A stretch of 64,000 nucleotides of DNA, from NCBI RefSeq assembly GCF_001580615.1, contig NZ_LHZC01000055.1, positions 62,001-126,000 on the forward strand, read 5' to 3'. The DNA comes from Acetobacter malorum (GTDB lineage Bacteria > Pseudomonadota > Alphaproteobacteria > Acetobacterales > Acetobacteraceae). The notes below the pieces were generated by a model that saw nothing but the letters and a program-made list of their open reading frames with translations, had not been told where the DNA came from and did not search any database. The translations under genes and the position numbers were made by a program. Shown here piece after piece: positions 1 to 64,000 of this stretch (positions within the stretch are counted from its first letter, which is position 1; each line of letters starts with the position of its first letter).

Positions 1-96
1 TCCATGCCGGAGAGGGGGAATAGACCTGCATCGTTATGGTCAGCCCGCACAGGCTACGCTACGGAGGGCAAAGAAACCGGTCGGGAGGGAGACGCC

Positions 97-507
97 ATGC
101 AGCGCACAGGAAGGGAACGAAAACGCCAGCTCTGTCGGCTTCTGGTGTGCGTAGCGCTGTGTGGGGCCTGTGCCTGGGGGCAGGCCAGTCTGGCGGCCGA
201 GAGGGAGGATGGGAACGGGGCCATGAAGACCCCCGGAGGCATCGCCCGGTGTGACCTGACAACCGGGCACCCGGCATTTTGTGGTGGGCCTTATAGCGGG
301 CGGGCCATTCTGCCGCAGGATGGCGCTTATCATTTGTGTGATGTCACGCTCGGCACAGCGCGGTTCTGCTACGGGCTTTATACCGGGCGGGCTGTCGTCC
401 GGCAGGAGCGTGGAAGCTATGCGCGGTGTGACCTGACGCTGGGCCGGATCACCTTCTGCGAAGGCCCGTACACAGGAACGGCGGTTATTCCGCAGAGTGC
501 AGAGTAA
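97..507 (+). CDS. small secreted protein with three cysteine repeats
   Basis: A 136-residue protein of unknown function. The start at 97 is chosen over an in-frame ATG at 4 because a purine-rich Shine-Dalgarno (GGGAGGGAG) lies just upstream and the protein then begins with a basic n-region and hydrophobic signal peptide (about residues 1-33, ending before AEREDG). The mature part carries three tandem units of 29-30 residues starting near residues 52, 81 and 111. Each follows C-D-[LV]-T-x-G-x(3)-F-C-x-G-x-Y-[ST]-G-x-A, so each has two cysteines nine residues apart. The likely location is periplasmic or extracellular, and disulfides are plausible. I do not recognise the family. The convergent neighbour is the M3 peptidase. 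Confidence 0.7.
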   Translation: MQRTGRERKRQLCRLLVCVALCGACAWGQASLAAEREDGNGAMKTPGGIARCDLTTGHPAFCGGPYSGRAILPQDGAYHLCDVTLGTARFCYGLYTGRAVVRQERGSYARCDLTLGRITFCEGPYTGTAVIPQSAE

Positions 508-517
508 CCGCCGTTTG
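477..517 (+). terminator. hairpin overlapping the stop codon of the cysteine-repeat gene
   Basis: An 11-bp perfect stem pairs 477-487 (AACGGCGGTTA) with 505-515 (TAACCGCCGTT) and a 17-nt loop, followed by only a short T run. The 3' arm contains the stop codon. A second, imperfect hairpin follows at 525-553 (CTCAGG..GGTG with CACCCTGAG) between the two convergent genes. Both could end transcription or stabilise the 3' end. Confidence 0.45.
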
Positions 518-562
518 AAAACTACTCAGGTGGGTGCCCAAAGACACCCTGAGAGCATAGCC

Positions 563-2698
563 TTAGTTTTTGGAACCGTTCAGGCCACGGAACGTCAGCA
601 TCGGGCCAATATCCGGGTCCTTGCCATAGAAGGCGCGGAACATCGGGCCATAATCCTGCGTATGGCCGCGGGAGAGGATCATGTCACGGAAGCGCTCGCC
701 ATTCTTGCGGGTCAGGCCACCATTTTTCTCGAACCACGCAAACGTGTCGTCATCCAGCATTTCCGTCCACAGATAGGCGTAATACCCGGCTGAATAGCCA
801 TTGGACCAGATGTGCAGGAAGTAGCTGGAGCGGTAGCGCGGCGGCACCAGATCTGTTTCCAGCCCCATTTTGCCCAGAGCGGATTTTTCAAACACATCCA
901 CATCCTGCTTCGGCGCATCGGCACCAAGGCTGTGCCAGTCCATGTCCAGTTCCGCCGCACTGACGACTTCACCCAGACGATAGCCCTGATTAAAGGTTGC
1001 AGCCTTCTTCAGCAGCGCCACCAGATTTTCCGGCATTGCAGCACCGGTTTTGTAATGGCGGGCATAATGGGCCAACACGGTGGCGTTCAGCGCCCAATGC
1101 TCGTTGAACTGGGAGGGGAATTCCACAAAGTCCCGCGCCACGGAGGTGCCGGAGACAATCGGGTAGGTCTGTTTGGCAAACAGGCCGTGCAGCGCATGTC
1201 CGAATTCATGGAACATGGTGGTTACGTCATCAAAGCTGATCAGAGCGGGTTCGCCCTGAGCCGGTTTGGTGAAGTTGGCGACGTTATACACAACCGGCTT
1301 GGTGCCCAGCAGAGCAGACTGCCCCACAAAGTTGGACATCCATGCGCCGCCGTTTTTGTTGTCGCGCTGGAAGTAATCGAAATAGATCAGGCCGAGTTCC
1401 GACCCGTCTTTATCGAACACTTCAAACACCATGACATCCGGGTTATAGGTCGGAATGTCCGTGCGGCGCTTGAAGGTGACGCCATACAGGCTGTTGGCGG
1501 CAAAAAACACGCCATCCTGCAGAACGGTATTCAGCTCAAAGTAGGGTTTGACCTGATTTTCATCAAAGTTGAGGCGCGCTTTGCGAACCTGACCGGCATA
1601 GTAGGGCCAGTCCCACGGCTTGAGGTCGAAAGACGCACCGCTTTTGGTGATGGTGTTCTGAATGTCAGCGGCTTCACGCTTCTGTTCCGCGGCAAGGGCC
1701 GGGACAATCTGCGCAATAAAGCTGTGGACGGCTTCCGGCGTTTTAGCCATCTGGTCCGCCAGCACATAGGCAGCATAGTTCTTGTAGCCAAACAGAGCGG
1801 CTTTCTGGGCACGCAACTGGGCGATGGTGGCAATGGTCTCACGCGTATCGCCGTCACCACCTTTTTCCACGCGGGTCCAGGACTGCTCAAACAGCGCCTG
1901 ACGGGTTTCACGGTCCGTCAGGGTTTCCAGAGCCGGCTGCTGCGTGGTGTTCTGCAGCGGCAGGAGCCATTTGCCCGTCAGCTTGCGCTCGGTGGCGGCC
2001 GTCTGTGCAGCCGTAATGGCAGCAGCATCCAGACCAGCCAGCTTGGCTTTGTCAGACACAATCAGAGCGGAGGCCTTGGTGCCTGCCAGCAGCTTCTGCT
2101 GGAACACGGTTTCCAGCTTGGACAGGCGCGTGTTCAGGTCGCGCAGTTTGGCTTTGTCATCATCAGAGAGCTGAGCGCCAGCCTGCACGAAGTTCTGGTA
2201 ATACACGTCCAGAACCTGCTTCTGTTCGGCATTCAGCCCCAGCGTGTCCTTACGGGCATGCAGGTACTGGATGCGTGCGAACAGTTTGGGGTTGAGGAAA
2301 ATGCTGTCTTCATGCGCGGACAGTTTAGGCCCGACCACTTCCTGCACTTTATCCAGAACAGGGTTGGTGTTGGCGGAATACACACCGCTGAAGGTTTCCA
2401 GCGTGCGGTCCAGCAGGCGGCCAGAGCGTTCCATAGCGGAAATGGTGTTCTCGAATGTCGCCGGTTCGGAACTGTTGGCGATTCGCTCCATCTCTTCAGC
2501 CTGCTCGGCCATGCCCTGCTCCAAAGCGGGCTGGTAGTCCGCATCTTTGATCAGATCAAAGCGCGGGGCGTGGTAGGGCAGGGTGCTTTCTGCGGCAAAC
2601 GGGTTGGACGCCGGCAGGGGGGCTGCGGTGGCGGCTGTGTTCCAGCCTGCCAGGCAGGTTGCGGCTGTCGCGGCGTACAGCCAGGGACGACGGATCAT
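563..2698 (-). CDS. dcp: M3 family peptidyl-dipeptidase (Dcp-like), exported
   Basis: Zinc oligopeptidase of the M3 family (Dcp/oligopeptidase A type) of 711 residues, the usual length for the family. The zinc motif HEFGH is at residues 497-501, inside the conserved TMFHEFGHALHGLF block, and the downstream SGTSVARDFVEFPSQ segment is also typical of M3A. An N-terminal signal peptide (about residues 1-25, ending TAATAAP) predicts a periplasmic enzyme that removes dipeptides from the C-terminus of peptides. It stands alone, divergent from TonB receptor 1 across a 367-bp gap. Dcp rather than oligopeptidase A is chosen because of the signal peptide and general similarity, so the exact subgroup is less sure than the family. 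Confidence 0.92.
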   Translation of the reverse strand: MIRRPWLYAATAATCLAGWNTAATAAPLPASNPFAAESTLPYHAPRFDLIKDADYQPALEQGMAEQAEEMERIANSSEPATFENTISAMERSGRLLDRTLETFSGVYSANTNPVLDKVQEVVGPKLSAHEDSIFLNPKLFARIQYLHARKDTLGLNAEQKQVLDVYYQNFVQAGAQLSDDDKAKLRDLNTRLSKLETVFQQKLLAGTKASALIVSDKAKLAGLDAAAITAAQTAATERKLTGKWLLPLQNTTQQPALETLTDRETRQALFEQSWTRVEKGGDGDTRETIATIAQLRAQKAALFGYKNYAAYVLADQMAKTPEAVHSFIAQIVPALAAEQKREAADIQNTITKSGASFDLKPWDWPYYAGQVRKARLNFDENQVKPYFELNTVLQDGVFFAANSLYGVTFKRRTDIPTYNPDVMVFEVFDKDGSELGLIYFDYFQRDNKNGGAWMSNFVGQSALLGTKPVVYNVANFTKPAQGEPALISFDDVTTMFHEFGHALHGLFAKQTYPIVSGTSVARDFVEFPSQFNEHWALNATVLAHYARHYKTGAAMPENLVALLKKAATFNQGYRLGEVVSAAELDMDWHSLGADAPKQDVDVFEKSALGKMGLETDLVPPRYRSSYFLHIWSNGYSAGYYAYLWTEMLDDDTFAWFEKNGGLTRKNGERFRDMILSRGHTQDYGPMFRAFYGKDPDIGPMLTFRGLNGSKN

Positions 2699-3065
2699 TC
2701 AGAACTCTCCTCAAAAGCCCCGGAGCGCGCGAGAGTCCCGCCGCACCTGTGGGGTAGGGTTTTCACGGTTAGGGAACATGCAAGTGGCGAGTCAAGGAAG
2801 CTCTGTGGCTTCTGGGTGACAGAAAGAATGGGTTCAAAACGATTTTTCTTTTCGGAAAGAAAATATTGAATCAAAAGATATTTTTGGTCGATTTGAGTCT
2901 GGTTTCAGAAATAAAGTGACATCGTTACGATAGTGGTGTGTTTTTGATGCCGCATATTTCGAGAAAAGGTTTTTGTATCGAAATTTAAGCGTGACACGCG
3001 CGGAGCTGTTTCTTAATTCGGAGATACTAACGTAATCAAAATGTAATATCGCGCAGGAAGCACCT
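2699..3065. promoter_or_regulatory. 367-bp divergent intergenic region, dcp / TonB receptor 1
   Basis: No gene seen. The right half is AT-rich and must contain the promoter of the TonB receptor, whose ribosome binding site is AGGAAG just before 3066. A small hairpin with an 8-bp stem (2844-2851 with 2856-2863, loop TCGG) lies in the middle. I found no convincing Fur box or cobalamin riboswitch by eye. Confidence 0.4.
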
Positions 3066-6008
3066 ATGTCCCATACTGATCGCAGAAAGAAGCGCCTGCC
3101 GCTTTCTTTCTCCCTCCTTTATGCGTTGCCGGTTTTTGCTGCTGGTGTACCTGTTCTTGCTCAGGCTGCGACAGCAACCTCTGCTACAGAAAGCACAACA
3201 ACCAACACTACCGCTAAAAAGGTCACAGCGAAGAAAGTTGCCGGCACGCCCGCAACAACCTCTTCTGCTAAAACCATCCAGCAGGCTCGTGGTACCGCTG
3301 CTGGCGGGACCGAAACCGTGGAAGTGACGGGCTCCTATCTGCGTCAGGGCCGTAACACCAGCCCGAACCCGGTGCAGATCATCACGTCCCGCGAGATCCA
3401 GCAGACGGGTGTTACCAATGTGGGTGACTTCCTGCAGCGTATGCCGTCCATCGGCTCCAGCGGTCTGGGTAATGCAGACACAAACGGCGGTGACGGCGTT
3501 GGCTGTACGGATCTCCGTAACCTCGGCAGCAGCCGTGTTCTGGTGCTGGTCGATGGTAAACGTCTGACCCAGACCGGGATGAGCGGAAGCTCCTGTGTCG
3601 ATATGAACACCATCCCCGTGATGGCAATTCAGTCTGTCGAAATCCTGAAAGATGGTGGTTCGGAACTGTACGGTGCTGATGCCGTGGCTGGTGTGATCAA
3701 CATCAAGATGCGTCACGACCTTAATACGGGCGGTATCAACGTGCGTGGGGATATCACCCAGCGCGGTGATAACCGGACGGGCCTGATTTCCGGTTATAAA
3801 GGGTTTAATTTCGACCATGACCGCGGCAACATCACGCTTATGGGGCAGTATGACACCGTAGGCGGCGTGATGATGAAAGATCGCGCCTGGTCACGTATTG
3901 CCCAGACATCCAACGGTATGAACCCAAACTTCGGGTCCGTAATCTCTACCAGTGGAACGGTCTTCTCACCCGACGGCGTTCCGCTTTACAACGGTAACAG
4001 TGCAGGTGGTTCAAGCCCCTACAGCAAGTCCAGCCGGTATAACTACAACAAAGATACCTCGCTGCTGAATAACACGCAGAATGCAAGCCTGATGGGCGAT
4101 GCCCATTATGACTTCAGCAAGCATTTTACGCTGTATTCCAACGTAATGTACAGCCACAAGACATCCTGGACACAGATGGCTCCCATCCCCGCAATGGGCA
4201 GTGTCGCTCCGTCTGATTTGCCAAACACGATATACCTGCCCACGGGTTACCCCGGTAACACAGCAGGCGATATTTATAACGATCCGAGCGACCCGGCGTA
4301 CATGTATCGGCGTATATCGGAATTCGGTCCGCGTAAGTCTGAAAGCGCGGTTGACAGCCTGACCGCCAAGGTCGGTGCAAGTGGTGAAATCATCGCAGGC
4401 TGGATGTATGATGCGTCCTTCACCTTCGGTTCCACCATGTCCAGCTTCCAGACTTCTGGCGTGGGTGACTATAACAAGCTGATGCGGGAATGGGGCCTGG
4501 ATGCCGTAACACCTGGCGATTCCAACTCTCTCCTGGCGTATAACCCCAATTCCTGCGTTGGTTATGCTGGCTGTGTTCAGTCAAGCGCGTTAGGTCCGCT
4601 GTCAACCCAGGCAGCGCAATATGCCAACTACACCGAGCACGATCACTCGCAGTACACCATGCGTGACTTCAATGCGCGTATCCACAATGATCACGTTGTG
4701 CACATGCCCTACAAAGGCGGTGGTGATCTTGGTATTGCTCTGGGCATGGAGCATCGTGGTGAGCAGATGAGCTACCACCCCGATCCGCTTATTGCGCAGG
4801 GCGGTTCACTGACCAACACTGTGCTGCCCACCGGTGGTGGCTTTAACGTGTCAGAAGCTTATCTTGAAGGTAACCTGACGCTGCTGCACAATGTTCCGTT
4901 TGCTAAAAACCTGTCTATCGACGGGCAGGGACGTTTCTCCAGCTACAACACCTTCGGCACGACCTATAACTGGAAAGCCGGTATCAACTGGGCACCTACC
5001 CGTGATGTGGCCTTCCGTGGCACATTGGGCACGTCCTTCCGTCAGCCCAGCGTGTCTGAGCTGTATGGTGGCACGCTCATGAGCTACAATGGCGCAAATG
5101 ATCCCTGCGACATGACGCAAATCAGCAGCTATGGTGGCCGTCAGGCTACTGTCATGGCAAACTGCATGAAGCAGGGGATCAACCCTGCAAACTTCCAGCA
5201 GGGCGGTTCCGGCCAGGTGGCAACCCTGAACGGTGGTAACGCTAAACTCCAGCCGGAAATTGGCCGGACTTACACTTTTGGCGCGACCTTTACCCCGCAC
5301 TGGATCCCTGGCCTGAGCACCAGTGCGTCTTTCTGGCACTACAACGTGTCTCACACCATTGGCGCACTGAGCACTCAGTATGTGCTTGATGGGTGCTACA
5401 CAGGTAGTGACCCAAGCATGTGTGGCAACATCGCACGTTCATCCAGCGGCCAGATCAATACCGTCTCTGCGCTTAACGCCAATCTTGGCAGCATGACCAC
5501 CAGCGGTGTGGACTGGGACCTCAGCTACCGGTTCCGCGTGACGGATGCAGACTGGTTTATGGTGGAAAACAACTTCCAGCGTCTGGTCAGCTTCAAGCAG
5601 CAGATGGTTCCTAATGGCCCGCGCTATAACTATCTGGGTTCGATCACCTATCAGCAGGGGGGCACGTCCAACCCGACTGTGCGTGACTATGCAACGCTGA
5701 CCTGGCATCACAACAACTTCAGCGTAACCTACATGATGCAGTATATAAGTGGGATGCACTGGAACGATGGTACCAACACCATCTACAAATCTCAGGGCTA
5801 TGGTCGCGATAAAACCCCGGCTATGGTGCTGCAGGATCTGACGTTTAACTACAACCTGAAGCGCTGGAATTTCCAGTTCGAAATTCAGAACCTGGCTGAC
5901 AAGCAGCCGCCGTTCCTGGTCAATACGTCCAGCAACAGTAACGATTCCACCTATGGTGGCTGGTATGCTGGTCGTTCCTTCCTGCTGCAGGCTGGTGTGA
6001 ACTTCTAA
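3066..6008 (+). CDS. TonB-dependent outer-membrane receptor 1
   Basis: 980-residue outer-membrane receptor that would import a ligand using TonB energy. The signal peptide is residues 1-34 (LSFSLLYALPV core), followed by a Thr/Ala/Lys-rich linker and a TonB-box-like TETVEVTGS at 82-90. The plug domain follows (about 95-225) with the typical VLVDGKRL and SELYGADAVAGVINI segments. The rest is a beta-barrel ending in an aromatic-rich C-terminus with terminal Phe. The plug holds two cysteines flanking the DGKRL segment, which may form a disulfide. The substrate cannot be told from the sequence, and no transport operon sits beside it. The signal peptide closely matches that of the receptor at 55570-58752, so the two belong to the same lineage-specific group. 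The start follows a good AGGAAG site. Confidence 0.93.
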   Translation: MSHTDRRKKRLPLSFSLLYALPVFAAGVPVLAQAATATSATESTTTNTTAKKVTAKKVAGTPATTSSAKTIQQARGTAAGGTETVEVTGSYLRQGRNTSPNPVQIITSREIQQTGVTNVGDFLQRMPSIGSSGLGNADTNGGDGVGCTDLRNLGSSRVLVLVDGKRLTQTGMSGSSCVDMNTIPVMAIQSVEILKDGGSELYGADAVAGVINIKMRHDLNTGGINVRGDITQRGDNRTGLISGYKGFNFDHDRGNITLMGQYDTVGGVMMKDRAWSRIAQTSNGMNPNFGSVISTSGTVFSPDGVPLYNGNSAGGSSPYSKSSRYNYNKDTSLLNNTQNASLMGDAHYDFSKHFTLYSNVMYSHKTSWTQMAPIPAMGSVAPSDLPNTIYLPTGYPGNTAGDIYNDPSDPAYMYRRISEFGPRKSESAVDSLTAKVGASGEIIAGWMYDASFTFGSTMSSFQTSGVGDYNKLMREWGLDAVTPGDSNSLLAYNPNSCVGYAGCVQSSALGPLSTQAAQYANYTEHDHSQYTMRDFNARIHNDHVVHMPYKGGGDLGIALGMEHRGEQMSYHPDPLIAQGGSLTNTVLPTGGGFNVSEAYLEGNLTLLHNVPFAKNLSIDGQGRFSSYNTFGTTYNWKAGINWAPTRDVAFRGTLGTSFRQPSVSELYGGTLMSYNGANDPCDMTQISSYGGRQATVMANCMKQGINPANFQQGGSGQVATLNGGNAKLQPEIGRTYTFGATFTPHWIPGLSTSASFWHYNVSHTIGALSTQYVLDGCYTGSDPSMCGNIARSSSGQINTVSALNANLGSMTTSGVDWDLSYRFRVTDADWFMVENNFQRLVSFKQQMVPNGPRYNYLGSITYQQGGTSNPTVRDYATLTWHHNNFSVTYMMQYISGMHWNDGTNTIYKSQGYGRDKTPAMVLQDLTFNYNLKRWNFQFEIQNLADKQPPFLVNTSSNSNDSTYGGWYAGRSFLLQAGVNF

Positions 6009-6030
6009 GTTTTCCGGTTTTCGGTGCTTG

Positions 6031-6062
6031 AAAAAACCCCTTCGTAAGAAGGGGTTTTTTTA
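6031..6062. terminator. bidirectional intrinsic terminator
   Basis: A perfect 13-bp stem AAAAAACCCCTTC / GAAGGGGTTTTTT around a GTAA loop, with A and T tracts on both sides. It lies between convergent TonB receptor 1 and the DUF1489 gene and can serve both. Confidence 0.93.
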
Positions 6063-6069
6063 TGCCGTT

Positions 6070-6498
6070 TTACAGCCCCAGTAGCGTCAGCTCTTTCTGC
6101 AAATGCGGTGGCAGGTTTGAGCTTTGCGTGCCGGAAAGATCTGGCGGGGCGTCCGCAGGTTTCAGGTAGCGCCACCCCTGAAAAGGGCGCATGGCGCGGG
6201 GTTCAACCCGGATGATTTCCGGGGAGAGCAGGATGAGTGTGCCTTGGGTGCCATCTGCCCGTGTTTCTGTTTGCAGGTCCAGCACCTGCTGGCGGCACTG
6301 GATCAAACCGCTGATGACCCGATAGAGAGAGCCACCCTGCAGGATTTCCTCACTCTGGCGGGGGAAGGTGCGGGTATGCACCACCGGCAGGCGCGCGCTG
6401 TGGTACGGGTGCTGCCGGGTGTTGTGGGGGTCTTTCTGCCGTTCCGCCAGTTCTTCAACCGAACTGACACCGACAACCAGTTTGATGAGGTTGAGCAT
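6070..6498 (-). CDS. DUF1489 family protein
   Basis: 142-residue cytosolic protein matching, from memory, the alphaproteobacterial DUF1489 family. Shared features are the N-terminal LNLIKLVVGVSSVEEL opening, the central YRVISGLIQCRQQVL segment and the C-terminal FQGWRYL motif. Length is right for the family. No catalytic residues are recognised and its function is not known. It is a single gene, convergent with TonB receptor 1 across the shared terminator. Confidence 0.8.
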   Translation of the reverse strand: MLNLIKLVVGVSSVEELAERQKDPHNTRQHPYHSARLPVVHTRTFPRQSEEILQGGSLYRVISGLIQCRQQVLDLQTETRADGTQGTLILLSPEIIRVEPRAMRPFQGWRYLKPADAPPDLSGTQSSNLPPHLQKELTLLGL

Positions 6499-6716
6499 GC
6501 TGCCAGCCTACAGCAAGTCGGGCGGATTTTGAAAATCCGGCTGGCAGCAGGGACATGAGATTCTGCCGGACGCCTTTTGCGTCAGGCGTTATAGCAGGCA
6601 GAGGCCGATTTTCCGGGACTACCGTTTATGAGGTGACGGTTAGTAAAAGCCATCAGGAAAGTCCGTCTGGCAGAGGACGCTTGCGTATGGCCCCTGCCAG
6701 CGGGAAGGAAAGGGTT

Positions 6717-7829
6717 TTACAAGCCCTGCGCCTGTTTCACGAAGTTTTCCTGAAACTTTTCAGCGTCAATTTTCTGCACCAGTGTCACTTCCCGCACGCC
6801 CATGGCGACCGGGGCCAGATTTTTGGGCCAGACATGGGCGTGGCCATAGCTGTAGCCCTTGGCGGTTTCCACATCCATATAGGCTTTGACGGACTGTTTC
6901 ACGAGGGACGGATCAGCCGCAATGGCAGCAGCCATTTCATCCCACAGCGGCAGCGGGGAGAAATTGCGGCTCATATAGCTGGTCACCGGTGTGTTCTTGC
7001 TGGCAATGCGCGCCATGTAGGGCTTGGTCATCATGATGTCGTTAGAGACATTCCCCACCACGGTGATGGACGGCCACGCAGCGGTCAGGGTGATGTGGGC
7101 GGCTTCCGGGTCAAAAATCATGTTGAAATCAGACGCGAAATTCGCACTGCCGGTGATGGACATCATGCTGGTGTCAATCAGCCCACCCATGAACACCAGT
7201 TGCTTGGCGGTGGCGGCAAAGGTCGGGTCCAGACGGATGGCCAGTGCCAGATTGGTCATGGGGCCAGCTTCAAAAATTGTGACCTGATGCGGGTGCGCAT
7301 GCACCATGCGGATCAGGAACATGGCCGCCGGTTCTGCAATGGCCGGGGTTTTGGGCGCACCTTCTGTAAATTTGGGCAGCGGCGGCTGGACGGAGGGCAC
7401 ATTGTCCATGGAGCTGGGGCCACCCCATGCACCTTTCCACGGAATGGCACCATACTGCTTCTCACGCAGGCGCATGAGTTCCACGCTGTTAATCAGCGGA
7501 TAGACTGCCCCATCGGCGACCGGAATATCCTCATGGTGGGCAATTTCCAGAAAGCGGCGCAGGTGAGCGGATTCTGCATTTTCCCAGTCATCACCGGCAC
7601 AAACAGTAAAGCCCAGAACCTTAACGTGCGGGTTGGCCAGCAGCGGGATGGTGGACTGGATGTCTGACCCGCCCGGGCCGAGAAAATCGTTGTCTTCAAT
7701 CACCAGTTCCGGGGCGTCGGCTTTTTCGTCCGCACGGGCGTGGGGGGCGGCGCACAGCACGGCCAGCGTTGCGGCAAGGGCGGAAGTCAGCCGCAGAAGG
7801 GGGCGATGGGTGGGGGGACGCTGACGCAT
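6717..7829 (-). CDS. exported nucleoside hydrolase-like protein
   Basis: A 370-residue protein of the inosine-uridine nucleoside hydrolase fold, predicted to cleave ribonucleosides into base and ribose in the periplasm. The start at 7829 gives a signal peptide (about residues 1-33, ending HARADEK); frames further upstream add no signal. The family's N-terminal calcium site is normally DTDxxxDDA. Here it reads EDNDFLGPGGSD, so some of the usual aspartates are replaced or shifted. The later segment VTIFEAGPMTNLALAIR agrees well with the family. Activity is therefore plausible but not certain. It is transcribed alone. Confidence 0.8.
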   Translation of the reverse strand: MRQRPPTHRPLLRLTSALAATLAVLCAAPHARADEKADAPELVIEDNDFLGPGGSDIQSTIPLLANPHVKVLGFTVCAGDDWENAESAHLRRFLEIAHHEDIPVADGAVYPLINSVELMRLREKQYGAIPWKGAWGGPSSMDNVPSVQPPLPKFTEGAPKTPAIAEPAAMFLIRMVHAHPHQVTIFEAGPMTNLALAIRLDPTFAATAKQLVFMGGLIDTSMMSITGSANFASDFNMIFDPEAAHITLTAAWPSITVVGNVSNDIMMTKPYMARIASKNTPVTSYMSRNFSPLPLWDEMAAAIAADPSLVKQSVKAYMDVETAKGYSYGHAHVWPKNLAPVAMGVREVTLVQKIDAEKFQENFVKQAQGL

Positions 7830-8070
7830 GAAAAGCCTCGGTTGGTTAAAAAGAGCACCCGGGTGGGTAACATGCCGCAAGCGTATCGTTAAATGGAATG
7901 GGAAGGGAATATGGCTATGTAAAAATTTAATCCGCAGCGGATAAAGGTCGGGTATTTTAAACCGTTGCCACATGTTCCGTGGATGGCGCGGCAGGCTCAG
8001 GGATTATTATGGGACTTGAAAATGTGGAAAATTATTGCATCATTATAATGATTTAATGGGATTATAGAGA

Positions 8071-8268
8071 ATGATAAATTCCAGATATAAATGGTCTTTG
8101 GTTCTTCTTGTTTTTTGTCTGCTTTCTGTGATTTTTATCATCATCTGTGAAACCTATAAATGCATTTATGATTTTTCTTTCTGGGGAGTTCTGGTGATAA
8201 TATTATCTCAGATTATCACTGTTCATGAGTTGCAGTGTAAAAAACAGCAGAGCAGTTTACAGCACTAA
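8071..8268 (+). CDS. small hydrophobic protein, possible membrane peptide
   Basis: 65 residues with two hydrophobic stretches (about 9-27 and 36-51), which would give a two-helix inner-membrane protein with a short hydrophilic tail. The stretch is clearly more AT-rich than its neighbours. The ribosome binding site (TAGAGA before the ATG) is weak. The end overlaps the 3' end of hemW on the other strand by 12 bases. No family recognised; it may be a real short orphan gene or an open frame in AT-rich spacer. Confidence 0.35.
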   Translation: MINSRYKWSLVLLVFCLLSVIFIIICETYKCIYDFSFWGVLVIILSQIITVHELQCKKQQSSLQH

Positions 8269-9429
8269 TGCACCCAGCAGGGCTTCCAACCGCAGGCGGC
8301 CTTCCGGGGTGGCGCGGAGGGTTTCGGCAGTTTGCTCCAGATAGCCTTCTTCAAGTGCTGCTTCCAGAATAATCGGGTCCAGCGCATCTTGCAGGCTCAG
8401 GCCGGTGCGGGCGGTAAAGCGGTGGGCGTTTATGCCTTCTGTGACGCGCAGGCCCATCAGCAGCATTTCCCGCGCGCGGTCCGTTGGGTCCAGCGCGTCC
8501 TGCGAGGTCTGGCCGGTGCCGGTGCGTTCTACCAGATCGGCCCAGGGTTCCGGCGCACGGTGGCGGCGGGTGGCAAACAGGGCGTCACCTTGCGTGATGC
8601 GTCCATGTGCGCCGGGGCCGAGGCCCAGATAATCGCCATAGCGCCAGTAAGTCAGATTATGGCGGCTTTCACTGCCGGGGCGGGCGTAATTGGAGACTTC
8701 ATAGCCTGCCAGCCCGTGGCGTGCGGTGACCTCACTCGTTTCCTGATAGAGTCGGGCGGCGGTGTCTTCATCCGGTAGTGTGAACGCGCCGGTGCGATAC
8801 AGGGCTTCAAACTTTGTGCCGGGCTCAATGGTCAGCTGATAAAGGGACACATGGTCCGCCACCAGACTGAGTGCGGTATCCAGTTCCGCCTGCCAGTCAG
8901 CCAGTGTCTGGCCGGGGCGGGCGTAAATCAGGTCAAACGTAATGCGGGGGAACAAACCGCGCGCAATTTCCAGCGCGGCGAGGGCCTGTTGAGCCGAATG
9001 TTCCCGGCCCAAAAATTTGAGCGAGGCATCATCCAGCGCCTGAATACCCAGAGAAACCCGGTTCACCCCCGCCTGCCGGAAGGCGCTCAGGCGACCGGAT
9101 TCTACGCTGGTGGGGTTGGCTTCCAGCGTGATTTCAAGGTTGGGCAGAGGCTCGAACAGTGTTGTGGCATCGGCAATCAGCGCGGCCACACTCTCGGGGG
9201 CCATCAGAGAGGGCGTGCCCCCGCCAAAGAAGATGGAGCCGAGTTTGCGGCGGCCCAGCCGTGCGGCCTCATGCGCCAGTTCCGTGCGCAGGGCGGCGGC
9301 AAAGCGGGCCTCAGGCATCCGTTCCCGCACGTGTGAGTTGAAGTCACAGTACGGGCATTTGGCCAGACAAAATGGCCAGTGGATGTAGAGCGCGAGAGGC
9401 TCGGCGCTGGAAGGGGCGAGGGCGGTCAG
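8257..9429 (-). CDS. hemW: HemW-type radical SAM protein (heme chaperone), CTG start
   Basis: Radical SAM protein of the HemN/HemW group, 390 residues with the start proposed here. The first ordinary start codon in frame (GTG at 9330) would delete the essential cluster motif. Reading upstream, the frame runs unbroken through [17 protein letters not shown], which supplies the CxxxCxxC ligands of the 4Fe-4S cluster (residues 21, 25 and 28). No ATG, GTG or TTG exists between that motif and the stop of kup. The only candidate is a CTG at 9429-9427 that overlaps the kup TGA as CTGA, the position usually taken by ATGA. The downstream GGGTPSL motif is typical. The length and the short cysteine spacing fit HemW (heme trafficking) better than oxygen-independent coproporphyrinogen oxidase HemN. 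Confidence 0.88.
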
Positions 9430-11423
9430 ATGGCCACCTTCACGCCCAGCTGCACCACGCGATCCGGCGGAATACGGAAGAATTCCATGCTGGAGGTGGC
9501 ATTGCGCGCCATGAACAGGAACAGGGACATCCGCCAGTGCGAAATGCGCGGCACGGAGGAGCGGGTAATAAGTTCGCGGGATGTGAAGTAAGAGGCCTGC
9601 AGGGCGTCAAAATCCACGCCGTTAGACTTCAGATCTTCCAGTGCGCGCGGGATGTTCGGCATTTCCATAAAGCCGTACCGCAGGATGACGCGGTAGATAT
9701 TGGGGGCCAGTTCTTCCACGGCCACGCGGTGGCCACGGTCGGCTTCCGGCTGGTCAAGGTTCTGCACCGTCACAAACAAAACGTGGTCATGCAGGATCTT
9801 GTTATGGCGCAAGTTATGCAGCAGGCAGGGCGGCACAAAGTCCGGCGTGCCCGTCATGAACACGGCCATGCCCGGCACGCGGATAATGCGGGACTGCGGC
9901 AGGCGCGCAATGAAGGAGCCCATGGGCAGGCTGTCCTGCCGCTGCCGGGCTACAATCAGGCCACGGCCCTTCTTCCATGTGGTCATCATCAGGGTCAGCA
10001 CACAGCCCAGCAGCACCGGCACCCAGCCGCCGTCGGGGATCTTCAGCGCGTTGGCAGCAAAGAAGGTGCTGTCCAGCGCCAGGAAGCCGCCAAACACAAG
10101 CCCCACCTGCCACACCGGCCAGTTGAAGTGCTTGCGGAACACCACAATGGCCAGAATGGAGGTGCAGATAAAGGTGCCGGTCACGGCAATGCCGTAAGCC
10201 GAGGCCAGAGCATCGGAGCTACGGAAGGCCACAACCAGCAGCACGGCCCCCACGGCCAGAAAGCGGTTGAAGTCCGGCAGATAGATCTGGCCTTCCTCTT
10301 CCGCATTGGTGTGGGTAATGCGCAGACGCGGCATGTAGCCAAGCTGGATAAGCTGGCGGCAGATGGAGAAGCCGCCGGAGATCCCGGCCTGACTGGCAAT
10401 AACGGTGGCGAAGGTGGAAAGCACCACCATCGGCCCCTGCATCCAGTGCGGGCACATCAGGAAGAACGGGTTCACCAGCGCTTTGGGGTCAGCAATGACC
10501 AGCGCGGCCTGCCCAAAATAGTTCAGCACCAGCATGGGCAGCACAAAGAACAGCCACGCGTAGCGGATGGGCGCGCGGCCAAAATGGCCCATATCGGCAT
10601 ACAGCGCCTCCGCCCCGGTGACGCACAGCACCACAGAGCCAAGGGCGAGGAACGAGAGCCTGCCGTGGTAGAACACAAATTCCAGCGCATAAGTGGGGGA
10701 AAGCGCCATCAAAACCCCGGGGTGGTGCAGGATCTGCACAACGCCCAGTGCCCCCAGCGTGCCAAACCACAGCAGCATGACCGGCCCGAAAATGGTTCCG
10801 ACCTTGCCTGTGCCAATCCACTGCACGCTGAACAGACTGATAATGACCAGAATGGCGATGGGGATCACAAAGTCATGCGCAGCAGGCACGCTGACTTCCA
10901 CCCCTTCAATGGCTGAAAGCACGGAAATGGCCGGGGTAATAATGCCATCCCCAAAGAAGAGACAGGCCCCGACAATGCCCACCAGCCCAAGTGCCCATCG
11001 GGTCTTAGGGTTGGTCGCCATACGCTGGGCGAGGGACATGATGGCCAGAATGCCGCCCTCGCCATTATGGTCGGCGCGCATAATCAGGATGACGTATTTG
11101 ACCGTCACGATGAGGATCAGCGTCCAGAAAATAAGACTGGCGACCCCCATAATTTCCCATGGGGCGACGCTATGGTGCCCGGAAATCACTTCCACTGTGG
11201 AGCGGAAGGCATAAAGCGGGCTGGTCCCGATATCCCCATACACAACGCCCAGCACACCCAGCAGAGCAGCAAAGCCCACGGGGGCAGCCGCATGTTGCGG
11301 GTGGTCAGCGTCAAATTCCGTAATCTGTGGCTTTTCAGCGTGCGCTGGAGCGGGTTGTGCCGCGGCGTGGGGTTGGGTGCCAGACTGCGGGTCTGTTCCG
11401 GGGGTTTTAGCAGGGTCTGTCAT
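9426..11423 (-). CDS. kup: Kup-type potassium uptake protein
   Basis: 665-residue KUP/HAK/KT potassium transporter with an Ala/Pro/His-rich cytosolic N-terminus of about 50 residues, about 12 membrane helices, and a C-terminal cytosolic domain. Family landmarks are [36 protein letters not shown] and the later [10 protein letters not shown]. It imports K+ with protons. A GGAG Shine-Dalgarno precedes the ATG. The stop overlaps the proposed CTG start of hemW by three bases, so the two are probably co-transcribed and translationally coupled. Confidence 0.97.
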
Positions 11424-11519
11424 GTCAGTTCTGGCTCCACGTCGCTCGTGGGAAAATGTGTCCCGGCGTTTGCATAGGGGGTCTGGCCGGGGAATTGCAA
11501 GTTATCTGGCATCCGCCCG

Positions 11520-12203
11520 TCAGGCGGTGGGTGGACGCGGGCCAAAAATAGCTGTGCCCACGCGCACCAGTGTCGCGCCCTCGGCAATGGCAATCGGGTA
11601 ATCGGCGGACATGCCCATGGAGAGCACGGGCAGGCCGTGCGTCTGCGCCATGCTGCGCAGCAGGCGGAAATGCGGGGCGGGGTCCTGCTCCGCTGGCGGG
11701 ATGCACATCAGCCCCCGCAAACTGGCACCAAAGCGCTGGCGGCAGGTGCGGATAAAGCTGTCAGCCTCTTCCTTCGGCACGCCAAATTTCTGCGGCTCAT
11801 CCCCGGTGTTCACTTCAATCAGCAGTTCCGGCATCCGGCCCACGCTGTCCGCTGCGCGGGCGAGGGCATCGGCAAGGGCCGGGCGATCGAGGCTTTCAAT
11901 CATATCGGCTATGCGTACGGCGTCTTTGGCCTTGTTGGTTTGCAGGCCGCCAATCAGATGCAGGCGCAGCGCCGGGTTGTGCTCCCGCAGGGGCGGGAAC
12001 TTGGCGGCGGCTTCCTGCACGCGGTTTTCCCCAAACACCGTCTGGCCTGCGGTAATGGCCTCCTGCACGCTGCTGGCAGGGTGGAATTTGGAGACCGCCA
12101 CCAGAGTGACAGAGGCAGGGTCTCGCCCGGCATCCTGCGCTGCTGCGGTGATGCGGGCGCGGACATCAGCAAGCCTGTCCGCAAGAGAGGAAGATGGGGC
12201 CAT
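11520..12203 (-). CDS. yggS: YggS family PLP-binding homeostasis protein
   Basis: 227-residue member of the YggS/PROSC family, which binds pyridoxal phosphate and keeps the free cofactor pool in balance. The PLP lysine lies in LVAVSKFHPASS near the N-terminus, and the family segments FGENRVQEA, LHLIGGLQTNKAK and LSMGMSADYPIAI are all present. The barrel fold has no known enzymatic reaction. It lies between the quinone oxidoreductase (upstream) and kup on the same strand, with gaps of around 100 bases either side. Confidence 0.95.
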   Translation of the reverse strand: MAPSSSLADRLADVRARITAAAQDAGRDPASVTLVAVSKFHPASSVQEAITAGQTVFGENRVQEAAAKFPPLREHNPALRLHLIGGLQTNKAKDAVRIADMIESLDRPALADALARAADSVGRMPELLIEVNTGDEPQKFGVPKEEADSFIRTCRQRFGASLRGLMCIPPAEQDPAPHFRLLRSMAQTHGLPVLSMGMSADYPIAIAEGATLVRVGTAIFGPRPPTA

Positions 12204-12334
12204 AAAAAACGAAGCTTCTCAAAGAGAGGGATCAGATCTCTTCTTGTAGCGAAAAAAGCCCCATGAGGGGAATGGCCGTGCGGGCATGGCTCCATGAGCA
12301 GGGCCGCCCTGCCCGCGTAACAGGCTCCCGCGCA

Positions 12335-13369
12335 TCAGGCTTTTGGGTCGGGCACCAGAATGATGCGGCCCAGATGTTTGTTGTCTTCCATCATCTGGTG
12401 GGCTTCTGCGGCTTTGGAGAAAGGCAGGACGGTATCAATCCGGGGGCGGATGGTGCCACTGGCCAGCAGTGGCCAAACCTGTGCGTGCAATTCCCGCGCA
12501 ATACGCGCTTTGGTTGCAGTATCCCGCCCGCGAAGGGTGCTACCGGTGACGATCAGCCGTCGGGTCATGATGCGCGCCAGATCCGCCTGTTCCGCCTTGG
12601 CCCCGCCTTGCAGCGCGATGATCACCAGCCGCCCGTCCAAGGCCAGACTTTTGATGTTGCGGTCAAAATACGCGCCGCCGATCATATCCAGAATGAGGTT
12701 GACGCCATTGCCATCCGTCAGCTCCCGCAGGCGGGCGGCAAAATCTTCCTCATGGTAGTTGATGGCAATGGCCCCGAGCTTTTCACACAGGGCGCATTTT
12801 TCCGCATTCCCTGCCGTAACGTAGGGAATGGCCCCAAAGGCCCGCACAAGCTGGATGGCCGTAACCCCAATGCCGCTGCTGCCGCCGTGGATCAGCACGC
12901 GCTGCCCCACAGCCGGAGGGGCGGGCATGAACAGGTTGGACCACACTGTAAAAAAGGTTTCCGGCAGGGATGCGGCCTGCACGGCATCATACCCTTTGGG
13001 CCAGGGCAGACATTGCCCCGCAGGCACCAGACAATACTCCGCATAGCCCCCGCCATTGGTCAGCGCGCAGACGGCGCTGCCAATTTCAGGCATGGGGGTG
13101 CCTTCCAGCGGCGCACCACAGCCCACAATCTCGCCGGCAATTTCCAGCCCAAGGCGCGGGTTGGCGCCGGGCGGCGGAGGGTAAACCCCGGCGCGCTGCA
13201 TCAGGTCTGGCCGGTTTACGCCTGCGGCCTGCACGCGCACCAGCACCTCGCCCCGCCCCGGTTGCGGGATGGGGAGTGTTTCACAATGCAGCACGTCCGG
13301 CCCACCCGGCTCTGTGAAGCAGATGGCCGTCATGGTGCTGGACTGAGTGGGGCGGTGGGAAGCTGTCAT
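12335..13369 (-). CDS. NAD(P)H-quinone oxidoreductase (PIG3/QOR family)
   Basis: 344-residue zinc-independent medium-chain dehydrogenase. The start at 13369 is preferred because GAGG lies seven bases upstream; an internal ATG at 13333 lacks such a site. The Rossmann segment reads VLIHGGSSGIGVTAIQLVRAFG, and the N-terminus has the family's GEVLVRVQAAGVNRPDL block. Family members reduce quinones with NADPH by one- or two-electron transfer, so a cytosolic detoxification role is likely. The C-terminal fingerprint (LPFSKAAEAHQMMEDNKHLGR) matches the PIG3-like branch. The substrate is not fixed by the sequence. Confidence 0.9.
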   Translation of the reverse strand: MTASHRPTQSSTMTAICFTEPGGPDVLHCETLPIPQPGRGEVLVRVQAAGVNRPDLMQRAGVYPPPPGANPRLGLEIAGEIVGCGAPLEGTPMPEIGSAVCALTNGGGYAEYCLVPAGQCLPWPKGYDAVQAASLPETFFTVWSNLFMPAPPAVGQRVLIHGGSSGIGVTAIQLVRAFGAIPYVTAGNAEKCALCEKLGAIAINYHEEDFAARLRELTDGNGVNLILDMIGGAYFDRNIKSLALDGRLVIIALQGGAKAEQADLARIMTRRLIVTGSTLRGRDTATKARIARELHAQVWPLLASGTIRPRIDTVLPFSKAAEAHQMMEDNKHLGRIILVPDPKA

Positions 13370-13467
13370 CAATGCGCCTCGCGGAGAAAAACCGTGAGGC
13401 GGCATGAAGCCCGATTTCTCAATCCGGCAAAAGAGGGGGGCACTTCACGTCTGGGATAGGCGGGGGG

Positions 13468-13890
13468 TTAATCGTCAAATTTCTTACTGCGGCCCTGCTT
13501 GATGCTGGAGCGGCGGGATTTGCCATCCAGCCGCCGCTGGCGTGCGCCTTTGCTGGGACGGGTGGGCACACGGTAGGCCTGTTTATGCGCGGCCTGCCGG
13601 ATGAGTTCGGCCAGACGCTGGGTGGCGTCCTCCCGGTTCTGCTGCTGGGTGCGGTAATTGCGGGCGGTAATGACAATCACTCCGTCTCGCGTGGCGCGGC
13701 TGCCAGCCAGCGTAAGCAGACGCGTGCGCACCCGCTCGGGCAGGGAAGGCGAGTTGGCGGCATCAAACCGTAACTGCGCAGCGGTGGCGACCTTGTTCAC
13801 ATTCTGGCCGCCGGGGCCGGACGCCAGAATGTAAGTAAAGGAGAGTTCCGCGTCATCCAGAGCAAGGGTGGGAGTGATGGCAATCTGCAT
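13468..13890 (-). CDS. arfB: ArfB-type ribosome rescue hydrolase
   Basis: 140-residue codon-independent peptidyl-tRNA hydrolase (ArfB/YaeJ). The catalytic GGQ motif is at residues 27-29 in ASGPGGQNVNKVATA. The C-terminal tail is strongly basic (KGARQRRLDGKSRRSSIKQG), which in the family threads into the empty mRNA channel of stalled ribosomes. There is no codon-recognition domain, which separates it from RF1/RF2. Single gene on the minus strand with a 195-bp spacer to the divergent S41-like gene. Confidence 0.93.
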   Translation of the reverse strand: MQIAITPTLALDDAELSFTYILASGPGGQNVNKVATAAQLRFDAANSPSLPERVRTRLLTLAGSRATRDGVIVITARNYRTQQQNREDATQRLAELIRQAAHKQAYRVPTRPSKGARQRRLDGKSRRSSIKQGRSKKFDD

Positions 13891-14085
13891 CCGACTTTCT
13901 TAGTGGTTTTGGGGGAGGCTGTCAGGTCGGCGTGCTGAAAACATCTGAAAGCTCTGTTTTGGGACAAAGGGTCGGATGATCCCCCACGCTGTCTGTTGCT
14001 TAGTGGCGTCTTTTCGTTAACGTAATGGCCAGCGGGAGGACGCGTGCTACGCCGTCGCCTGATGTGTCGTATCGGGGAGGGGGCA

Positions 14086-15555
14086 ATGCGTAATCACGTT
14101 TGGGGAGTGCTGGTGATGAGTGTGGGGGTTATGTCTGCCCCATGCCATGCAACGCCCCTGTCCGATGCCTGGCATACGATTGCGGCTGAAGACAGCCGTG
14201 CAGCCCTGACGCTGATTGAGAACAACCACCCTGGTGCCGCGCCTGAGCTGGGAGATGCCACCTTTCAGGCGCGTCTCGCCCTTGCAAAGGCGCATGTGGC
14301 TCAACGGTTGCCGCGTGTGGTGGATTACCCTGCCTATGCCGCTCTTATGTCCGGCCTTGCTGCGGATTTTCAGGACGGACACATCTGGAGCAATGCGCTT
14401 GTTGGTGCCCAGATTATCAGGAGTTCCGGAATCCTGCTGGCGCGCCAGAATAATCAGTGGGTTGTGGGCGCACAGCAGACGGATCATGGCGAACCCGACG
14501 TTAAAGGACAGATCTTTCTGGGCTGCGACGGGCAGGATGCCGAGAGCTGGGCTGTGCCCCGTATTGCCCGGTTTAAGGGTGATCCTGTTCTTGAAGCCGT
14601 GCGGGCGCGTGCGGCAAGCTGGCTTTTGCTTGATGAGGGCAATCCTTTTCTGGTCCGGCCGAAACGGTGCACGTTTTCTGCGCCGGGCCATGCGCCAGAA
14701 AGTGTGGCTCTGCACTGGCAGCCTGTTCTTATGGCAAATGTCCGGGCTGCAATCGGGCAGGTTGCACAGCGCGGCGATGCCGGGCTGAAAGTGGAGCCTT
14801 TTTCAGGCGGCTGGTGGATCGGGCTGGATACGCTTGAAGACGAGGCTCAGAAGGTCGTCACACTGGTCCGGCATAATCAGGCGGCCCTGCGTGAGGCGCC
14901 GATGGTGGTGATTGATCTGCGTGGAAATGGGGGTGGAAATTCCCGATACGCGGACATCATTGCTGAACTGCTGGTGGGTGAACCGCGTTTGAAAGCCGCT
15001 CAGCCCCATTTCCCTGCCTGTTCGGGGAGTTACTGGCGTGTGTCTCCCGGCGTGCTGGCAGCCCTGCAACAGAATCTGGATCAGGCAGAAGCCAGCAGGG
15101 ATGGTGTATCCATAAATTTTTACCGCCCTCTTGTGACCGACATTAAGCAGGCTCTTGCGCAGCATCGGAATTTTTCACCCGCTTTGCCCGCCTGTGCACG
15201 CCACACTCTGGCGGCGGAACAGAACGATATGCCGCAGGTCTTGCCACCGGCTGAGATGCAAGGGCGGCTGGTGCTGGTTACGGATCACACCTGTTTCAGT
15301 TCCTGCCTGATTGCGGTGGATCTTTTCCGGCGTCTGGGGGCCTTACACGTTGGGGAGACAACAGACCGTTCCAGTCGTTATATGGAGGTCAGGGAAGAGG
15401 TCATGCCGTCACAGCTACGCGCGGTTTCAACTCTTCAGAAAGTTGCCGTGGGAGCCGGGGATTTCGGCCCGTACACACCGGAAATTATTTTTCCCGGTGT
15501 GCTGAGTAACGATGCCGCTCTTAAAGCGTGGGTGGCCGCACTGCCTGCGCCTTAA
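14086..15555 (+). CDS. exported S41-like peptidase family protein
   Basis: 489-residue exported protein. The start at 14086 is chosen because GGGGAGGGGG lies just before it and a signal peptide follows (about 1-22, ending CHATP); the ATG at 14068 (and a GTG at 14044) upstream would hide it. The C-terminal half resembles the S41 tail-specific protease core: VVIDLRGNGGGNSRYAD near residue 274-290 and VTDHTCFSSCLIAVDLFRR near 398-416, the place where the catalytic Ser of S41 enzymes sits. No PDZ domain is apparent and the N-terminal 200 residues are not recognised. I infer a periplasmic hydrolase of unknown target. Its end is convergent with the ABC-F gene, 17 bases away. Confidence 0.75.
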   Translation: MRNHVWGVLVMSVGVMSAPCHATPLSDAWHTIAAEDSRAALTLIENNHPGAAPELGDATFQARLALAKAHVAQRLPRVVDYPAYAALMSGLAADFQDGHIWSNALVGAQIIRSSGILLARQNNQWVVGAQQTDHGEPDVKGQIFLGCDGQDAESWAVPRIARFKGDPVLEAVRARAASWLLLDEGNPFLVRPKRCTFSAPGHAPESVALHWQPVLMANVRAAIGQVAQRGDAGLKVEPFSGGWWIGLDTLEDEAQKVVTLVRHNQAALREAPMVVIDLRGNGGGNSRYADIIAELLVGEPRLKAAQPHFPACSGSYWRVSPGVLAALQQNLDQAEASRDGVSINFYRPLVTDIKQALAQHRNFSPALPACARHTLAAEQNDMPQVLPPAEMQGRLVLVTDHTCFSSCLIAVDLFRRLGALHVGETTDRSSRYMEVREEVMPSQLRAVSTLQKVAVGAGDFGPYTPEIIFPGVLSNDAALKAWVAALPAP

Positions 15556-15572
15556 GAAGACTTGCCCTGTTT

Positions 15573-17222
15573 TCAGGACTTTTTCTTCTTCTCTTTCTTG
15601 TCCTTTTTGTTCCGCTTTTCCTTCGCAGCGCGCTGCGAGGGGGCGGCCGTGCCGCCACGGGCGCGTTCAATCACAAAGCGGGCGTAGTCATCCATATCGC
15701 CATCAAACGGCACAATGGTGTTGTCTGCTGCCAGCCACAGGCGGTCCGCGACCAGCTCCATCAGCGAGCGATCATGGGTAATCAGCAGCACAGCCCCTTC
15801 ATACGCATTGAGTGCATCCAGCAGGGCGCGGCGGCTGTCGATATCCAGATGGTTGGTCGGTTCATCCAGAATGAGCAGATGCGGGGCGGACATGGCGACC
15901 ATGTTCAGCAGCAGGCGGGCGCGTTCCCCACCGGAGAGCGCTTCCACTTTGGTGCCCTGCTTTTCAAAATGGATGCCGAACTGTGCCAGCCGGGAACGGT
16001 GAGACTGGTCACTGTCCGTTGGCCGCGCTTCCCGCATGATATCCAGCGGGGTCTGCTGTGGGTCCAGCGCTTCAATCTGATGCTGATGGAACCAGCCCAC
16101 TTCCAGCCGGGCCGAGCGGGACACGCGGCCTGACCGCGCTTCCAGCGCACCCGCCACCAGCTTGGCGAAGGTGGATTTACCGGCCCCGTTCACGCCCAGC
16201 AGGCCGATGCGGTCATCCACATCCAGCCGCAGATCAAGGTCTTTCAGAATGGCCGGATCATCCCCGTAACCCACTTCCACATTTTCCAGCCGCAGCAGGG
16301 GCGGAGCCAGCGGGCGCGGCGGGGAGGGCAGGATGAAGGGGGAAACCTGTGCCTCAATGGTGGTTTCAATCGGCGTCAGCTTGGCCAGACGTTTCACACG
16401 GCTCTGGGCCTGTGCGGCCTTGGCGGCGGAGGCTTTGAAGCGATCCACGAAGGATTGCAGATGCGCGCGTTCGGCTTCCTGCTTGGCGCGGGTGGCACTT
16501 TGCAGGCGGATTTTTTCAGCTCGCTGATGCTCAAAGGAATCATAGCCGCCGGTATAGAGTTCCAGCTTGCCTTCCGTGACATGCAGCGTGAAATCCACTG
16601 AGTTGTTCAGCAGTTCACGGTCATGGCTGATAATCAGGGCGCAATGCGGATAGCGTTCCAGCCGGGCTTCCAGCCAGAGTGCGCCTTCAAGGTCCAGATA
16701 GTTGGTCGGTTCATCCAGCAGCAGCAGGTCAGGCTCGGAGAACAGGGCGGCGGCCAGTGCCACACGCATCCGCCAGCCACCGGAGAATTCCGCCATCGGG
16801 CGGTCCAGATCCTCGGTGGAGAAGCCAAGGCCGTTCAGAATTTCTGCTGCGCGGGAGGGGGCGCTGTCGGCATCAATTTCAATCAGCCGCATCCAGATAT
16901 CGCCCATGCGCTCCGGCTCAGCTGTTTCCAGCTCGGCCATCAGCGTGGCGCGTTCCAGATCGGCTGCCAGAATGGTTTCCAGCAAGGTGACATCCGTGGC
17001 CGGATGTTCCTGATCCACCGCTGCAATGCGGGCGGCCTTGGGGATGGAAATTTCACCGGAATCCGGCTGCAACTCGCCTTTAATCAGCTTGAACAGCGTG
17101 GATTTGCCAACCCCGTTCCGCCCCACAAGAGAGACCTTGGAGGGGTTGGGCAGGCTGACGCTGGCACGATTAAAAAACTGGCGTCCCCATGCGTTGAACA
17201 CGAGGCTGTCGATCTGGAGCAT
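15573..17222 (-). CDS. ABC-F family ribosome-associated ATPase
   Basis: 549-residue soluble protein with two ABC ATPase domains and no membrane part, hence ABC-F. Walker A motifs are GRNGVGKST (34-42) and GVNGAGKST in the second half; signature motifs are FSGGWRMR and LSGGERARL, followed by LLLDEPTNYLD and LILDEPTNHLD. The linker between domains is helical and charged (P-site tRNA interaction motif region). The C-terminus is a lysine-rich tail. Best guess is the Uup/YheS-like housekeeping branch that acts on stalled or structured ribosomes, not an antibiotic resistance type. No Shine-Dalgarno is visible; instead a strong hairpin ends five bases before the ATG. Confidence 0.93.
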   Translation of the reverse strand: MLQIDSLVFNAWGRQFFNRASVSLPNPSKVSLVGRNGVGKSTLFKLIKGELQPDSGEISIPKAARIAAVDQEHPATDVTLLETILAADLERATLMAELETAEPERMGDIWMRLIEIDADSAPSRAAEILNGLGFSTEDLDRPMAEFSGGWRMRVALAAALFSEPDLLLLDEPTNYLDLEGALWLEARLERYPHCALIISHDRELLNNSVDFTLHVTEGKLELYTGGYDSFEHQRAEKIRLQSATRAKQEAERAHLQSFVDRFKASAAKAAQAQSRVKRLAKLTPIETTIEAQVSPFILPSPPRPLAPPLLRLENVEVGYGDDPAILKDLDLRLDVDDRIGLLGVNGAGKSTFAKLVAGALEARSGRVSRSARLEVGWFHQHQIEALDPQQTPLDIMREARPTDSDQSHRSRLAQFGIHFEKQGTKVEALSGGERARLLLNMVAMSAPHLLILDEPTNHLDIDSRRALLDALNAYEGAVLLITHDRSLMELVADRLWLAADNTIVPFDGDMDDYARFVIERARGGTAAPSQRAAKEKRNKKDKKEKKKKS

Positions 17223-17227
17223 AAAGC

Positions 17228-17262
17228 GAGAGGTCCGGTAACAGGAAAGGGCCGGACCTCTC
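17228..17262 (-). promoter_or_regulatory. hairpin between dld and the ABC-F start codon
   Basis: A perfect 11-bp stem GAGAGGTCCGG / CCGGACCTCTC with a 13-nt loop sits in the 49-bp gap between dld and the ABC-F gene. Its 3' arm ends five bases before the ABC-F ATG, exactly where a Shine-Dalgarno would be. There is no T tract of note after it. It may be the dld terminator, or a structure controlling ABC-F translation. Confidence 0.6.
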
Positions 17263-17271
17263 TATCGCGTT

Positions 17272-18993
17272 TTAGACGCTCTCCGCCACCCAGTTCTTCT
17301 TTTTAGTGGCCAGACCAATGCCGGGGTTCATGCAGTTGCAGGGGTCCAGCTCCCGGTAATGCGCCAGCATGACATCGGGAGCCTGATAGAGATGGCCCAC
17401 ATTATGTTCCGCCGGGTAGCGCGCGCCCCGCTGGTCCAGACCGGGGAGCATGCTGTGCTCCACGTCCATGGCGTTGTAGCCTTTTTTGATGACGTAATCC
17501 TGATGCATCACATGGCACAGGAAGTGGCCGTAATAGAGTTTGACGATAATCTTGTCTTCAATCTCTTTCGGCAGTTTTTCAAACCAGTTGCGGTCGTTCC
17601 GGCGCAGGGCGACGTCCAGCGCCACAATGTCTTCCGCCTCACGGTGATGCACGGCGCGGTAGCGCACGGCAGCCCCCGCAGCGGCAAAGCGATGCAGGAA
17701 GGCGCGGGTGCCTTCATCGGGCGTGCATTCAAAAAATTCACCGGTCGCCTTGCTGAAGAACTGCTCCAGATAGGCCTTCATCGGGCCTGCCAGCGTGGCG
17801 GAGGTTTTCAGCATCAGGTGGTGTTCAAACTTGTCCCGATACTCCAGCATCCGGTTGGGCAGCTGGTTGGGGATAAACACGCTGAGTGCCTGCATAATGC
17901 GGTCGCTCAGGTTTTCAGGCAGGAAGCCGAACTGTTTGGCAAAAATGTCAAACCGGGACTTCATGGCGAACATCTTCGGCAGGAATTTCGTGCCAAATTT
18001 GCGGATAACTGCAAACGTGTCCTTGCCGTATTTCTCGGCAATGTTGAACGCATCGCGGTGGATGTATTCGCCTGCAATCGGCAGTTCTTCAAACCCGGTC
18101 AGCATATGGCGGCGGAGGTCTTCCAGCTCGTCCGTGCTGTTGGAGCCGATGTAGAACACCGCCGGGTTTTTTGCGGCGGGGAAAGTGTCCAGACGCACGG
18201 CAAACACCACCAGCTTGCCCGCGCAGCCTGCGGCTTCATGCCAGCGGGCCGGGTCTGCGTTAAAGCGGGCGGGGGTGTCCGCATCCACATCACGCACGTG
18301 GGTGATGTAGTTGTTGTCATGCCCGCGGCCTGCATCCCAGTCGATGTCCGCATCGGAGAAGGTGCCAGCCTGTAGCTTGTTCAGAATGGCTTCAGGGTCA
18401 TTCCCCAGCTGGATGCCCAGATGGTTGACGAGCTGGAGCTTGCCGTCTTCCCCCACCTGACCAAACACGGCCATTTCCGTATAGGCCGGGCCACGCTGCA
18501 CCAGCGCACCGCCCGAGTTGTTGCTGATGCCGCCCAGAACGGACGCCCCAATGCAGGATGAGCCGATAACGGAATGCGGTTCCCGCCCAATGGCGCCCAG
18601 CATGCCTTCCAGCTCATACAGCGTGGCGCCGGGCAGGCAGACAACCTGCTTGCCGCCGCCAATCATATGGGCACCGGTCAGCCGGAGGGTGCTGATGAGC
18701 ACGATCTCACGGTCATAATCATTGCCATCCGGCGTGGAGCCACCTGTCAGGCCGGTATTGGCGGCCTGCATGATGATAATCTTGCCCGCATCCACACAGG
18801 CCTGCGCCACCCGCCACAGTTCCACCAGCGTGCCGGGCTGCACCACAGCCAGCACCTTGCCCGCGCCAAAGCGGAAGCCGTGCCGGAAGCGGTAGGTTTC
18901 GGCCTCGCTGGTCAGCACGCGGCTGTGTCCGGCAATGTCCTTCAGGCGGCCCAGAAGAGACTGGTTCGCCGGGGTCTGGGCTGGGGCGGTCAT
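17272..18993 (-). CDS. dld: quinone-dependent D-lactate dehydrogenase
   Basis: 573-residue peripheral membrane flavoprotein that oxidises D-lactate to pyruvate and passes electrons to ubiquinone. The FAD-binding part has IIMQAANTGLTGGSTPDG and the SVIGSSCIGASVLGGISNN block near residues 95-160, as in E. coli Dld. The C-terminal membrane-binding part is present (KIIVKLYYGHFLCHVMHQDY and PAEHNVGHLYQAP). Length matches the E. coli enzyme. Acetic acid bacteria use such enzymes to feed lactate electrons directly to the respiratory chain, and a lactate permease lies 40 kb away in the window. The downstream ABC-F gene may be in the same transcript. Confidence 0.96.
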   Translation of the reverse strand: MTAPAQTPANQSLLGRLKDIAGHSRVLTSEAETYRFRHGFRFGAGKVLAVVQPGTLVELWRVAQACVDAGKIIIMQAANTGLTGGSTPDGNDYDREIVLISTLRLTGAHMIGGGKQVVCLPGATLYELEGMLGAIGREPHSVIGSSCIGASVLGGISNNSGGALVQRGPAYTEMAVFGQVGEDGKLQLVNHLGIQLGNDPEAILNKLQAGTFSDADIDWDAGRGHDNNYITHVRDVDADTPARFNADPARWHEAAGCAGKLVVFAVRLDTFPAAKNPAVFYIGSNSTDELEDLRRHMLTGFEELPIAGEYIHRDAFNIAEKYGKDTFAVIRKFGTKFLPKMFAMKSRFDIFAKQFGFLPENLSDRIMQALSVFIPNQLPNRMLEYRDKFEHHLMLKTSATLAGPMKAYLEQFFSKATGEFFECTPDEGTRAFLHRFAAAGAAVRYRAVHHREAEDIVALDVALRRNDRNWFEKLPKEIEDKIIVKLYYGHFLCHVMHQDYVIKKGYNAMDVEHSMLPGLDQRGARYPAEHNVGHLYQAPDVMLAHYRELDPCNCMNPGIGLATKKKNWVAESV

Positions 18994-19126
18994 AAGGAAG
19001 TGGCTCCGTCTGGATAAGGCTTAAAAAAGAATGAGGTGTTATAACACTGTTCTCTGGCCATGCCAGATCACAGATATGCGTTTGCGTTGGTGCGGCCTCC
19101 CGTTCCATGCGGGAAAGGCCCGCACA

Positions 19127-19699
19127 TCAGAGGGCTGCCGGTGCCGTGGGGGTGAAGTCGAACACCACGACCTTGGCCAAATACGGTCCGGCAAAGGTTT
19201 TGAAGGCATCATGTGCTGGGTCAAAGTGCCCTGCCTCGGTGACAATCGGGCGCCCGACGTAAAAGTTCCTGTCCCCTTCAGACTGGAAGGTAACCAGATA
19301 CCCCTGCTCCAGCCCGAGGTCGGAATTTTCTCCGCTGTTCTGCGCCCCTGTCTCAATGGACGTCACAACCGTCTTGCCATCCGCCCTGCGGGAGAGGGTG
19401 GTGAGGGCCACAAAGCGCCGCGTAACCTCCGCGCGCTGTGCCGCTGTCGTGCCGGGGCGGAAGGTGAACATCACCATATGGCGCACCACACCGAGCTTGT
19501 AGTCCGGAGCGGTAAAGCGCGCAGCCCCGACGGATTTTAGCTCGGCCCGCACAGCCCGAGCGGCAGCATCCAGAGCGGGCGTGGTGGCAGGCGTGGTTTT
19601 GTGGGCGGGGGCGCTCAGGGCAGGGGCTGCCAGCCCAAGAGCCAGAGCAGTCGGGGCACTGGCCCGTAGCAGGGTTTTCAGAAACGCGGGCAGAGACAT
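19127..19699 (-). CDS. exported Dabb (stress-responsive alpha/beta barrel) protein
   Basis: 190-residue protein. The start at 19699 has AGGAG ten bases upstream and yields a signal peptide (about 1-29, ending APALSAPA). The mature part is a ferredoxin-like Dabb domain: VRHMVMFTFRPGT near the start, then YLVTFQSEGDRNFY and HDAFKTFAGPYLAKVVVFDF at the end. Dabb proteins form dimeric barrels; few have known function, and an exported one is less usual. The Ala/Thr/Pro-rich linker after the signal peptide has no motif. An array of four 10-bp repeats lies just upstream. Confidence 0.8.
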   Translation of the reverse strand: MSLPAFLKTLLRASAPTALALGLAAPALSAPAHKTTPATTPALDAAARAVRAELKSVGAARFTAPDYKLGVVRHMVMFTFRPGTTAAQRAEVTRRFVALTTLSRRADGKTVVTSIETGAQNSGENSDLGLEQGYLVTFQSEGDRNFYVGRPIVTEAGHFDPAHDAFKTFAGPYLAKVVVFDFTPTAPAAL

Positions 19700-19730
19700 A
19701 AAGGGTTCTCCTGACTTAAATTTATCAACG

Positions 19731-19770
19731 CGCAAAGTGCCGCAAAGTGCTGCAAAGTGCTGCAAAGTGC
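19731..19770. repeat. four tandem copies of a 10-bp repeat
   Basis: Four consecutive copies of [CT]GCAAAGTGC occupy the spacer between the ClC gene and the Dabb gene, 32 bases upstream of the Dabb ATG. One helical turn per unit puts all copies on the same DNA face, so a cooperative regulator site is possible; slipped-strand expansion is the alternative. Confidence 0.8.
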
Positions 19771-19778
19771 ACGCCCGG

Positions 19779-21548
19779 TTAAACCCGGTATTTTTCCCCT
19801 GCCAGTTCCCGCCGGGTGCGTTCCAGTTCTTCCGCATAGCGGCGCAGCACGTAGCGCTCACTCAGCAGGCCGAGAATGTGGTTGTCGTCATCCACTACAG
19901 CCAGCGCCGGGCGGGCCAGCCGCTCGAACGTATCAATGGCGGTGGAGAGTGAGAGGGCCGGGGTCAGCGCCAGATCATCCGCGGCAACCAGTTCCGTCAG
20001 TGGCGTGGTTTCCGGCACGCGGTTGGCATGGAACAGCACGTTTTCCACCAGCCCTTTATAATGGTTCTGCTCGTCACACAGAATGATGTAGCGCGGTGTC
20101 TGGTTTGGGAAGGCGATGCGGGCGGCCTGCACGGTTTCCGTCGCGGGGAAGGTGGCGACTTCCGTGCGCATCATCCGCTCCACCGTCAGCGTGCGCATCC
20201 AGCCTACATCTACGCCGGAGCGGATATTCTCACCGCGCAGATGGAAGCGCCATGTGGCGAAGGAATAGCCAAAGGTCCGCCGCACCGTCATGGAGGACAC
20301 AATGGCCGAGACCACCACAGCGCCCGTTAGCGGCAGGCTGCCGGTCGTCTCCAGCGCCAGAAAGATCATGGTCATGGGGCCGCCAATAACGGCCACGGCC
20401 AGCGCGCACATGCCCACAATGGTGCAGACGGAAACAGGCAGCACGGCCAGCGGGGCGAGCGCTCCGGCAAAGACCGCGCCCGTCAGCACACCCAGATAGA
20501 GTGAGGCAAAAAACAGCCCGCCGCGAAAGCCCGAGCCAATGGAAATGGCAGAGGCCAGCGCCTTCAACCCCAGCAGGCCGAGGGCCAGCATGAAGGGCGG
20601 CGAGCTGATGAGCCCTGCCCGCATGGCCATGTGGCCGGAGGAGAGAACGGAGGGGGAAATGATCGCCAGCCCGCCCACCAGCAGGCCACCCAGCGCGGGG
20701 CGCAGCCAGACCGGCAAAGGCAGGCGCTGGAAGGTGTATTCCGTCAGCGTGACGCCACGCATCAGCATCACTCCCACCAGTCCGGCAAAAACGCCCAGCA
20801 GGATAATGGGGAAGTAAGCCAGCAGCGGGATGCCCTGCGGTGTGGCCACCCAGACGGGCGGCAGCACGGTGCCGGTCAGATGCACCACGCCAATACCGCA
20901 GATGGCAGCCAGTGCCACCGGGGCGAGGGCGGTAAAGGTGTAGGAGCCGATAATCAGTTCAAACGCATAAAACGCCCCGGCCAGAGGTGCATCAAACGCA
21001 GCCCCGATGGCCCCGGCGGCTCCGCAGCCGACCAGCAGGCGCACATCGGCCCGGTGCATGCGCAACTGCCGCCCGATGCGGGAGCCAAAGGCAGCTCCAA
21101 GCTGACTGAACCCGGCCTCCAGCCCCAGTGAGGCCCCGCAGCCATTGGAGAGAATGGTTTGCCCGGCCAGAATCAGACTGTCCCGAAAGGACATGCGGCC
21201 TCCATGCAGAGCATTGGCCTCAATCGGGTCTGCCGGGTGGAAGCGGGTTTTGCGGGCCAGATACAGGCTGGTCAGCCCCAGCAGCAGGCCGCCGCACGTG
21301 GGAACCAGCAGGGCGCGCACGGGGTTAACGGTTGCCAGCCCGGACAGGCGGCCAGATTCCGGGGCCAGCAGATGATGCGCGAGGAATGTTGCGGCCGTCA
21401 TCAGGCTGACAACACCACCCGCCAGCACGCCGACAAGGGCTGCCAGCGCGATCAGCCACAGAGTGTCTTTACGGACAAGCGCCCTGAGCGCCGCCAGAAG
21501 CCGGGGCGGCGTGTTGTGGGTGCGCATATGGTCCAGCAAGCCGGTCAT
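19779..21548 (-). CDS. ClC-family chloride channel/antiporter with CBS domains
   Basis: About 589 residues: an N-terminal ClC membrane domain of roughly 18 helices and a C-terminal pair of CBS domains (last 130 residues, with MRTEVATFPATETVQAARI and AVVDDDNHILGLLSE). ClC selectivity-filter landmarks are present as SNGCGASLGLEAGFSQLGA, with Glu in the place of the gating glutamate, and GSGFRGGLFFASLYLG. It probably exchanges chloride for protons, useful for acid tolerance, with the CBS pair sensing nucleotide or ionic state. Start is uncertain: 21548 or 21527 fit the family; frames up to 21677 run into AT-rich spacer. Confidence 0.9.
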   Translation of the reverse strand: MTGLLDHMRTHNTPPRLLAALRALVRKDTLWLIALAALVGVLAGGVVSLMTAATFLAHHLLAPESGRLSGLATVNPVRALLVPTCGGLLLGLTSLYLARKTRFHPADPIEANALHGGRMSFRDSLILAGQTILSNGCGASLGLEAGFSQLGAAFGSRIGRQLRMHRADVRLLVGCGAAGAIGAAFDAPLAGAFYAFELIIGSYTFTALAPVALAAICGIGVVHLTGTVLPPVWVATPQGIPLLAYFPIILLGVFAGLVGVMLMRGVTLTEYTFQRLPLPVWLRPALGGLLVGGLAIISPSVLSSGHMAMRAGLISSPPFMLALGLLGLKALASAISIGSGFRGGLFFASLYLGVLTGAVFAGALAPLAVLPVSVCTIVGMCALAVAVIGGPMTMIFLALETTGSLPLTGAVVVSAIVSSMTVRRTFGYSFATWRFHLRGENIRSGVDVGWMRTLTVERMMRTEVATFPATETVQAARIAFPNQTPRYIILCDEQNHYKGLVENVLFHANRVPETTPLTELVAADDLALTPALSLSTAIDTFERLARPALAVVDDDNHILGLLSERYVLRRYAEELERTRRELAGEKYRV

Positions 21549-21626
21549 GGCTGCGCTGAAACAGGCAGAGGGACGTCTGTCTGGTGTCTCACGCTGTCCG
21601 TAATGCCTGTTTTCTCCTGCGGGAGG

Positions 21627-21682
21627 AAATATTAAATTTAATATTTTCTTCTTATGGATATTAAAGAGGGTATCCATAAGAA
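21627..21682. repeat. 20-bp palindrome and 12-bp hairpin at the AT-rich boundary
   Basis: 21627-21646 is a perfect 20-bp palindrome of A and T only. Directly after it, 21649-21660 pairs perfectly with 21671-21682 (TTCTTATGGATA stem, 10-nt loop). Both lie between the ClC gene and the AT-rich gene, downstream of the latter, where composition changes sharply. They may act as a terminator or mark an insertion boundary. Confidence 0.75.
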
Positions 21683-21725
21683 TATATAACTATTTCCTCT
21701 GCGTTAATGAATGGATGAATAGATA

Positions 21726-23090
21726 TTATTTTTCCAAAAAAGTAATTTGCATGGCAATCAAATTCCCGCCTTGAGGTGCTTCAGACCATTGCCCATTAGA
21801 TGCTCTGATAGGAAAATGATCTCCTTGGAACAGGCCGCCATAAATACAATCGCATGTTAAGGATGCAGGTCCAGTAATACGAATTGCAAATGCTTGAATG
21901 GCAAGAGAATTTCCAATGGTTCCTGAAAAATCACCATTACTTTTCCATTCAGTGATGGTTCCATCTTTTAGTTTGGCTCGATATTCCAAATTGATATCAG
22001 GAGAATGTGATGTGATGGAAAATGCTTCTATGGACCTCATCTGTTCATCCATGCTGCCGCAGACGAGATTTCCACAAGGGCTGGCATCGGTTATTAAAGA
22101 GCGACTTATAAAATCTCCATGATTTGAAATGTGTGCCTTGAGTTCTATTTTCCAAATTCTTTCTTTTTCAAAGTCTTCTATAGAAAAAAGTTTCTTTCTT
22201 CTGTGAATTTTATCCTGTGCAACAGCCGGAATTGTGGATCCACCACTATCCTGGCGAATTTGCAGGGTTTCTTTTGATGTATTGTAGATATAGTGATTTA
22301 AAACAGGTTCATATGTTTTGCAAAATTTTTCAAAGCTTACAAAAGAAGAAAACGTTGATTCACAATTCCCAATAAAATACCGAGCATTTGAGGCAATCTC
22401 AAAATCAACAAGAGATAGAAAGAGATTATTTTTTTTGGAAATATCAAAAAAATCACTTTTGAAAAAAGCGTCAACGCCAAAGTCATTTTTAAAGTAATTT
22501 CTTACATCTTCCTTTTTGTCAGTATTTTTTTCATCACATAAAATATATATAGATTGAATATCAGGAAAAGTGTTGATGGTTTTTTGTATAATATTTTTGT
22601 AGGACTCTGAAGAACTGGAAAACCCTACCCAGTCGTTTTCAATGCGCATTTGTAACGCATGCTTGATACCAAGAGTGCCATAGAGGCTTTGGCAAAGAAT
22701 ATTTGAAAATTCCAGGATAAATTTCTTGGGGGTGAAAGTACGGATGATTTGTGCTCCCATTTCCCCAAGAGCACTTCGTCCGAGTTGACCTATTTCCCCA
22801 TATTTTTTGGCACCTTTACAGAAACAGTGCCATCCATCAGTAGTATCTTCTTCATTTCCGGTGGGGTTATCAATAATATTTACACCAAAAGAAGCCATAA
22901 CATTTTTTATGGCAGAAATTTCAAAATATTCATCTAGAGGAACTACTTTGTGTGTATTAATGCGGGGATCAAAGTCTACCAAATTAGGTAAAATTATGCT
23001 TTCTTGATATTCGAGTGCTTCATAAGCTAAACCAGTAAGTGATAGTTTTTGGTTTGTAATACCTAGACCGCAGTGGTTGTAGAAAAGCAT
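21726..23090 (-). CDS. AT-rich gene: O-fucosyltransferase-like domain plus ChW-like repeats
   Basis: 454-residue protein encoded by DNA far richer in AT than its neighbours. Residues 1-260 look like a GDP-fucose O-fucosyltransferase-type fold: an N-terminal glycine loop (NHCGLGITNQ), an LQMRIENDW segment near 146-154, and LVDFEIASNARYFIGN with STFSSF near 227-249, the donor-site arrangement of that superfamily. Residues 315-454 hold units resembling ChW (clostridial hydrophobic W) repeats, best seen as KLKDGTITEWKSNGDFSGTI followed by GNSLAIQAFAI at 373-403. No signal peptide. The start has AAGGGA upstream. I infer a glycosyltransferase of surface or protein glycosylation, with a possible carbohydrate- or wall-binding tail. 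Both assignments rest on motif pattern only. Composition suggests horizontal gain. Confidence 0.6.
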   Translation of the reverse strand: MLFYNHCGLGITNQKLSLTGLAYEALEYQESIILPNLVDFDPRINTHKVVPLDEYFEISAIKNVMASFGVNIIDNPTGNEEDTTDGWHCFCKGAKKYGEIGQLGRSALGEMGAQIIRTFTPKKFILEFSNILCQSLYGTLGIKHALQMRIENDWVGFSSSSESYKNIIQKTINTFPDIQSIYILCDEKNTDKKEDVRNYFKNDFGVDAFFKSDFFDISKKNNLFLSLVDFEIASNARYFIGNCESTFSSFVSFEKFCKTYEPVLNHYIYNTSKETLQIRQDSGGSTIPAVAQDKIHRRKKLFSIEDFEKERIWKIELKAHISNHGDFISRSLITDASPCGNLVCGSMDEQMRSIEAFSITSHSPDINLEYRAKLKDGTITEWKSNGDFSGTIGNSLAIQAFAIRITGPASLTCDCIYGGLFQGDHFPIRASNGQWSEAPQGGNLIAMQITFLEK

Positions 23091-23110
23091 GCTGACTGTC
23101 CCTTAATAAA

Positions 23111-23136
23111 TTGATTTTTTGTATATAAAAAATCAA
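23111..23136. repeat. AT-rich inverted repeat upstream of the fucosyltransferase-like gene
   Basis: Perfect 10-bp inverted repeat TTGATTTTTT / AAAAAATCAA with a 6-nt centre (GTATAT), 21 bases before the ATG of the minus-strand gene. A third AAAAAATCAA half-site follows at 23136-23145. It may overlap the promoter or act as an operator. Confidence 0.65.
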
Positions 23137-23209
23137 AAAAAATCAATAGTTCTGATATATTTCTATTGTGTTGAAAAGTTTTAGAATAATAAAAAATTTT
23201 CTCGTTTTA

Positions 23210-24358
23210 TTATAAAACCATAGGTGGCTGGTCTGCCAGAATTCGTGTCACGTCGTCATCCGTCAGGCTGTAGCGGAAGAACTGTTTGTAGAACGCTTTC
23301 AGGTCCCGGCGCACGTCGATGTCCTTGAAGAGTTCCGGCTGGACGTGCTGGGCCGCCCATTCCAGTTGAAGCAGAACCTCACACCCGTAGCGATCCCACG
23401 GGAACACACCCTGCGGGTTGGTCCATGCCTTGCCGTTCTGGAAAGCTGCCAAGGTGCGCAGCGGGGCGTCTGCCGCCAGAGGTCCGGCGTTGGCCCCGAT
23501 GACAATCATATCCGGGTTCCAGGCCGCAATCTGCTCAAACGTGACGGGGCGATGGTTGCCGGAAACTTCTGCCGCCGCATTGCGACCGCCAGCCGCCTGA
23601 ATCCATGCATCAATCAGCGTATCTTTGCCGTCAATTTGCAGGGGGTTAAGGCGGGCAATATGCAGCACACGTGGGCGGGCGGAGGCGGGCAGGGAGACCG
23701 TGCGGGCGTGCAGACTCTGCTGCAACGCTTCCAGCTTCTGGCGATATTCGCTGGCGATCTCATGCGCATAAGGCGTGGCGAGGGCGTCGGCCGTCATGTC
23801 CACGGAGGTGAGCATCTGTGGCAGTGTGGTGTAGTGCGCATCCAGCGTAGGCAGGCCGGTTTTGCGCAGTTCTTCCGCCTTGGCATGGGTGGGCACAAAG
23901 ACCAGCCCGATATGGCGGTTCAGCAGGTCTTCCGGGTTCACACTGTCCGGGTGGACGCCGGTTTCCGCCGAGCGCAGCATCGGGGCGACCTTAAACAGCC
24001 AGGGCAGGTCCGCCGGTTTGTCTGCCGAGACCTTAATGCGTTCCGCCCCGCCGAGCATGACGGTAATCTCGTTATGGGCAAACCAGAGGTCCGCAATGTT
24101 GGCGGCACTTTTGTCCAGCGCAACGCTGGCGCCACTCATATCCGTAACCGTGCGCGGATAGACCGGGATATTATTCACCGTCGGCATGGTGGCCACGGCC
24201 TGCGCGACAACATGCGCGCCGGGGCCAGCTGCGGGATGCGCCGGTTGTGCGGCAGCCTGACCGGACACAGCCAGAGGGGTGGCCAGCCCCACGCCCAGCA
24301 GGCTGAGCATGAGGGACGAGGAGCAGAGCAGTCTGCAACGGAGCATGAAAGAGCGCAT
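23210..24358 (-). CDS. periplasmic iron-complex/corrinoid-type binding protein
   Basis: 382-residue substrate-binding protein of the FecB/BtuF superfamily (cluster of helical-backbone binding proteins). The start at 24358 gives a signal peptide (about 1-39, ending GQAAAQP). The first lobe contains NIADLWFAHNEITVMLGGAERI, the linker region HIARLNPLQIDGKDTLIDAW, and the second lobe FEQIAAWNPDMIVIGANAG, a hallmark of this group. It should deliver a siderophore, heme or cobalamin to an ABC importer, but no permease or ATPase gene is nearby, so it is an orphan. A TATAAT-like box lies about 22 bases upstream of the ATG. Confidence 0.82.
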   Translation of the reverse strand: MRSFMLRCRLLCSSSLMLSLLGVGLATPLAVSGQAAAQPAHPAAGPGAHVVAQAVATMPTVNNIPVYPRTVTDMSGASVALDKSAANIADLWFAHNEITVMLGGAERIKVSADKPADLPWLFKVAPMLRSAETGVHPDSVNPEDLLNRHIGLVFVPTHAKAEELRKTGLPTLDAHYTTLPQMLTSVDMTADALATPYAHEIASEYRQKLEALQQSLHARTVSLPASARPRVLHIARLNPLQIDGKDTLIDAWIQAAGGRNAAAEVSGNHRPVTFEQIAAWNPDMIVIGANAGPLAADAPLRTLAAFQNGKAWTNPQGVFPWDRYGCEVLLQLEWAAQHVQPELFKDIDVRRDLKAFYKQFFRYSLTDDDVTRILADQPPMVL

Positions 24359-24451
24359 GAGTATCCCGGACCTGATCGTATTATATACGTTAGAATACAG
24401 AAGGCGCGGGTGCAATATGGCGGCTCTCCAAACACGAAAAGGGAAGAACCG

Positions 24452-24652
24452 GTGCGACAACACAAAGTAATGCTGGGGGATAAAGTGCTGTATCAGGCCG
24501 CGCAGCTGACCCATGCTGAACGCTTTGCCGCAGCGCGCCGGGCGGAGGGTGTGCCCTGCCATGTGGTGCCGGATACCACAGCCAAACCGCCGCGCCGGGA
24601 GCAGATCAACCCGCTCACCGGCCAGCCCCGCAAACGCGGACGGGTGCGTTAA
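24452..24652 (+). CDS. small basic protein, hypothetical
   Basis: 66 residues from a GTG at 24452 (60 from an in-frame ATG at 24470). GGGAAG lies upstream at spacing suitable for the GTG. The protein is rich in Arg and Ala and ends in a basic proline-rich tail (QINPLTGQPRKRGRVR). No family is recognised. It fills the only space between the divergent binding-protein gene and the pentose-phosphate operon and overlaps the end of the opposite 76-residue frame by four bases. Supported by position and site only. Confidence 0.45.
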   Translation: MRQHKVMLGDKVLYQAAQLTHAERFAAARRAEGVPCHVVPDTTAKPPRREQINPLTGQPRKRGRVR

Positions 24653-24879
24653 GCCAGCACCGTCCGGTTGCGCCGCCATGCGTCTTCCAGCGCATCGGCC
24701 GGGTCCTGATGCGCGTCACTCCACGCGCCCTCGGCGGCTTCCGGCGCATGGACCATGGCGCGCCATAAGGCGGGGCCCGTCGCGCGCTCCATCCGTATGG
24801 CCCATGAGGGGGGAATACGCGTGAGCAACCGTTCCATCTTCTGCCCGGATGTCAGCGGTTTTGCGTAATTATGGCCCAC
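24649..24879 (-). CDS. small hypothetical protein at the operon end
   Basis: 76 residues from a GTG start with AAGGGGG eight bases upstream. It lies 25 bases after the rpiA-gntK fusion on the same strand, so it would be the last gene of the pentose-phosphate operon. The sequence holds several Trp (PPSWAIRMERATGPALW) and a weakly acidic C-terminus; no signal, membrane segment or known motif is seen. Confidence 0.5.
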   Translation of the reverse strand: MGHNYAKPLTSGQKMERLLTRIPPSWAIRMERATGPALWRAMVHAPEAAEGAWSDAHQDPADALEDAWRRNRTVLA

Positions 24880-24904
24880 AGCGCATTCCCCCTTTTGCTT
24901 AAAG

Positions 24905-26242
24905 TCAGATGGTTTTCAGATAGGACAGAATTTCCGCAATGGTTTCAGCCGGATTGGTATCTGCGGACATGCTGAGGGCATGTTCATCCGCCGCCGGTGC
25001 TTCCAGCGTCTGCAACTGGCTGGGCAGCAGGGTGGGGGGCATATAGTGGCCCCGCCGGCGCTTCAGCCGTTCCAGCAGCACGGCTTCCGATGTGTGCAGA
25101 TAGATAAAGATGGGCTCCAGCCCGCCTTTGCGCAGCACATCCCGGTAGGAATGTTTCAGCGCGGAGCAGGTGAGAATCCCGCCGGTGCCCGCCCGGTTAC
25201 ACTCGGCCAGCCATTCCTGGCAGCGGGCCAGCCAGGGCCAGCGGTCTTCATCATTCAGCGGAATGCTGGCGGCCATTTTGGCAACATTGGCGGCGGGGTG
25301 CAGGTCATCCCCTTCCTGAAAAGGCCAGCCCAGCTCATTGCGCAGGCCCTCCGCAATGGTGGTCTTGCCGGAGCCTGAAACGCCCATAATCACCAGCAAC
25401 TGTTTTTTGATGCCGCTTGCCACCGGCTGTGTCGGCAACACGGTCTTGCTGCTGCCGTTCTCGTTCGGCACGGGCGGCACGCGGGTGACAGGCTCGGACG
25501 GGTCTAGTGCCGGGGTGGCAATCAGCCCGTCGGACACGGTGGGAGTAATCACGCGAATGCCCTCAGGGCCTGCGGTAATGGCCTGCGTCGCCATTTCAAT
25601 AAACAGCCCGTGTTCCACCACACCCACAATGCTGTGGATATCCGTGCCCAGCTTGTGCGGGTCTTCAATCGGGCCGAACACGCAATCCATAATCAGGTTC
25701 TTTTCATCCGTGAGATAAAAAGAGCCATCCCGGTGTTTGCGCGGGGTAACGTGCGCGCCCATGCGGCCGAGCTTTACCGCTACATTCTCCCAGCCAAAGG
25801 GAATGACTTCCACCGGCACCGGGCAGAGCATGCCCAAATGGTCAACATACTTGCTGCTGTCAGCCACAATCACAAACTGCTTTGCGGCGGAGGCGACAAT
25901 TTTCTCCCGCAGCAGCGCGCCGCCCCGGCCTTTAACGAGGTTGAGCGTGCGCGGCTCGATCTCATCCGCGCCATCAATGGTAATGTCGAGTTCAGGATGG
26001 GCGGCAAAGGTGGTGAGCGGAATGCCTTCCTCCCGCGCCTGTGCTTCCGTAGCGTCGGAGGTGGGAATGGCGCAGATTTTCAGCCCTTCCTCCCGCACGC
26101 GGCGGCCGAGTTCCGCCACGACAAAAAACGCTGTGGAGCCTGTGCCAAGGCCGACGGCCATCCCGTCCTGCACCAGTGATGCGGCCTTGATGGCGGCTTG
26201 CTGTTTCAGGTTGGCGGCGGGGTCTGGTGCTTTGCCGGTCAT
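24905..26242 (-). CDS. fused ribose-5-phosphate isomerase A and gluconokinase
   Basis: 445-residue fusion. Residues 1-235 form ribose-5-phosphate isomerase A: GLGTGST at 31-37, DGADEI at 90-95 with the catalytic acid, and KGRGGALLREK at 104-114. A Pro/Ser/Thr-rich linker of about 45 residues follows (236-280). Residues 281-445 are a thermoresistant-type gluconokinase: P-loop GVSGSGKT at 287-294, QEGDDLHP at 309-316, and TCSALKHSYRDVLR at 358-371. The protein would phosphorylate gluconate to 6-phosphogluconate and also interconvert ribulose-5-P and ribose-5-P, i.e. the steps just before and after Gnd, whose gene is in the same operon. The frame is open throughout, with no internal stop, so this is one protein as read. 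Confidence 0.93.
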   Translation of the reverse strand: MTGKAPDPAANLKQQAAIKAASLVQDGMAVGLGTGSTAFFVVAELGRRVREEGLKICAIPTSDATEAQAREEGIPLTTFAAHPELDITIDGADEIEPRTLNLVKGRGGALLREKIVASAAKQFVIVADSSKYVDHLGMLCPVPVEVIPFGWENVAVKLGRMGAHVTPRKHRDGSFYLTDEKNLIMDCVFGPIEDPHKLGTDIHSIVGVVEHGLFIEMATQAITAGPEGIRVITPTVSDGLIATPALDPSEPVTRVPPVPNENGSSKTVLPTQPVASGIKKQLLVIMGVSGSGKTTIAEGLRNELGWPFQEGDDLHPAANVAKMAASIPLNDEDRWPWLARCQEWLAECNRAGTGGILTCSALKHSYRDVLRKGGLEPIFIYLHTSEAVLLERLKRRRGHYMPPTLLPSQLQTLEAPAADEHALSMSADTNPAETIAEILSYLKTI

Positions 26243-26301
26243 GGAGAGGGTCCTTATTTTTGTTTTTTTATGGTCGGGTGTGGTGTCAGGGTGTGGGTGT
26301 T

Positions 26302-27045
26302 TTATACGTCTGCCGGGGCGGCGTCACGGTCCAGCACCCAGGTCAGATCGCCCATGGCGGTAATGGCACTCGCCGGGCAGGCGGGGTCCTGCGCGCGGAC
26401 TTTGGCCACCGTCTCCCGCTTGGAGGCACCTTCCACCAGAAAGACAACATGGCGGCTGGCATCAATGGCCGGGTAGGTCATGGTCAGGCGGGTATAGGGG
26501 GCGACGGGCGGCACGCAGGTGGAAACCCACGCCGTGCGTTCCTTCAGCACCGGCTGACCGGGGAAGAGGGAGGCCGTATGGCCATCGCTGCCCAGCCCGA
26601 GCAGATTGACATCAAACAGCGGCTTGCCCGGCTGGAGGGTGTCTGCCCCGTAAAACTTTTTCAGTTCGGCATCATACTCTTTGGCGGCGTCTTCCGCAGT
26701 GCCTGCCGTGGGGATGAGGTGCACATTTTCAGCCGGCACCGGCACGCGGGAGAACAGCAGGCGCTGGAGCATGCCGGAATTGCTGTCTTCATGGTCATGC
26801 GCCAGAAAGCGGTCATCCCCCAGAAAGAACTCCATGCGTGCCCAGGGGAAGCGGCTGGCATACGGCTCGGATGCCATCATGCTGTACAGTAGCTGCGGCG
26901 TGCTGCCGCCGGAAAGGGCAATGCTGAACGGCTCATCCTTTTTAGCCAGCGCCTCCTGCAGCAGCCAGTCGGCCAGATGGCGCGTGGCGGCTTCTCTGTC
27001 TGCAAAAACGGCAACTTTGCCAGTGCGGGTGTTCTGTCCGGTCAT
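26302..27045 (-). CDS. pgl: 6-phosphogluconolactonase
   Basis: 247-residue lactonase of the DevB/SOL family that opens 6-phosphogluconolactone to 6-phosphogluconate. The start at 27045 follows GAGAGGA and lies four bases after the stop of the HAD gene. Family motifs are FSIALSGGSTPQLLY near residue 40, FFLGDDRFLAHDHEDSN, and LLGLGSDGHTASLFPG. It sits between the second HAD gene and the rpiA-gntK fusion in the operon, consistent with the oxidative pentose-phosphate branch. No glucose-6-phosphate dehydrogenase gene is in the window. Confidence 0.95.
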   Translation of the reverse strand: MTGQNTRTGKVAVFADREAATRHLADWLLQEALAKKDEPFSIALSGGSTPQLLYSMMASEPYASRFPWARMEFFLGDDRFLAHDHEDSNSGMLQRLLFSRVPVPAENVHLIPTAGTAEDAAKEYDAELKKFYGADTLQPGKPLFDVNLLGLGSDGHTASLFPGQPVLKERTAWVSTCVPPVAPYTRLTMTYPAIDASRHVVFLVEGASKRETVAKVRAQDPACPASAITAMGDLTWVLDRDAAPADV

Positions 27046-27049
27046 GATA

Positions 27050-27868
27050 TCAGTCCTCTCCGAGCACAAACCGTTCAATGCCTTTGGCAAACCCATCCTC
27101 TTCAGAAGACGCAGTTGTCCATGTGGCGCTGGTTTGCACGCTTTCTGTCGCCTGCCCCATGGCAATGGAGGTGCCACTGGCGCGGAACATCAGCACATCA
27201 TTTGGCTGATCCCCAACGGTGAGCATGGCGGTGGCGGGTATGTTCAGCAGGCGTTCCAGCGTGTGGACAACGCCGCCTTTGTTGGCATCCGGGTGGGTGA
27301 TGTCAACATAATAGGGTTGAGACAGGGCGGCGGAAGCCGAGGCCCCCAGCTCCTGCGCCAGCGTGTTGGCCACGCGGCGCATCAGCTCCGCATCATCACT
27401 CACACCGGTAATCTTGATCACATCATCCAGCACGTCATCATAAGAACTGGTGACGCGGGGCGGGAATTTGACTGTCCATTGCTCCCGCGCCACGTGCGGC
27501 GCGGAGGCATCCGGCACCAGCCAGTCCTGCGAAGTATAAACCCACGCGGGCACACCGTGCTCTTTCAGCAAAGCGAGAGTTTTTTCCGCAACCGTACGGG
27601 GCAGGCGCAGGGCACTGATAAGGTGCATATCCGGCCGCACCATCATGCCGCCGTTAAAGCCTGCCAGCGGGGTTGTCAGCCCTAGTGGCTCAATGAGCAT
27701 GGCCATGCCACGGGGTGGCCTGCCGGATGTAATGGCAAACAGAATATCCCGCGCCCGCAAGGCCTGCACGGCCCGGATAGCACGCGGGGTGAGAATTTTC
27801 TCCCGCGTGACCAGTGTGCCATCCACATCAGCCAGCACCAGCCGGATGTCATGCGGCGGGCGGGGCAT
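27050..27868 (-). CDS. Cof-type HAD-IIB phosphatase (second of pair)
   Basis: 272-residue haloacid-dehalogenase hydrolase of the Cof/IIB type. The nucleophile and general acid are in VLADVDGTLV (DVDGT at 14-18), and the C-terminal VGDQPNDVLMFRASG supplies the metal-binding aspartates. The large C2 cap between them marks the IIB class, which mostly dephosphorylates sugar phosphates. It is separated by three bases from an upstream paralogue and by four from pgl, so it is translationally linked with the operon. The substrate is unknown; a pentose-phosphate intermediate is a reasonable guess. Confidence 0.9.
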   Translation of the reverse strand: MPRPPHDIRLVLADVDGTLVTREKILTPRAIRAVQALRARDILFAITSGRPPRGMAMLIEPLGLTTPLAGFNGGMMVRPDMHLISALRLPRTVAEKTLALLKEHGVPAWVYTSQDWLVPDASAPHVAREQWTVKFPPRVTSSYDDVLDDVIKITGVSDDAELMRRVANTLAQELGASASAALSQPYYVDITHPDANKGGVVHTLERLLNIPATAMLTVGDQPNDVLMFRASGTSIAMGQATESVQTSATWTTASSEEDGFAKGIERFVLGED

Positions 27869-27871
27869 GGG

Positions 27872-28786
27872 TCAGGCCCCGGCGGGCGTGCCGGGGGATG
27901 CGGCAGGCGCGCTGGCGGGGTGATCGTTCAGGGAGACCGCACGGGGCAGCACAAGGGTTTCAATGGCTTTGGACCAGCCTTCATCCGTATTGGCGGCTGT
28001 CACAAAATGGGCCTGCGCGGCCACACCTTCGGAGGCCTGCCCCATGGCGATGGCAAGGCCTGCGACTTTGAACATCGGCACATCGTTGTCCATATCGCCA
28101 ATGCAGGCCACTTCGGAAGGATCAACCCCGTAGAACTCTGCCAGATGGCGCAGGGCGTTGCCCTTGTTGGCATCCAGCGGGGTAATATCAAGGAACCACT
28201 GGCTGGAGCGGGCAACACTTGCGCGGCCTTCCAGCAGCATCCCAATTTCGGCTTCCTGCCGGGCAACGGCATCATAATCGGCAGAGGAGCCGGTGATTTT
28301 GCCAATACCGGTGGTGGAGCCTGCAAAGCTGGAGACGATCTGCGGGTCCATACGCACGGCTTTGCGTTCCGGCTCCACATACGCACCGGTGGGGTTATCC
28401 ACCAGCCATTCATGCCCACGGAACAGCCAGGCATCCAGATTATGCACTTTCAGCATATCCAGCGCGTCCTGCACCGCTCCCGGGTCCAGTGCCAGCTGGG
28501 AGCGCACCGTGCGGTCGGCATTGAAGATTGTGCCGCCATTTAACGCGCCATACGGCGTGTGCAGGCCGAGCACATCAAAATACATCTCAATCCCGCCCGG
28601 CGGGCGGCTGCTGACGAGGCACAGCGGAATACCCGCGTCTTTCAGCGCCTGCACGGCGGCCAGCGTGTGGTGCGTGACCTGCTTTTCCGGGGTCAGCAAG
28701 GTGCCGTCCATATCGGATACCACCAGCTTGATGCGAGACGCCGGGGGCGCAAGAGCGGCGTGAAGGGCGTTATCGGTAACCGTCAT
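27872..28786 (-). CDS. Cof-type HAD-IIB phosphatase (first of pair)
   Basis: 304-residue HAD-IIB protein, a paralogue of the next gene. LVVSDMDGTLLTPEK places the catalytic aspartates at 25 and 27; CIGDMDNDVPMFKVAGLAIAM is the C-terminal metal site. It has an extra Ala/Pro-rich tail. The shared segments PLDANKGNALRHL and (in the paralogue) HPDANKGGVVHTL show that the two arose by duplication. It follows gnd after a 45-base gap. Presumed cytosolic sugar-phosphate phosphatase; substrate not shown by sequence. Confidence 0.9.
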   Translation of the reverse strand: MTVTDNALHAALAPPASRIKLVVSDMDGTLLTPEKQVTHHTLAAVQALKDAGIPLCLVSSRPPGGIEMYFDVLGLHTPYGALNGGTIFNADRTVRSQLALDPGAVQDALDMLKVHNLDAWLFRGHEWLVDNPTGAYVEPERKAVRMDPQIVSSFAGSTTGIGKITGSSADYDAVARQEAEIGMLLEGRASVARSSQWFLDITPLDANKGNALRHLAEFYGVDPSEVACIGDMDNDVPMFKVAGLAIAMGQASEGVAAQAHFVTAANTDEGWSKAIETLVLPRAVSLNDHPASAPAASPGTPAGA

Positions 28787-28831
28787 GCTGCGTCTGCGCT
28801 CCCAGTGTTAAGCATGTGCTAAAATACGCAC

Positions 28832-29830
28832 TTAGTCTTTTGTTTCAACGTGTCCACCAAAGCCATACCGCATGGCAGACAGCACTTTTTCCGAGAACGT
28901 GTTGCCAGAGCGGGAGCGGAAGCGGGTGAAGAGCGCTGCCGTCATCACCGGCACGGGCACGGCTTCTTCAATCGCGGCTTCAATCGTCCAGCGGCCTTCC
29001 CCGGAATCATTCACTTCCCCGGAGAATTCGGAGAGGGACTCATTCTTGGTCAGCGCCTGTGCCGTCAGATCCAGCAGCCAGGAGGAGACAACGCTGCCAC
29101 GCCGCCAGACTTCCGCAATATCCGCCATGTTGAGCGAGAAGCGTTCATCTTCCGGCAGCAGCGGGGCGTCCTTGCGGTACATCACGTCAAAGCCTTCGGC
29201 AAAGGCCTGCATCATGCCGTATTCAATGCCGTTATGGACCATTTTGACAAAATGGCCGGAGCCTGCCGGGCCGCAATACAGGTAGCCCTGCTCGGCGCGC
29301 GGGTCCACGCCCTCACGGTCACGGCCGGGGGTGCGCGGAATATCGCCAATGCCGGGGGCAAGGGCGGACAGGATGGGGTCGATATGTTCAGCAGCTTCCT
29401 TCGCGCCGCCGTACATCATGCAGTAGCCGCGTTCCAGGCCCCACACGCCGCCGGAGGTGCCGACATCAATATAATCAATGCCTTTTTCAGCCAGCGTTTT
29501 GGCGCGGCGGATATCGTCCTTGTAGTAGGTGTTGCCACCATCAATCACAATATCGCCGCGCTGCATCAGGCCGCCCAGAGACATCACGGTTTCTTCCGTA
29601 ATCTCACCAGCCGGGAGCATGGACCAGACAATGCGCTTCGGGCCTGCCAGTTTTTCCACCACATCCGTCAGGCTGCTGGCGCCAACGGCACGACTGGCGT
29701 CCGCACGGGCCACCACTTTTTCAACAGCTGCGGGGTCACGGTCATAGACCACCACGTCATGTCCATGCCGTGTGAGGCGGACGGCAATATTGCCGCCCAT
29801 TCTGCCAAGCCCGACGATGCCGATCTGCAT
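28832..29830 (-). CDS. gnd: 6-phosphogluconate dehydrogenase, decarboxylating (short type)
   Basis: 332-residue enzyme of the short GntZ/YqeC-like class that turns 6-phosphogluconate into ribulose-5-phosphate and CO2 with NAD(P)+. The Rossmann motif [13 protein letters not shown] is at residues 7-19, [10 protein letters not shown] marks the substrate side, and [19 protein letters not shown] carries the catalytic lysine. The protein is about 130 residues shorter than the classical E. coli Gnd, which is normal for this class; that class often prefers NAD+. It sits between tal-pgi (48-base gap) and the HAD pair in the operon. Confidence 0.95.
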
Positions 29831-29846
29831 ACTCAGTTTTTCCTTA

Positions 29847-29868
29847 TCGTGTCTTAATCGTATCTTAA
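29847..29868. repeat. two tandem 11-bp repeats between tal-pgi and gnd
   Basis: TCGTGTCTTAA followed directly by TCGTATCTTAA, one mismatch, in the 48-base intercistronic gap. Role unknown; could be chance. Confidence 0.5.
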
Positions 29869-29878
29869 ACCGTGTGTT

Positions 29879-32734
29879 TTACAGGGCGCCGTGCAGCGCA
29901 GTGGCCAGAGCGGCCAGACCGTCTTTCAGAGAGCCGTGGATGTGCACGCGCAGGGCGCGGCGGCCCCGTTCGGCCAGAACGTCAAAGTCGCCACGGGCCT
30001 GTGCGGCTTTCACCACCCCAAAGCTGTAGTTGGCACCCGGCACCGGCAGATCCTTCGCGTCATCCGCCGTAATCTGCAGGAACACGCCCGTGTTGGGTCC
30101 GCCTTTGTAGGCCTGCCCCGTGGAGTGCAGGAAGCGTGGGCCAAACTCTGCCGCCGTGGCAATGGTCTTGGCATCACGGATTTTCAGCCGGGTGTGCTGG
30201 ATCCATTCCATCGTCGCACGGTCACGCTCGATATAGGCCAGCAGACCCACATAATCGCCCGCTTTCACGCGGTCGAAATGGGCTTTCAGAATAGCTTCCG
30301 CGCTGTCCCCTTTCAGGGCTTTGGCGTTGGCCGGGTCCGCAAAAAAGGAGAACGACCCGTGCTGCGCAAACGGCTGCTCAGCAGGGAGTTTGCCGGTCTC
30401 GTTATAGGCATCGGTCAGCTTGCGGGTTTCCAACTTGCTGGCTTCCACATCCGGCTGATCAAACGGGTCAATCCCCAGGAACGCCCCGGCCACAGCCGTT
30501 GCAATCTCCCAGCGGAAGAATTCCTGCGCAATCTGGCGCTTGCTGTGCAGATTGATGGTGATAACCGGCTGCCCGGCATCAATCAGCGTGGCAATGGCTT
30601 CATCCTGCTCATGCCGGTGCTCGGGCACCAGACGCAGGTAAACAAACAGACGGTCTGCGCCGTAGCGTTTGGGGCCACCCAGTGTTTCATCATCAATGGG
30701 GATGATGCCCTTGCCGTGCTTGCCGGTGGATTCAGCAATCAGCTGCTCCATCCATGCGCCAAAATCGGCAATCTGCGGCGTGGCGATAATGCTCAGCTTG
30801 TCCCGCCCGAACTGCGTTGCGGCCACACCCATAATAGTGCCCAGTGTCACACCGGGGTTCTGGGCTGGCGGCACGCTGGCGTCGCTCATGCGCACGCCGC
30901 GCAGGGCGTCTTCCAGGAACAGCTTCAGCGGCAGGCCAGCCGCAGCGGCAGGCACCATGCCGAAGTTGGACAGCACGGAATAGCGGCCACCAATCTGCGG
31001 GTCGCCTGCAAAAATCTTCCAGAAGCCGTCTTTTTTAGCCAGCGCTTCCAGCTTGGAGCCGGGATCGGTAATGGCTACAAAGTGGGACCCAGCCTTTTCA
31101 CCCAGTGCGCGTTTGGCAAGGTCATGGAAGTAGGCGAGCATGATGTTCGGCTCAAGCGTGCCACCGGATTTGGAAGCGACGATGAACAGCGTGTTCGCCG
31201 GGTCAATCTTTTTTTCAAACGTGGCAACCTGCTGCGGGTCCGTGCTGTCCAGCACATACAGGTGGCCAAAGCCTTCATGCTTGCCAAAGGTCATGGCCAG
31301 CACTTCCGGCCCAAGGCTGGAGCCCCCCATGCCCATCAGCAGAACCTGCTGGAAGTTGCGGGCTTTCACTTCTGCCTGAAAGCTTTCCAGCTCGGACAGG
31401 TGGGCCAGACGGTCTTCAACAATGTTGAGCCAGTTCAGCCACTTGCTTTCCGGGCCATTGGTCCAGACGGAGGCATCCCTGTTCCACAGCTTGCGGATGG
31501 TGCCGTCTTTACGCCATGCCGTCAGCCCTTTCTGCACCGCTTCTTCCAGCGGGGCGGGGAGGCTGGTCTTCATGTCGGTCAGCTTGTCACCCAGCATGGC
31601 CTGCTGTTTGGCGGCGACCGAGCCGAGCAGGCTGTCAAACGCTTCCTCAAAAGAGGTCACGCCTTCATCCACCAGTGTGGCGGTCACGCCGTCCAGATCC
31701 AGCTTCAGCCGTTCGGCTTCATTCATCACGTGGCGGGCGTCATCAAGGCCGGCCATCAGCGTTTCGGACACGGTGCCGTGGTCACGGAATGCATCCATGG
31801 TGGCAGGCGGCACGGTGTTGACGGTGTGCGGGCCAATCAGACTGTCCACATACAGCACGTCGCTATAGGCTTTGTCCTTGGTGCCGGTGGAGGCCCACAG
31901 CAGGCGCTGCGGCTGGGCACCAGCGGCTTCCAGAGCCTTCCAGCGCGGGGTCTGCATCATTTCCTGCCAGTAGCCATAGGCCACCTTGGCGTTGGCAATG
32001 GCGACCTTACCGCGCAGGGCTTTCAGGGCGTCTGCGTCTTTGTCACCCGCTTTCACGCGGCGATCAATTTCGCCATCAATCTTGCCGTCAATGCGGCTGA
32101 CGAAGAAGGAGGCGACGGACGCGACTTTGGACAGGTCACCGCCCTTTTTCTGCAGGTCTTCAAGCCCCAGCAGCCACGCATCTACCACAGCTTTGTAAGC
32201 AGAGAGCGCGAAAATCAGCGTGACGTTGACGTTGATGCCCGCAGCAATGGTCTGCCTGATGGCGGGGATGCTTTCCGGCGTGGCCGGAATTTTGATCATC
32301 AGGTTGGGTTCAGCCACATCGGCCCACAGGCGCTGGGCTTCATGCGCTGTGCCTTTTTCGTCCCGCGCCAGATAGGGGGAGACTTCAAGGCTGACAAACC
32401 CGTCTTTCTTGTGGGTGGCCTCATACACCGGAGCCAGAACATGGGCTGCGGTCTTGATGTCCCGCACGGCCAGCTTTTCATACAAAGCACCGGGGGAGAC
32501 ATTGTCATGCGCCAGAACATCGCGGATCTGCGCGTCATATTCCGTGCCTTCCCCCATAGCCTTCTGGAAAATGGCCGGGTTGGAGGTCACACCACGAATA
32601 TCGTCGTCCTGCACAAGGCGTGCCAGAGAGCCGTCTTCAACAAAGGAGCGGCGGATGAAGTCAAGCCACGGAGACTGCTGGACCGAGGCAAGGCCCCGCA
32701 GCGGGTTGGCACCTTTAGAAGAAGAGGCAGTCAT
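29879..32734 (-). CDS. tal-pgi: fused transaldolase and glucose-6-phosphate isomerase
   Basis: About 951-residue fusion. The N-terminal third is transaldolase: GVTSNPAIFQKA near the start and the Schiff-base lysine in NLMIKIPATPES (about residue 148 from the chosen start). The rest is glucose-6-phosphate isomerase, with LLMGMGGSSLGPEVLAM, IVASKSGGTLEPNIML and ESTGKHGKGIIPID. It links the non-oxidative pentose-phosphate branch to glucose-6-phosphate in one chain. Such fusions are known in acetic acid bacteria. The start at 32734 is preferred to the ATG at 32743 because AAAGG is nine bases upstream of the former and touches the latter. It follows tkt after 86 bases containing a strong hairpin. 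Confidence 0.97.
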   Translation of the reverse strand: MTASSSKGANPLRGLASVQQSPWLDFIRRSFVEDGSLARLVQDDDIRGVTSNPAIFQKAMGEGTEYDAQIRDVLAHDNVSPGALYEKLAVRDIKTAAHVLAPVYEATHKKDGFVSLEVSPYLARDEKGTAHEAQRLWADVAEPNLMIKIPATPESIPAIRQTIAAGINVNVTLIFALSAYKAVVDAWLLGLEDLQKKGGDLSKVASVASFFVSRIDGKIDGEIDRRVKAGDKDADALKALRGKVAIANAKVAYGYWQEMMQTPRWKALEAAGAQPQRLLWASTGTKDKAYSDVLYVDSLIGPHTVNTVPPATMDAFRDHGTVSETLMAGLDDARHVMNEAERLKLDLDGVTATLVDEGVTSFEEAFDSLLGSVAAKQQAMLGDKLTDMKTSLPAPLEEAVQKGLTAWRKDGTIRKLWNRDASVWTNGPESKWLNWLNIVEDRLAHLSELESFQAEVKARNFQQVLLMGMGGSSLGPEVLAMTFGKHEGFGHLYVLDSTDPQQVATFEKKIDPANTLFIVASKSGGTLEPNIMLAYFHDLAKRALGEKAGSHFVAITDPGSKLEALAKKDGFWKIFAGDPQIGGRYSVLSNFGMVPAAAAGLPLKLFLEDALRGVRMSDASVPPAQNPGVTLGTIMGVAATQFGRDKLSIIATPQIADFGAWMEQLIAESTGKHGKGIIPIDDETLGGPKRYGADRLFVYLRLVPEHRHEQDEAIATLIDAGQPVITINLHSKRQIAQEFFRWEIATAVAGAFLGIDPFDQPDVEASKLETRKLTDAYNETGKLPAEQPFAQHGSFSFFADPANAKALKGDSAEAILKAHFDRVKAGDYVGLLAYIERDRATMEWIQHTRLKIRDAKTIATAAEFGPRFLHSTGQAYKGGPNTGVFLQITADDAKDLPVPGANYSFGVVKAAQARGDFDVLAERGRRALRVHIHGSLKDGLAALATALHGAL

Positions 32735-32755
32735 GCTTGGCATCCTTTCTGCACA

Positions 32756-32785
32756 CCGCCCGGCCTTTCAGACTGAACCGGGCGG
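32756..32785 (-). promoter_or_regulatory. intercistronic hairpin between tkt and tal-pgi
   Basis: Perfect 8-bp GC stem (32756-32763 with 32778-32785) and 14-nt loop, with no T tract, so read-through is expected. It may protect the upstream tkt message or set relative expression of the two genes. Confidence 0.6.
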
Positions 32786-32820
32786 CATAGAAGCATCTAC
32801 TATCGTATGAAGCTGCGGCC

Positions 32821-34923
32821 TCAGCCCACCTGACGGCGGGCTGCGTCCAGCACTGCTTCCGGCGTAAAGCCGAATTTCTTCGCCAGCTGACCAGCCGGAG
32901 CAGAGGCCCCGAAGCCGCGCATGGCGATAATTTCACCCGTTGGGCCCGCATAGCGGTCCCAGCCGATGGGGGAGCCGGCTTCAATCGTCACGCGGCCCGT
33001 GACGGAAGGCGGTAGCACCGTATCACGGTAAGATTGTGGCTGTGATTCAAACACTTCCCAGCTCGGCAGGGAGACCACGCGGGCCGGGATGCCGTCTTTT
33101 GTCAGCGCTTCATACGCGGAGACCGCCACAGAAAGCTCACTGCCGGAGGCAATCAGAATGACCTTCGGCGTCTCTTTGCTGTCGGCCAGAATGTAGCCGC
33201 CTTTTGCCGCGCCGGAGGCCGGGGCAAAGCGCGTGCGGTCCAGCGTGGGCAGGTTCTGGCGGCTGAGGGCCAGTGCCACCGGGCCATCCTGCTTGGCAAT
33301 CAGGTAGCGCCAGACTTCGGCCACTTCATTCGCGTCACCGGGGCGGAAAATGGTCATGCCCGGTGTGGCGCGCAGCTGCACAAGCTGTTCGATAGGCTGA
33401 TGCGTCGGGCCGTCTTCCCCCACGCCGATGGAATCATGCGTGAAGATGTAGGTCACCGGCTGGTGCATCAGGGCGGAAAGCCGGATGGGGGCCTTCATGT
33501 AATCAGAGAAGATCAGGAACCCGGCGCAGAAGGGACGCAGGCCATACAGGGCCATGCCGTTTACAATCGCGCCCATGGCATGCTCACGCACACCAAAATG
33601 GAAGTTCCGCCCACCGTAGGACCCACCCCATGCCGCAGGCTGGAAGCTTTCCTCGCCTTTCAGATTGGTTTTGGTGGAGGGTGCGAGGTCAGCCGAACCA
33701 CCCAGCAGCCAGGGCAGGCGGCCAGCCACAGCGTTCAGCACTTCACCAGAGCTGGCGCGGGAGGCGATACCTTTTTCACTGGCTTCATAAACCGGGATCT
33801 GTGCGTCCCAGCCTTCCGGCAGTTTGCCGCCCAGAATGGCATCCAGTTCAGCTGCCAGTTCCGGGTGGGCCGTGTGATACTCGGCAAACAGCTTTTCCCA
33901 TGCGGCGCGGGCTTTGGCGCCGCGCGTGCCCATGCCGTCCTGCATGTGGGTCTGCACGCCGTCCGGCACATAGAAGCTCTGGTCTTCCGGCCAGCCATAG
34001 GCTTTTTTGGTCTCGCGAATTTCTTCCGCACCCAGCGGTTCACCATGCGCTGCGGCGGTGCCAGCCTTATGCGGCGCACCCCATGCAATGACGGAGTGGA
34101 CCAGAATAAAGGTGGGGCGTTCGGTCTCGGCTTTGGCCTGAGCGAGCAGATCCTTCAGGGCAGCGGTATCGTTCGCGTCCTTCAGCACCAGCACCTGCCA
34201 GCCATAGGCGGCAAAGCGGGCGGCAACATCTTCTGTCAGCGCAATGTCGGTGGAGCCTTCAATGGAGATGCGGTTGGCATCATACATCCACACCAGATTA
34301 CCCAGCTTGAGGTGGCCTGCGGTGGAGGCGGCCTCGCTGGAGATGCCTTCCATCATGTCACCATCGCCACACAGCGTGTAAACATGGTGGTTGAACAGCT
34401 CAAAGCCAGGCTTGTTGAAGCGTGCGGCCAGCCATTTTTCCGCCATCGCCATACCGACGGAGTTCCCACAGCCCTGCCCGAGCGGGCCGGTGGTCGTCTC
34501 AACGCCGGTGGTGTGGCCGTATTCCGGGTGGCCGGGGGTTTTGGAATCAAGCTGACGGAACTGCTCAAGGTCAGCAATGGTCAGGGATGGCTCATTGGTC
34601 ACCTTGCCGTTCTTCACCTGCCGCACACCGGCAAGGTAGATCAGCGAATAGATGAGCATGGAGGCATGGCCGATGGACAGCACAAAGCGGTCCCGGTTGG
34701 GCCAGAGCGGGTCTGCCGGGTCGTAGTTCAGAACGTCCTGCCACAGGGTATAGGCAACCGGAGCCAGCGCCATGGCTGTGCCGGGGTGGCCTGAATTGGC
34801 TTTCTGAACCCCATCCATAGAGAGCGTGCGGATGGTGTTAATGCACAGGTTATCGAGGTTGGCCGTCCCCCCGGCTTCCAAACCGTTCGGTGCGCGAAGA
34901 GGGGTGGGAAAAGAGGCACGCAT
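32821..34923 (-). CDS. tkt: transketolase
   Basis: 700-residue thiamine-diphosphate enzyme transferring two-carbon units between pentose-, hexose- and erythrose phosphates. ThDP-binding GDGDMMEGISSEA follows the substrate-loop GHPEYGHTTGVETTTGPLGQG; the second ThDP domain shows FGVREHAMGAIVNGMAL and THDSIGVGEDGPTHQPIEQL. Length is typical. A good site (GAAGGATAGG) precedes the ATG. It is the first gene of the minus-strand operon tkt, tal-pgi, gnd, HAD, HAD, pgl, rpiA-gntK, so its upstream region should hold the operon promoter. Confidence 0.97.
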   Translation of the reverse strand: MRASFPTPLRAPNGLEAGGTANLDNLCINTIRTLSMDGVQKANSGHPGTAMALAPVAYTLWQDVLNYDPADPLWPNRDRFVLSIGHASMLIYSLIYLAGVRQVKNGKVTNEPSLTIADLEQFRQLDSKTPGHPEYGHTTGVETTTGPLGQGCGNSVGMAMAEKWLAARFNKPGFELFNHHVYTLCGDGDMMEGISSEAASTAGHLKLGNLVWMYDANRISIEGSTDIALTEDVAARFAAYGWQVLVLKDANDTAALKDLLAQAKAETERPTFILVHSVIAWGAPHKAGTAAAHGEPLGAEEIRETKKAYGWPEDQSFYVPDGVQTHMQDGMGTRGAKARAAWEKLFAEYHTAHPELAAELDAILGGKLPEGWDAQIPVYEASEKGIASRASSGEVLNAVAGRLPWLLGGSADLAPSTKTNLKGEESFQPAAWGGSYGGRNFHFGVREHAMGAIVNGMALYGLRPFCAGFLIFSDYMKAPIRLSALMHQPVTYIFTHDSIGVGEDGPTHQPIEQLVQLRATPGMTIFRPGDANEVAEVWRYLIAKQDGPVALALSRQNLPTLDRTRFAPASGAAKGGYILADSKETPKVILIASGSELSVAVSAYEALTKDGIPARVVSLPSWEVFESQPQSYRDTVLPPSVTGRVTIEAGSPIGWDRYAGPTGEIIAMRGFGASAPAGQLAKKFGFTPEAVLDAARRQVG

Positions 34924-35143
34924 GCTAACCTATCCTTCAGAGTGGACGTTTTTTGTTTTGACCCGGTGAGACCACGCACCGGAGCAGCCGGCAGGAGATC
35001 AGGGTTGTGCACAATCACACGGTCCGGCGTTATTGGGCAAGAGAGCAGGTGCGAGACTCTGCCTCATTCTCTTCGGGTCGGTCGGCCGTTCACTCAGGCT
35101 GTAACGCAGCAGGTGGGGTGGAGGCTGCGTGGGAGGAGAATTG

Positions 35144-35161
35144 AATCTCATTTTTGAGATT
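35144..35161. promoter_or_regulatory. operator-like inverted repeat
   Basis: AATCTCA-TTTT-TGAGATT, a perfect 7-bp inverted repeat with a 4-base centre. Its size fits a dimeric repressor site, about 220 bases upstream of tkt and 345 upstream of the ankyrin gene. It could also be a small RNA hairpin. Confidence 0.4.
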
Positions 35162-35205
35162 ATTCTGGCATGCAAAACGGGCTTTTCTTCTTTCCCACGC
35201 ACACG

Positions 35206-35246
35206 CGGGAGAGCCGGTTTTCCTCCCGTTTTTTGTCGGGGGAGGA
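35206..35246 (+). promoter_or_regulatory. attenuator-like alternative hairpins
   Basis: CGGGAG (35206-35211) pairs with CTCCCG (35223-35228) and is followed by six T, an intrinsic terminator in the plus direction with no upstream plus-strand gene. The 3' arm can instead pair as TCCTCCC (35221-35227) with GGGAGGA (35240-35246), which would break the terminator. Mutually exclusive hairpins of this sort suggest a regulated leader for the ankyrin gene or the end of a small RNA. Confidence 0.4.
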
Positions 35247-35505
35247 TCACAAGGCGTTGCTTTGCAGGCGCTATCACTTGCGCGTGAGGCAACGGAAAGA
35301 GGCGGTTTTTCCCCATGTGCGGGCTTTGGGGGCCGGGGTGGCGTGCCCTCTGCGTCCGGCAGGTCAGCCCCGCCATGGGCAGGAAACGCTGCACAGGCTG
35401 AGGCGTTTGCAGTATAGAGGGCGGCAGTCCATAGCGTCACCCGGTCCGCCGGGCCGGTGGCTGGCGCTGTATTTGAGTTGATAAGAATTTTTCCGGAGGT
35501 CGAGC

Positions 35506-36081
35506 ATGACACAGGTTTCTTCTCAGGACCCGCGTTCTCAGGGCACGCAGACCCCGGGAGCCGGACCTGGGCTCTTTGGTGACTTTACGCAGGAACAGGT
35601 GGAAGCCCTGTTCATCAACGCCGCGCGGGAAGGGGAGGCCGATCTGCTTTCCAGCTTTCTGGACGCGGGGATGGACCCCAACCTGCGGGCGGAAAAAGGC
35701 TACACCCCACTGATTCTGGCCTCCTATAACGGCCACGAGGAAGCTGTCAGCACGTTGCTGGCACGCGGGGCCAAGCCTGATTTGCAGGATGAAAAAGGGG
35801 CGACGGCGCTGGCCGGCGTGGCGTTCAAAGGCTTTCTGCCCATCGCCCGCCTGCTGCTGGATGCGGGGGCGAAGGTCGATGTGCCCAACGCTGTGGGCCG
35901 CACGCCGCTGATGTTTGCCGTCATGTTCGGGCGTGATGACATGGCGAAGCTGCTGCTGAAAGCCGGAGCCAGCCCGACCCACCGTGATGGTGAGGGCCTG
36001 AACGCGCTGGATCTGGCCCAGCGGCAGGGTAATGCGGCCCTTGCGGCGCTGATCAAAGAGCAGAACGCCGGGCAGGCCTAA
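35506..36081 (+). CDS. ankyrin repeat protein
   Basis: 191-residue protein with about four ankyrin repeats from residue 35 to 185, each showing the G-x-TPLxxA or equivalent start: EKGYTPLILASYNGHEEAV, EKGATALAGVAFKGFLPIA, AVGRTPLMFAVMFGRDDMA, and GEGLNALDLAQRQGNAALA. No signal peptide or membrane segment is seen, so it is probably cytosolic and mediates protein contacts. A strong GGAGG lies upstream. No partner gene is suggested by context. It is transcribed toward hisC but separated by a terminator. Confidence 0.92.
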   Translation: MTQVSSQDPRSQGTQTPGAGPGLFGDFTQEQVEALFINAAREGEADLLSSFLDAGMDPNLRAEKGYTPLILASYNGHEEAVSTLLARGAKPDLQDEKGATALAGVAFKGFLPIARLLLDAGAKVDVPNAVGRTPLMFAVMFGRDDMAKLLLKAGASPTHRDGEGLNALDLAQRQGNAALAALIKEQNAGQA

Positions 36082-36124
36082 CGTTTCTCAGGCTTTTCAG
36101 GCGGAAACGCATCGTTTAGGGGTG

Positions 36125-36158
36125 AAGGCAGTCCATTCGGGGGCTGCCTTTTCTTTTT
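36125..36158 (+). terminator. intrinsic terminator after the ankyrin gene
   Basis: AAGGCAG (36125-36131) pairs with CTGCCTT (36144-36150), 12-nt loop, then a T-rich run to 36158. It lies just before hisC and argues that hisC has its own promoter or depends on read-through. Confidence 0.8.
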
Positions 36159-36174
36159 GCGGATGTTTTCAGCC

Positions 36175-37242
36175 ATGAGCCGTTTCTGGAGTCCTCTTGT
36201 TCACCGCCTGACGCCGTACGTGCCGGGCGAGCAGCCCAAAATGGCCGACCTGATCAAGCTGAACACCAATGAATCCCCCTACGGGCCGTCTCCCCGTGCG
36301 CTGGATGCCATGAAGGCCGCCGCGGATGACAACATGCGCCTGTATCCAGACCCGGAAGCCACCCGCCTGCGCACCGTTCTGGCGGAGCGCGTGGGGCTGA
36401 AGGCGGAGAACGTGTTTGTTGGCAATGGCTCGGATGAAGTGCTGGCCCACGCCTTTCAGGCCTTCTTCGCGCATGGCGAGCCGATCCTGTTCGCGGATGT
36501 CACCTACAGTTTCTACAAGGTCTATTGCGGCCTGTATGACCTGCCGTATCGCCTTGTGCCGCTGAATGCGGAGATGGGCATTGATGTGGCTGATTATGCC
36601 GGCCCGTGCAGCGGCGTTGTGCTGGCCAACCCCAATGCCCCAACCGGCATCGCGCTGGACCTGAACGAGGTCCGCCGCCTGCTGGAAATGCACCCTGACC
36701 GCGTGGTGCTGGTGGATGAGGCCTATGTCGATTTTGGCGCGGAAAGTGCCGTAGCACTGGTGAAGGACTACCCGAACCTGCTGGTGGTGCAGACCTTCTC
36801 CAAATCCCGTGCGCTGGCCGGGGCACGGGTGGGCTTTGCCTTTGCCCAGCCGGAGCTGATTGAAGGCCTGACCCGCGTGAAGGACAGCTTCAATTCCTAC
36901 CCGCTGGATCGCATTGCGCAGGCCGGGGCCACCGCTGCGGTGGAAGATGAAGGCTGGTTTCTGGACAGCGTGGAAAAGGTGATTACCACCCGCAAAATCC
37001 TGTCTGCAAAGCTGGCTGAACTGGGCTTCAAGGTCTTGCCTTCACAGGCTAATTTTGTCTATGTTCACCATGCTGACCGCGATGCCGCGGAACTGGCGGC
37101 GGACCTGCGGGAGCGCGCCATTATCGTCCGGCATCTGCGCGGTGTGCGCACATCCTCGTGGCTGCGGATCACGGTTGGAACAGACCAGCAGTGCGAGATG
37201 CTTCTCTCTGCCCTGCGGGACATTCTCCTCCGCAACCGCTGA
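36175..37242 (+). CDS. hisC: histidinol-phosphate aminotransferase
   Basis: 355-residue PLP-dependent aminotransferase of fold type I, HisC subfamily, which makes histidinol phosphate from imidazole acetol phosphate. The N-terminal [15 protein letters not shown] is typical, the PLP lysine is in [18 protein letters not shown], and [12 protein letters not shown] precedes it. The start at 36175 is chosen because the ATG at 36163 has no site and a TTG at 36157 lies in the terminator T tract. No other his genes are adjacent. Some HisC proteins also act on aromatic amino acids, so a double role is possible. Confidence 0.93.
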
Positions 37243-37416
37243 ATACGGCGTTCGGGCAGGTCTTGAGCCTGCCAGACCAGTATTTGTGCGTACTCTACAT
37301 ACAAAAACGGTGTTTTCCCCGCCTGTCCGGCCTTGTCCGGCGGCGGGCGTGTGTCTGTGTGCTCTGGCAGCCTGTGGCTGCTGAAGGGCGGTTACAATAA
37401 TCAAGGGAGTGAACCC

Positions 37417-37692
37417 ATGCGTGCCTTTCATGGTCAAATGTCAGACAACCAGCCCATCCGCCGCAGCCTGCCGGAAAAGCAGAAACAGCTGCGTGACCTG
37501 AAGGAAACGCTGGCCGCTATGAAGGCCCACACCTCTCCGGCTCTCAAGGAAAGCGTGCGCAAGCGCATTGCTCAGCTGGAAGCGGAAATTAAGGCCGCCC
37601 CGGCGCTTAAACCGGCCCGTAAGCCTGCCGCCGCCGGTGCCCGCGCAGGTGGAGATGCCCGTCGTCCGGCCCGCCCGGTGCGCCCGCGCTAA
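37417..37692 (+). CDS. small coiled-coil protein with basic tail
   Basis: 91 residues. The start at 37417 has AAGGGAG seven bases before it. Residues 15-60 form a charged heptad-like stretch (LPEKQKQLRDLKETLAAMK and KRIAQLEAEIK), likely a coiled coil, and the last 30 residues are rich in Ala, Pro and Arg. No known domain. It lies between hisC and the CorA leader; a cytosolic nucleic-acid- or protein-binding role is possible but not shown. Confidence 0.75.
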   Translation: MRAFHGQMSDNQPIRRSLPEKQKQLRDLKETLAAMKAHTSPALKESVRKRIAQLEAEIKAAPALKPARKPAAAGARAGGDARRPARPVRPR

Positions 37693-37709
37693 GGTTAAAG
37701 CCTGCAAAA

Positions 37710-37839
37710 ATAAGGGAGCCTTGGTCCCGTAAGCCTGCTGTGATATGAACCGGACCAGTTTGCGGCGACCGGTCGTGGACAGTGCACTTCCTTACGGGAC
37801 AGGCAACGATCGCCCTTTCGGGAAACAGGGAGTTCAGCG
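37710..37839 (+). ncRNA. structured 5' leader candidate of the CorA/ZntB gene
   Basis: A long rod can be drawn in the 147-base leader: AAGGG with CCCTT outside, GCCT (37719-37722) with AGGC (37801-37804), and a perfect 10-bp stem GTCCCGTAAG (37724-37733) with CTTACGGGAC (37791-37800). Inside it, GCTGT/ACAG(T)GC and ACCGG/CCGGT form an inner arm. The element ends about 30 bases before the CorA ATG. This architecture is like a metal riboswitch, but I could not match a known class. The structure is read by eye. Confidence 0.5.
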
Positions 37840-38898
37840 ATGGCCGGAAAAGCCTCCTCCACTTTACCTGAGTCAATCTCGGAAGGCGGCACACTGCTGC
37901 GTGATGGTCTGATCTGGGCCATCTTCTGTCGCCCGGGGCATGAGCCGGTTGAGCTTGAGCGGGACGTTGTAACCCAGCGCCTGCTCACCGGGGCGTTCCC
38001 GCCGGAACTGGCCAATACGGACGGGTGGGCGTGGTTCCACTTTGATATTGTCCACACCCTCTCTCGCTCCCAGATTGAACAGATTCCCTCCCTGCCGGAA
38101 GAAGTGCGGCAGGTCCTTACTAATCTGGAGCGCAGCATCCGTCTGGATAGTGAAGACGAGACGGTGTTTGGCGCGCTACCCGCGTTTGATGACACCACCA
38201 CGGATGATGACCGGAACGTCAGCACATGGCGGTTTGCCCTTCAGCCAGATTTGCTGATCACCACCCGCCGCCACCCGATTCCCGCTCTTGGCGTGGTGTT
38301 TCATGAACTCCGGCGCGGACTGGTGCCGCGTTCCCCCGCTAATCTGGTGGACCGTGCGCTGCTGGAATTTGCTGATACCCTGCGGCGTGATTTTGCCCGG
38401 CTGGATGACCAGCTGGACCGTGCGGAAGATGTTCTGCTGATGCTGGATCGGGATACTGATCTGGGCCGTATGAGCGGTCTGCTCGGTCTTGTGCGCCGCC
38501 GCTCCACGGAACTGCGCCGTGTGCTGGCCCCGGTGGACCGTATTTTCAAAGATGAAGAGATGGAACTGCCAGAGTGGGCGGAGGATGACCTGCGCGACCG
38601 CTCCCATCGTCAGGTTCACGCAGCACTGGATGACCTTCTGGCCTTGCAGGACCGCGCGCGCTCCCTGCAGGACGAACTGACGTCCAATCAGGCGGAAGAA
38701 ACCAACCACCGCCTGTACATCGTCTCCGTCGGCACGACGTTGATGCTGCCTGCCACGTTCGTTACCGGCTTTTTCGGTATGAATACTGGTGGCATGTTCC
38801 TCACGGATGGCTCATGGGGCACGGTGGAAGCCGGTGGCCTGTGCTTCGCCATCATGTTTGGTACCTGGCTTCTGCTGAAGTTCACCCGCCTGCTCTAA
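37840..38898 (+). CDS. CorA/ZntB family divalent cation transporter
   Basis: 352-residue inner-membrane transporter: a large cytosolic N-terminal domain, a long helix, and two C-terminal membrane helices. The pore signature GMN occurs in FVTGFFGMNTGGMFLTDG between the helices, with LMLPATFVTGFFGM forming the first. The segment after GMN resembles ZntB more than classical CorA, so zinc as well as magnesium is a possible substrate. A GGGAG site lies upstream of the ATG. The long structured leader before it suggests control at RNA level. Confidence 0.93.
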   Translation: MAGKASSTLPESISEGGTLLRDGLIWAIFCRPGHEPVELERDVVTQRLLTGAFPPELANTDGWAWFHFDIVHTLSRSQIEQIPSLPEEVRQVLTNLERSIRLDSEDETVFGALPAFDDTTTDDDRNVSTWRFALQPDLLITTRRHPIPALGVVFHELRRGLVPRSPANLVDRALLEFADTLRRDFARLDDQLDRAEDVLLMLDRDTDLGRMSGLLGLVRRRSTELRRVLAPVDRIFKDEEMELPEWAEDDLRDRSHRQVHAALDDLLALQDRARSLQDELTSNQAEETNHRLYIVSVGTTLMLPATFVTGFFGMNTGGMFLTDGSWGTVEAGGLCFAIMFGTWLLLKFTRLL

Positions 38899-39130
38899 GC
38901 TAAGGTGGAGACTTTGGGTCTTTCCGGTTTTCCTAACTCCCGAAAAACGCTTGGAAAGTTTCGGATTGGCATTGCCTTACGCCCATCAGCAAGTCAGATC
39001 AGTTCCAGTTGGCACTAAGAAAAACACCAAATAGGGTCAGTTAAGGTTTTGTGAATTTCGCTGTTGAGGCGATGAAAAAAGTATAAAACTGGTCTTAATG
39101 CGAAGCAGTGCAACACAGGTACTGGTTCCC

Positions 39131-40486
39131 ATGCTTCATTTTGCTCCGTATTCGGTGCTTTCCATTCTGGCGCTGACCACTTGCTTTCTGCTGGTCTGCG
39201 TTTTTGAATTTGTTAACGGTTTTCATGACACGGCCAACGCCGTGGCAACGGTCATCTACACTCACTCCCTCAAACCGCGCGTGGCCGTGATCTGGTCGGG
39301 CCTGATGAACTTCGTCGGCGTGCTGGCGGGCGGCATCAGCGTGGCCTATGGGCTGGTGGAACTGCTGCCGGCGGACGTGCTGTCTCCTCCCAATGGAGAC
39401 CCGGCCATCCCGATGCTGATCTCCCTGTTCGGCACGGCACTGGCATGGAATCTGGTGACCTGGTGGTTCGGGATCCCCAACTCCAGCTCCCACTGTGTGA
39501 TTGGCGCGCTGATTGGCGTGGCCATTGGCGATGCGTTCCTGCACACGCGCGGTCTGGGCAACAGTGTTGACTGGTCTCAGATCTGGAAAGTGCTGCGCGC
39601 ACTGGCCATTTCCCCCATTCTCGGTCTGGTCGGTGCGGGCGGCCTGTATTTCATCCTGAAGCATGTGGTGAAGGACCCGGAACTCTATCAGCCGCCGCAG
39701 GGTGAAAAGCCCCCGCATGGCTGGGTGCGTGGCCTGCTGATCCTCACCTGCACGGGTGTCAGCTTCTCCCACGGCAGCAATGATGGTCAGAAGAGCATCG
39801 GCCTGATCATGCTGACCATTATCGGGATCCTGCCCGCCACGTTCGCACTCAGCCCGAATGCGGGTTCCCACATCCCGCAGATCGCCCCGCAGGCGGTGAT
39901 CGCGGCTCCGTTGCTGCAACAGTATGACCATGACGGCCTGAGGGAAGAAGCTCTGGCCTCCGTCGCGCGCCTGCAGACGACTGACCCGGGCAACGTTGTG
40001 GCCTCTCAGCTGCGCGCGGATATTTATGAAGTTCTGGCTGGTCTGAAGTCTGTTGCGTCCAACACCGAGGCGTCTGTTGCGGACAAGAAAAGTGCGAAAG
40101 ACATCAGCGCCGTCCTGCGCCCGACGGTGGAATACGCCCCCTGGTGGGTGCGCCTGCTGAGCGCCCTGTGCCTCGGCCTTGGCACGATGATTGGCTATAA
40201 GCGGATTGTGCACACGCTGGGTGAGAAGATTGGCAACACGCATCTTACGCCCGCACAGGGTGCGTCCGCCGAGCTGGTTGGCGCGGGCCTGATTGCAACT
40301 GCGGGCTATACCGGCCTGCCTGTTTCCACCACCCATATCATCACGGCAGGTATTGCCGGGACCATGCTCGGCTCTGGTAGCGGCATCAACCCGAAGATGC
40401 TGACCAAAATCGCACTGGCATGGATCTTCACACTGCCCATCACTATCGCGATTGCCGCGACGCTGTTTTACGTCATCAGCATGTAA
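39131..40486 (+). CDS. pit: Pit-type inorganic phosphate transporter
   Basis: About 451-residue low-affinity phosphate permease of the PiT family, with roughly ten membrane helices. The two duplicated PiT signature regions are FVNGFHDTANAVATVIYT near the start and GVSFSHGSNDGQKSIGLIM in the middle. The C-terminal GLPVSTTHIITAGIAG repeat is also typical. Metal-phosphate co-transport with protons is the usual mechanism. Start is uncertain: the ATG at 39131 fits family length, but an in-frame ATG at 39098 exists; neither has a strong ribosome site. I saw no Pho box in the 200-base spacer. Confidence 0.93.
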   Translation: MLHFAPYSVLSILALTTCFLLVCVFEFVNGFHDTANAVATVIYTHSLKPRVAVIWSGLMNFVGVLAGGISVAYGLVELLPADVLSPPNGDPAIPMLISLFGTALAWNLVTWWFGIPNSSSHCVIGALIGVAIGDAFLHTRGLGNSVDWSQIWKVLRALAISPILGLVGAGGLYFILKHVVKDPELYQPPQGEKPPHGWVRGLLILTCTGVSFSHGSNDGQKSIGLIMLTIIGILPATFALSPNAGSHIPQIAPQAVIAAPLLQQYDHDGLREEALASVARLQTTDPGNVVASQLRADIYEVLAGLKSVASNTEASVADKKSAKDISAVLRPTVEYAPWWVRLLSALCLGLGTMIGYKRIVHTLGEKIGNTHLTPAQGASAELVGAGLIATAGYTGLPVSTTHIITAGIAGTMLGSGSGINPKMLTKIALAWIFTLPITIAIAATLFYVISM

Positions 40487-40495
40487 AGCCGGTTT

Positions 40496-40527
40496 CCCCT
40501 GCCTGCGCTTACGCGTGCGGGCAGGGG
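40496..40527. terminator. GC-rich hairpin between convergent pit and ynfA genes
   Basis: CCCCTGCC (40496-40503) pairs with GGCAGGGG (40520-40527), with further pairing towards a short loop. There is no T tract, so it may pause or end transcription only weakly. Confidence 0.55.
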
Positions 40528-40536
40528 ACTAACTGC

Positions 40537-40872
40537 TCAGGTTCCTCTGGGCGCCAGTAGGATCATGGACGCGCCACCCAGACAGATCAGCGCACCCAGC
40601 AGCTCCCATTTATCCGGAGTGCGGCCTTCGACCACGCGCATCCAGATGAGCGATGCGGTGATGTAAATCCCGCCATAGGCCGCATAGGCCCGGCCTGCGG
40701 AGTCCGACTCAATGCGGGTGAGCAGAAGGGCGAAGACAATCAGGCTGACAAGGCCGGGCACCAGCAGCCATGCGGAGCGGCCTTCCTTCAGCCACAGCCA
40801 CACGGCAAAACACCCCGCAATTTCTGCAAAGCCTGCGGCCAGATAAATCAGAAAAGGTTTGAGCAAAAGCAC
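40537..40872 (-). CDS. UPF0060 (YnfA) small membrane protein
   Basis: 111-residue inner-membrane protein with four helices, matching the UPF0060/YnfA family (small-multidrug-resistance-like). The internal [18 protein letters not shown] is the family hallmark, with [19 protein letters not shown] at the N-terminus. The start is the GTG at 40872, with GAGCGGGG upstream; an ATG further upstream (41121) would read through the ABC transporter gene in another frame. Length agrees with the family. It follows the ABC ATPase gene by 17 bases, so co-transcription is likely. Transport substrate is not known. Confidence 0.9.
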
Positions 40873-40889
40873 GGTCTGTCCCCGCTCGT

Positions 40890-41738
40890 TCAGGTTTTGT
40901 CGTCCGGTAACTGCATGTCGGTACGGTAGGCGGCCATCACCTCGGCGGTGGGGCCATCCATGCGGATCTGCCCGCCTTCCATCCAGATCAGCCGGGTGCA
41001 CCATTCTTCCAGCACGTCCAGCGCGTGGGAGGTAATGACCAGAATATCCGTGTTGTTCACCACGGAAGACAGGCGCTTTTCCGCGCGCTCCCGGAAGTGG
41101 AAATCCCCGGCCATAAACCATTCATCCATCAGCAGGATCTGCGGCGTAATGGCGGTGGCCAGCCCAAAGCCCAGACGGACGATCATGCCGGAGGAATAGA
41201 GCCGCACGGGCAGGTCGAGAAAGGTATCAAGCTGGGCGAACTCTTCCACATCCTGCTCAAGCTGGCGGATCTGCGCGGTCGTCAGCCCTTTATGGCGGCC
41301 CATCAGGGTAATGTTTTCACGCCCCGTCAGTTCCGGGTTCATGCCGGAATTCACATCCAGCAACGCCGCAACCTGCCCGCGAATCAGCACATTGGGGGCA
41401 TCGGGCATGTAGATGCCGGCCATCACCCGCAGCAGGGTCGATTTACCCGCGCCATTATGGCCAATCAGGCCGACCCGTTCCCCGGCCTTGATCTCTACAG
41501 AGACATCATCCAGCGCCTGCACATAAATCGGGCCGCCGTCAGGCCGGTCCATCCGCACTTCGCCCCCGGTGCGCAGGCTGCGGGAATTGGTGAGCGCCGC
41601 CTTGCCGCGTTTGAACAGCAGCTTTTTAAGGGAGCGCGCACCCCCATGAAAAATCGGGAAGTCGAGCGACAGATCCTCAATACTGATGGAGGACGTGCCG
41701 GGGGCCACGCGCCCGGCGTCAAAAACAGAGCCACTCAT
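40890..41738 (-). CDS. polysaccharide export ABC transporter ATPase (Wzt/KpsT type)
   Basis: 282-residue ATPase with Walker [13 protein letters not shown], the polysaccharide-export variant ISI-type N-terminal block ([17 protein letters not shown]), and a Walker B region reading [13 protein letters not shown]. It lacks the extra C-terminal carbohydrate-binding domain found in some Wzt proteins, so it is closer to KpsT/TagH-like exporters. It would power export of an undecaprenyl- or lipid-linked polysaccharide across the inner membrane. It overlaps the permease gene by four bases (ATGA), so the pair is one transcript. No glycan-synthesis genes are adjacent. Confidence 0.9.
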
Positions 41739-42634
41739 ACCCAGAACGCCAGTTTGCTGCGGGAGCGGGAGAACACAAACAGCGCGAGCAGGCAGAACAC
41801 CACGCTAATACCGCTGGAAATCAGCCAGGACATAGCGGAGGGGATCTGCCCGAGGAACGGCCTGCGCACAATTTCCAGCAGGGAATAGAAGGGGTTGAAA
41901 TAGAGCAGCCAGGCATGGCCTGCCACCTGCTTGGGCTCCCAGATAATGGGCGTGATGTAGAAGATGATCTGCATGACACTGCCCACAATAGGCGGAATAT
42001 CGCGGAAGCGCGCACACGCACAGCCCAGCAGCAGGCACAGCGCCACACTATCCACCAGCCACAGCAGCAGGGCGGGCAGCGCCAGCACGACATCGGCCCC
42101 GGGGGAGATGCCAAAAATCAGGAAGACGACGACCGGCACCACCAGATTGTAACTGAAGACAATCCCGCACCGCATCATGGTCCGCAGGGCCTGCACTGTG
42201 TAGGGCATGTTGACCGAGCGCAGCGTTTCCGTAGCGCGGGTAAAGGTCCAACAGCTTTCAAGAATCAGGGCGGAGAGGCCCGTCTGCCATAGAATTATCG
42301 AAATTGAGAGGTAGGGCAGGTAATCTTTCAGAACAAGATGAAACAGCTGGGAATAGATCAACCCCATGGAGCCGATCATGATTGCCGTTGTCAGCGTCAG
42401 CCAGAACGGCCCCAGTGTGGACCCGCTGAATTGCAGCCGGATATCCAGCCAGCCCAGCGTGGCCGCCAGACGCCACAGCCGGAAGCCATCCGCAATGTCC
42501 TTGCATGCCATGACCACGCGTGAGCGGGTACGCGGTGCGGACTCCAGCGGGCCGGACCCGTTCGGGCCAGCCGCAACGGGCGGGGCAGGGGCTGTAAAGC
42601 CTGTATGTTCGGTGGAACCGGAACTGACCATCAT
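41735..42634 (-). CDS. polysaccharide export ABC transporter permease (Wzm/KpsM type)
   Basis: 299-residue inner-membrane protein of the ABC-2 type with six helices. The N-terminal cytosolic part (FRLWRLAATLGWLDI) precedes the first helix LGPFWLTLTTAIMIGSMGLI; later features are ISIILWQTGLSALILESC and the C-terminal YFNPFYSLLEIVRRPFLGQ, a landmark of the polysaccharide-export permeases. It forms the transmembrane channel with the ATPase encoded four bases into its end. The cargo could be O-antigen or capsule. Confidence 0.9.
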   Translation of the reverse strand: MMVSSGSTEHTGFTAPAPPVAAGPNGSGPLESAPRTRSRVVMACKDIADGFRLWRLAATLGWLDIRLQFSGSTLGPFWLTLTTAIMIGSMGLIYSQLFHLVLKDYLPYLSISIILWQTGLSALILESCWTFTRATETLRSVNMPYTVQALRTMMRCGIVFSYNLVVPVVVFLIFGISPGADVVLALPALLLWLVDSVALCLLLGCACARFRDIPPIVGSVMQIIFYITPIIWEPKQVAGHAWLLYFNPFYSLLEIVRRPFLGQIPSAMSWLISSGISVVFCLLALFVFSRSRSKLAFWV

Positions 42635-42862
42635 GCCCTCTCGCCTATCCGATCACGCAGCGGCCCGCAACTCCCGCGCCATCCTGCACGGCCGGATTAT
42701 GTGCGGAAAAGTCGGGCGGAAGTGCGGCGGAAGCCGGGATGATCGGTTGCATGACACTGGCTGGCGTTATAGAGACTTAAAGAACATTCTTTCCATATAC
42801 TCTCAGGAGAATCCCCCGCTGGCCGGTGGTGCCTCCTCGCGTGGGCAGGGCGGATATAATCC

Positions 42863-44302
42863 ATGACATCCAGACGACCCCCCTTCCGTTTTTATCAGTC
42901 CCTTGCCCCGCAGCGGCGCAAGGTTCTGCGTCGTGCTGTGCGGACGTCCCCTCTTCTTGGTCTGCTGGCCATGCTGGCGGCCTGTGCGGGGCAGCCCGGC
43001 ACGGATGGCTCACCGTCCATTCCTGTGGCGGAAGAAGCTGAGCAATATCGTGCCCACGCCCGGTCTTACTACGCCCCGCCCGGCCCGCCGGAAGATCCGT
43101 GGGGGCCGTATATTCAGGAAGCCTCCAAAAAGTTTGACGTGCCGGAAGAATGGGTTCGTGCCGTCATGCAGCAGGAATCCGGGGGCCGCCTGTACCACAA
43201 TGGCCAGTTTGTCACCTCAGCGCCCGGTGCCATGGGCCTGATGCAGCTCATGCCGCCGACCTATGATGCCCTGCGCTACGCTTATAATCTGGGTGATGAT
43301 GCGTTTGACCCGCATGACAACATTATGGCCGGCACGGCCTATATCCGGCAGATGTATGATGTGTATGGCTCCCCCGGCTTTCTGGCGGCCTATAACGCCG
43401 GGCCGGGCCGGCTTGAGGACTTCCTGACGCGCAACCGCACCCTGCCGCGTGAAACCCGGAATTATGTGGCCTCCATTGGCCGCCGGATTGTGGGTATCTG
43501 GCCGGCTAACCGCTCTCAGGCGGATATGCTGGTGGCCAGCCATGACAGCATGGCTCTGGCGTATCAGCCAGTACAGTCCAACACGGCAACAAGCTCCGTC
43601 CGCACGGCATGGCAGCGCAGGCAGTCTGGCCTGCCGACGGAGAGCCAGCCTGTACAGGTGGCGGAAGCCGCAACGGAAAGCGGTACAGCGGCCACCCCGT
43701 CCTATGGTGCGGACTGGCACCCGGTCTCTCGCGCAACGGCCCCGTCTTCTACGCGGAATGATGTCAGTTCTGTCTGGGCGCAGCGCCTTGCGAATTCTGG
43801 CACTTCTGCTGGTGGCGCGTCTGAAGCTCCGGTGCAGGTCGCACAGGCGGTTGATGCGTCTGAACCTGTTGAGGATGCGGCGGATGAGGCACAGGCTGCC
43901 GCAACCCCGGCGACGGTCGCTCCGGCGCAGCCCCATGTGCTGCGCATTGCCGCTGTAACGCCTGCCGCGACACCAAGCCGCAGCCGGTCTTTCCATCTGG
44001 TTTCTCCGGCCATGGCAGAACCCGCCCCGCTGCTGAGCAAAAAAGCCCGCGCGCAGGAGCCACGGAACTGGGCCATTCAGGTGGGGGCGTTCAACACAGC
44101 CTCCATGGCGCAGCAGGCCACAGGGCAGGCTCGTAATCAGGCCACGCTTTCGGGCGCCAAGGCACAGGTTGCCGCCGTGCAGGTCAAAAAAGGCCGCCTC
44201 TACCGCGCCCGTCTGACCAACCTGTCCCACACAGATGCCGTCGCTGCATGCCGCCGCCTGAGCGGGTGCGTGCTGGTTTCTCCGGACTCCTCACGGTCCT
44301 GA
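42863..44302 (+). CDS. lipoprotein lytic transglycosylase with SPOR domain (paralogue 1)
   Basis: 479 residues. A lipobox (LAAC, Cys 41) follows a basic n-region, so it is a lipoprotein. The SLT domain lies at about 80-210: the catalytic glutamate is in AVMQQESGG (Glu 105), followed by GAMGLMQLMPPTYDALRY and FLAAYNAGPGR. The middle is low-complexity (Ala/Ser/Val). The C-terminal 75 residues form a SPOR domain (NWAIQVGAF start, RLSGCVLV end), which binds denuded septal glycan. It should cleave peptidoglycan at division sites. It shares its plan, and nearly identical DNA in places, with the gene at 60801. Confidence 0.93.
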   Translation: MTSRRPPFRFYQSLAPQRRKVLRRAVRTSPLLGLLAMLAACAGQPGTDGSPSIPVAEEAEQYRAHARSYYAPPGPPEDPWGPYIQEASKKFDVPEEWVRAVMQQESGGRLYHNGQFVTSAPGAMGLMQLMPPTYDALRYAYNLGDDAFDPHDNIMAGTAYIRQMYDVYGSPGFLAAYNAGPGRLEDFLTRNRTLPRETRNYVASIGRRIVGIWPANRSQADMLVASHDSMALAYQPVQSNTATSSVRTAWQRRQSGLPTESQPVQVAEAATESGTAATPSYGADWHPVSRATAPSSTRNDVSSVWAQRLANSGTSAGGASEAPVQVAQAVDASEPVEDAADEAQAAATPATVAPAQPHVLRIAAVTPAATPSRSRSFHLVSPAMAEPAPLLSKKARAQEPRNWAIQVGAFNTASMAQQATGQARNQATLSGAKAQVAAVQVKKGRLYRARLTNLSHTDAVAACRRLSGCVLVSPDSSRS

Positions 44303-44337
44303 TTTCAGACAAACGCCTCATCTTACGCAGGCTATAG

Positions 44338-44383
44338 AAAAGACCAGTATTGAGCCTTCAGGGTTTGATACTGGTCTTTTTTT
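44338..44383. terminator. bidirectional intrinsic terminator
   Basis: A 12-bp stem, AAAGACCAGTAT / ATACTGGTCTTT, with a T run on the plus side and an A run on the other. It ends the lytic transglycosylase transcript. The following gene starts about 110 bases further on. Confidence 0.9.
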
Positions 44384-44490
44384 GCCTCAAAAGCCCCGGT
44401 TTGCCCGGAAAAAAGAAAAGCTTTTCGCTTAGAGAGCATGTATGGACGGGGCCTCAAGGCGCATGTGTGTGAAGGGGCTCTCTGGGCATT

Positions 44491-46047
44491 ATGAGCAATA
44501 AAGAAAATGGTTTTCCGGGTAAGGAGCTTCACGCTCTGCTATCTGGAAGAAATAGAATAATCGTATTTCTTGTCATTTCTTTTTCAATATTTCTGGTTCA
44601 GGCTTATTATGGGTTTGGTTATCATTCCTTTGGGGATGAATCCGGGCATGATATTGGCGGCTGGGCTATTGAAAAGGGTGATGTCCTTTACCGGGACTAT
44701 ATCGACGCCCACGGCCCTCTCGTATTTTTCACAACATGGCTTTTAGGGAAAGTTGTTGGCTACAAATATGCCTTCCTGTTCCGCCTGAATGCTGTTTTCA
44801 TCACGTTACTTGCGGCGTTTGGTTTGTACTATGCCAGTAACGCCCCCTCACGGCGGGAACGCCTGCTTTCCCCTGCGCTTTTTCTCGGTTTGTTGGGACC
44901 TGTCTGGATCATTCAGGCCCTGAACATGAATGGCTACTGGATTTTTGGCGGGGATCTGACGGTTCTTGCGGGCTCACTGCTGGTTGTGCCCGCGCTGCTG
45001 GACGTGCCTGTTAAAAAATGGGGCGCTGTTGGGGGTGGGGCTGCGCTGGCTCTGTTGCCCTTTGTTGCCTATTCCTTCCTGCCGGTGACATTTCTGTTCA
45101 CCCTCTGCCTGCTTGTTGTGTTGTGCCGGCGCGCCTCAAAGCTGAGCAGGACGGATGCCGTGTACGGTCTTGCCGGAGCGTTTGGGGCCTTTGCCATTTT
45201 CCTTTTATGGATGCTGGTTTACGCGGACCTGAAAGGGTTTGTCGTTTACCATTTCATCAACAACCAGTTTTACTATGCGCACTATATTCCGTTTAGTTTT
45301 GGCGCAGTTCTCAAAAGCCTTCGTCCTTCTGTCCTGCCAGAAAATCTGGTGCAGACCCTTGCAGTCCTGACGTTGCTGATTGGCAGCCTCATTCTGATGG
45401 TTAAAACGCGCTACAAACTGGCGGCGCTGATTGCCATTGCAGGCCTTTTTTCTCTGGATGCCCGGGGCGGCACGACGTTTCATGACGGCGCTTTTGTTGT
45501 CGCGGCTCTGGGGCTGGTGTCGCAAATGCTGCCGGTCTGGCTGGATGAAACACGGTATAGGCTAAGTTCCTGTGCCGGTGTTCTCGTGGCCTGCTCTCTT
45601 CTGGTCGGGCTGCATGCGGTCTCCTCGCCTTTTGGGGAGGATTACGTGCAGCGCAAACGCTCAGGCTTTCATCCGTTTATGGCCAGTAATGATCTGATCG
45701 ATCAGAAAATCCGGCAATATGCCCATCCGGATGAGCGTATTCTGGTGCTTCCGTATAATCCGAATGTCTATATTGAAGCTGATCGTCTCCCGATCAAAAA
45801 ATATCATGATTATCTGCCATGGGAGGCGGATTACGCGAAGCATCCTGTCAAAGGCTACGAGCGTGATATTTGTGTCGATCTCCCCAAAGCGCTCCCACCG
45901 GTCATCTATTTTAATAACTGGACCGTATGGGGGCTGTGGAAGCCGGAGCAATTCATGGGCTGTGCCGTGCAAATTCTCCAGACGCAGTACGGACAGCTTC
46001 CCGGTATTCCGGATGTCTATGTCCGCAAAGACCGGCTCGCCCAGTAA
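44491..46047 (+). CDS. GT-C type membrane glycosyltransferase (GT39/ArnT-like)
   Basis: 518-residue inner-membrane protein with about ten helices and a periplasmic C-terminal domain. The first periplasmic loop reads GDESGHDIGGWAIEKGDV and then YRDYIDAHGPLVFF, the Asp/Glu plus G-x-x-x-Y-D pattern of polyprenyl-phosphate-sugar transferases (GT39/GT83). Such enzymes add sugars to lipid A, glycans or proteins in the periplasm. Neither donor nor acceptor can be told. It is somewhat less GC-rich at the start than its neighbours. It stands alone between a terminator and the convergent lipoprotein operon. Confidence 0.8.
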   Translation: MSNKENGFPGKELHALLSGRNRIIVFLVISFSIFLVQAYYGFGYHSFGDESGHDIGGWAIEKGDVLYRDYIDAHGPLVFFTTWLLGKVVGYKYAFLFRLNAVFITLLAAFGLYYASNAPSRRERLLSPALFLGLLGPVWIIQALNMNGYWIFGGDLTVLAGSLLVVPALLDVPVKKWGAVGGGAALALLPFVAYSFLPVTFLFTLCLLVVLCRRASKLSRTDAVYGLAGAFGAFAIFLLWMLVYADLKGFVVYHFINNQFYYAHYIPFSFGAVLKSLRPSVLPENLVQTLAVLTLLIGSLILMVKTRYKLAALIAIAGLFSLDARGGTTFHDGAFVVAALGLVSQMLPVWLDETRYRLSSCAGVLVACSLLVGLHAVSSPFGEDYVQRKRSGFHPFMASNDLIDQKIRQYAHPDERILVLPYNPNVYIEADRLPIKKYHDYLPWEADYAKHPVKGYERDICVDLPKALPPVIYFNNWTVWGLWKPEQFMGCAVQILQTQYGQLPGIPDVYVRKDRLAQ

Positions 46048-46130
46048 GGTAATCCCATAGCAAAGCGGGGACCTATCGTCTGATAGGCCCCCGCTGGTTT
46101 GCGCCGGTCGTTTTATGCTGTCCGCGCGTG

Positions 46131-47081
46131 TCAGTTTTTTCCAGCTTTTTTCTGGTCTTTGCTGCCTGCTGCCGGAGGCGGCAGCGGTGCGTTATCCCGG
46201 CCGGAATAGCGGTCGATAATCTGGCGGACAGCGCCGGCGGCTTCCTGTGCAGCAACCACAGCGACGTCGCCCCAGTAGCCGTCCAGTGAGTGGGCTTCAA
46301 TATCATGCAACTGCGTGGCGGCCCCGGCTTCCTTGCCGTTCTTGTCCACAACGCGCCAGATAATTTCAATATGCTGCTGCGGGTGCCCTGTGGTGCCTGC
46401 CGGGCCGGGGCTCAGCTTGACGGTGGTGGCCACGGAGAAATCCGCATTTTCCGCCGCATTCTGGAGCGTGTCCGCCGTATTGCGGAAGGACGCCGCAAAG
46501 GCGCGGCTGAGCGAGATGTCACCATCACCCGGCGCACCCGACACTCCTTTGAAATACACGCGCGCGGCACGGTGCTTGAGGCTGTGCGGGTCTTTTTCCA
46601 TGTCATCAGCCTGAATACCCGTCAGCACGGAGGCCACTTTGGGGGCGGCATCCTGCGCTGCAAGGCTGAGTGTGGCCGGGTCCGCTGCCGCCCAGAGCTG
46701 GGCCTGAAGAGGCTCCCCTTCCTGCGTTGCGCGAATTTCGTTCTTCGGCGTCATGACCATATAGACCGGCACAATCTGGTCACCATGCACATCGGCCCGC
46801 ATTTTCAGCCACCAGTCACCGGGGCGCACGGGCTGGGCCATGGCCGGAATGGTCTGTTGCAGCAGCTCGGCAGCCACATCCTTGGTCCAGAGTTTGGCGG
46901 CATCAGGAGAAAGCTGGCTATCAGTCGGGACCGGGATATCCAGCCGGGACGGGGGCGCATTGGCTGCCAGCCGTGTGGCTTCCTTGCCCGGGTTGGCAAA
47001 GGGGCGTGGCATATCAATACAGCCGCTCAGCAGGATCAGGCCCGAAAGAGGAAGGGCTGTGTGGCGGAAGAAACCGCTCAT
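46131..47081 (-). CDS. lipoprotein of unknown function
   Basis: 316 residues. The start at 47081 overlaps the pgeF stop (ATGA) and gives a signal peptide with lipobox LLSGC (Cys 21). The mature part is mixed alpha/beta with a segment HIEIIWRVVDKNGKEAG and an Asp/Gly-rich C-terminal stretch; the tail is Pro- and Lys-rich (PPPAAGSKDQKKAGKN). I do not recognise a family. It may be an outer-membrane assembly or lipid-handling lipoprotein. Because it is co-transcribed with pgeF, midA and lgt, a link to envelope or lipoprotein biogenesis is possible. Confidence 0.8.
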   Translation of the reverse strand: MSGFFRHTALPLSGLILLSGCIDMPRPFANPGKEATRLAANAPPSRLDIPVPTDSQLSPDAAKLWTKDVAAELLQQTIPAMAQPVRPGDWWLKMRADVHGDQIVPVYMVMTPKNEIRATQEGEPLQAQLWAAADPATLSLAAQDAAPKVASVLTGIQADDMEKDPHSLKHRAARVYFKGVSGAPGDGDISLSRAFAASFRNTADTLQNAAENADFSVATTVKLSPGPAGTTGHPQQHIEIIWRVVDKNGKEAGAATQLHDIEAHSLDGYWGDVAVVAAQEAAGAVRQIIDRYSGRDNAPLPPPAAGSKDQKKAGKN

Positions 47082-47878
47082 CTGGTCTGCACTCCTGTCG
47101 CAATCACTGAAATCTGGTGGCCAATGGGACCACCCCCGGCCAGCGTGCGCCGCCGGTGGCTGAAAAACCGTTTCTCGTCCGCCCGTGTATCCACACCAAG
47201 GGCGGCGACCTGCCCAATGCCTGCCCGTTCCAGCCGGAAGACGCACCAGCCAGCCAGATCAAACTGATAATGGCCGGGTTTGCCGGGGGTAAAAAAGCGG
47301 GCGGCCTGTGGGTCGGCAGAGGTAATGGCGGTGTGCATGTCCTCGCCGGTCTCATAGCTTTCCTGCGCAATGCAGGGGCCAACCACGGCGCGGACATCGG
47401 TGGGTTTCACGCCCAGCGCCTGCATAGCCTCCAGCGTGGCTTCCAGCACCCCGGCCAGCGCCCCACGCCAGCCCGCATGGGCGGCCCCTACGGTCTGCCC
47501 GTCCTTTGAGGTGAAGAGGACCGGCGCGCAATCCGCCGTAATCACGCCCAGTGCGACATCCGGCAGGCGCGTCACCATGGCATCAGCCTGTTCGCCTTCC
47601 CCCGGTGCCCAGGGCGTTTCCACCGTAATCACACGCGGGCAGTGGATCTGCGTGACCCCCAGCAGTTTCTCCGGTGCCACATTCAGGCATTCGGCCACGC
47701 GGCGGCGGTTTTCGGCCAGATTAGCCGGGTCATCCCCCGAGCGGGTGGAGCAGTTCAGGCTGGCATACGGGCCGGTGGACACGCCGCCTTCGCGCGTAAA
47801 AAAGCCATGCCGGGCGGGGGCCAGCAGGGGGCTGGTCAAAGGGGATGGGCGTGTGGGAGCGGTCTGGCCGGATGTCAT
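47078..47878 (-). CDS. pgeF: PgeF/YfiH-type polyphenol oxidase domain protein
   Basis: 266-residue protein of the YfiH family, now known in E. coli as a peptidoglycan-editing cytosolic enzyme (PgeF) and otherwise called laccase-domain protein. The family core is visible as LGVITADCAPVLFTSKDG and VGAAHAGWRGALAGVLEATL, with a conserved cysteine and histidines, and VVGPCIAQESYETG. It overlaps the next genes by four bases on each side, forming a tight operon. Role: removal of wrongly incorporated residues from wall precursors, by analogy. Confidence 0.9.
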   Translation of the reverse strand: MTSGQTAPTRPSPLTSPLLAPARHGFFTREGGVSTGPYASLNCSTRSGDDPANLAENRRRVAECLNVAPEKLLGVTQIHCPRVITVETPWAPGEGEQADAMVTRLPDVALGVITADCAPVLFTSKDGQTVGAAHAGWRGALAGVLEATLEAMQALGVKPTDVRAVVGPCIAQESYETGEDMHTAITSADPQAARFFTPGKPGHYQFDLAGWCVFRLERAGIGQVAALGVDTRADEKRFFSHRRRTLAGGGPIGHQISVIATGVQTR

Positions 47879-48966
47879 TCAGCCGGTCCTTTCATAAAGC
47901 CGGGGGGCATGGGGAGCGAGGGGGAGGTGAGGGCCATAACCCGAAAAAGATGCCCCATCTTTTCCGGTGCGGCCAGTCTGTGTGCGCCGCTGCGCAAGTC
48001 CGCCGCATCCTGCGGGCTGGCGTGGGCGGCGAGCTGTTCTGTGCGTTCCATCAGCCCTAAAGCACGTAAAAACGTCCCTTGTGTGACAGCCCCCCAGATT
48101 GCCGCGCCTGCCTGCTGCGCGGCAGCGGCAAAGGCGGTAAAATCTACATGGGCGGTCAGGTCGGCCTCGCCCGCAGCCTCCAGCGGTTTGGCCGGGCGGG
48201 CATGGCGCAGGGCTTGGAGAGTGTCTCCGGTCTGGCTGGAATTATGGCCGTAATCCAGAAACAGCGCGGCACCCGGCGTGCGGGCAAAACGCTGGCCGAG
48301 CAGGCGGCCAACCTCCAGTGCAGGTTCACACAGTTCGACCACGCAATCCGGGTCCAGAGGCCGACCATCCGGCAGGCTGGGAGTGGGGCAGGGCACACAG
48401 CAGAACGCACCATTTTGCACGTAATGCTCCTGCCAGCCCTCGTCCGTGTGCAGAAACTGGCGGATGGGCAGGGCATCCAGAAACTCATTGGCCACCAGAA
48501 TCAGCGGGCCGTTCGGCAGGCTGTCCAGCGTGATGTGCCATGTGGGGGAAAGGCTTGGAACGCGGGCCACAAAAGGCGCGAGGGCTTTGGCCTGCGCCTG
48601 CTGCATCAGTGGCGAGGTTTCCACCAGATGCACTTCAAGCGCCTGCGCAAAAGCAGGCACGCGGGCGGTAATTAGCCGGAGCATGTCGGCCATCAGCGTG
48701 CCGCGCCCCGGTCCAGCTTCTGCCAGCACAACCCGCTCCGGGCGGCCCATGCTGACCCAGACCGTAGCAGCCCATGCGCCCAGAAGCTCCCCAAAAACCT
48801 GTGAGATTTCCGGCGCGGTAATAAAGTCACTCAACAGAGGATGCGTGGCGTAATACCGCGCATTGGCCCGCGCCATGAACGCATCCAGCCGCTCTGGGGG
48901 CTGCTCAGTCCCCGGCAGTTTCTGGTGTGGCGGCAGACCTTCAGGAGCGGGAGGGCACGGGGGCAT
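47875..48966 (-). CDS. SAM-dependent methyltransferase (MidA/NDUFAF7 family)
   Basis: 363-residue protein of the COG1565 family. VVLAEAGPGRGTLMADMLR is the SAM-binding glycine loop, DFITAPEISQVFGELLGAW the family N-terminal motif, and VANEFLDALPIRQF a later hallmark. Relatives methylate an arginine of respiratory complex I during assembly (NDUFAF7 in mitochondria). It is encoded between lgt (upstream, 14-base gap) and pgeF (4-base overlap) in one operon, a common arrangement in alphaproteobacteria. Confidence 0.92.
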   Translation of the reverse strand: MPPCPPAPEGLPPHQKLPGTEQPPERLDAFMARANARYYATHPLLSDFITAPEISQVFGELLGAWAATVWVSMGRPERVVLAEAGPGRGTLMADMLRLITARVPAFAQALEVHLVETSPLMQQAQAKALAPFVARVPSLSPTWHITLDSLPNGPLILVANEFLDALPIRQFLHTDEGWQEHYVQNGAFCCVPCPTPSLPDGRPLDPDCVVELCEPALEVGRLLGQRFARTPGAALFLDYGHNSSQTGDTLQALRHARPAKPLEAAGEADLTAHVDFTAFAAAAQQAGAAIWGAVTQGTFLRALGLMERTEQLAAHASPQDAADLRSGAHRLAAPEKMGHLFRVMALTSPSLPMPPGFMKGPAE

Positions 48967-48980
48967 GACGCTGGGCCTCG

Positions 48981-49835
48981 TCAGGCCTTGGTGCCCTGAG
49001 CGGTGTCAGAGGCAGGTTCGGGCAGGCCAGCATAAACCGGGCTGCGGCGGGCATGCACCATCAGCGCCACACCGGCCAGCAGCATCGGCACACACAGAAC
49101 CTGCCCCATGGTGACCCCTCCGGGCAGGAAGCCCAGAAACGCATCCGGCTCCCGGAAGAACTCGCAAAAGCTGCGCGCGCAGGCATAGCCCGCCAGAAAC
49201 AGCCCGGCCAGAAAACCGGGGCGTTCCCGCACGCTCTGTTTGCGGGAGGCTATGAACATAATGATGAACAGCAGCAGCCCTTCCGTCAGGGCTTCATACA
49301 GTTCGGACGGATGGCGGGGGATTGGCCCGGCATCGGGGAAGATCATCGCCCAGGGCAGGCTGGCCGGTGCTTCCCGCCCCCACAGCTCCCCGTTGATGAA
49401 GTTGGCAATACGCCCAAGCCCTAAGCCTACCGGCACGGCCACGGTCACGCGGTCCGCAAACGCCAGAAAGCTGATTTTGTAGCGCCAGGCAAACAGCGCC
49501 ATGGCGATAATCACGCCCAGCGCCCCGCCATGGAAGGACATGCCGCCTTTCCAGACCTGCAGAATGGAGAGCGGATGCGTCAGATAATAGCCCGGCTGAT
49601 AGAACAGCACGTAGCCCAGCCGCCCGCCCAGCAGGACGCCCAGCGTCACCCAGCCCAGAAAGTCATCGGCCTGATCGGTCGTGGCCGCGCGCGGGGTGAG
49701 GCGCACCAGCCTGCGCAGCAGGGAAATCCCCAGCACAATGCCGATAATGTAGGACAGCGCATACCACCGGATCGTCAGTGGCCCCAGATGCACCAGCACC
49801 GGGTCAAATTGCGGAAAGAGAAGAACTGGCAGCAT
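48981..49835 (-). CDS. lgt: prolipoprotein diacylglyceryl transferase
   Basis: 284-residue inner-membrane enzyme with seven helices that attaches diacylglycerol to the lipobox cysteine of lipoproteins. The family signature GRIANFINGELWGR is intact, as are the HGGALGV motif and RHPSELYEALTEG. It is the first gene of the operon lgt, midA, pgeF, lipoprotein. Many products in this window (lytic transglycosylase, CsgG, DUF799, DUF4810 proteins) carry lipoboxes and would be its substrates. Confidence 0.96.
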   Translation of the reverse strand: MLPVLLFPQFDPVLVHLGPLTIRWYALSYIIGIVLGISLLRRLVRLTPRAATTDQADDFLGWVTLGVLLGGRLGYVLFYQPGYYLTHPLSILQVWKGGMSFHGGALGVIIAMALFAWRYKISFLAFADRVTVAVPVGLGLGRIANFINGELWGREAPASLPWAMIFPDAGPIPRHPSELYEALTEGLLLFIIMFIASRKQSVRERPGFLAGLFLAGYACARSFCEFFREPDAFLGFLPGGVTMGQVLCVPMLLAGVALMVHARRSPVYAGLPEPASDTAQGTKA

Positions 49836-49861
49836 GCGTCAGGATATCCGGACAGAGGGGA

Positions 49862-50842
49862 TCAGAGATACGGGTTACCCGTGGCAAGGTAGCCTTGCAC
49901 ATACTGGCGGATACCGTCTTCAAGCGTGGTAAACGTGCCGGTATAGCCAGCGGCCCGCAAGCGGGTGAGGTCTGCCTGCGTGTAGGACTGATACTGCCCG
50001 CGCAGACTTTCCGGCATGTCGATAAAGTCGACGCGGCGTTCGCAGCCCGCAGCGTCACACACAGCATGCGCCAGATCCAGATAGGACCGGGCAATGCCGC
50101 TGCCGCAGTTGAACAGGCCGGAGACGGAGGGGGTGTCATAGAGCCACAGCATGACGTCCACCACGTCCACCACCCAGATGAAGTCCCGCATCTGCTGGCC
50201 GTCGGCAATGTCGGGGCGGTCGGAGCGGAAGAGGCGGGCCGGGTTGCCGGCTTTCACCTCGTCATACTTCACCTTCACCACAGAGATCATCTTGCCCTTG
50301 TGGTATTCATTCGGGCCGTAAACGTTGAAGAATTTCAGCCCGGCCCACTGCGGCGGCTGCGGCGCGTGCGTCTTCAGCCCGGCCATCACATGCTGGTCAA
50401 ACGTGTGTTTAGACCAGCCATACAGGTTAAGCGGGGTGAGCTGGTCGAGCTTTGCCGGATCATCGGAGAACAGCTCCGGCTTATCGGCAGCGCCGTAGGT
50501 GGCGGCGGAGGACGCATAGATAAAGCGTGTATCCGTGCGCGCGCACCAGTCCCACAGCCTCTGCGTCAGCGCCACGTTGGTCCGCCACACAAGGTCGGCA
50601 TCCCGTGCGGTGGTCTCACTGATCGCCCCCATGTGGAACACGGCGTCCACTTTCGGGTTTGTGGCCAGAAAAGCCTCAAGCTCTTCCGGCGCCACAACGC
50701 GGGACGGCGCATGGGCTGCCAGATTCCGCCATTTGAGGTCAGAACCCAGCCAGTCCACCACCACGGTTTCCTCCCCGCGGCGGGCGAGGGAAGCCTGAAG
50801 GCATGAGCCAATGAAACCGGCGCCACCGGTAATGATAATCAT
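49862..50842 (-). CDS. hldD: ADP-L-glycero-D-manno-heptose 6-epimerase
   Basis: 326-residue short-chain dehydrogenase/epimerase that makes ADP-L,D-heptose for the lipopolysaccharide inner core. The NADP-binding loop is IIITGGAGFIGSCLQ at the N-terminus, and the catalytic Tyr-Lys pair is in LYGWSKHTFDQ. NVYGPNEYHKGKM is typical of HldD. The start at 50842 puts the Rossmann strand at the very N-terminus as in the family; the upstream in-frame extension has low quality and no site. It is downstream of no other LPS genes and is followed by lgt after 26 bases. Confidence 0.95.
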   Translation of the reverse strand: MIIITGGAGFIGSCLQASLARRGEETVVVDWLGSDLKWRNLAAHAPSRVVAPEELEAFLATNPKVDAVFHMGAISETTARDADLVWRTNVALTQRLWDWCARTDTRFIYASSAATYGAADKPELFSDDPAKLDQLTPLNLYGWSKHTFDQHVMAGLKTHAPQPPQWAGLKFFNVYGPNEYHKGKMISVVKVKYDEVKAGNPARLFRSDRPDIADGQQMRDFIWVVDVVDVMLWLYDTPSVSGLFNCGSGIARSYLDLAHAVCDAAGCERRVDFIDMPESLRGQYQSYTQADLTRLRAAGYTGTFTTLEDGIRQYVQGYLATGNPYL

Positions 50843-51036
50843 GGCGGGAGTTATAAAGGGCGCGGCCTCTCCCTCCAAGATGCAAGGCGGCTTTTGCGCT
50901 CTCTTTTTATAGAGAAGGAAATATTTCGCTTTCCCGGCGCGTTTTCGCGTAAAGAGAAACAACACACGGAACCGTGAGGGGTGGTTTGCGTCCCCTGAAA
51001 CGGATCTGTTTTGATGCGTTTACTAAGGAGACCTAA

Positions 51037-51630
51037 ATGAAGAAGCTTCTCATCCCCGCGATTCTGATTGTTGGCCTGCTGTTTATTTTCGGCTCCAGCT
51101 ATAATCGCTTTATGGCGGCAGACCAGAACGTGCAGGAACAGACTGGCCAGCTGCAGAATGAAGTGCAGCGCCAGTCCGACCTCATCCCCAATCTGGTCAA
51201 CACCGTGAAGGGCTATGCCACGCACGAGCATGACACGCTGACGGATTACGCCGCCGCCCGCTCTGGTGAAACCCCGCTGAACCGCATTGACCCGCGCACG
51301 GTGGACAACGCGACCCTCCAGCAGAAAATTCTGGAAGCCCAGACCCGCAACGCTAAGGAAATCAGCGCGATTAACGCCGTTGTGGAACAGTCTCCGCAGC
51401 TTCAGGCCAATCAGGACTTCACCCGCCTGATGGTGCAGCTGGAAGGCTCTCAGAACCGCATTACCGTGGCGCGCCAGCGTCTGCAGCAGGCCATTCTGTC
51501 TTATAATCAGACGGTCATGCACTTCCCCGGTAATCTGGTGGCAGGCATCATGGGCTACCATGCCCGCGTGTACTATCAGGCCTCTCCGGAAGCCCAGACC
51601 CCGCCGGTTGTTGATTTCTCCAAACACTAA
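51037..51630 (+). CDS. LemA family protein
   Basis: 197-residue LemA protein: an N-terminal membrane helix (about 3-22) followed by a helical bundle. The hallmark is VQRQSDLIPNLVNTVKGYA, just after NVQEQTGQLQN. LemA proteins are membrane-anchored with the bundle outside the cytoplasm; their function is not settled. AAGGAGA lies close before the ATG. The gene for a TPM-domain protein follows 25 bases later; this pair is widely conserved. Confidence 0.95.
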   Translation: MKKLLIPAILIVGLLFIFGSSYNRFMAADQNVQEQTGQLQNEVQRQSDLIPNLVNTVKGYATHEHDTLTDYAAARSGETPLNRIDPRTVDNATLQQKILEAQTRNAKEISAINAVVEQSPQLQANQDFTRLMVQLEGSQNRITVARQRLQQAILSYNQTVMHFPGNLVAGIMGYHARVYYQASPEAQTPPVVDFSKH

Positions 51631-51655
51631 AACCAGTGCATTGAGGCATAACACC

Positions 51656-52648
51656 ATGCGGCAGGATCACCTCCCCCCGTTCCGCGCTTTGCAGCCCGTA
51701 ATGCCGGCTGGTTTTCTGGCGCGCATGGCGGCTGCCTGCTCTGGCCTGCCTGTGGTGCGCTGGCTGGCTGGGCGAGGGCTGCCGCGTGTGGCCCGCGCCC
51801 GTGCGTTCGGGCTGGCCTCCCTTTTGGGGCTGGTGCTGTGCGGGCTGGGGGCTGGTTTTGCGGTCCCGGCATGGGCGGATGGCGGCGTGCTGCTGCGGCA
51901 GTGGGTGACGGACCCGCAGAATGTTCTCTCGTCCGATGAGAACGAGGCCCTTTCCCACAAGCTTTATCAGCTCTCCCAGACGGTACCGGGCAACCCGCAG
52001 ATTCTGGTCTCTCTGCCCGGCCATGTGGAGGATATCAGCCTCTATGCCAACGAGGCCTTCCACAAGACCGGCATTGGCAAAAAGGGCGTGGATAACGGCC
52101 TGCTGATTGTGCTGGATATCCCGGATCGTCAGTCCCGCATTGAGGTGGGCTACGGGCTGGAAGGTACGCTGACCGACCTGCAAACCAATGAGATCCTGCA
52201 AGCCGCCAAACCCGATTTGCAGGCAGGCCATTACGCACAGGCCATCAACGGTATTGTGGATGCACTGGCTACTGAGCTGACCCATGCGGACCCTGCCGAC
52301 ATTGGCGGCAATGCTGCCTCCAAACAGCCGGATTCCCAGACAGACGCCATGGAAGCCCTCATTGGTCTGGTGGTGGTGGGGCTGCTGTTTGTGCTGCTGC
52401 CGATCTGGCTGATCCGCCGGTCCCGCCGTCGCGCAGCACTCTATCCGGGGGGCTATGTGCCGCCGGAAGTGCAGGCCGAGCGGAGTGCGAAGTGGAGCTT
52501 CTTCCTCAACCTTGGCCTCAACATTCTCTCCGCTATTCTGCAAAGTCGTGGCGGCGGTCGGGGTGGCGGGTCCTCTGGTGGAGGCGGCGGCGGCTTTAGC
52601 GGCGGCGGAGGGGATTCCGGCGGCGGTGGGTCGCAGAGTTCCTGGTAA
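51656..52648 (+). CDS. TPM-domain protein with Gly-rich tail
   Basis: 330 residues. The start at 51656 (GAGGC upstream) gives a long basic N-terminus and a membrane segment or signal (about 60-82), then a TPM domain at about 90-225 (WVTDPQNVLSSDENEALSHK and QSRIEVGYGLEGTLTDLQ). A second membrane helix (about 240-258, LIGLVVVGLLFVLLPIWL) follows, and the tail is very glycine-rich (GGGG repeats), as in other TPM proteins of the LemA pair. Function unknown; related TPM proteins act in photosystem repair or as phosphatases. Confidence 0.92.
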   Translation: MRQDHLPPFRALQPVMPAGFLARMAAACSGLPVVRWLAGRGLPRVARARAFGLASLLGLVLCGLGAGFAVPAWADGGVLLRQWVTDPQNVLSSDENEALSHKLYQLSQTVPGNPQILVSLPGHVEDISLYANEAFHKTGIGKKGVDNGLLIVLDIPDRQSRIEVGYGLEGTLTDLQTNEILQAAKPDLQAGHYAQAINGIVDALATELTHADPADIGGNAASKQPDSQTDAMEALIGLVVVGLLFVLLPIWLIRRSRRRAALYPGGYVPPEVQAERSAKWSFFLNLGLNILSAILQSRGGGRGGGSSGGGGGGFSGGGGDSGGGGSQSSW

Positions 52649-52721
52649 GACGGGCAGGGGCGTTTGCTCCCCGAACCGTCTGACCCTGTTTTAAGAATGA
52701 TCTGAGTGAAAGATAAACGAC

Positions 52722-53024
52722 GTGAGTGAAGACATTACAGTTGTCGCTTTTCTGAAAGCTAAACCGGGTTCAGAGAAAATCGTAGGGGATGCCATGGCAG
52801 CCTGCGTGGCCCCGACCCTGAAGGAAGAGGGTAACATCTCCTACGTGCCGCAGCAGGATCAGGATGATGCACAGACCTTTGTGTTTGTGGAGCGCTGGAC
52901 CAGCCGCCAGACTCTGAACGAGCATATGGAAACCCCGCACTTCAAGACGCTGATTGCCAGCGTGAAGGACCATCTGGCCGCACCACCTGCCGTGCATGTG
53001 CTCAAGCCAGTTGCCGGGATCTGA
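52722..53024 (+). CDS. antibiotic biosynthesis monooxygenase (ABM) family protein
   Basis: 100-residue protein of the ABM/YgiN-type dimeric ferredoxin-like barrel. DITVVAFLKAKPGSEKIV opens the domain and TFVFVERWTSRQTLNEHMETPHF is the second half. The start is GTG at 52722 with weak upstream pairing. YgiN-like members act on quinols; others degrade heme or are monooxygenases, so a redox role is only inferred. It is expressed alone and ends before a terminator. Confidence 0.88.
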   Translation: MSEDITVVAFLKAKPGSEKIVGDAMAACVAPTLKEEGNISYVPQQDQDDAQTFVFVERWTSRQTLNEHMETPHFKTLIASVKDHLAAPPAVHVLKPVAGI

Positions 53025-53045
53025 TTTTCATCAGGTCTGAGAGTT

Positions 53046-53084
53046 AAAAAACCGGGATGGCCTGATGGCTCTCCCGGTTTTTTT
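53046..53084. terminator. bidirectional intrinsic terminator
   Basis: AAAAACCGGGA pairs with TCCCGGTTTTT around a 15-nt loop, with T tract on the plus strand and A tract on the other. It ends the ABM gene and probably the convergent lipoprotein operon. Confidence 0.9.
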
Positions 53085-53136
53085 GTGCCTGCGTGCCTGC
53101 CTGAGTGCGGTAGGGCTGTACGCGGTGCGGGTGGCC

Positions 53137-53808
53137 TCAGTCCGTGCCGTATTTCACGGAGCGCGGGCCATAGAGCAGTCCGTCGGGCGGACCAACCCGC
53201 AGCAGGCGTTCCGCCGCCACATGGGCCACATCAAAGCTCTGATCTGTCAGATTATGCACGGCCTGTTTGACCGCAGCGGTAACGAGCAGACCAATAATGC
53301 CCCCCGCCGCCACCTGCGGGTCACCCACATCGCCACTATTGGCTGTGCCGGAACCGCTCCACAGAACGCTGCCGGTTTTCAGGTCCACCAGCTTAGAGGT
53401 GGCCGTGACAACCGTATTACTGCTGAGAACCTGATAGACAGACCCATAGGCTGTAATGGTGGTGTACAGCGCAGCATCTGCCCCAAAGACTGACTGCAAT
53501 TTGGCCGCCGGGGCCTGCATGATGTCATCGGGCGTATCCAACCCGTTCTGGCGGAAGGTTTCAATTTCCACGGCTACCGGCACAACGTAATAGCCGCCTT
53601 CGGCCAGCGGGTGCGTCATCTGCGCAATCAGGCCGGTGGAGGCGTTGACATCCGGCGTGTGGTTGACCGGCGGCAACACCAGAATGGAGCGCGGCTTGGC
53701 GGAGCGGAAAGCGGTGTAGTCCGGCCCTTTGACGGGCGTGGTGCAGGCCGTCGCCATCAGCGGCAGGGCGGCGCAGAGGCACAGGCGGGCAAGGTGAGAG
53801 AGCTTCAT
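53137..53808 (-). CDS. DUF799 (GNA1162-type) lipoprotein
   Basis: 223 residues. Lipobox ATAC (Cys 22) ends the signal peptide. The body matches the DUF799/GNA1162 lipoprotein family: RSILVLPPVNHTPDVNAS near the start, then VPVAVEIETFRQNGLDTPDD, SVYQVLSSNTVVTATSKL and an Ala/Val helix at 164-185. The start overlaps the stop of the DUF4810 gene by four bases. With the DUF4810 and CsgG genes it forms a three-gene cell-surface lipoprotein operon known in other Proteobacteria. Function of the operon is not settled. Confidence 0.88.
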   Translation of the reverse strand: MKLSHLARLCLCAALPLMATACTTPVKGPDYTAFRSAKPRSILVLPPVNHTPDVNASTGLIAQMTHPLAEGGYYVVPVAVEIETFRQNGLDTPDDIMQAPAAKLQSVFGADAALYTTITAYGSVYQVLSSNTVVTATSKLVDLKTGSVLWSGSGTANSGDVGDPQVAAGGIIGLLVTAAVKQAVHNLTDQSFDVAHVAAERLLRVGPPDGLLYGPRSVKYGTD

Positions 53809-54179
53809 GAGGACGGCTGTGCTTTCTGACCAAGGTTATTCAGCAGAAAATCCATGTAGGTTGCGGATTCAGGAAACAGCGTTTTTTCCTGACTGAATTC
53901 CTGCTGAGCCAGATCTGTCCTGCCTGTGGTGGCGTAGAGCATGCCCAGATGGGCGTGGAAGCCCGGCGGCAGCGCCAGCCCTTTGGCCTGTGCTTTCTGC
54001 ACGTCTTTTTCCAGCACAATAATCTGGGCCTGCGGGTCGGTCTGCCCTTTCAGATACAGATATTGCTGGGTGGGGAAGTCCTGCCAGCTATAAAGGGGCG
54101 GGGTTCTGCCCCCGTTGGAACATGCCGTCAGACAGCCCAGCAGGCCAAGGCCCGCCAGTGCTTTTGTGGACAAAGCCAT
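53805..54179 (-). CDS. DUF4810 lipoprotein
   Basis: 124 residues with a lipobox LTAC (Cys 20). The mature part starts with the family motif LYSWQDFPTQQYLYLKGQ and continues as a helical repeat (ALPPGFHAHLGMLYATTGR) resembling TPR. It is the middle gene of the three-gene lipoprotein operon; its stop overlaps the DUF799 start by four bases, and it starts 59 bases after the CsgG gene. Role unknown; a chaperone-like adaptor for CsgG is a guess from context. Confidence 0.86.
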   Translation of the reverse strand: MALSTKALAGLGLLGCLTACSNGGRTPPLYSWQDFPTQQYLYLKGQTDPQAQIIVLEKDVQKAQAKGLALPPGFHAHLGMLYATTGRTDLAQQEFSQEKTLFPESATYMDFLLNNLGQKAQPSS

Positions 54180-54238
54180 AAGCGATAAAATCCAGTTTTA
54201 AGAAACGCGTTTTTTTAAAAGCGGAGGGGTAGTACGCC

Positions 54239-54925
54239 TTACCGGATCTGCCCGGCATCCACCTGCTGCGCGAGATGATTGACGGCATCCTGCACGGCGA
54301 GATCCAGCACCTTGCCATTCAGCGTGGAATCATAGCTCGCGGTGCTGCCAAAACCGATAATTTCACGGTCAGACAAAGCATATTCCGCAGCGCCTTCGCT
54401 GGAGGTGACAATCTGCGAGGTCAGCGGATTGACGATCTGGAGGCTGACTTTGGCATAGGCAATCTGTTTGTGGCCGCGGCCTGCAATGCCAAACAGCTGC
54501 TGGTCGCCCACTTCCTTGCGGCCAAATGCCGTGACATCCCCCGTAATCAAATAATTGGCGCCCTGAATGCTCTGGCCCTGTTTGAGGAATGCGGCTTCCT
54601 GCCGGCCTTCCGTCAGATTATCGCGGTCCATCACGTTAAAGCGGCCGCTCTGTTGCAGGCGTGTGAGCAGGATGGTGCGGGCCTGATTGCCCAGCCGGTC
54701 AATCCCGTCTGAAAAAATGCCGTTCATATAATTGGAGCGGTTGGCAAACTTGCCTGCCGCAATCGCTACACGTGGCCCGTTATAAGCGGTCTGGGCGGCT
54801 GCTACGGGAGGAACAGGCAGCGTGCGCGAGGATTCCGTTGCGCATCCACACAGAAGCAGACCAGTCAGAGCAAGGCTGCTGATAGAAAAAACAGAACGCA
54901 AACCGATAATCCTTATAAAAATCAT
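54239..54925 (-). CDS. CsgG/HfaB family outer-membrane lipoprotein
   Basis: 228 residues with lipobox LCGC (Cys 28). CsgG-type features: ARTILLTRLQQSGRFNVMDRD, NYLITGDVTAFGR and a final VLDLAVQDAVNHLAQQVDAG. In curli systems CsgG forms the nine-fold secretion pore; HfaB anchors the holdfast. Here there are no curlin genes, and the partners are DUF4810 and DUF799 lipoproteins, an arrangement seen in other bacteria and of unknown function. The gene is the first of the operon. Confidence 0.88.
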   Translation of the reverse strand: MIFIRIIGLRSVFSISSLALTGLLLCGCATESSRTLPVPPVAAAQTAYNGPRVAIAAGKFANRSNYMNGIFSDGIDRLGNQARTILLTRLQQSGRFNVMDRDNLTEGRQEAAFLKQGQSIQGANYLITGDVTAFGRKEVGDQQLFGIAGRGHKQIAYAKVSLQIVNPLTSQIVTSSEGAAEYALSDREIIGFGSTASYDSTLNGKVLDLAVQDAVNHLAQQVDAGQIR

Positions 54926-55569
54926 AATGCGACAGATGTATACTCATGTTTAGAAAAATTGTGAATACTTTTGGATAGTATGAAAAATGCGTCTAATTTT
55001 TAAACCGATTGCTATTTGTGAGGTCCTCTTTCCTTTTTCTTCTGAAAAAGAGGCTAAAAAGCGTTCCGAAACAAAAAATCCGCTCTTGCGCAATCACGGG
55101 TCTGCATGGTCTCCCGCCAGCCTGCGGGGTGTCTCTGTTTGCCAGAAAAGGGTGCGTTTTTGCCTGTTGAGAGAAATAAGAACTGCGTGCAGATGTTGTC
55201 CGGAATGTCCTCCATGCACGACTCATGAGGGGCAGGAACAGGTTTGTGAAGGAGGCAGACGGTTCGACCGCTTACAGGCTCAGAGTCTTGCATCGTGCGG
55301 ACGAGCCGGGTTTACAGCCGATTCTTAAGACTTTGTCTTCCGGTCACTCAGAGAGAGTGTTTCAAAAAAGACACAAATCATGCTGTGTACGCATACCTGA
55401 ATTACCTTGCATGCAAGGAGAAGGCAGAAGTGTGTCGAAAATGTATCATTTCTGGTGCAAAATATTACCCAATTCTATTTTGGGGCTTCCCGACCGCACG
55501 GAAAGGCGGTTCTTAAGAAATTACGAGCTTAAAAACTATTTCACACCTTACACCTTGGGAACAAATTTG
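54926..55569. promoter_or_regulatory. 644-bp region before TonB receptor 2
   Basis: No gene I can defend. The left 100 bases are AT-rich and should hold the promoter of the CsgG operon. Further right is a perfect 14-bp palindrome CCTTGCATGCAAGG at 55405-55418. A 28-codon frame starts at a GTG at 55430 after AAGGAGAAGG and ends in a stop at 55516, so a leader peptide is possible. The reading frame of the receptor stays open back to 55225, which is probably chance. Long leader of an outer-membrane receptor. Confidence 0.45.
55405..55418. promoter_or_regulatory. 14-bp palindrome upstream of TonB receptor 2
   Basis: CCTTGCATGCAAGG is a perfect palindrome in the leader, 151 bases before the receptor start. 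It overlaps the Shine-Dalgarno of the 28-codon frame. It could be a regulator site. Confidence 0.4.
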
Positions 55570-58500
55570 ATGGTGCAGAGACATCGCAGATTGACAAAAC
55601 ACGGGCAGAGCAAAAAAGGACGCGTTTCCCTGTCCTTCTCCCTGCTGTATGTTTTGCCGGTTCTTACTGCCAGCGCACCGGTTTTTGCGCAGGCTGCTGC
55701 CCCGCAGGATGCAGCAAATGCGGCAGAAGTCGCACCGGGTTCTGCCAAAGCCTCCAAGAAATATGTCACCCGCTCCAAAACCAGAGCAACGACGACGGCT
55801 GCACCGGCTAAAGCCTCTGTGGCCCCGGCGGCTCCTGCCACAGCAGCCCCGATCGCCGGAGCGCCCATCAGCGCATCCAAAACCACGTCTGCGCGTAACA
55901 CTGTTTCCAATGCCCGGCTTGCTGCGGCGGAATCCAATAAGCCGGAAAGCGTGACGGTTATCGGGTCCCTTTTTAAAGACCCGAACCTGAAAAGCATGTC
56001 TCCCATCACGCACATTTCGCGTCAGGACATGCAGCGTCGCGGCTTTGCAAACGTCACCGATGCTCTGCAGTCTCTCTCGTCCAACGGGGCCGGGACGCTC
56101 ACAAACGCCTTCTCTGCAAACGGCGCGTTTGCCGGGGGTGCGTCTGCGCCGTCCCTGCGCGGCCTTTCCACAGATTCCACACTGGTTCTGATGGACGGCA
56201 TGCGTCTGTCCTACTATCCGCTTTCTGATGATGGTGAACGCAACTTTGTGGACACCAACTGGATGCCCTCTTCCATCATGGAATCAGTGGATACCATGGA
56301 AGATGCAGGTTCCTCCCTTTACGGTGCAGATGCGGTCGCGGGTGTGATCAACTACAACACCCGTAAAGAAATCAAAGGGTTTGAAGGTAACGCGGAAGGT
56401 GGTCTGGCGCAGGGCGGCTTTGGTGGCCACCAGAAGCTTTACGCCACCTACGGTGTGGGTGACCTGCATCGTGATGGCTATAACTTCTACATCAACTCCG
56501 AATACCAGCAGGATGACGCAATCTATAACCGCCAGCTGGCATATCCGTATAATACGGCAAACCTTTCCGGCCTTGGCGGGATTGACGGCACAACAAACGT
56601 TTCTGATGGTGCTGGCGGCATCAGTAACTTTGGTCCAACCCCTGTTGCATTGGTGCGGCCCAGCAATGGTGGCAACAGCGGCACCGGCCCATGGCAGTTG
56701 CTGAACCAGGGGGCTGGTTGCGGCAAATACGGATCTGTTGTTACGGGTACAGTGGCCGGCGCTCCGGGAACCAGCCAGGCCTGCTCTCAGGATTCTGTAA
56801 ACGACTATTCCCAGATTTCGCCGTCCCTGCGGCGTATCAGCGCTACGGCGCATCTGACTGTGGACGTGACGCCGCGTTCTCAGTTGACGACGATGTTCAT
56901 GTATTCTCAGGCTCTTTCTGAGTATACAGGCACCCCTTATGCAGCACGGTCGCGTTCTCAGTCCCGTAATGCGGATACCTTGAGCACCCCTCTGCCTGTT
57001 TACCTGCCAGATGGCTCTGTCAACCCCAACAATCCGTTCGCCTCGGAAAATCAGGCAGCTGAGGTCATGTATGCGTTTGGTGACATAACGCCCACCACGG
57101 AGCAGTTCAGCCAGAACTTCCGTGGCGCCATCCGTTACAATGGCACAGCCGCCTCCCATTGGGGGTCTGACTGGAATTACGACGTTAACTTTACCGGCAT
57201 GAACACCATGCTGCAGCAGACCATTACGGGTGCTCCAACCATTGCCGGTATCAAAAACGCAATCATCAACGGCACGTATGATTTTGTTGATCCCACGCAG
57301 AACAGTCAGGCTGTTCTGAATTCCATCGCGCCGAAAAACGTCATGAACGCCCGCTCGCAGGAATATTCGGGTGACATGCATGTGTCCAAAGGGCTGTTCC
57401 GCCTGCCCGGCGGTATGGCGAACCTCGCAATTGGCGGTAACATCCGTTACGAGGCCCTGAACGATCCGAGTGCTAACCCGTATGACCGTGAAAACCCCGA
57501 TGCGCAGTATGTAGGGTATATCAACCCCTTCAACGCTGCCGGGAGCCGCTGGGTTGAGGCTGGTTACTGGGAACTCGGGCTGCCGTTCCACAAAATGGTA
57601 CAGGCTGATATTTCCGGCCGTTATGACCATTACGCGCAGGGCAGCGGCTTTGGCCGTTACTCGCCCAAGGCTGGTCTGTCCTTCACGCCCGTGCGTCAGT
57701 TCACGCTGCGTGGCACGTTCTCTCGTGGTTTCCGCGTGCCGAGCTTTGCGGAAACAAACGGCATGAACGTGGCCTACACCACGTATAACGTGACCAACCA
57801 GAACTTCATCAACCAGCATCTGAATTCCAACGGTACGGCAAACAGCTATGCTCAGGCTTACAGCCTTGGGCAGAACACGGCTGGTAACCCCAACCTGAAG
57901 CCGGAAATTTCCACCAACTTTACCGGGTCTGCCATCATCCGTCCCACGGACTGGCTGAACTTTACGTTCGGGTATTACTACGTCAAAAAGAGCAATTACA
58001 TTGCACCGAACCCGCTGGGTGCGACGGCTATTGCCAACGCATGGTTGCAGGGTGGTGATGCAGCTGTCCCGGCCGGTACAAGCGTGACGCCGGACGTGGT
58101 TGATACGCAGAGCCCCAACGGGCAGGTGCGTCCGTACATGGTGAATCTGGGCTATCTGAACACCCGCAGTCTGGTGACAGATGGTGTGGATATGAAGGTG
58201 AATGCCAATGTGCGTCTGCCGGGCTTCCTGCGGGATGTCCGTCTGATCAGCACCGGGCAGGCAACCTATGTCCGCTCCTTCAACCTGACCATGCCGGATG
58301 GAAGTGTGCAGCATTGGGCTGGCACGCTGGCTCCGTATAACGCGGTCTCGGCTTCCGGCACACCCCGCTGGCGCGCCAACTGGTCCAACACCTTCCTCTG
58401 GAAAAAACTGGCTGTTACGCCGACGGTTTACTACACCAGCGGTTATAAAAACGTGGCAGAAGACACCAACGGTGTCGGCACCCGGAGCTGCAGTGACAGC

Positions 58501-58752
58501 GCGAACCTTCTGGCCGGTAGCTCAGAGGCTCCCGCTACGCAGTGCCACATCAAGAACTGGTGGGATGTGGACCTGAACGTGACCTACCGTATCAATGACA
58601 GATGGCGCATTTACACCACGGTGTATAACCTCCTTGGCTTCCGCGCTCCTGCCGATTACGGGACGTACGGTTCTTACCTCTACAACTCTTCCTGGTCTCA
58701 AAAGGGTGCCATCATGCGTTCCTTCCAGTTCGGTGTGAACGTAGCCCTTTAA
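55570..58752 (+). CDS. TonB-dependent outer-membrane receptor 2
   Basis: 1060 residues from the start at 55570, which has GGGA about ten bases before and gives a signal peptide (1-41, with LSFSLLYVLPV) matching that of receptor 1. After a long Ala/Thr/Lys/Pro-rich linker (about 45-120) comes a TonB box-like ESVTVIGSL at 126-134 and a plug with LVLMDGMRLSYYPL and SSLYGADAVAGVINYN. The barrel runs to an aromatic C-terminus. Substrate unknown. The in-frame extension to 55225 lacks a site and a signal peptide, so it is not used. Two hairpins end the transcript. Confidence 0.92.
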   Translation: MVQRHRRLTKHGQSKKGRVSLSFSLLYVLPVLTASAPVFAQAAAPQDAANAAEVAPGSAKASKKYVTRSKTRATTTAAPAKASVAPAAPATAAPIAGAPISASKTTSARNTVSNARLAAAESNKPESVTVIGSLFKDPNLKSMSPITHISRQDMQRRGFANVTDALQSLSSNGAGTLTNAFSANGAFAGGASAPSLRGLSTDSTLVLMDGMRLSYYPLSDDGERNFVDTNWMPSSIMESVDTMEDAGSSLYGADAVAGVINYNTRKEIKGFEGNAEGGLAQGGFGGHQKLYATYGVGDLHRDGYNFYINSEYQQDDAIYNRQLAYPYNTANLSGLGGIDGTTNVSDGAGGISNFGPTPVALVRPSNGGNSGTGPWQLLNQGAGCGKYGSVVTGTVAGAPGTSQACSQDSVNDYSQISPSLRRISATAHLTVDVTPRSQLTTMFMYSQALSEYTGTPYAARSRSQSRNADTLSTPLPVYLPDGSVNPNNPFASENQAAEVMYAFGDITPTTEQFSQNFRGAIRYNGTAASHWGSDWNYDVNFTGMNTMLQQTITGAPTIAGIKNAIINGTYDFVDPTQNSQAVLNSIAPKNVMNARSQEYSGDMHVSKGLFRLPGGMANLAIGGNIRYEALNDPSANPYDRENPDAQYVGYINPFNAAGSRWVEAGYWELGLPFHKMVQADISGRYDHYAQGSGFGRYSPKAGLSFTPVRQFTLRGTFSRGFRVPSFAETNGMNVAYTTYNVTNQNFINQHLNSNGTANSYAQAYSLGQNTAGNPNLKPEISTNFTGSAIIRPTDWLNFTFGYYYVKKSNYIAPNPLGATAIANAWLQGGDAAVPAGTSVTPDVVDTQSPNGQVRPYMVNLGYLNTRSLVTDGVDMKVNANVRLPGFLRDVRLISTGQATYVRSFNLTMPDGSVQHWAGTLAPYNAVSASGTPRWRANWSNTFLWKKLAVTPTVYYTSGYKNVAEDTNGVGTRSCSDSANLLAGSSEAPATQCHIKNWWDVDLNVTYRINDRWRIYTTVYNLLGFRAPADYGTYGSYLYNSSWSQKGAIMRSFQFGVNVAL

Positions 58753-58759
58753 TCCACAA

Positions 58760-58865
58760 CACAGAGTTTGCAGGGTGGTCTCTCTTAACCGTCCTGCAAA
58801 CTGTGTCAGGATACTTCGGGTGATATAAAAAAGGGTCAGAGGATTATCCTCTGACCCTTTTTTTA
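58760..58865. terminator. two tandem hairpins after TonB receptor 2
   Basis: First hairpin: GTTTGCAGG (58766-58774) pairs with CCTGCAAAC (58793-58801), flanked by CACA/TGTG. Second: a 16-bp stem AAAAAGGGTCAGAGGA / TCCTCTGACCCTTTTT around TTA, with A and T runs, a strong bidirectional terminator between convergent receptor and permease genes. Confidence 0.92.
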
Positions 58866-58916
58866 TGGGCTGTTCCCAATGTTTCGGAAATCAGCCTGAA
58901 CTGTGCGGGTGTGTGA

Positions 58917-60515
58917 CTACCGCATAATAAACTGCTGCACCGCCACCATCACGCCAAGGCAGATGGTCAGGAACAGGCTGTGTTTAAAGGTGCGGGCCAG
59001 CACCACGCCTTCCTGCCCTTTGAGGGACGTGACGGCCACGCCGGTAGTGATGTTCTGCGGGGAGATCATTTTTCCCATCACGCCGCCGGAGGAGTTGGCG
59101 GAAGCAAACACCACCGGGTCCAGCGAGAGCTGGTGCGCTGCTGCCACCTGCAAATTGCCGAACAGTGCGTTGCCGGATGTGTCACTGCCGGTCAGGAAGA
59201 CCGCAATCCAGCCAAGGAAGACGGACACGAAGGGGAACAGAACCCCTGTGGAGGCCACGGCATATCCCAGCGTATAGGTCATGCCGGAATAGTTCATCAG
59301 AAAAGCCAGCCCGATGGTCAGGGCAACCGTCACCACGGCCAGCCAGCCCTGCCGGGCGGTTGTGACCAGTGCGGCCCAGATTTTACGCGGGGCAAGGCGG
59401 GTGAACAGCGCCGTCAGCAGGGCGGAAACCAGAATGGCCGTGCCCGTGCCCAGAGGCTCAAAGTTCCAGACCGCCGCATAAGGTTTCTGATACAGCGAGA
59501 TAAAGACCTGATGGTCCAGCCCCGGCCATTTGATAGGCATCGCGCCAATTTTGGCAATGTGCAGAGAATCCCACACAATCACCACCAGCACGACCGTGAT
59601 CCACGGAATCCAGCCCTGCCAGTGCGGGCCATTCCACTCGCCAGCCTTGCGGGGCGCCTGTTGCAGAATACGGTCGTCAATGGCGTGGGCCGGGTCAGGC
59701 GTTGGCTGCCAGATTTTCAAAAACGCAATGGTCGCCAGAAGGGAAACGCAGGAGGAGAGCACGTTGGTCAGGCTGTACGTCACCCAGCTTGATACAACCA
59801 GCAGTGTCAGAGCAAAGCTCCCGCTGGCCACCACCAGCACCGGCCAGATCTGCCGCAGTGTGGACCAGCCCGCATACAGCACCATCACATAAAACGGGAT
59901 GAAGAAGGCGAAGGGCGCAATCTGGTGGCCAATGGTCGCCCCCAGCGTATCGGCGGGCAGGCCGGTAATGGAGGCCAGCACGGTAATGGGAATACCAAGG
60001 CCGCCAAACGCCACCGGGGCGGAGTTGAAGATCAGCACATAGGTCAGGGCTTCCAGCGCGGGGAAGCCGAGCATGATCAGCAAGGCGCTGGTAATGGCGA
60101 CAGGTGTGCCAAACCCGGCCACCCCTTCCAGCGCCGCGCTGAAGCAGAACCCCAGCACCACCAGCATAATCCGGCGGTCATTGGGCAGGTGGGTGATAAT
60201 CCATTGCCGGAAGGCGTCAAACCGCCCGCTTTCCATGGCGATGTTGAAGAGAAACAGCGCGGAAAGCGCAATCCACATCACCGGCAGGAAAGAGAAAATC
60301 ACGCCGTTGCTGATGCTGGCGAGGGCGAGTGACACCGGCAGCCCCCAGACGCCAAGGGCCATGATAACCCCCACAATCAGCCCACCCAGCGTGGCCTGCC
60401 AGGCGGGGCGCCTCAGCACGCCCATCAGGATCAGGGTTGTGAGAATAGGGGCGGCGGCAAGAATAAAGGAAAGAACCAGAGAGTGACCTGCAGGCACGAG
60501 AGGCTGAATGAACAT
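58917..60515 (-). CDS. L-lactate permease family transporter
   Basis: 532-residue inner-membrane protein with about 13-14 helices, of the LldP/GlcA family that imports L- and D-lactate (and glycolate) with protons. AALEGVAGFGTPVAITSAL and the VAFGGLGIPITVLASITGLP segment are landmarks, as is GNALFGNLQVAAAHQLSL. It would supply the D-lactate dehydrogenase encoded at 17272-18993. It faces an SLT gene across a 285-base divergent region that contains a 14-bp palindrome at 60697-60710. Confidence 0.94.
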   Translation of the reverse strand: MFIQPLVPAGHSLVLSFILAAAPILTTLILMGVLRRPAWQATLGGLIVGVIMALGVWGLPVSLALASISNGVIFSFLPVMWIALSALFLFNIAMESGRFDAFRQWIITHLPNDRRIMLVVLGFCFSAALEGVAGFGTPVAITSALLIMLGFPALEALTYVLIFNSAPVAFGGLGIPITVLASITGLPADTLGATIGHQIAPFAFFIPFYVMVLYAGWSTLRQIWPVLVVASGSFALTLLVVSSWVTYSLTNVLSSCVSLLATIAFLKIWQPTPDPAHAIDDRILQQAPRKAGEWNGPHWQGWIPWITVVLVVIVWDSLHIAKIGAMPIKWPGLDHQVFISLYQKPYAAVWNFEPLGTGTAILVSALLTALFTRLAPRKIWAALVTTARQGWLAVVTVALTIGLAFLMNYSGMTYTLGYAVASTGVLFPFVSVFLGWIAVFLTGSDTSGNALFGNLQVAAAHQLSLDPVVFASANSSGGVMGKMISPQNITTGVAVTSLKGQEGVVLARTFKHSLFLTICLGVMVAVQQFIMR

Positions 60516-60696
60516 GATCGTCTCTTTGACAGGATTGATCCCAAAAACGGGAAGGTCCTATGCGTAACGTGCAAGTCTGTAAGAGGCTGACTCACGTTTG
60601 AGTGTAAGCTGTCCGGGCAGGGGGCCTCAGCAGTGGAAGAGGCGGAGAAAAGCCGTTTTCATTAAAATGACATAATAGTAACCTTAACAGCATCAT

Positions 60697-60710
60697 CCCT
60701 GATATCAGGG
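60697..60710. promoter_or_regulatory. 14-bp palindrome in the permease/transglycosylase divergent region
   Basis: CCCTGATATCAGGG, perfect palindrome 181 bases upstream of the permease start and 90 upstream of the transglycosylase start. A regulator site is possible; it does not match the LldR consensus I know. Confidence 0.4.
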
Positions 60711-60800
60711 TCACTTGAAGGTTTCTGGCGGAGCGTAGCGTAAAACAGGCGCGTCAGTCGGGCAGAACAAGGCCCGGCGCGCAGGGGTAAGGGGCAGATT

Positions 60801-62261
60801 GTGCGGAGTCGAACACCAAAAGCACATTCACTTTGCGTGCTGGTAACAGCGCTCGGGCTGGGGGCAGGCGGCGGCTTGCTGCCCGCACAGGCCCGTTCCT
60901 ACCATGCTGTGTATGACCCCAATGCTGCCTATGACCCGGATGCCATTTACGACAGGGGCACCGTCGAGACGACGCACCCGGCCTACCGCGCTCCCGGCCC
61001 GGCGGAAGATCCGTGGGGGCCATATATCCGGCAGGCAGCCAAGCGCTTTGCTCTCCCCGAGACGTGGATCCGGGCTGTCATGCAGCAGGAATCCGGCGGC
61101 AAACAATATCTCAATGGTGGGCTGACAACGTCCGGGGCAGGGGCGATGGGGCTGATGCAACTCATGCCCGCCACCTATGCGGACATGCAGAGCCAGTATG
61201 GTTTGGGGGGTGACCCCTATAACCCGAAGGACAATATTCAGGCCGGGGCCGCCTATATCCGCCTGATGTATGACCGGTACGGCGCACCGGGCTTTCTGGC
61301 CGCCTACAACGCCGGGCCGGACCGGGTGGATGATTACCTGAACAACGGCCGCCATCTGCCGGATGAAACGGTGAATTACGTGGCGGCCATCACCCCGCAT
61401 CTGGGCGGGGGCGTGGCCGTGCGCGGCAAATGGGCACCCGTGCCTATCCAGAGCACAACGCAGGTTGCGTATTCCGAGGCCTATTACGCCAAGGCTGATC
61501 TCTCCCGCACCGCCGATGGCTGCCTGAGAGACCCGGATGCCGCGTATGATCCTTCTGCGCCCTGTTTGATGGACCGCGACATTCCGCACCCCGACCCGGT
61601 GCCTGAGGCCACCAGCCCGGCCCCTGTCGCAGTGGCGCAGGACGACGTGTCTGCCGCGCCTGCACAGGCTCAGATGGCGACTAACACAGGGGGGAGTCAT
61701 GTCGGACAGTTTACGTCTGGTTCTTCATCTTACGAAACAGCAGCGCCCATACAGACAGCATCTGCTGCGCCTGTAACGCAGTCCGCTGCTATCACGCAGA
61801 CCAGCCTGCCCGCGGCTCGTGTCATGCCGGCCTCTTTCACCTCTGCACCGTCTCAAACAGCCCGCGTGCAAAATGCTGTTTACACATCGCCCGCGTCGTC
61901 TTCTGCGCATGTGCTGAGGTTGCCCGCTTCCTATTCGCCATCTGCCGGGGCAAGCCGTGCCCCGATGCTGTCTTCCGCGGTCGCAACACGATCTTTGCAG
62001 ACACCGCATACCGGTAAGGGCGGCACAGTGCAGGTGGGTGCGTTCGCATCCTATGCCGAAGCGCGGCGTACAGCAGAAAGTGTAAACCGTGTTCTCGCGT
62101 CTCGCTCCATGCAGGCAACGCCGACAGTGCAGTCAGTCTCCATTTCCGGAAAAGCCATGTACCGGGCACAGCTTGTCGCCAGTGATGACGCAGCCGCTTT
62201 CGGTGTTTGCCAGGTTCTGCACGCCCACTCTATGCCCTGTATCCCGGTAAGGAGCAGCTAA
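60801..62261 (+). CDS. secreted lytic transglycosylase with SPOR domain (paralogue 2)
   Basis: 486 residues from a GTG start with AAGGGG upstream. Signal peptide about 1-31 (ending LPAQARS), no lipobox, so it is periplasmic. A short repeat YDPNAAYDPDAIYD follows. The SLT domain spans about 70-195 with catalytic Glu 97 in AVMQQESGG, MGLMQLMPATYADMQ and FLAAYNAGPDR. A low-complexity Ser/Ala/Thr segment and a C-terminal SPOR domain follow (VQVGAFASYAEARRTAES). Two cysteines sit in the SPOR part as in paralogue 1. It would cut glycan strands at the septum. The convergent neighbour encodes an Ivy-type lysozyme inhibitor. Confidence 0.92.
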   Translation: MRSRTPKAHSLCVLVTALGLGAGGGLLPAQARSYHAVYDPNAAYDPDAIYDRGTVETTHPAYRAPGPAEDPWGPYIRQAAKRFALPETWIRAVMQQESGGKQYLNGGLTTSGAGAMGLMQLMPATYADMQSQYGLGGDPYNPKDNIQAGAAYIRLMYDRYGAPGFLAAYNAGPDRVDDYLNNGRHLPDETVNYVAAITPHLGGGVAVRGKWAPVPIQSTTQVAYSEAYYAKADLSRTADGCLRDPDAAYDPSAPCLMDRDIPHPDPVPEATSPAPVAVAQDDVSAAPAQAQMATNTGGSHVGQFTSGSSSYETAAPIQTASAAPVTQSAAITQTSLPAARVMPASFTSAPSQTARVQNAVYTSPASSSAHVLRLPASYSPSAGASRAPMLSSAVATRSLQTPHTGKGGTVQVGAFASYAEARRTAESVNRVLASRSMQATPTVQSVSISGKAMYRAQLVASDDAAAFGVCQVLHAHSMPCIPVRSS

Positions 62262-62304
62262 GCCAGCGGGCAATGATTCCATGGGGTCATTGCCCTTTAA
62301 GGCG

Positions 62305-62718
62305 TTATTTCGCCGGATCATCCGGGTTGTTTTTGTGGTAAGAGGCCGTGAGCACAGCAAGAGTTTCCGCGTTCGGCTCACCAAGCGGTAGCTTGTAAAG
62401 CGTTTTGCCGTAACGGCGGGACAGCAGGCCCCATGTCGCCTTGCCATCTTCCGAGAACACAACGTCAAGCTGATGGTCGCCGCAGTCATGCGGTTTGCAC
62501 AGATGGCCTGTCAGATAGGTCTTGCCGTTCTGCTTCAGCGTTTCGGTCGGCACGGAAACAGCCGCGGCTTTTGTAACCCAGTCAGGCAGTTCCGTCATGG
62601 CCTGATAGGCGTGGCGGTATTTGACCGTATTGACCAGATCCGCCGTGGTTTGCGTGCTTTGTGCAAAAGCCGGGGTCGCGAGGCAAAGAGCCAGTGCCAT
62701 AAAAGGAAGTTTTTTCAT
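62305..62718 (-). CDS. ivy: Ivy-type lysozyme inhibitor
   Basis: 137 residues from the start at 62718, with AGGAG upstream. A signal peptide (1-19, ending ATPAFA) predicts a periplasmic protein. It matches the vertebrate C-type lysozyme inhibitor family Ivy: the protruding loop CKPHDC at residues 74-79 inserts into the lysozyme active site in E. coli Ivy, and QLDVVFSEDGKATWGLL follows. The gene is convergent with the lytic transglycosylase at 60801. Ivy proteins can also bind lytic transglycosylases, so it may restrain the neighbouring enzyme. Confidence 0.9.
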   Translation of the reverse strand: MKKLPFMALALCLATPAFAQSTQTTADLVNTVKYRHAYQAMTELPDWVTKAAAVSVPTETLKQNGKTYLTGHLCKPHDCGDHQLDVVFSEDGKATWGLLSRRYGKTLYKLPLGEPNAETLAVLTASYHKNNPDDPAK

Positions 62719-62803
62719 TCTTGTTGCTCCTGTCAGAAGGCTGCAAAAGGATAGCCCCGCCAGTATAAACCCGTTAGACTCAAACACAGAGTATAAAATA
62801 CGG

Positions 62804-63778
62804 ATGCAAAAGACCCAGATGAACACTCATGCGGGATTGGTGGACTTCCTGAATAGCCTGAATCATCGTGCAAAACGCGCGTTTGATACGCTGCGGGCCG
62901 GACCATGCTGGCAGGTGCGGTCAGACGTCACCATTCCCGCTTTGCGGCATGCTGCCCTGCTTATGCTGGTGAAGGATGAAGCCGATATTCTGGGCCTGAA
63001 TTTACGGCATCATTACCGGCTGGGTTTCCGGCGTTTCTTTATTCTGGATAACAACAGCACAGACGGCACAGCGCAGGAAATTGAGCTTTTCCGCAAAGAT
63101 GCGCCTCAGGCCGATGTTTTTTATGCGCAGGATTATCAGCAGGCTTATTATCAGGCTGCAAAAATGCAGGCTCTGCAACAGTTTGCAGAAACCTACCTGC
63201 GGCATGATGCCAACCCGCCAGACTGGATCTTTTTTGTGGATGCGGATGAATTTATCACCTGCTGCCACACTGGCCCGAACGCGGGGGAAGAATTTGCCCG
63301 CATGCTGGCGGACCCGCAGGCCCGTCTTCTGGTCTTCCACTGGGCGCAGGCGGCGTTGGTCACCAGCACGCCCCCTTATCGGCTGACATCCTTTGGTCCG
63401 TCACTGGCTGAAACAGAGTGCGTGGTCTGGCCCGCTATGCGGCAGGAGGTCACTAAGGTCGGGCTGCGCACCGGTTACGGGCTGACAACAGGGCAGGGCA
63501 ACCATTTTGTGGAGCAGGTCGATAGTGTGCAGGACCATACCCGCCTGATGATGGAAGCCGGTTTCTGCATGCTGCACTTTCCGCAACGCTCCATGGCGCA
63601 GATTGAAAGAAAAGTGCTGAACGGCATGCGCGCCTTACAGGCAAGCACGCTACCGCCGGAAATGGGGAAACATTGGCGGGAGCATTATGACCGCTATCAA
63701 CGTGAAGGTTCCAGCGCCTTACGCGCGCTGCTCACACAGCATCTCGCCCTGTGTCTGACAGAAGGTCAGGACACATAA
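62804..63778 (+). CDS. GT2-like (glycosyl transferase family 2_4) protein
   Basis: About 324 residues, cytosolic. The donor-binding region shows AALLMLVKDEADILGLNLRH, RRFFILDNNSTDGTAQ, and WIFFVDADEFI (a DxD-type metal motif, DADE). This is the arrangement of the Glyco_tranf_2_4 group of family 2 glycosyltransferases, which often modify surface glycans. The start (62804 or 62819) is uncertain, as neither has a strong site. It is transcribed alone, divergent from ivy, with the last 222 bases of the window after it free of genes. Confidence 0.85.
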   Translation: MQKTQMNTHAGLVDFLNSLNHRAKRAFDTLRAGPCWQVRSDVTIPALRHAALLMLVKDEADILGLNLRHHYRLGFRRFFILDNNSTDGTAQEIELFRKDAPQADVFYAQDYQQAYYQAAKMQALQQFAETYLRHDANPPDWIFFVDADEFITCCHTGPNAGEEFARMLADPQARLLVFHWAQAALVTSTPPYRLTSFGPSLAETECVVWPAMRQEVTKVGLRTGYGLTTGQGNHFVEQVDSVQDHTRLMMEAGFCMLHFPQRSMAQIERKVLNGMRALQASTLPPEMGKHWREHYDRYQREGSSALRALLTQHLALCLTEGQDT

Positions 63779-64000
63779 CTCAGTGTGTTCGCTGGCAGCG
63801 CAGCCCGGAATCTCGCAAAGACCCATGCAGGCAGTCAGGTTTTCTGGAAATTTTGTAGAAAATGGAAAAATAGCCCGCTGAGCGGGAAATCCCTTAAGCC
63901 AGCCTGCCTCTGTAAGGCAGAGAAAGGCGGATCACTGAGGCACATTCTCAAACGAAAAGTTTGAAAATCTAAAGTGCTTCAAATTGAAAAAGGGAAGTGG
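63779..64000. other. gene-free end of window
   Basis: 222 bases after the glycosyltransferase with no open reading frame of note. AT content rises at the end. An upstream part of a gene beyond the window may start later. Confidence 0.6.

Follow-up and report, generated by a model that had tools for sequence, protein, structure and literature searches.

An AT-rich single-gene insert in Acetobacter malorum encodes an O-fucosyltransferase-like protein with a ChW-like module

The window, the whole stretch of 64,000 nucleotides analyzed here, contains a single gene of deviating base composition. A first-pass annotation suggested that it could be a newly acquired gene of surface glycosylation or host interaction, joining an O-fucosyltransferase-like (O-FucT-like) domain to ChW-like repeats. 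What does this gene encode, how did it reach its site, and which sugar might its product transfer to which acceptor?

The insert and its chromosomal site

The gene has a GC content of 0.359 (GC3 0.279), compared with a mean of 0.595 (sd 0.031, minimum 0.499) in 1,365-base segments taken every 50 bases over the whole window without touching the island, which bears out the suspected anomaly. In a blastn comparison with the sister genome G017, homology to the window ends at 23223 and picks up again at 21629; the insert therefore comprises positions 21630–23222. The AT-rich island proposed at 21600–23210 is thus present, with corrected limits. The following features make up the locus:

19779..21548, minus strand: gene for a ClC chloride channel with a CBS domain (Pfam PF00654, PF00571); start uncertain, a longer ORF to 21677 extends into the insert
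23210..24427, minus strand: gene for a periplasmic-binding protein, labelled FecB-like here (Pfam PF01497); start uncertain, last codons and stop inside the insert
21630..23222, no strand: AT-rich insert of 1,593 bp (blastn against G017, L125, and junction lengths)
21726..23090, minus strand: O-FucT-like/ChW-like fusion gene of 454 amino acids (ORF, Pfam, relatives with the same architecture)
21624..21649, no strand: AT-rich palindrome across the left insert edge (inverted-repeat search and shuffles)
21649..21682, no strand: perfect 12-bp inverted repeat with a 10-base loop between the fusion-gene end and the ClC gene (same method)
23111..23136, no strand: AT-rich palindrome upstream of the fusion-gene start codon, possibly due to chance (same method)

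At the corresponding site G017 has 93 bp, and a short junction was found in 23 of the 28 other Acetobacter genomes with the fecB-like and ClC genes on one contig. The relatives do not carry the gene at this site with normal composition. With the insert missing from the sister genome and from most relatives' junctions, we regard the proposed lateral acquisition as right.

The fusion gene is the only ORF of at least 80 amino acids entirely inside the insert, which holds no transposase, integrase or phage gene. No tRNA gene lies within 17000–28000 of the window, and comparing the junctions by eye revealed no target-site duplication. An origin from a plasmid was rejected, as the plasmid collection gave no match. 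The island had also been described as bounded by palindromes on both sides. Two palindromes were observed in the left intergenic region against a mean of 0.03 in 100 shuffles, none of which gave two; the lone right-hand palindrome was equalled in 6 of 100 shuffles. The description is therefore solid for the left side only.

The slot between the fecB-like and ClC genes is occupied by O-antigen ligase genes in G012, G044 and G029, joined in the first two by a glycosyltransferase gene. A GT2_4-like gene directly precedes the fusion gene in G005, G046, G033 and G023 (Pfam run for G005 and G023). For acetic acid bacteria, the finding suggests that certain chromosomal slots serve for the exchange of surface-glycan genes.

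The N-terminal domain: predicted fold and active-site residues

Within the protein, we delineated the following parts:

22221..23090, minus strand: N-terminal glycosyltransferase domain, residues 1–290 (predicted model, VIA-align Z)
22335..22604, minus strand: O-FucT PF10250 stretch, residues 163–252 (Pfam)
23052..23054, minus strand: codon of N13, corresponding to N43 of Caenorhabditis elegans POFUT1 (CePOFUT1; HMMER alignment)
22629..22652, minus strand: motif Q147-M-R-I-E-N-D-W154, corresponding to H238-L-R240-N-D-A-D244-W245 of CePOFUT1 (HMMER alignment)
22347..22358, minus strand: motif S245-T-F-S248, corresponding to S355-T-F357-S of CePOFUT1 (HMMER alignment)
21729..22154, minus strand: ChW-like C-terminal module, residues 313–454, possibly three degenerate repeats (Pfam and profile comparison)
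21870..21950, minus strand: repeat over the ChW PF07538 cut-off, residues 381–407 (Pfam)

The Pfam search placed both domains over their cut-offs, O-FucT barely (E 1.1e-7, 32.3 bits versus 31.5). Among the 49 genomes of the genus, this cut-off is passed by G000 alone, with G005 matching below it. A profile search of the PDB gave CePOFUT1 as the best match (E 1.9e-5), with NQ, LR..DW and STFS aligned, while no single POFUT1 stretch passes by itself. Searching with the predicted N-terminal fold, Foldseek also ranked CePOFUT1 first (3zy3, E 3.4e-7). In VIA-align, where rows under Z 8 were treated as background, the same model scored 19.8 against CePOFUT2, 17.1 against human POFUT1 (17–20 for the two), 15.7 against NodZ and 15.2 against FUT8; O-FucT-type structures covered Z 13.7–19.8, and the best unrelated GT-B structure reached 7.3. 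The predicted model of the N-terminal domain thus has the GT-B fold of the POFUT/FUT8/NodZ type, in agreement with the O-FucT assignment and the link to glycosylation made at first pass.

By the HMMER alignment, N13, R149, D153, W154 and F247 correspond to N43, R240, D244, W245 and F357 of CePOFUT1, and all five are invariant in the eight rows of alignment A4. Not conserved are R40 and H238 of CePOFUT1, replaced by G10 and Q147. In alignment A2 the R..DW motif is kept in 17 of the 18 rows at 25–36% identity, the exception being a second gene of G412 without R149 and W154. The predicted model is weak next to this motif, at residues 150–161 (pLDDT <50). According to excerpts of the CePOFUT1 study, R240A/K abolished activity, N43A lowered it 25-fold and W245A 12.5-fold, F357A weakened GDP binding, and D244A had only a slight effect (PMC3180450); the role of N43 is described there and in excerpts of a further report (PMC8631701).

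Compared with animal POFUT1 and POFUT2, the window protein has a similar predicted fold (Z 16–20) and contains the POFUT1 motifs NQ, LR..DW and STF, but identity in the structural alignment is only 12–18%, the signal peptide is missing by hydropathy, a ChW-like module is added and the genome has no gmd over the cut-off. POFUT1 belongs to GT65 and POFUT2 to GT68. NodZ of Bradyrhizobium, a bacterial enzyme like the window protein, and FUT8 share the GT-B superfamily at Z 15–16, below the POFUTs; both belong to GT23, their motif HxRRTD differs from that of the window protein, and we know of no ChW module in either.

A simple hydropathy scan of the fusion protein gave no sign of a signal peptide or a membrane segment: the highest 19-residue value is 1.15, at residue 124, and the N-terminus is not hydrophobic. 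On hydropathy, the protein shows neither the entry into the secretory route seen for POFUT1 nor the secreted or cell-wall location of Gram-positive ChW proteins. Nothing found bears on the suggested host interaction.

The ChW-like module and the recurrence of the domain pair

Of the ChW-like repeats noted at the C-terminus, only one passes the PF07538 cut-off (E 8.1e-6, 26 bits versus 22). Profile comparison of the units gave 20.7 for the first and second (30 shuffles ≤14.8), 20.0 for the second and third (≤11.5), and 11.2 for the first and third, which lies within the shuffles (≤13.8). This comparison of sequence units suggests two further ChW-like units. Modelled alone, the module gave a poor structure (mean pLDDT 39.4).

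ChW had been considered mostly a module of Gram-positive surface proteins, which is too strong here: it is over the cut-off in 36 of the 49 Acetobacter genomes and is therefore no sign of such a protein. Clostridial ChW proteins resemble the window protein in the repeat over the Pfam cut-off and perhaps in tandem units, which are partly supported here, but in this Gram-negative bacterium the module sits on a probably cytosolic glycosyltransferase. In the family survey, the C-terminal module was present on 12 other ORFs, several copies scoring under the ChW cut-off; ten of these ORFs were scanned and contained GT61 (five), GSCFA (three), GT2-type (two) and GT1/4-type domains (one). G389 has TPR, GT2, GT1/4 and ChW in one ORF, and in G000 the gene for a ChW protein conserved in the genus is flanked by glycosyltransferase genes, with HlyD and ABC genes nearby. 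By this association, the module may have a binding role. Excerpts of one report call the function of ChW unknown, perhaps peptidoglycan binding (PMC8051824). The tie to a set of Gram-negative glycosyltransferases offers a direct route to test what ChW binds.

The pair of O-FucT-like and ChW-like domains is not peculiar to this gene, and we rejected the idea of a unique oddity: at least 14 such genes occur in 11 Acetobacteraceae genomes. In two of the 14 full-length genes, GC is not below that of the flanks. Both wider genome sets were samples of larger groups. In the class sample (385 genomes, E 1e-8), no N-terminal match was found outside G000, and two non-family genomes matched in the C-terminal module only; in the phylum sample (398 genomes, E 1e-6), matches occurred in two, G000 and G940. 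The window protein had no match in NCBIfam, and a defence protein was discarded as a candidate with no PADLOC match. The domain pair was not found in print, but our searches covered open-access literature, with titles among the matches listed, and this is therefore weak evidence of absence.

Candidate donor, acceptor and origin

We consider it fairly probable that the gene was acquired laterally and that its product, a member of the O-FucT superfamily equipped with a docking module, works in the cytosol as a glycosyltransferase that decorates a surface glycan with a 6-deoxyhexose, rhamnose being the first candidate. The product would be a soluble, inverting GT-B enzyme, in which residues 1–290 would bind the sugar donor, a nucleotide sugar, and catalyze the transfer at an active site of POFUT1 type (an Asn close to the N-terminus plus the R..DW and STF motifs), with the ChW-like repeats as a docking or glycan-binding module keeping the enzyme on its acceptor. 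That acceptor would most likely be a surface polysaccharide or LPS precursor of cytosolic origin. The gene would have been transferred laterally as a cassette of one gene and would belong to a pool of glycosyltransferase genes, often AT-rich, that are gained and lost at a few Acetobacter chromosomal slots; its advantage may lie in varying the surface glycans, e.g., as a protection from phages.

For the donor, rmlD is over the cut-off in 39 of the 49 genus genomes, including all six Acetobacter genomes with the fusion gene or a fragment; gmd, judged by one HMM cut-off, is over it in six of the 49 and in none of those six. In the genus, dTDP-L-rhamnose would be the most likely donor, ahead of GDP-fucose. 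A soluble bacterial enzyme whose sequence points to a POFUT1-type active site, in cells with no evident GDP-fucose route, would be useful for studying donor and acceptor change in this fold. Rhamnose transfer from dTDP-rhamnose onto protein by a bacterial GT-B enzyme is described, in excerpts, for EarP (GT104), with arginine as acceptor (PMC5615199). EarP belongs to another family than the window protein and is likened to it by description.

Foremost among the alternatives, though unlikely, is phage cargo: a moron serving lysogenic conversion, whose product would alter the host surface receptor or glycosylate phage fibres. That the insert consists of one AT-rich gene together with intergenic stretches of its own is consistent with this, as are relatives of the N-terminal domain in four IMG/VR contigs (L147–L150), lying beside an endolysin gene in L147 and beside tail genes in L149 and L150, in the latter after a gene resembling ABC-2 permeases (score under the Pfam cut-off). 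Among the viral proteins of BFVD, Foldseek gave fold matches in, e.g., Brazilian cedratvirus (E 1.6e-5) and Synechococcus phage S-SCSM1 (E 2.0e-4). The absence of phage genes from the insert argues against the moron reading, and L148 has no clear phage neighbor in the stretch read. By alignment and Pfam all four viral forms lack the ChW module, L148 alone passes the O-FucT cut-off, and in the tree none clusters with the window gene or close to it. In INPHARED, neither the L147 nor the L149 protein had a relative, and the window protein had only two weak matches, in its C-terminal part. PHROGs gave no match to the window protein or to any of its four viral relatives, a scan of viral sequences with A6, an alignment of ChW-like sequences, gave 29 pattern matches and no relative, and two further viral scans added no contig.

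Next, and doubtful, comes a cytosolic protein O-glycosyltransferase that would modify Ser/Thr residues of a bacterial protein with a deoxyhexose, much as POFUT1 modifies EGF repeats. ChW would dock on the target, perhaps a protein whose export depends on the conserved cluster of ABC/HlyD and glycosyltransferase genes. The higher structural rank of POFUT2 and POFUT1 compared with NodZ and FUT8, the retained POFUT1 residues, and the G000 cluster and G389 ORF described above speak for it, but the acceptor cannot be told from fold similarity, the neighborhood of the gene revealed no acceptor protein, and the O-antigen ligase genes in the relatives' same slot point to polysaccharide.

We give little credence to a true GDP-fucose-dependent enzyme adding L-fucose to a surface glycan. 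The high structural matches are all fucosyltransferases and, partly as given in their titles, use GDP-fucose; the gmd result argues against this donor. Still more of a long shot is the idea that bacteria have their own family of cytosolic POFUT-like enzymes, which attach a non-fucose deoxyhexose to proteins by O-glycosylation, are steered to their targets by ChW-like repeats and spread as exchangeable cassettes through phages and lateral transfer; if true, eukaryotic-style domain-specific O-glycosylation would also be a bacterial trait.

Least credible is a decaying import, functionless in this strain: the distribution is patchy, and G004 (taken as A. cerevisiae LMG 1625) has both island edges and two contigs whose ends fall within the gene, with a distance of about 1,080 bases between them, the middle of the gene not being found there, but this break may be an assembly gap, the R..DW motif is kept in all but one of the A2 rows, and the window copy is intact with its active-site residues present.

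The AT-rich insert and its insertion site

The window gene is predicted to be a laterally acquired glycosyltransferase of the O-FucT superfamily with a ChW-like module. Its reading frame and the palindromes found around it by repeat search are arranged as follows.

21726-23090, minus strand: fusion ORF, 454 aa
21624-21649: palindrome, left
21649-21682: palindrome, left, with perfect 12-bp arms
23111-23136: palindrome, right

The first-pass annotation had described an AT-rich island, which the GC profile along the window confirmed: the ORF has a GC content of 0.359 (GC3 0.279), below the lowest value outside the island (minimum 0.499, mean 0.595, sd 0.031; 1,365-base windows, 50-base steps). 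Both domains proposed there were recovered above the Pfam cut-offs, with residues 163–252 matching O-FucT (PF10250; 32.3 bits, cut-off 31.5) and residues 381–407 matching ChW (PF07538; 26 bits, cut-off 22). The window protein had no match in NCBIfam, PHROGs or PADLOC. Palindromes had been claimed on both sides of the island. On the left they exceed chance, as the intergenic stretch contains two against 0.03 expected, a result reached in none of 100 shuffles; the single one on the right may be chance, since 6 of 100 shuffles matched it. Among 181 loci compared, the perfect 12-bp repeat is confined to this site in G000, the genome of the window, and in Acetobacter cerevisiae (presumably G004).

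In G000, the window belongs to contig C56. Homology to the sister genome G017 breaks off at 23223 and returns at 21629, with flanks 90.8–92.1% identical and 1,593 bases in the window facing 93 bases at the same junction in G017. Both flanking genes, fecB-like and ClC, lie on one contig in 28 further genomes. In 23 of them, no more than about 330 bases separate the two gene matches. The gap measures 2.8–4.3 kb in G012, G044, G029 and G027, and the two genes are far apart in G006. In G012, G044 and G029 (L133:2706-4987, L134:2617-6672, L135:1765-4789), the fecB-ClC site harbors an O-antigen ligase gene; G012 and G044 also have a glycosyltransferase gene there, and G044 and G029 a gene for a protoglobin-MCP. 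Three genomes with the short junction (G005, G023, G033) carry their own gene copy elsewhere. We found no tRNA in window positions 17000–28000 and, comparing the junctions by eye, saw no junction duplication.

An island edge together with the ClC gene is carried by contig NZ_LHZA01000075.1 (L004) of A. cerevisiae LMG 1625, presumably identical to G004:C143. G004 keeps both island edges, at 96.0% and 99.9% identity, but two contigs stop within the gene at points some 1,080 bases from each other, so that either the gene is interrupted or the assembly has a gap here; the unmatched contig ends (L136:1683-1703, L137:1-17) may belong to an insertion element. At window positions 21549-21677, the listed ClC ORF begins within the AT-rich insert. 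Because homology with distant relatives starts near 21549–21567, the true ClC start probably lies further downstream.

Predicted fold, predicted active site and candidate donor sugar

A profile of A2, an alignment of 18 rows, matched C. elegans POFUT1 best in the PDB (E 1.9e-5), with NQ, LR..DW and STFS aligned; no individual stretch of POFUT1 was significant alone in this search. Numbering CePOFUT1 as the chain of the PDB match plus 21, residues N13, R149, D153, W154 and F247 lie opposite N43, R240, D244, W245 and F357. According to the mutational study, R240A/K shows no catalysis, N43A and W245A are down 25-fold and 12.5-fold, F357A binds GDP more weakly and D244A has a slight effect only (PMC3180450); another source describes Asn43 as the proton shuttle (PMC8631701). 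The five residues are unchanged in all eight rows of a further alignment (A4), and one of the 18 rows of A2, a second gene of genome G412, lacks the Arg and Trp. CePOFUT1 R40 and H238 are not conserved, with G10 and Q147 in their place.

A structure model, for which the window protein was combined with L004 and four viral relatives as input, had a mean pLDDT of 62.1, with most ten-residue blocks of 11–280 at 70–94 and values below 50 at residues 150–161 and most of 283–454. The top Foldseek match of this predicted model was CePOFUT1 (3zy3, E 3.4e-7). VIA-align yielded Z scores of 19.8 for CePOFUT2, 17.1 for human POFUT1, 15.7 for NodZ, 15.2 for FUT8 and 14.0 for AtFUT1, followed by an E. coli heptosyltransferase at 7.3. 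Modeled fold and residue matches support membership in the O-FucT superfamily and a plausible predicted active site; they do not tell donor or acceptor.

For the donor, we searched 49 Acetobacter genomes for gmd (TIGR01472; GDP-fucose route) and rmlD (TIGR01214; dTDP-rhamnose). The former passed the cut-off in six (G010, G012, G018, G019, G020, G032), none of them among the six with the fusion gene or a fragment (G000, G004, G005, G023, G033, G046), and the latter in 39, including all of these six. On this genomic distribution, dTDP-rhamnose would rank ahead of GDP-fucose.

Genomic settings and spread of the fusion gene

In G005, G046, G033 and G023, the fusion gene comes after a GT2_4-like gene and is located between P-II (glnK-like) and ammonium-transporter (amtB-like) genes, the latter two names being our assignment from the sequences, with the GT2_4 Pfam scan covering G005 and G023. 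We compared the region upstream of amtB in 12 other genomes.

L163:936-5101 (G000, contig C15): amtB-upstream slot; also L165, L169, L170, L171

This stretch is a slot of changing, AT-rich, mostly glycan-type genes in five of the 12 (G000, G017, G014, G047, G026), with GC contents of 0.27–0.46 and GT2_4-like, GT92, GT17, DUF4422, GDSL-like and HAD types. The GT17 protein of G026, ending in an F5/8 type C domain, parallels the combination of glycosyltransferase and ChW. By our own reading, G011 and G025 have transposase-like genes there; G045 and G012 have no such genes upstream of amtB, and the stretches of G004, G042 and G024 are too short to judge.

The 49 Acetobacter genomes yielded full-length relatives from G000, G005, G046 (two), G033 and G023, plus a fragment from G004. 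A search with A1, five aligned full-length sequences, through a sample of 397 Acetobacteraceae genomes (up to four candidates scored per genome) gave, among the matches listed, full-length relatives in G000, G005, G323, G412 (two), G365, G405 (two), G325 and G224, and matches to the N-terminal part in G143, G139, G120 and G224:C4; G046, G033 and G023 were not among these. Split profiles identified the full-length architecture in at least 14 genes from 11 Acetobacteraceae genomes. Twelve of the 14 genes have a lower GC than their flanks, eight of them by at least 0.10, the exceptions being G023 (0.00) and one G412 gene (+0.03). Outside Acetobacteraceae, the class sample contained no relative and the phylum sample a single one (G940). 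In a tree built on 22 domains, the Acetobacter genes, that of the window included, form a group with G323 and one G412 gene (90/98 support, not starred). The second O-FucT/ChW-like gene of G412 (L078:6860-8434), which has normal GC and is without the active-site Arg and Trp, is perhaps an inactive or changed paralogue.

Relatives of the N-terminal part, 25–31% identical, were present on four IMG/VR contigs, one of which (L148) passed the O-FucT cut-off. Their neighbors include an endolysin gene (L147), tail genes (L149, L150), an ABC-2 permease-like gene below cut-off (L150) and a GT2_4/GT92 gene (L148). Since N-terminal relatives sit on such contigs, some beside endolysin or tail genes, phage-borne spread of the gene family is possible; the 22-domain tree placed no viral form near the window gene.

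The ChW-like module and its carriers

A1 matched in 252 of the 397 Acetobacteraceae genomes, nearly all matches listed being the C-terminal module alone. PF07538 scored above its threshold in 36 of the 49 Acetobacter genomes and in none of 14 control genomes. We aligned 23 module copies. Profile comparison supported similarity between neighboring units r1 and r2 and between r2 and r3, but not between r1 and r3. In the stretches read, the module profile detected 12 further carrier ORFs. Ten were scanned with Pfam, yielding GT61 (five), GSCFA (three), GT2-type (two) and GT1/4-type (one) partner domains, methyltransferase-like matches below cut-off on two, and the ChW model at cut-off in three. 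As it is carried with or among glycosyltransferases, the module is a putative docking or glycan-binding part. The most conserved carrier, of about 400 aa, lies in a gene row of G000.

L175:17862-19901 and L161:687-10127 (G000, contig C9), also L177, L178, L179: ABC transporter, HlyD, Sel1-repeat, TPR-GT2-GT4, ChW-like and GT4 genes

Similar-looking rows, judged by length and sequence start, occur in G026, G046 and G048. The row is apparently conserved in the genus and possibly constitutes a secretion-linked glycosylation system. In G389, TPR, GT2, GT1/4 and ChW are fused in one ORF of 1,450 aa, and one GT61 protein (L082:3764-5803) has the ChW-like module twice.
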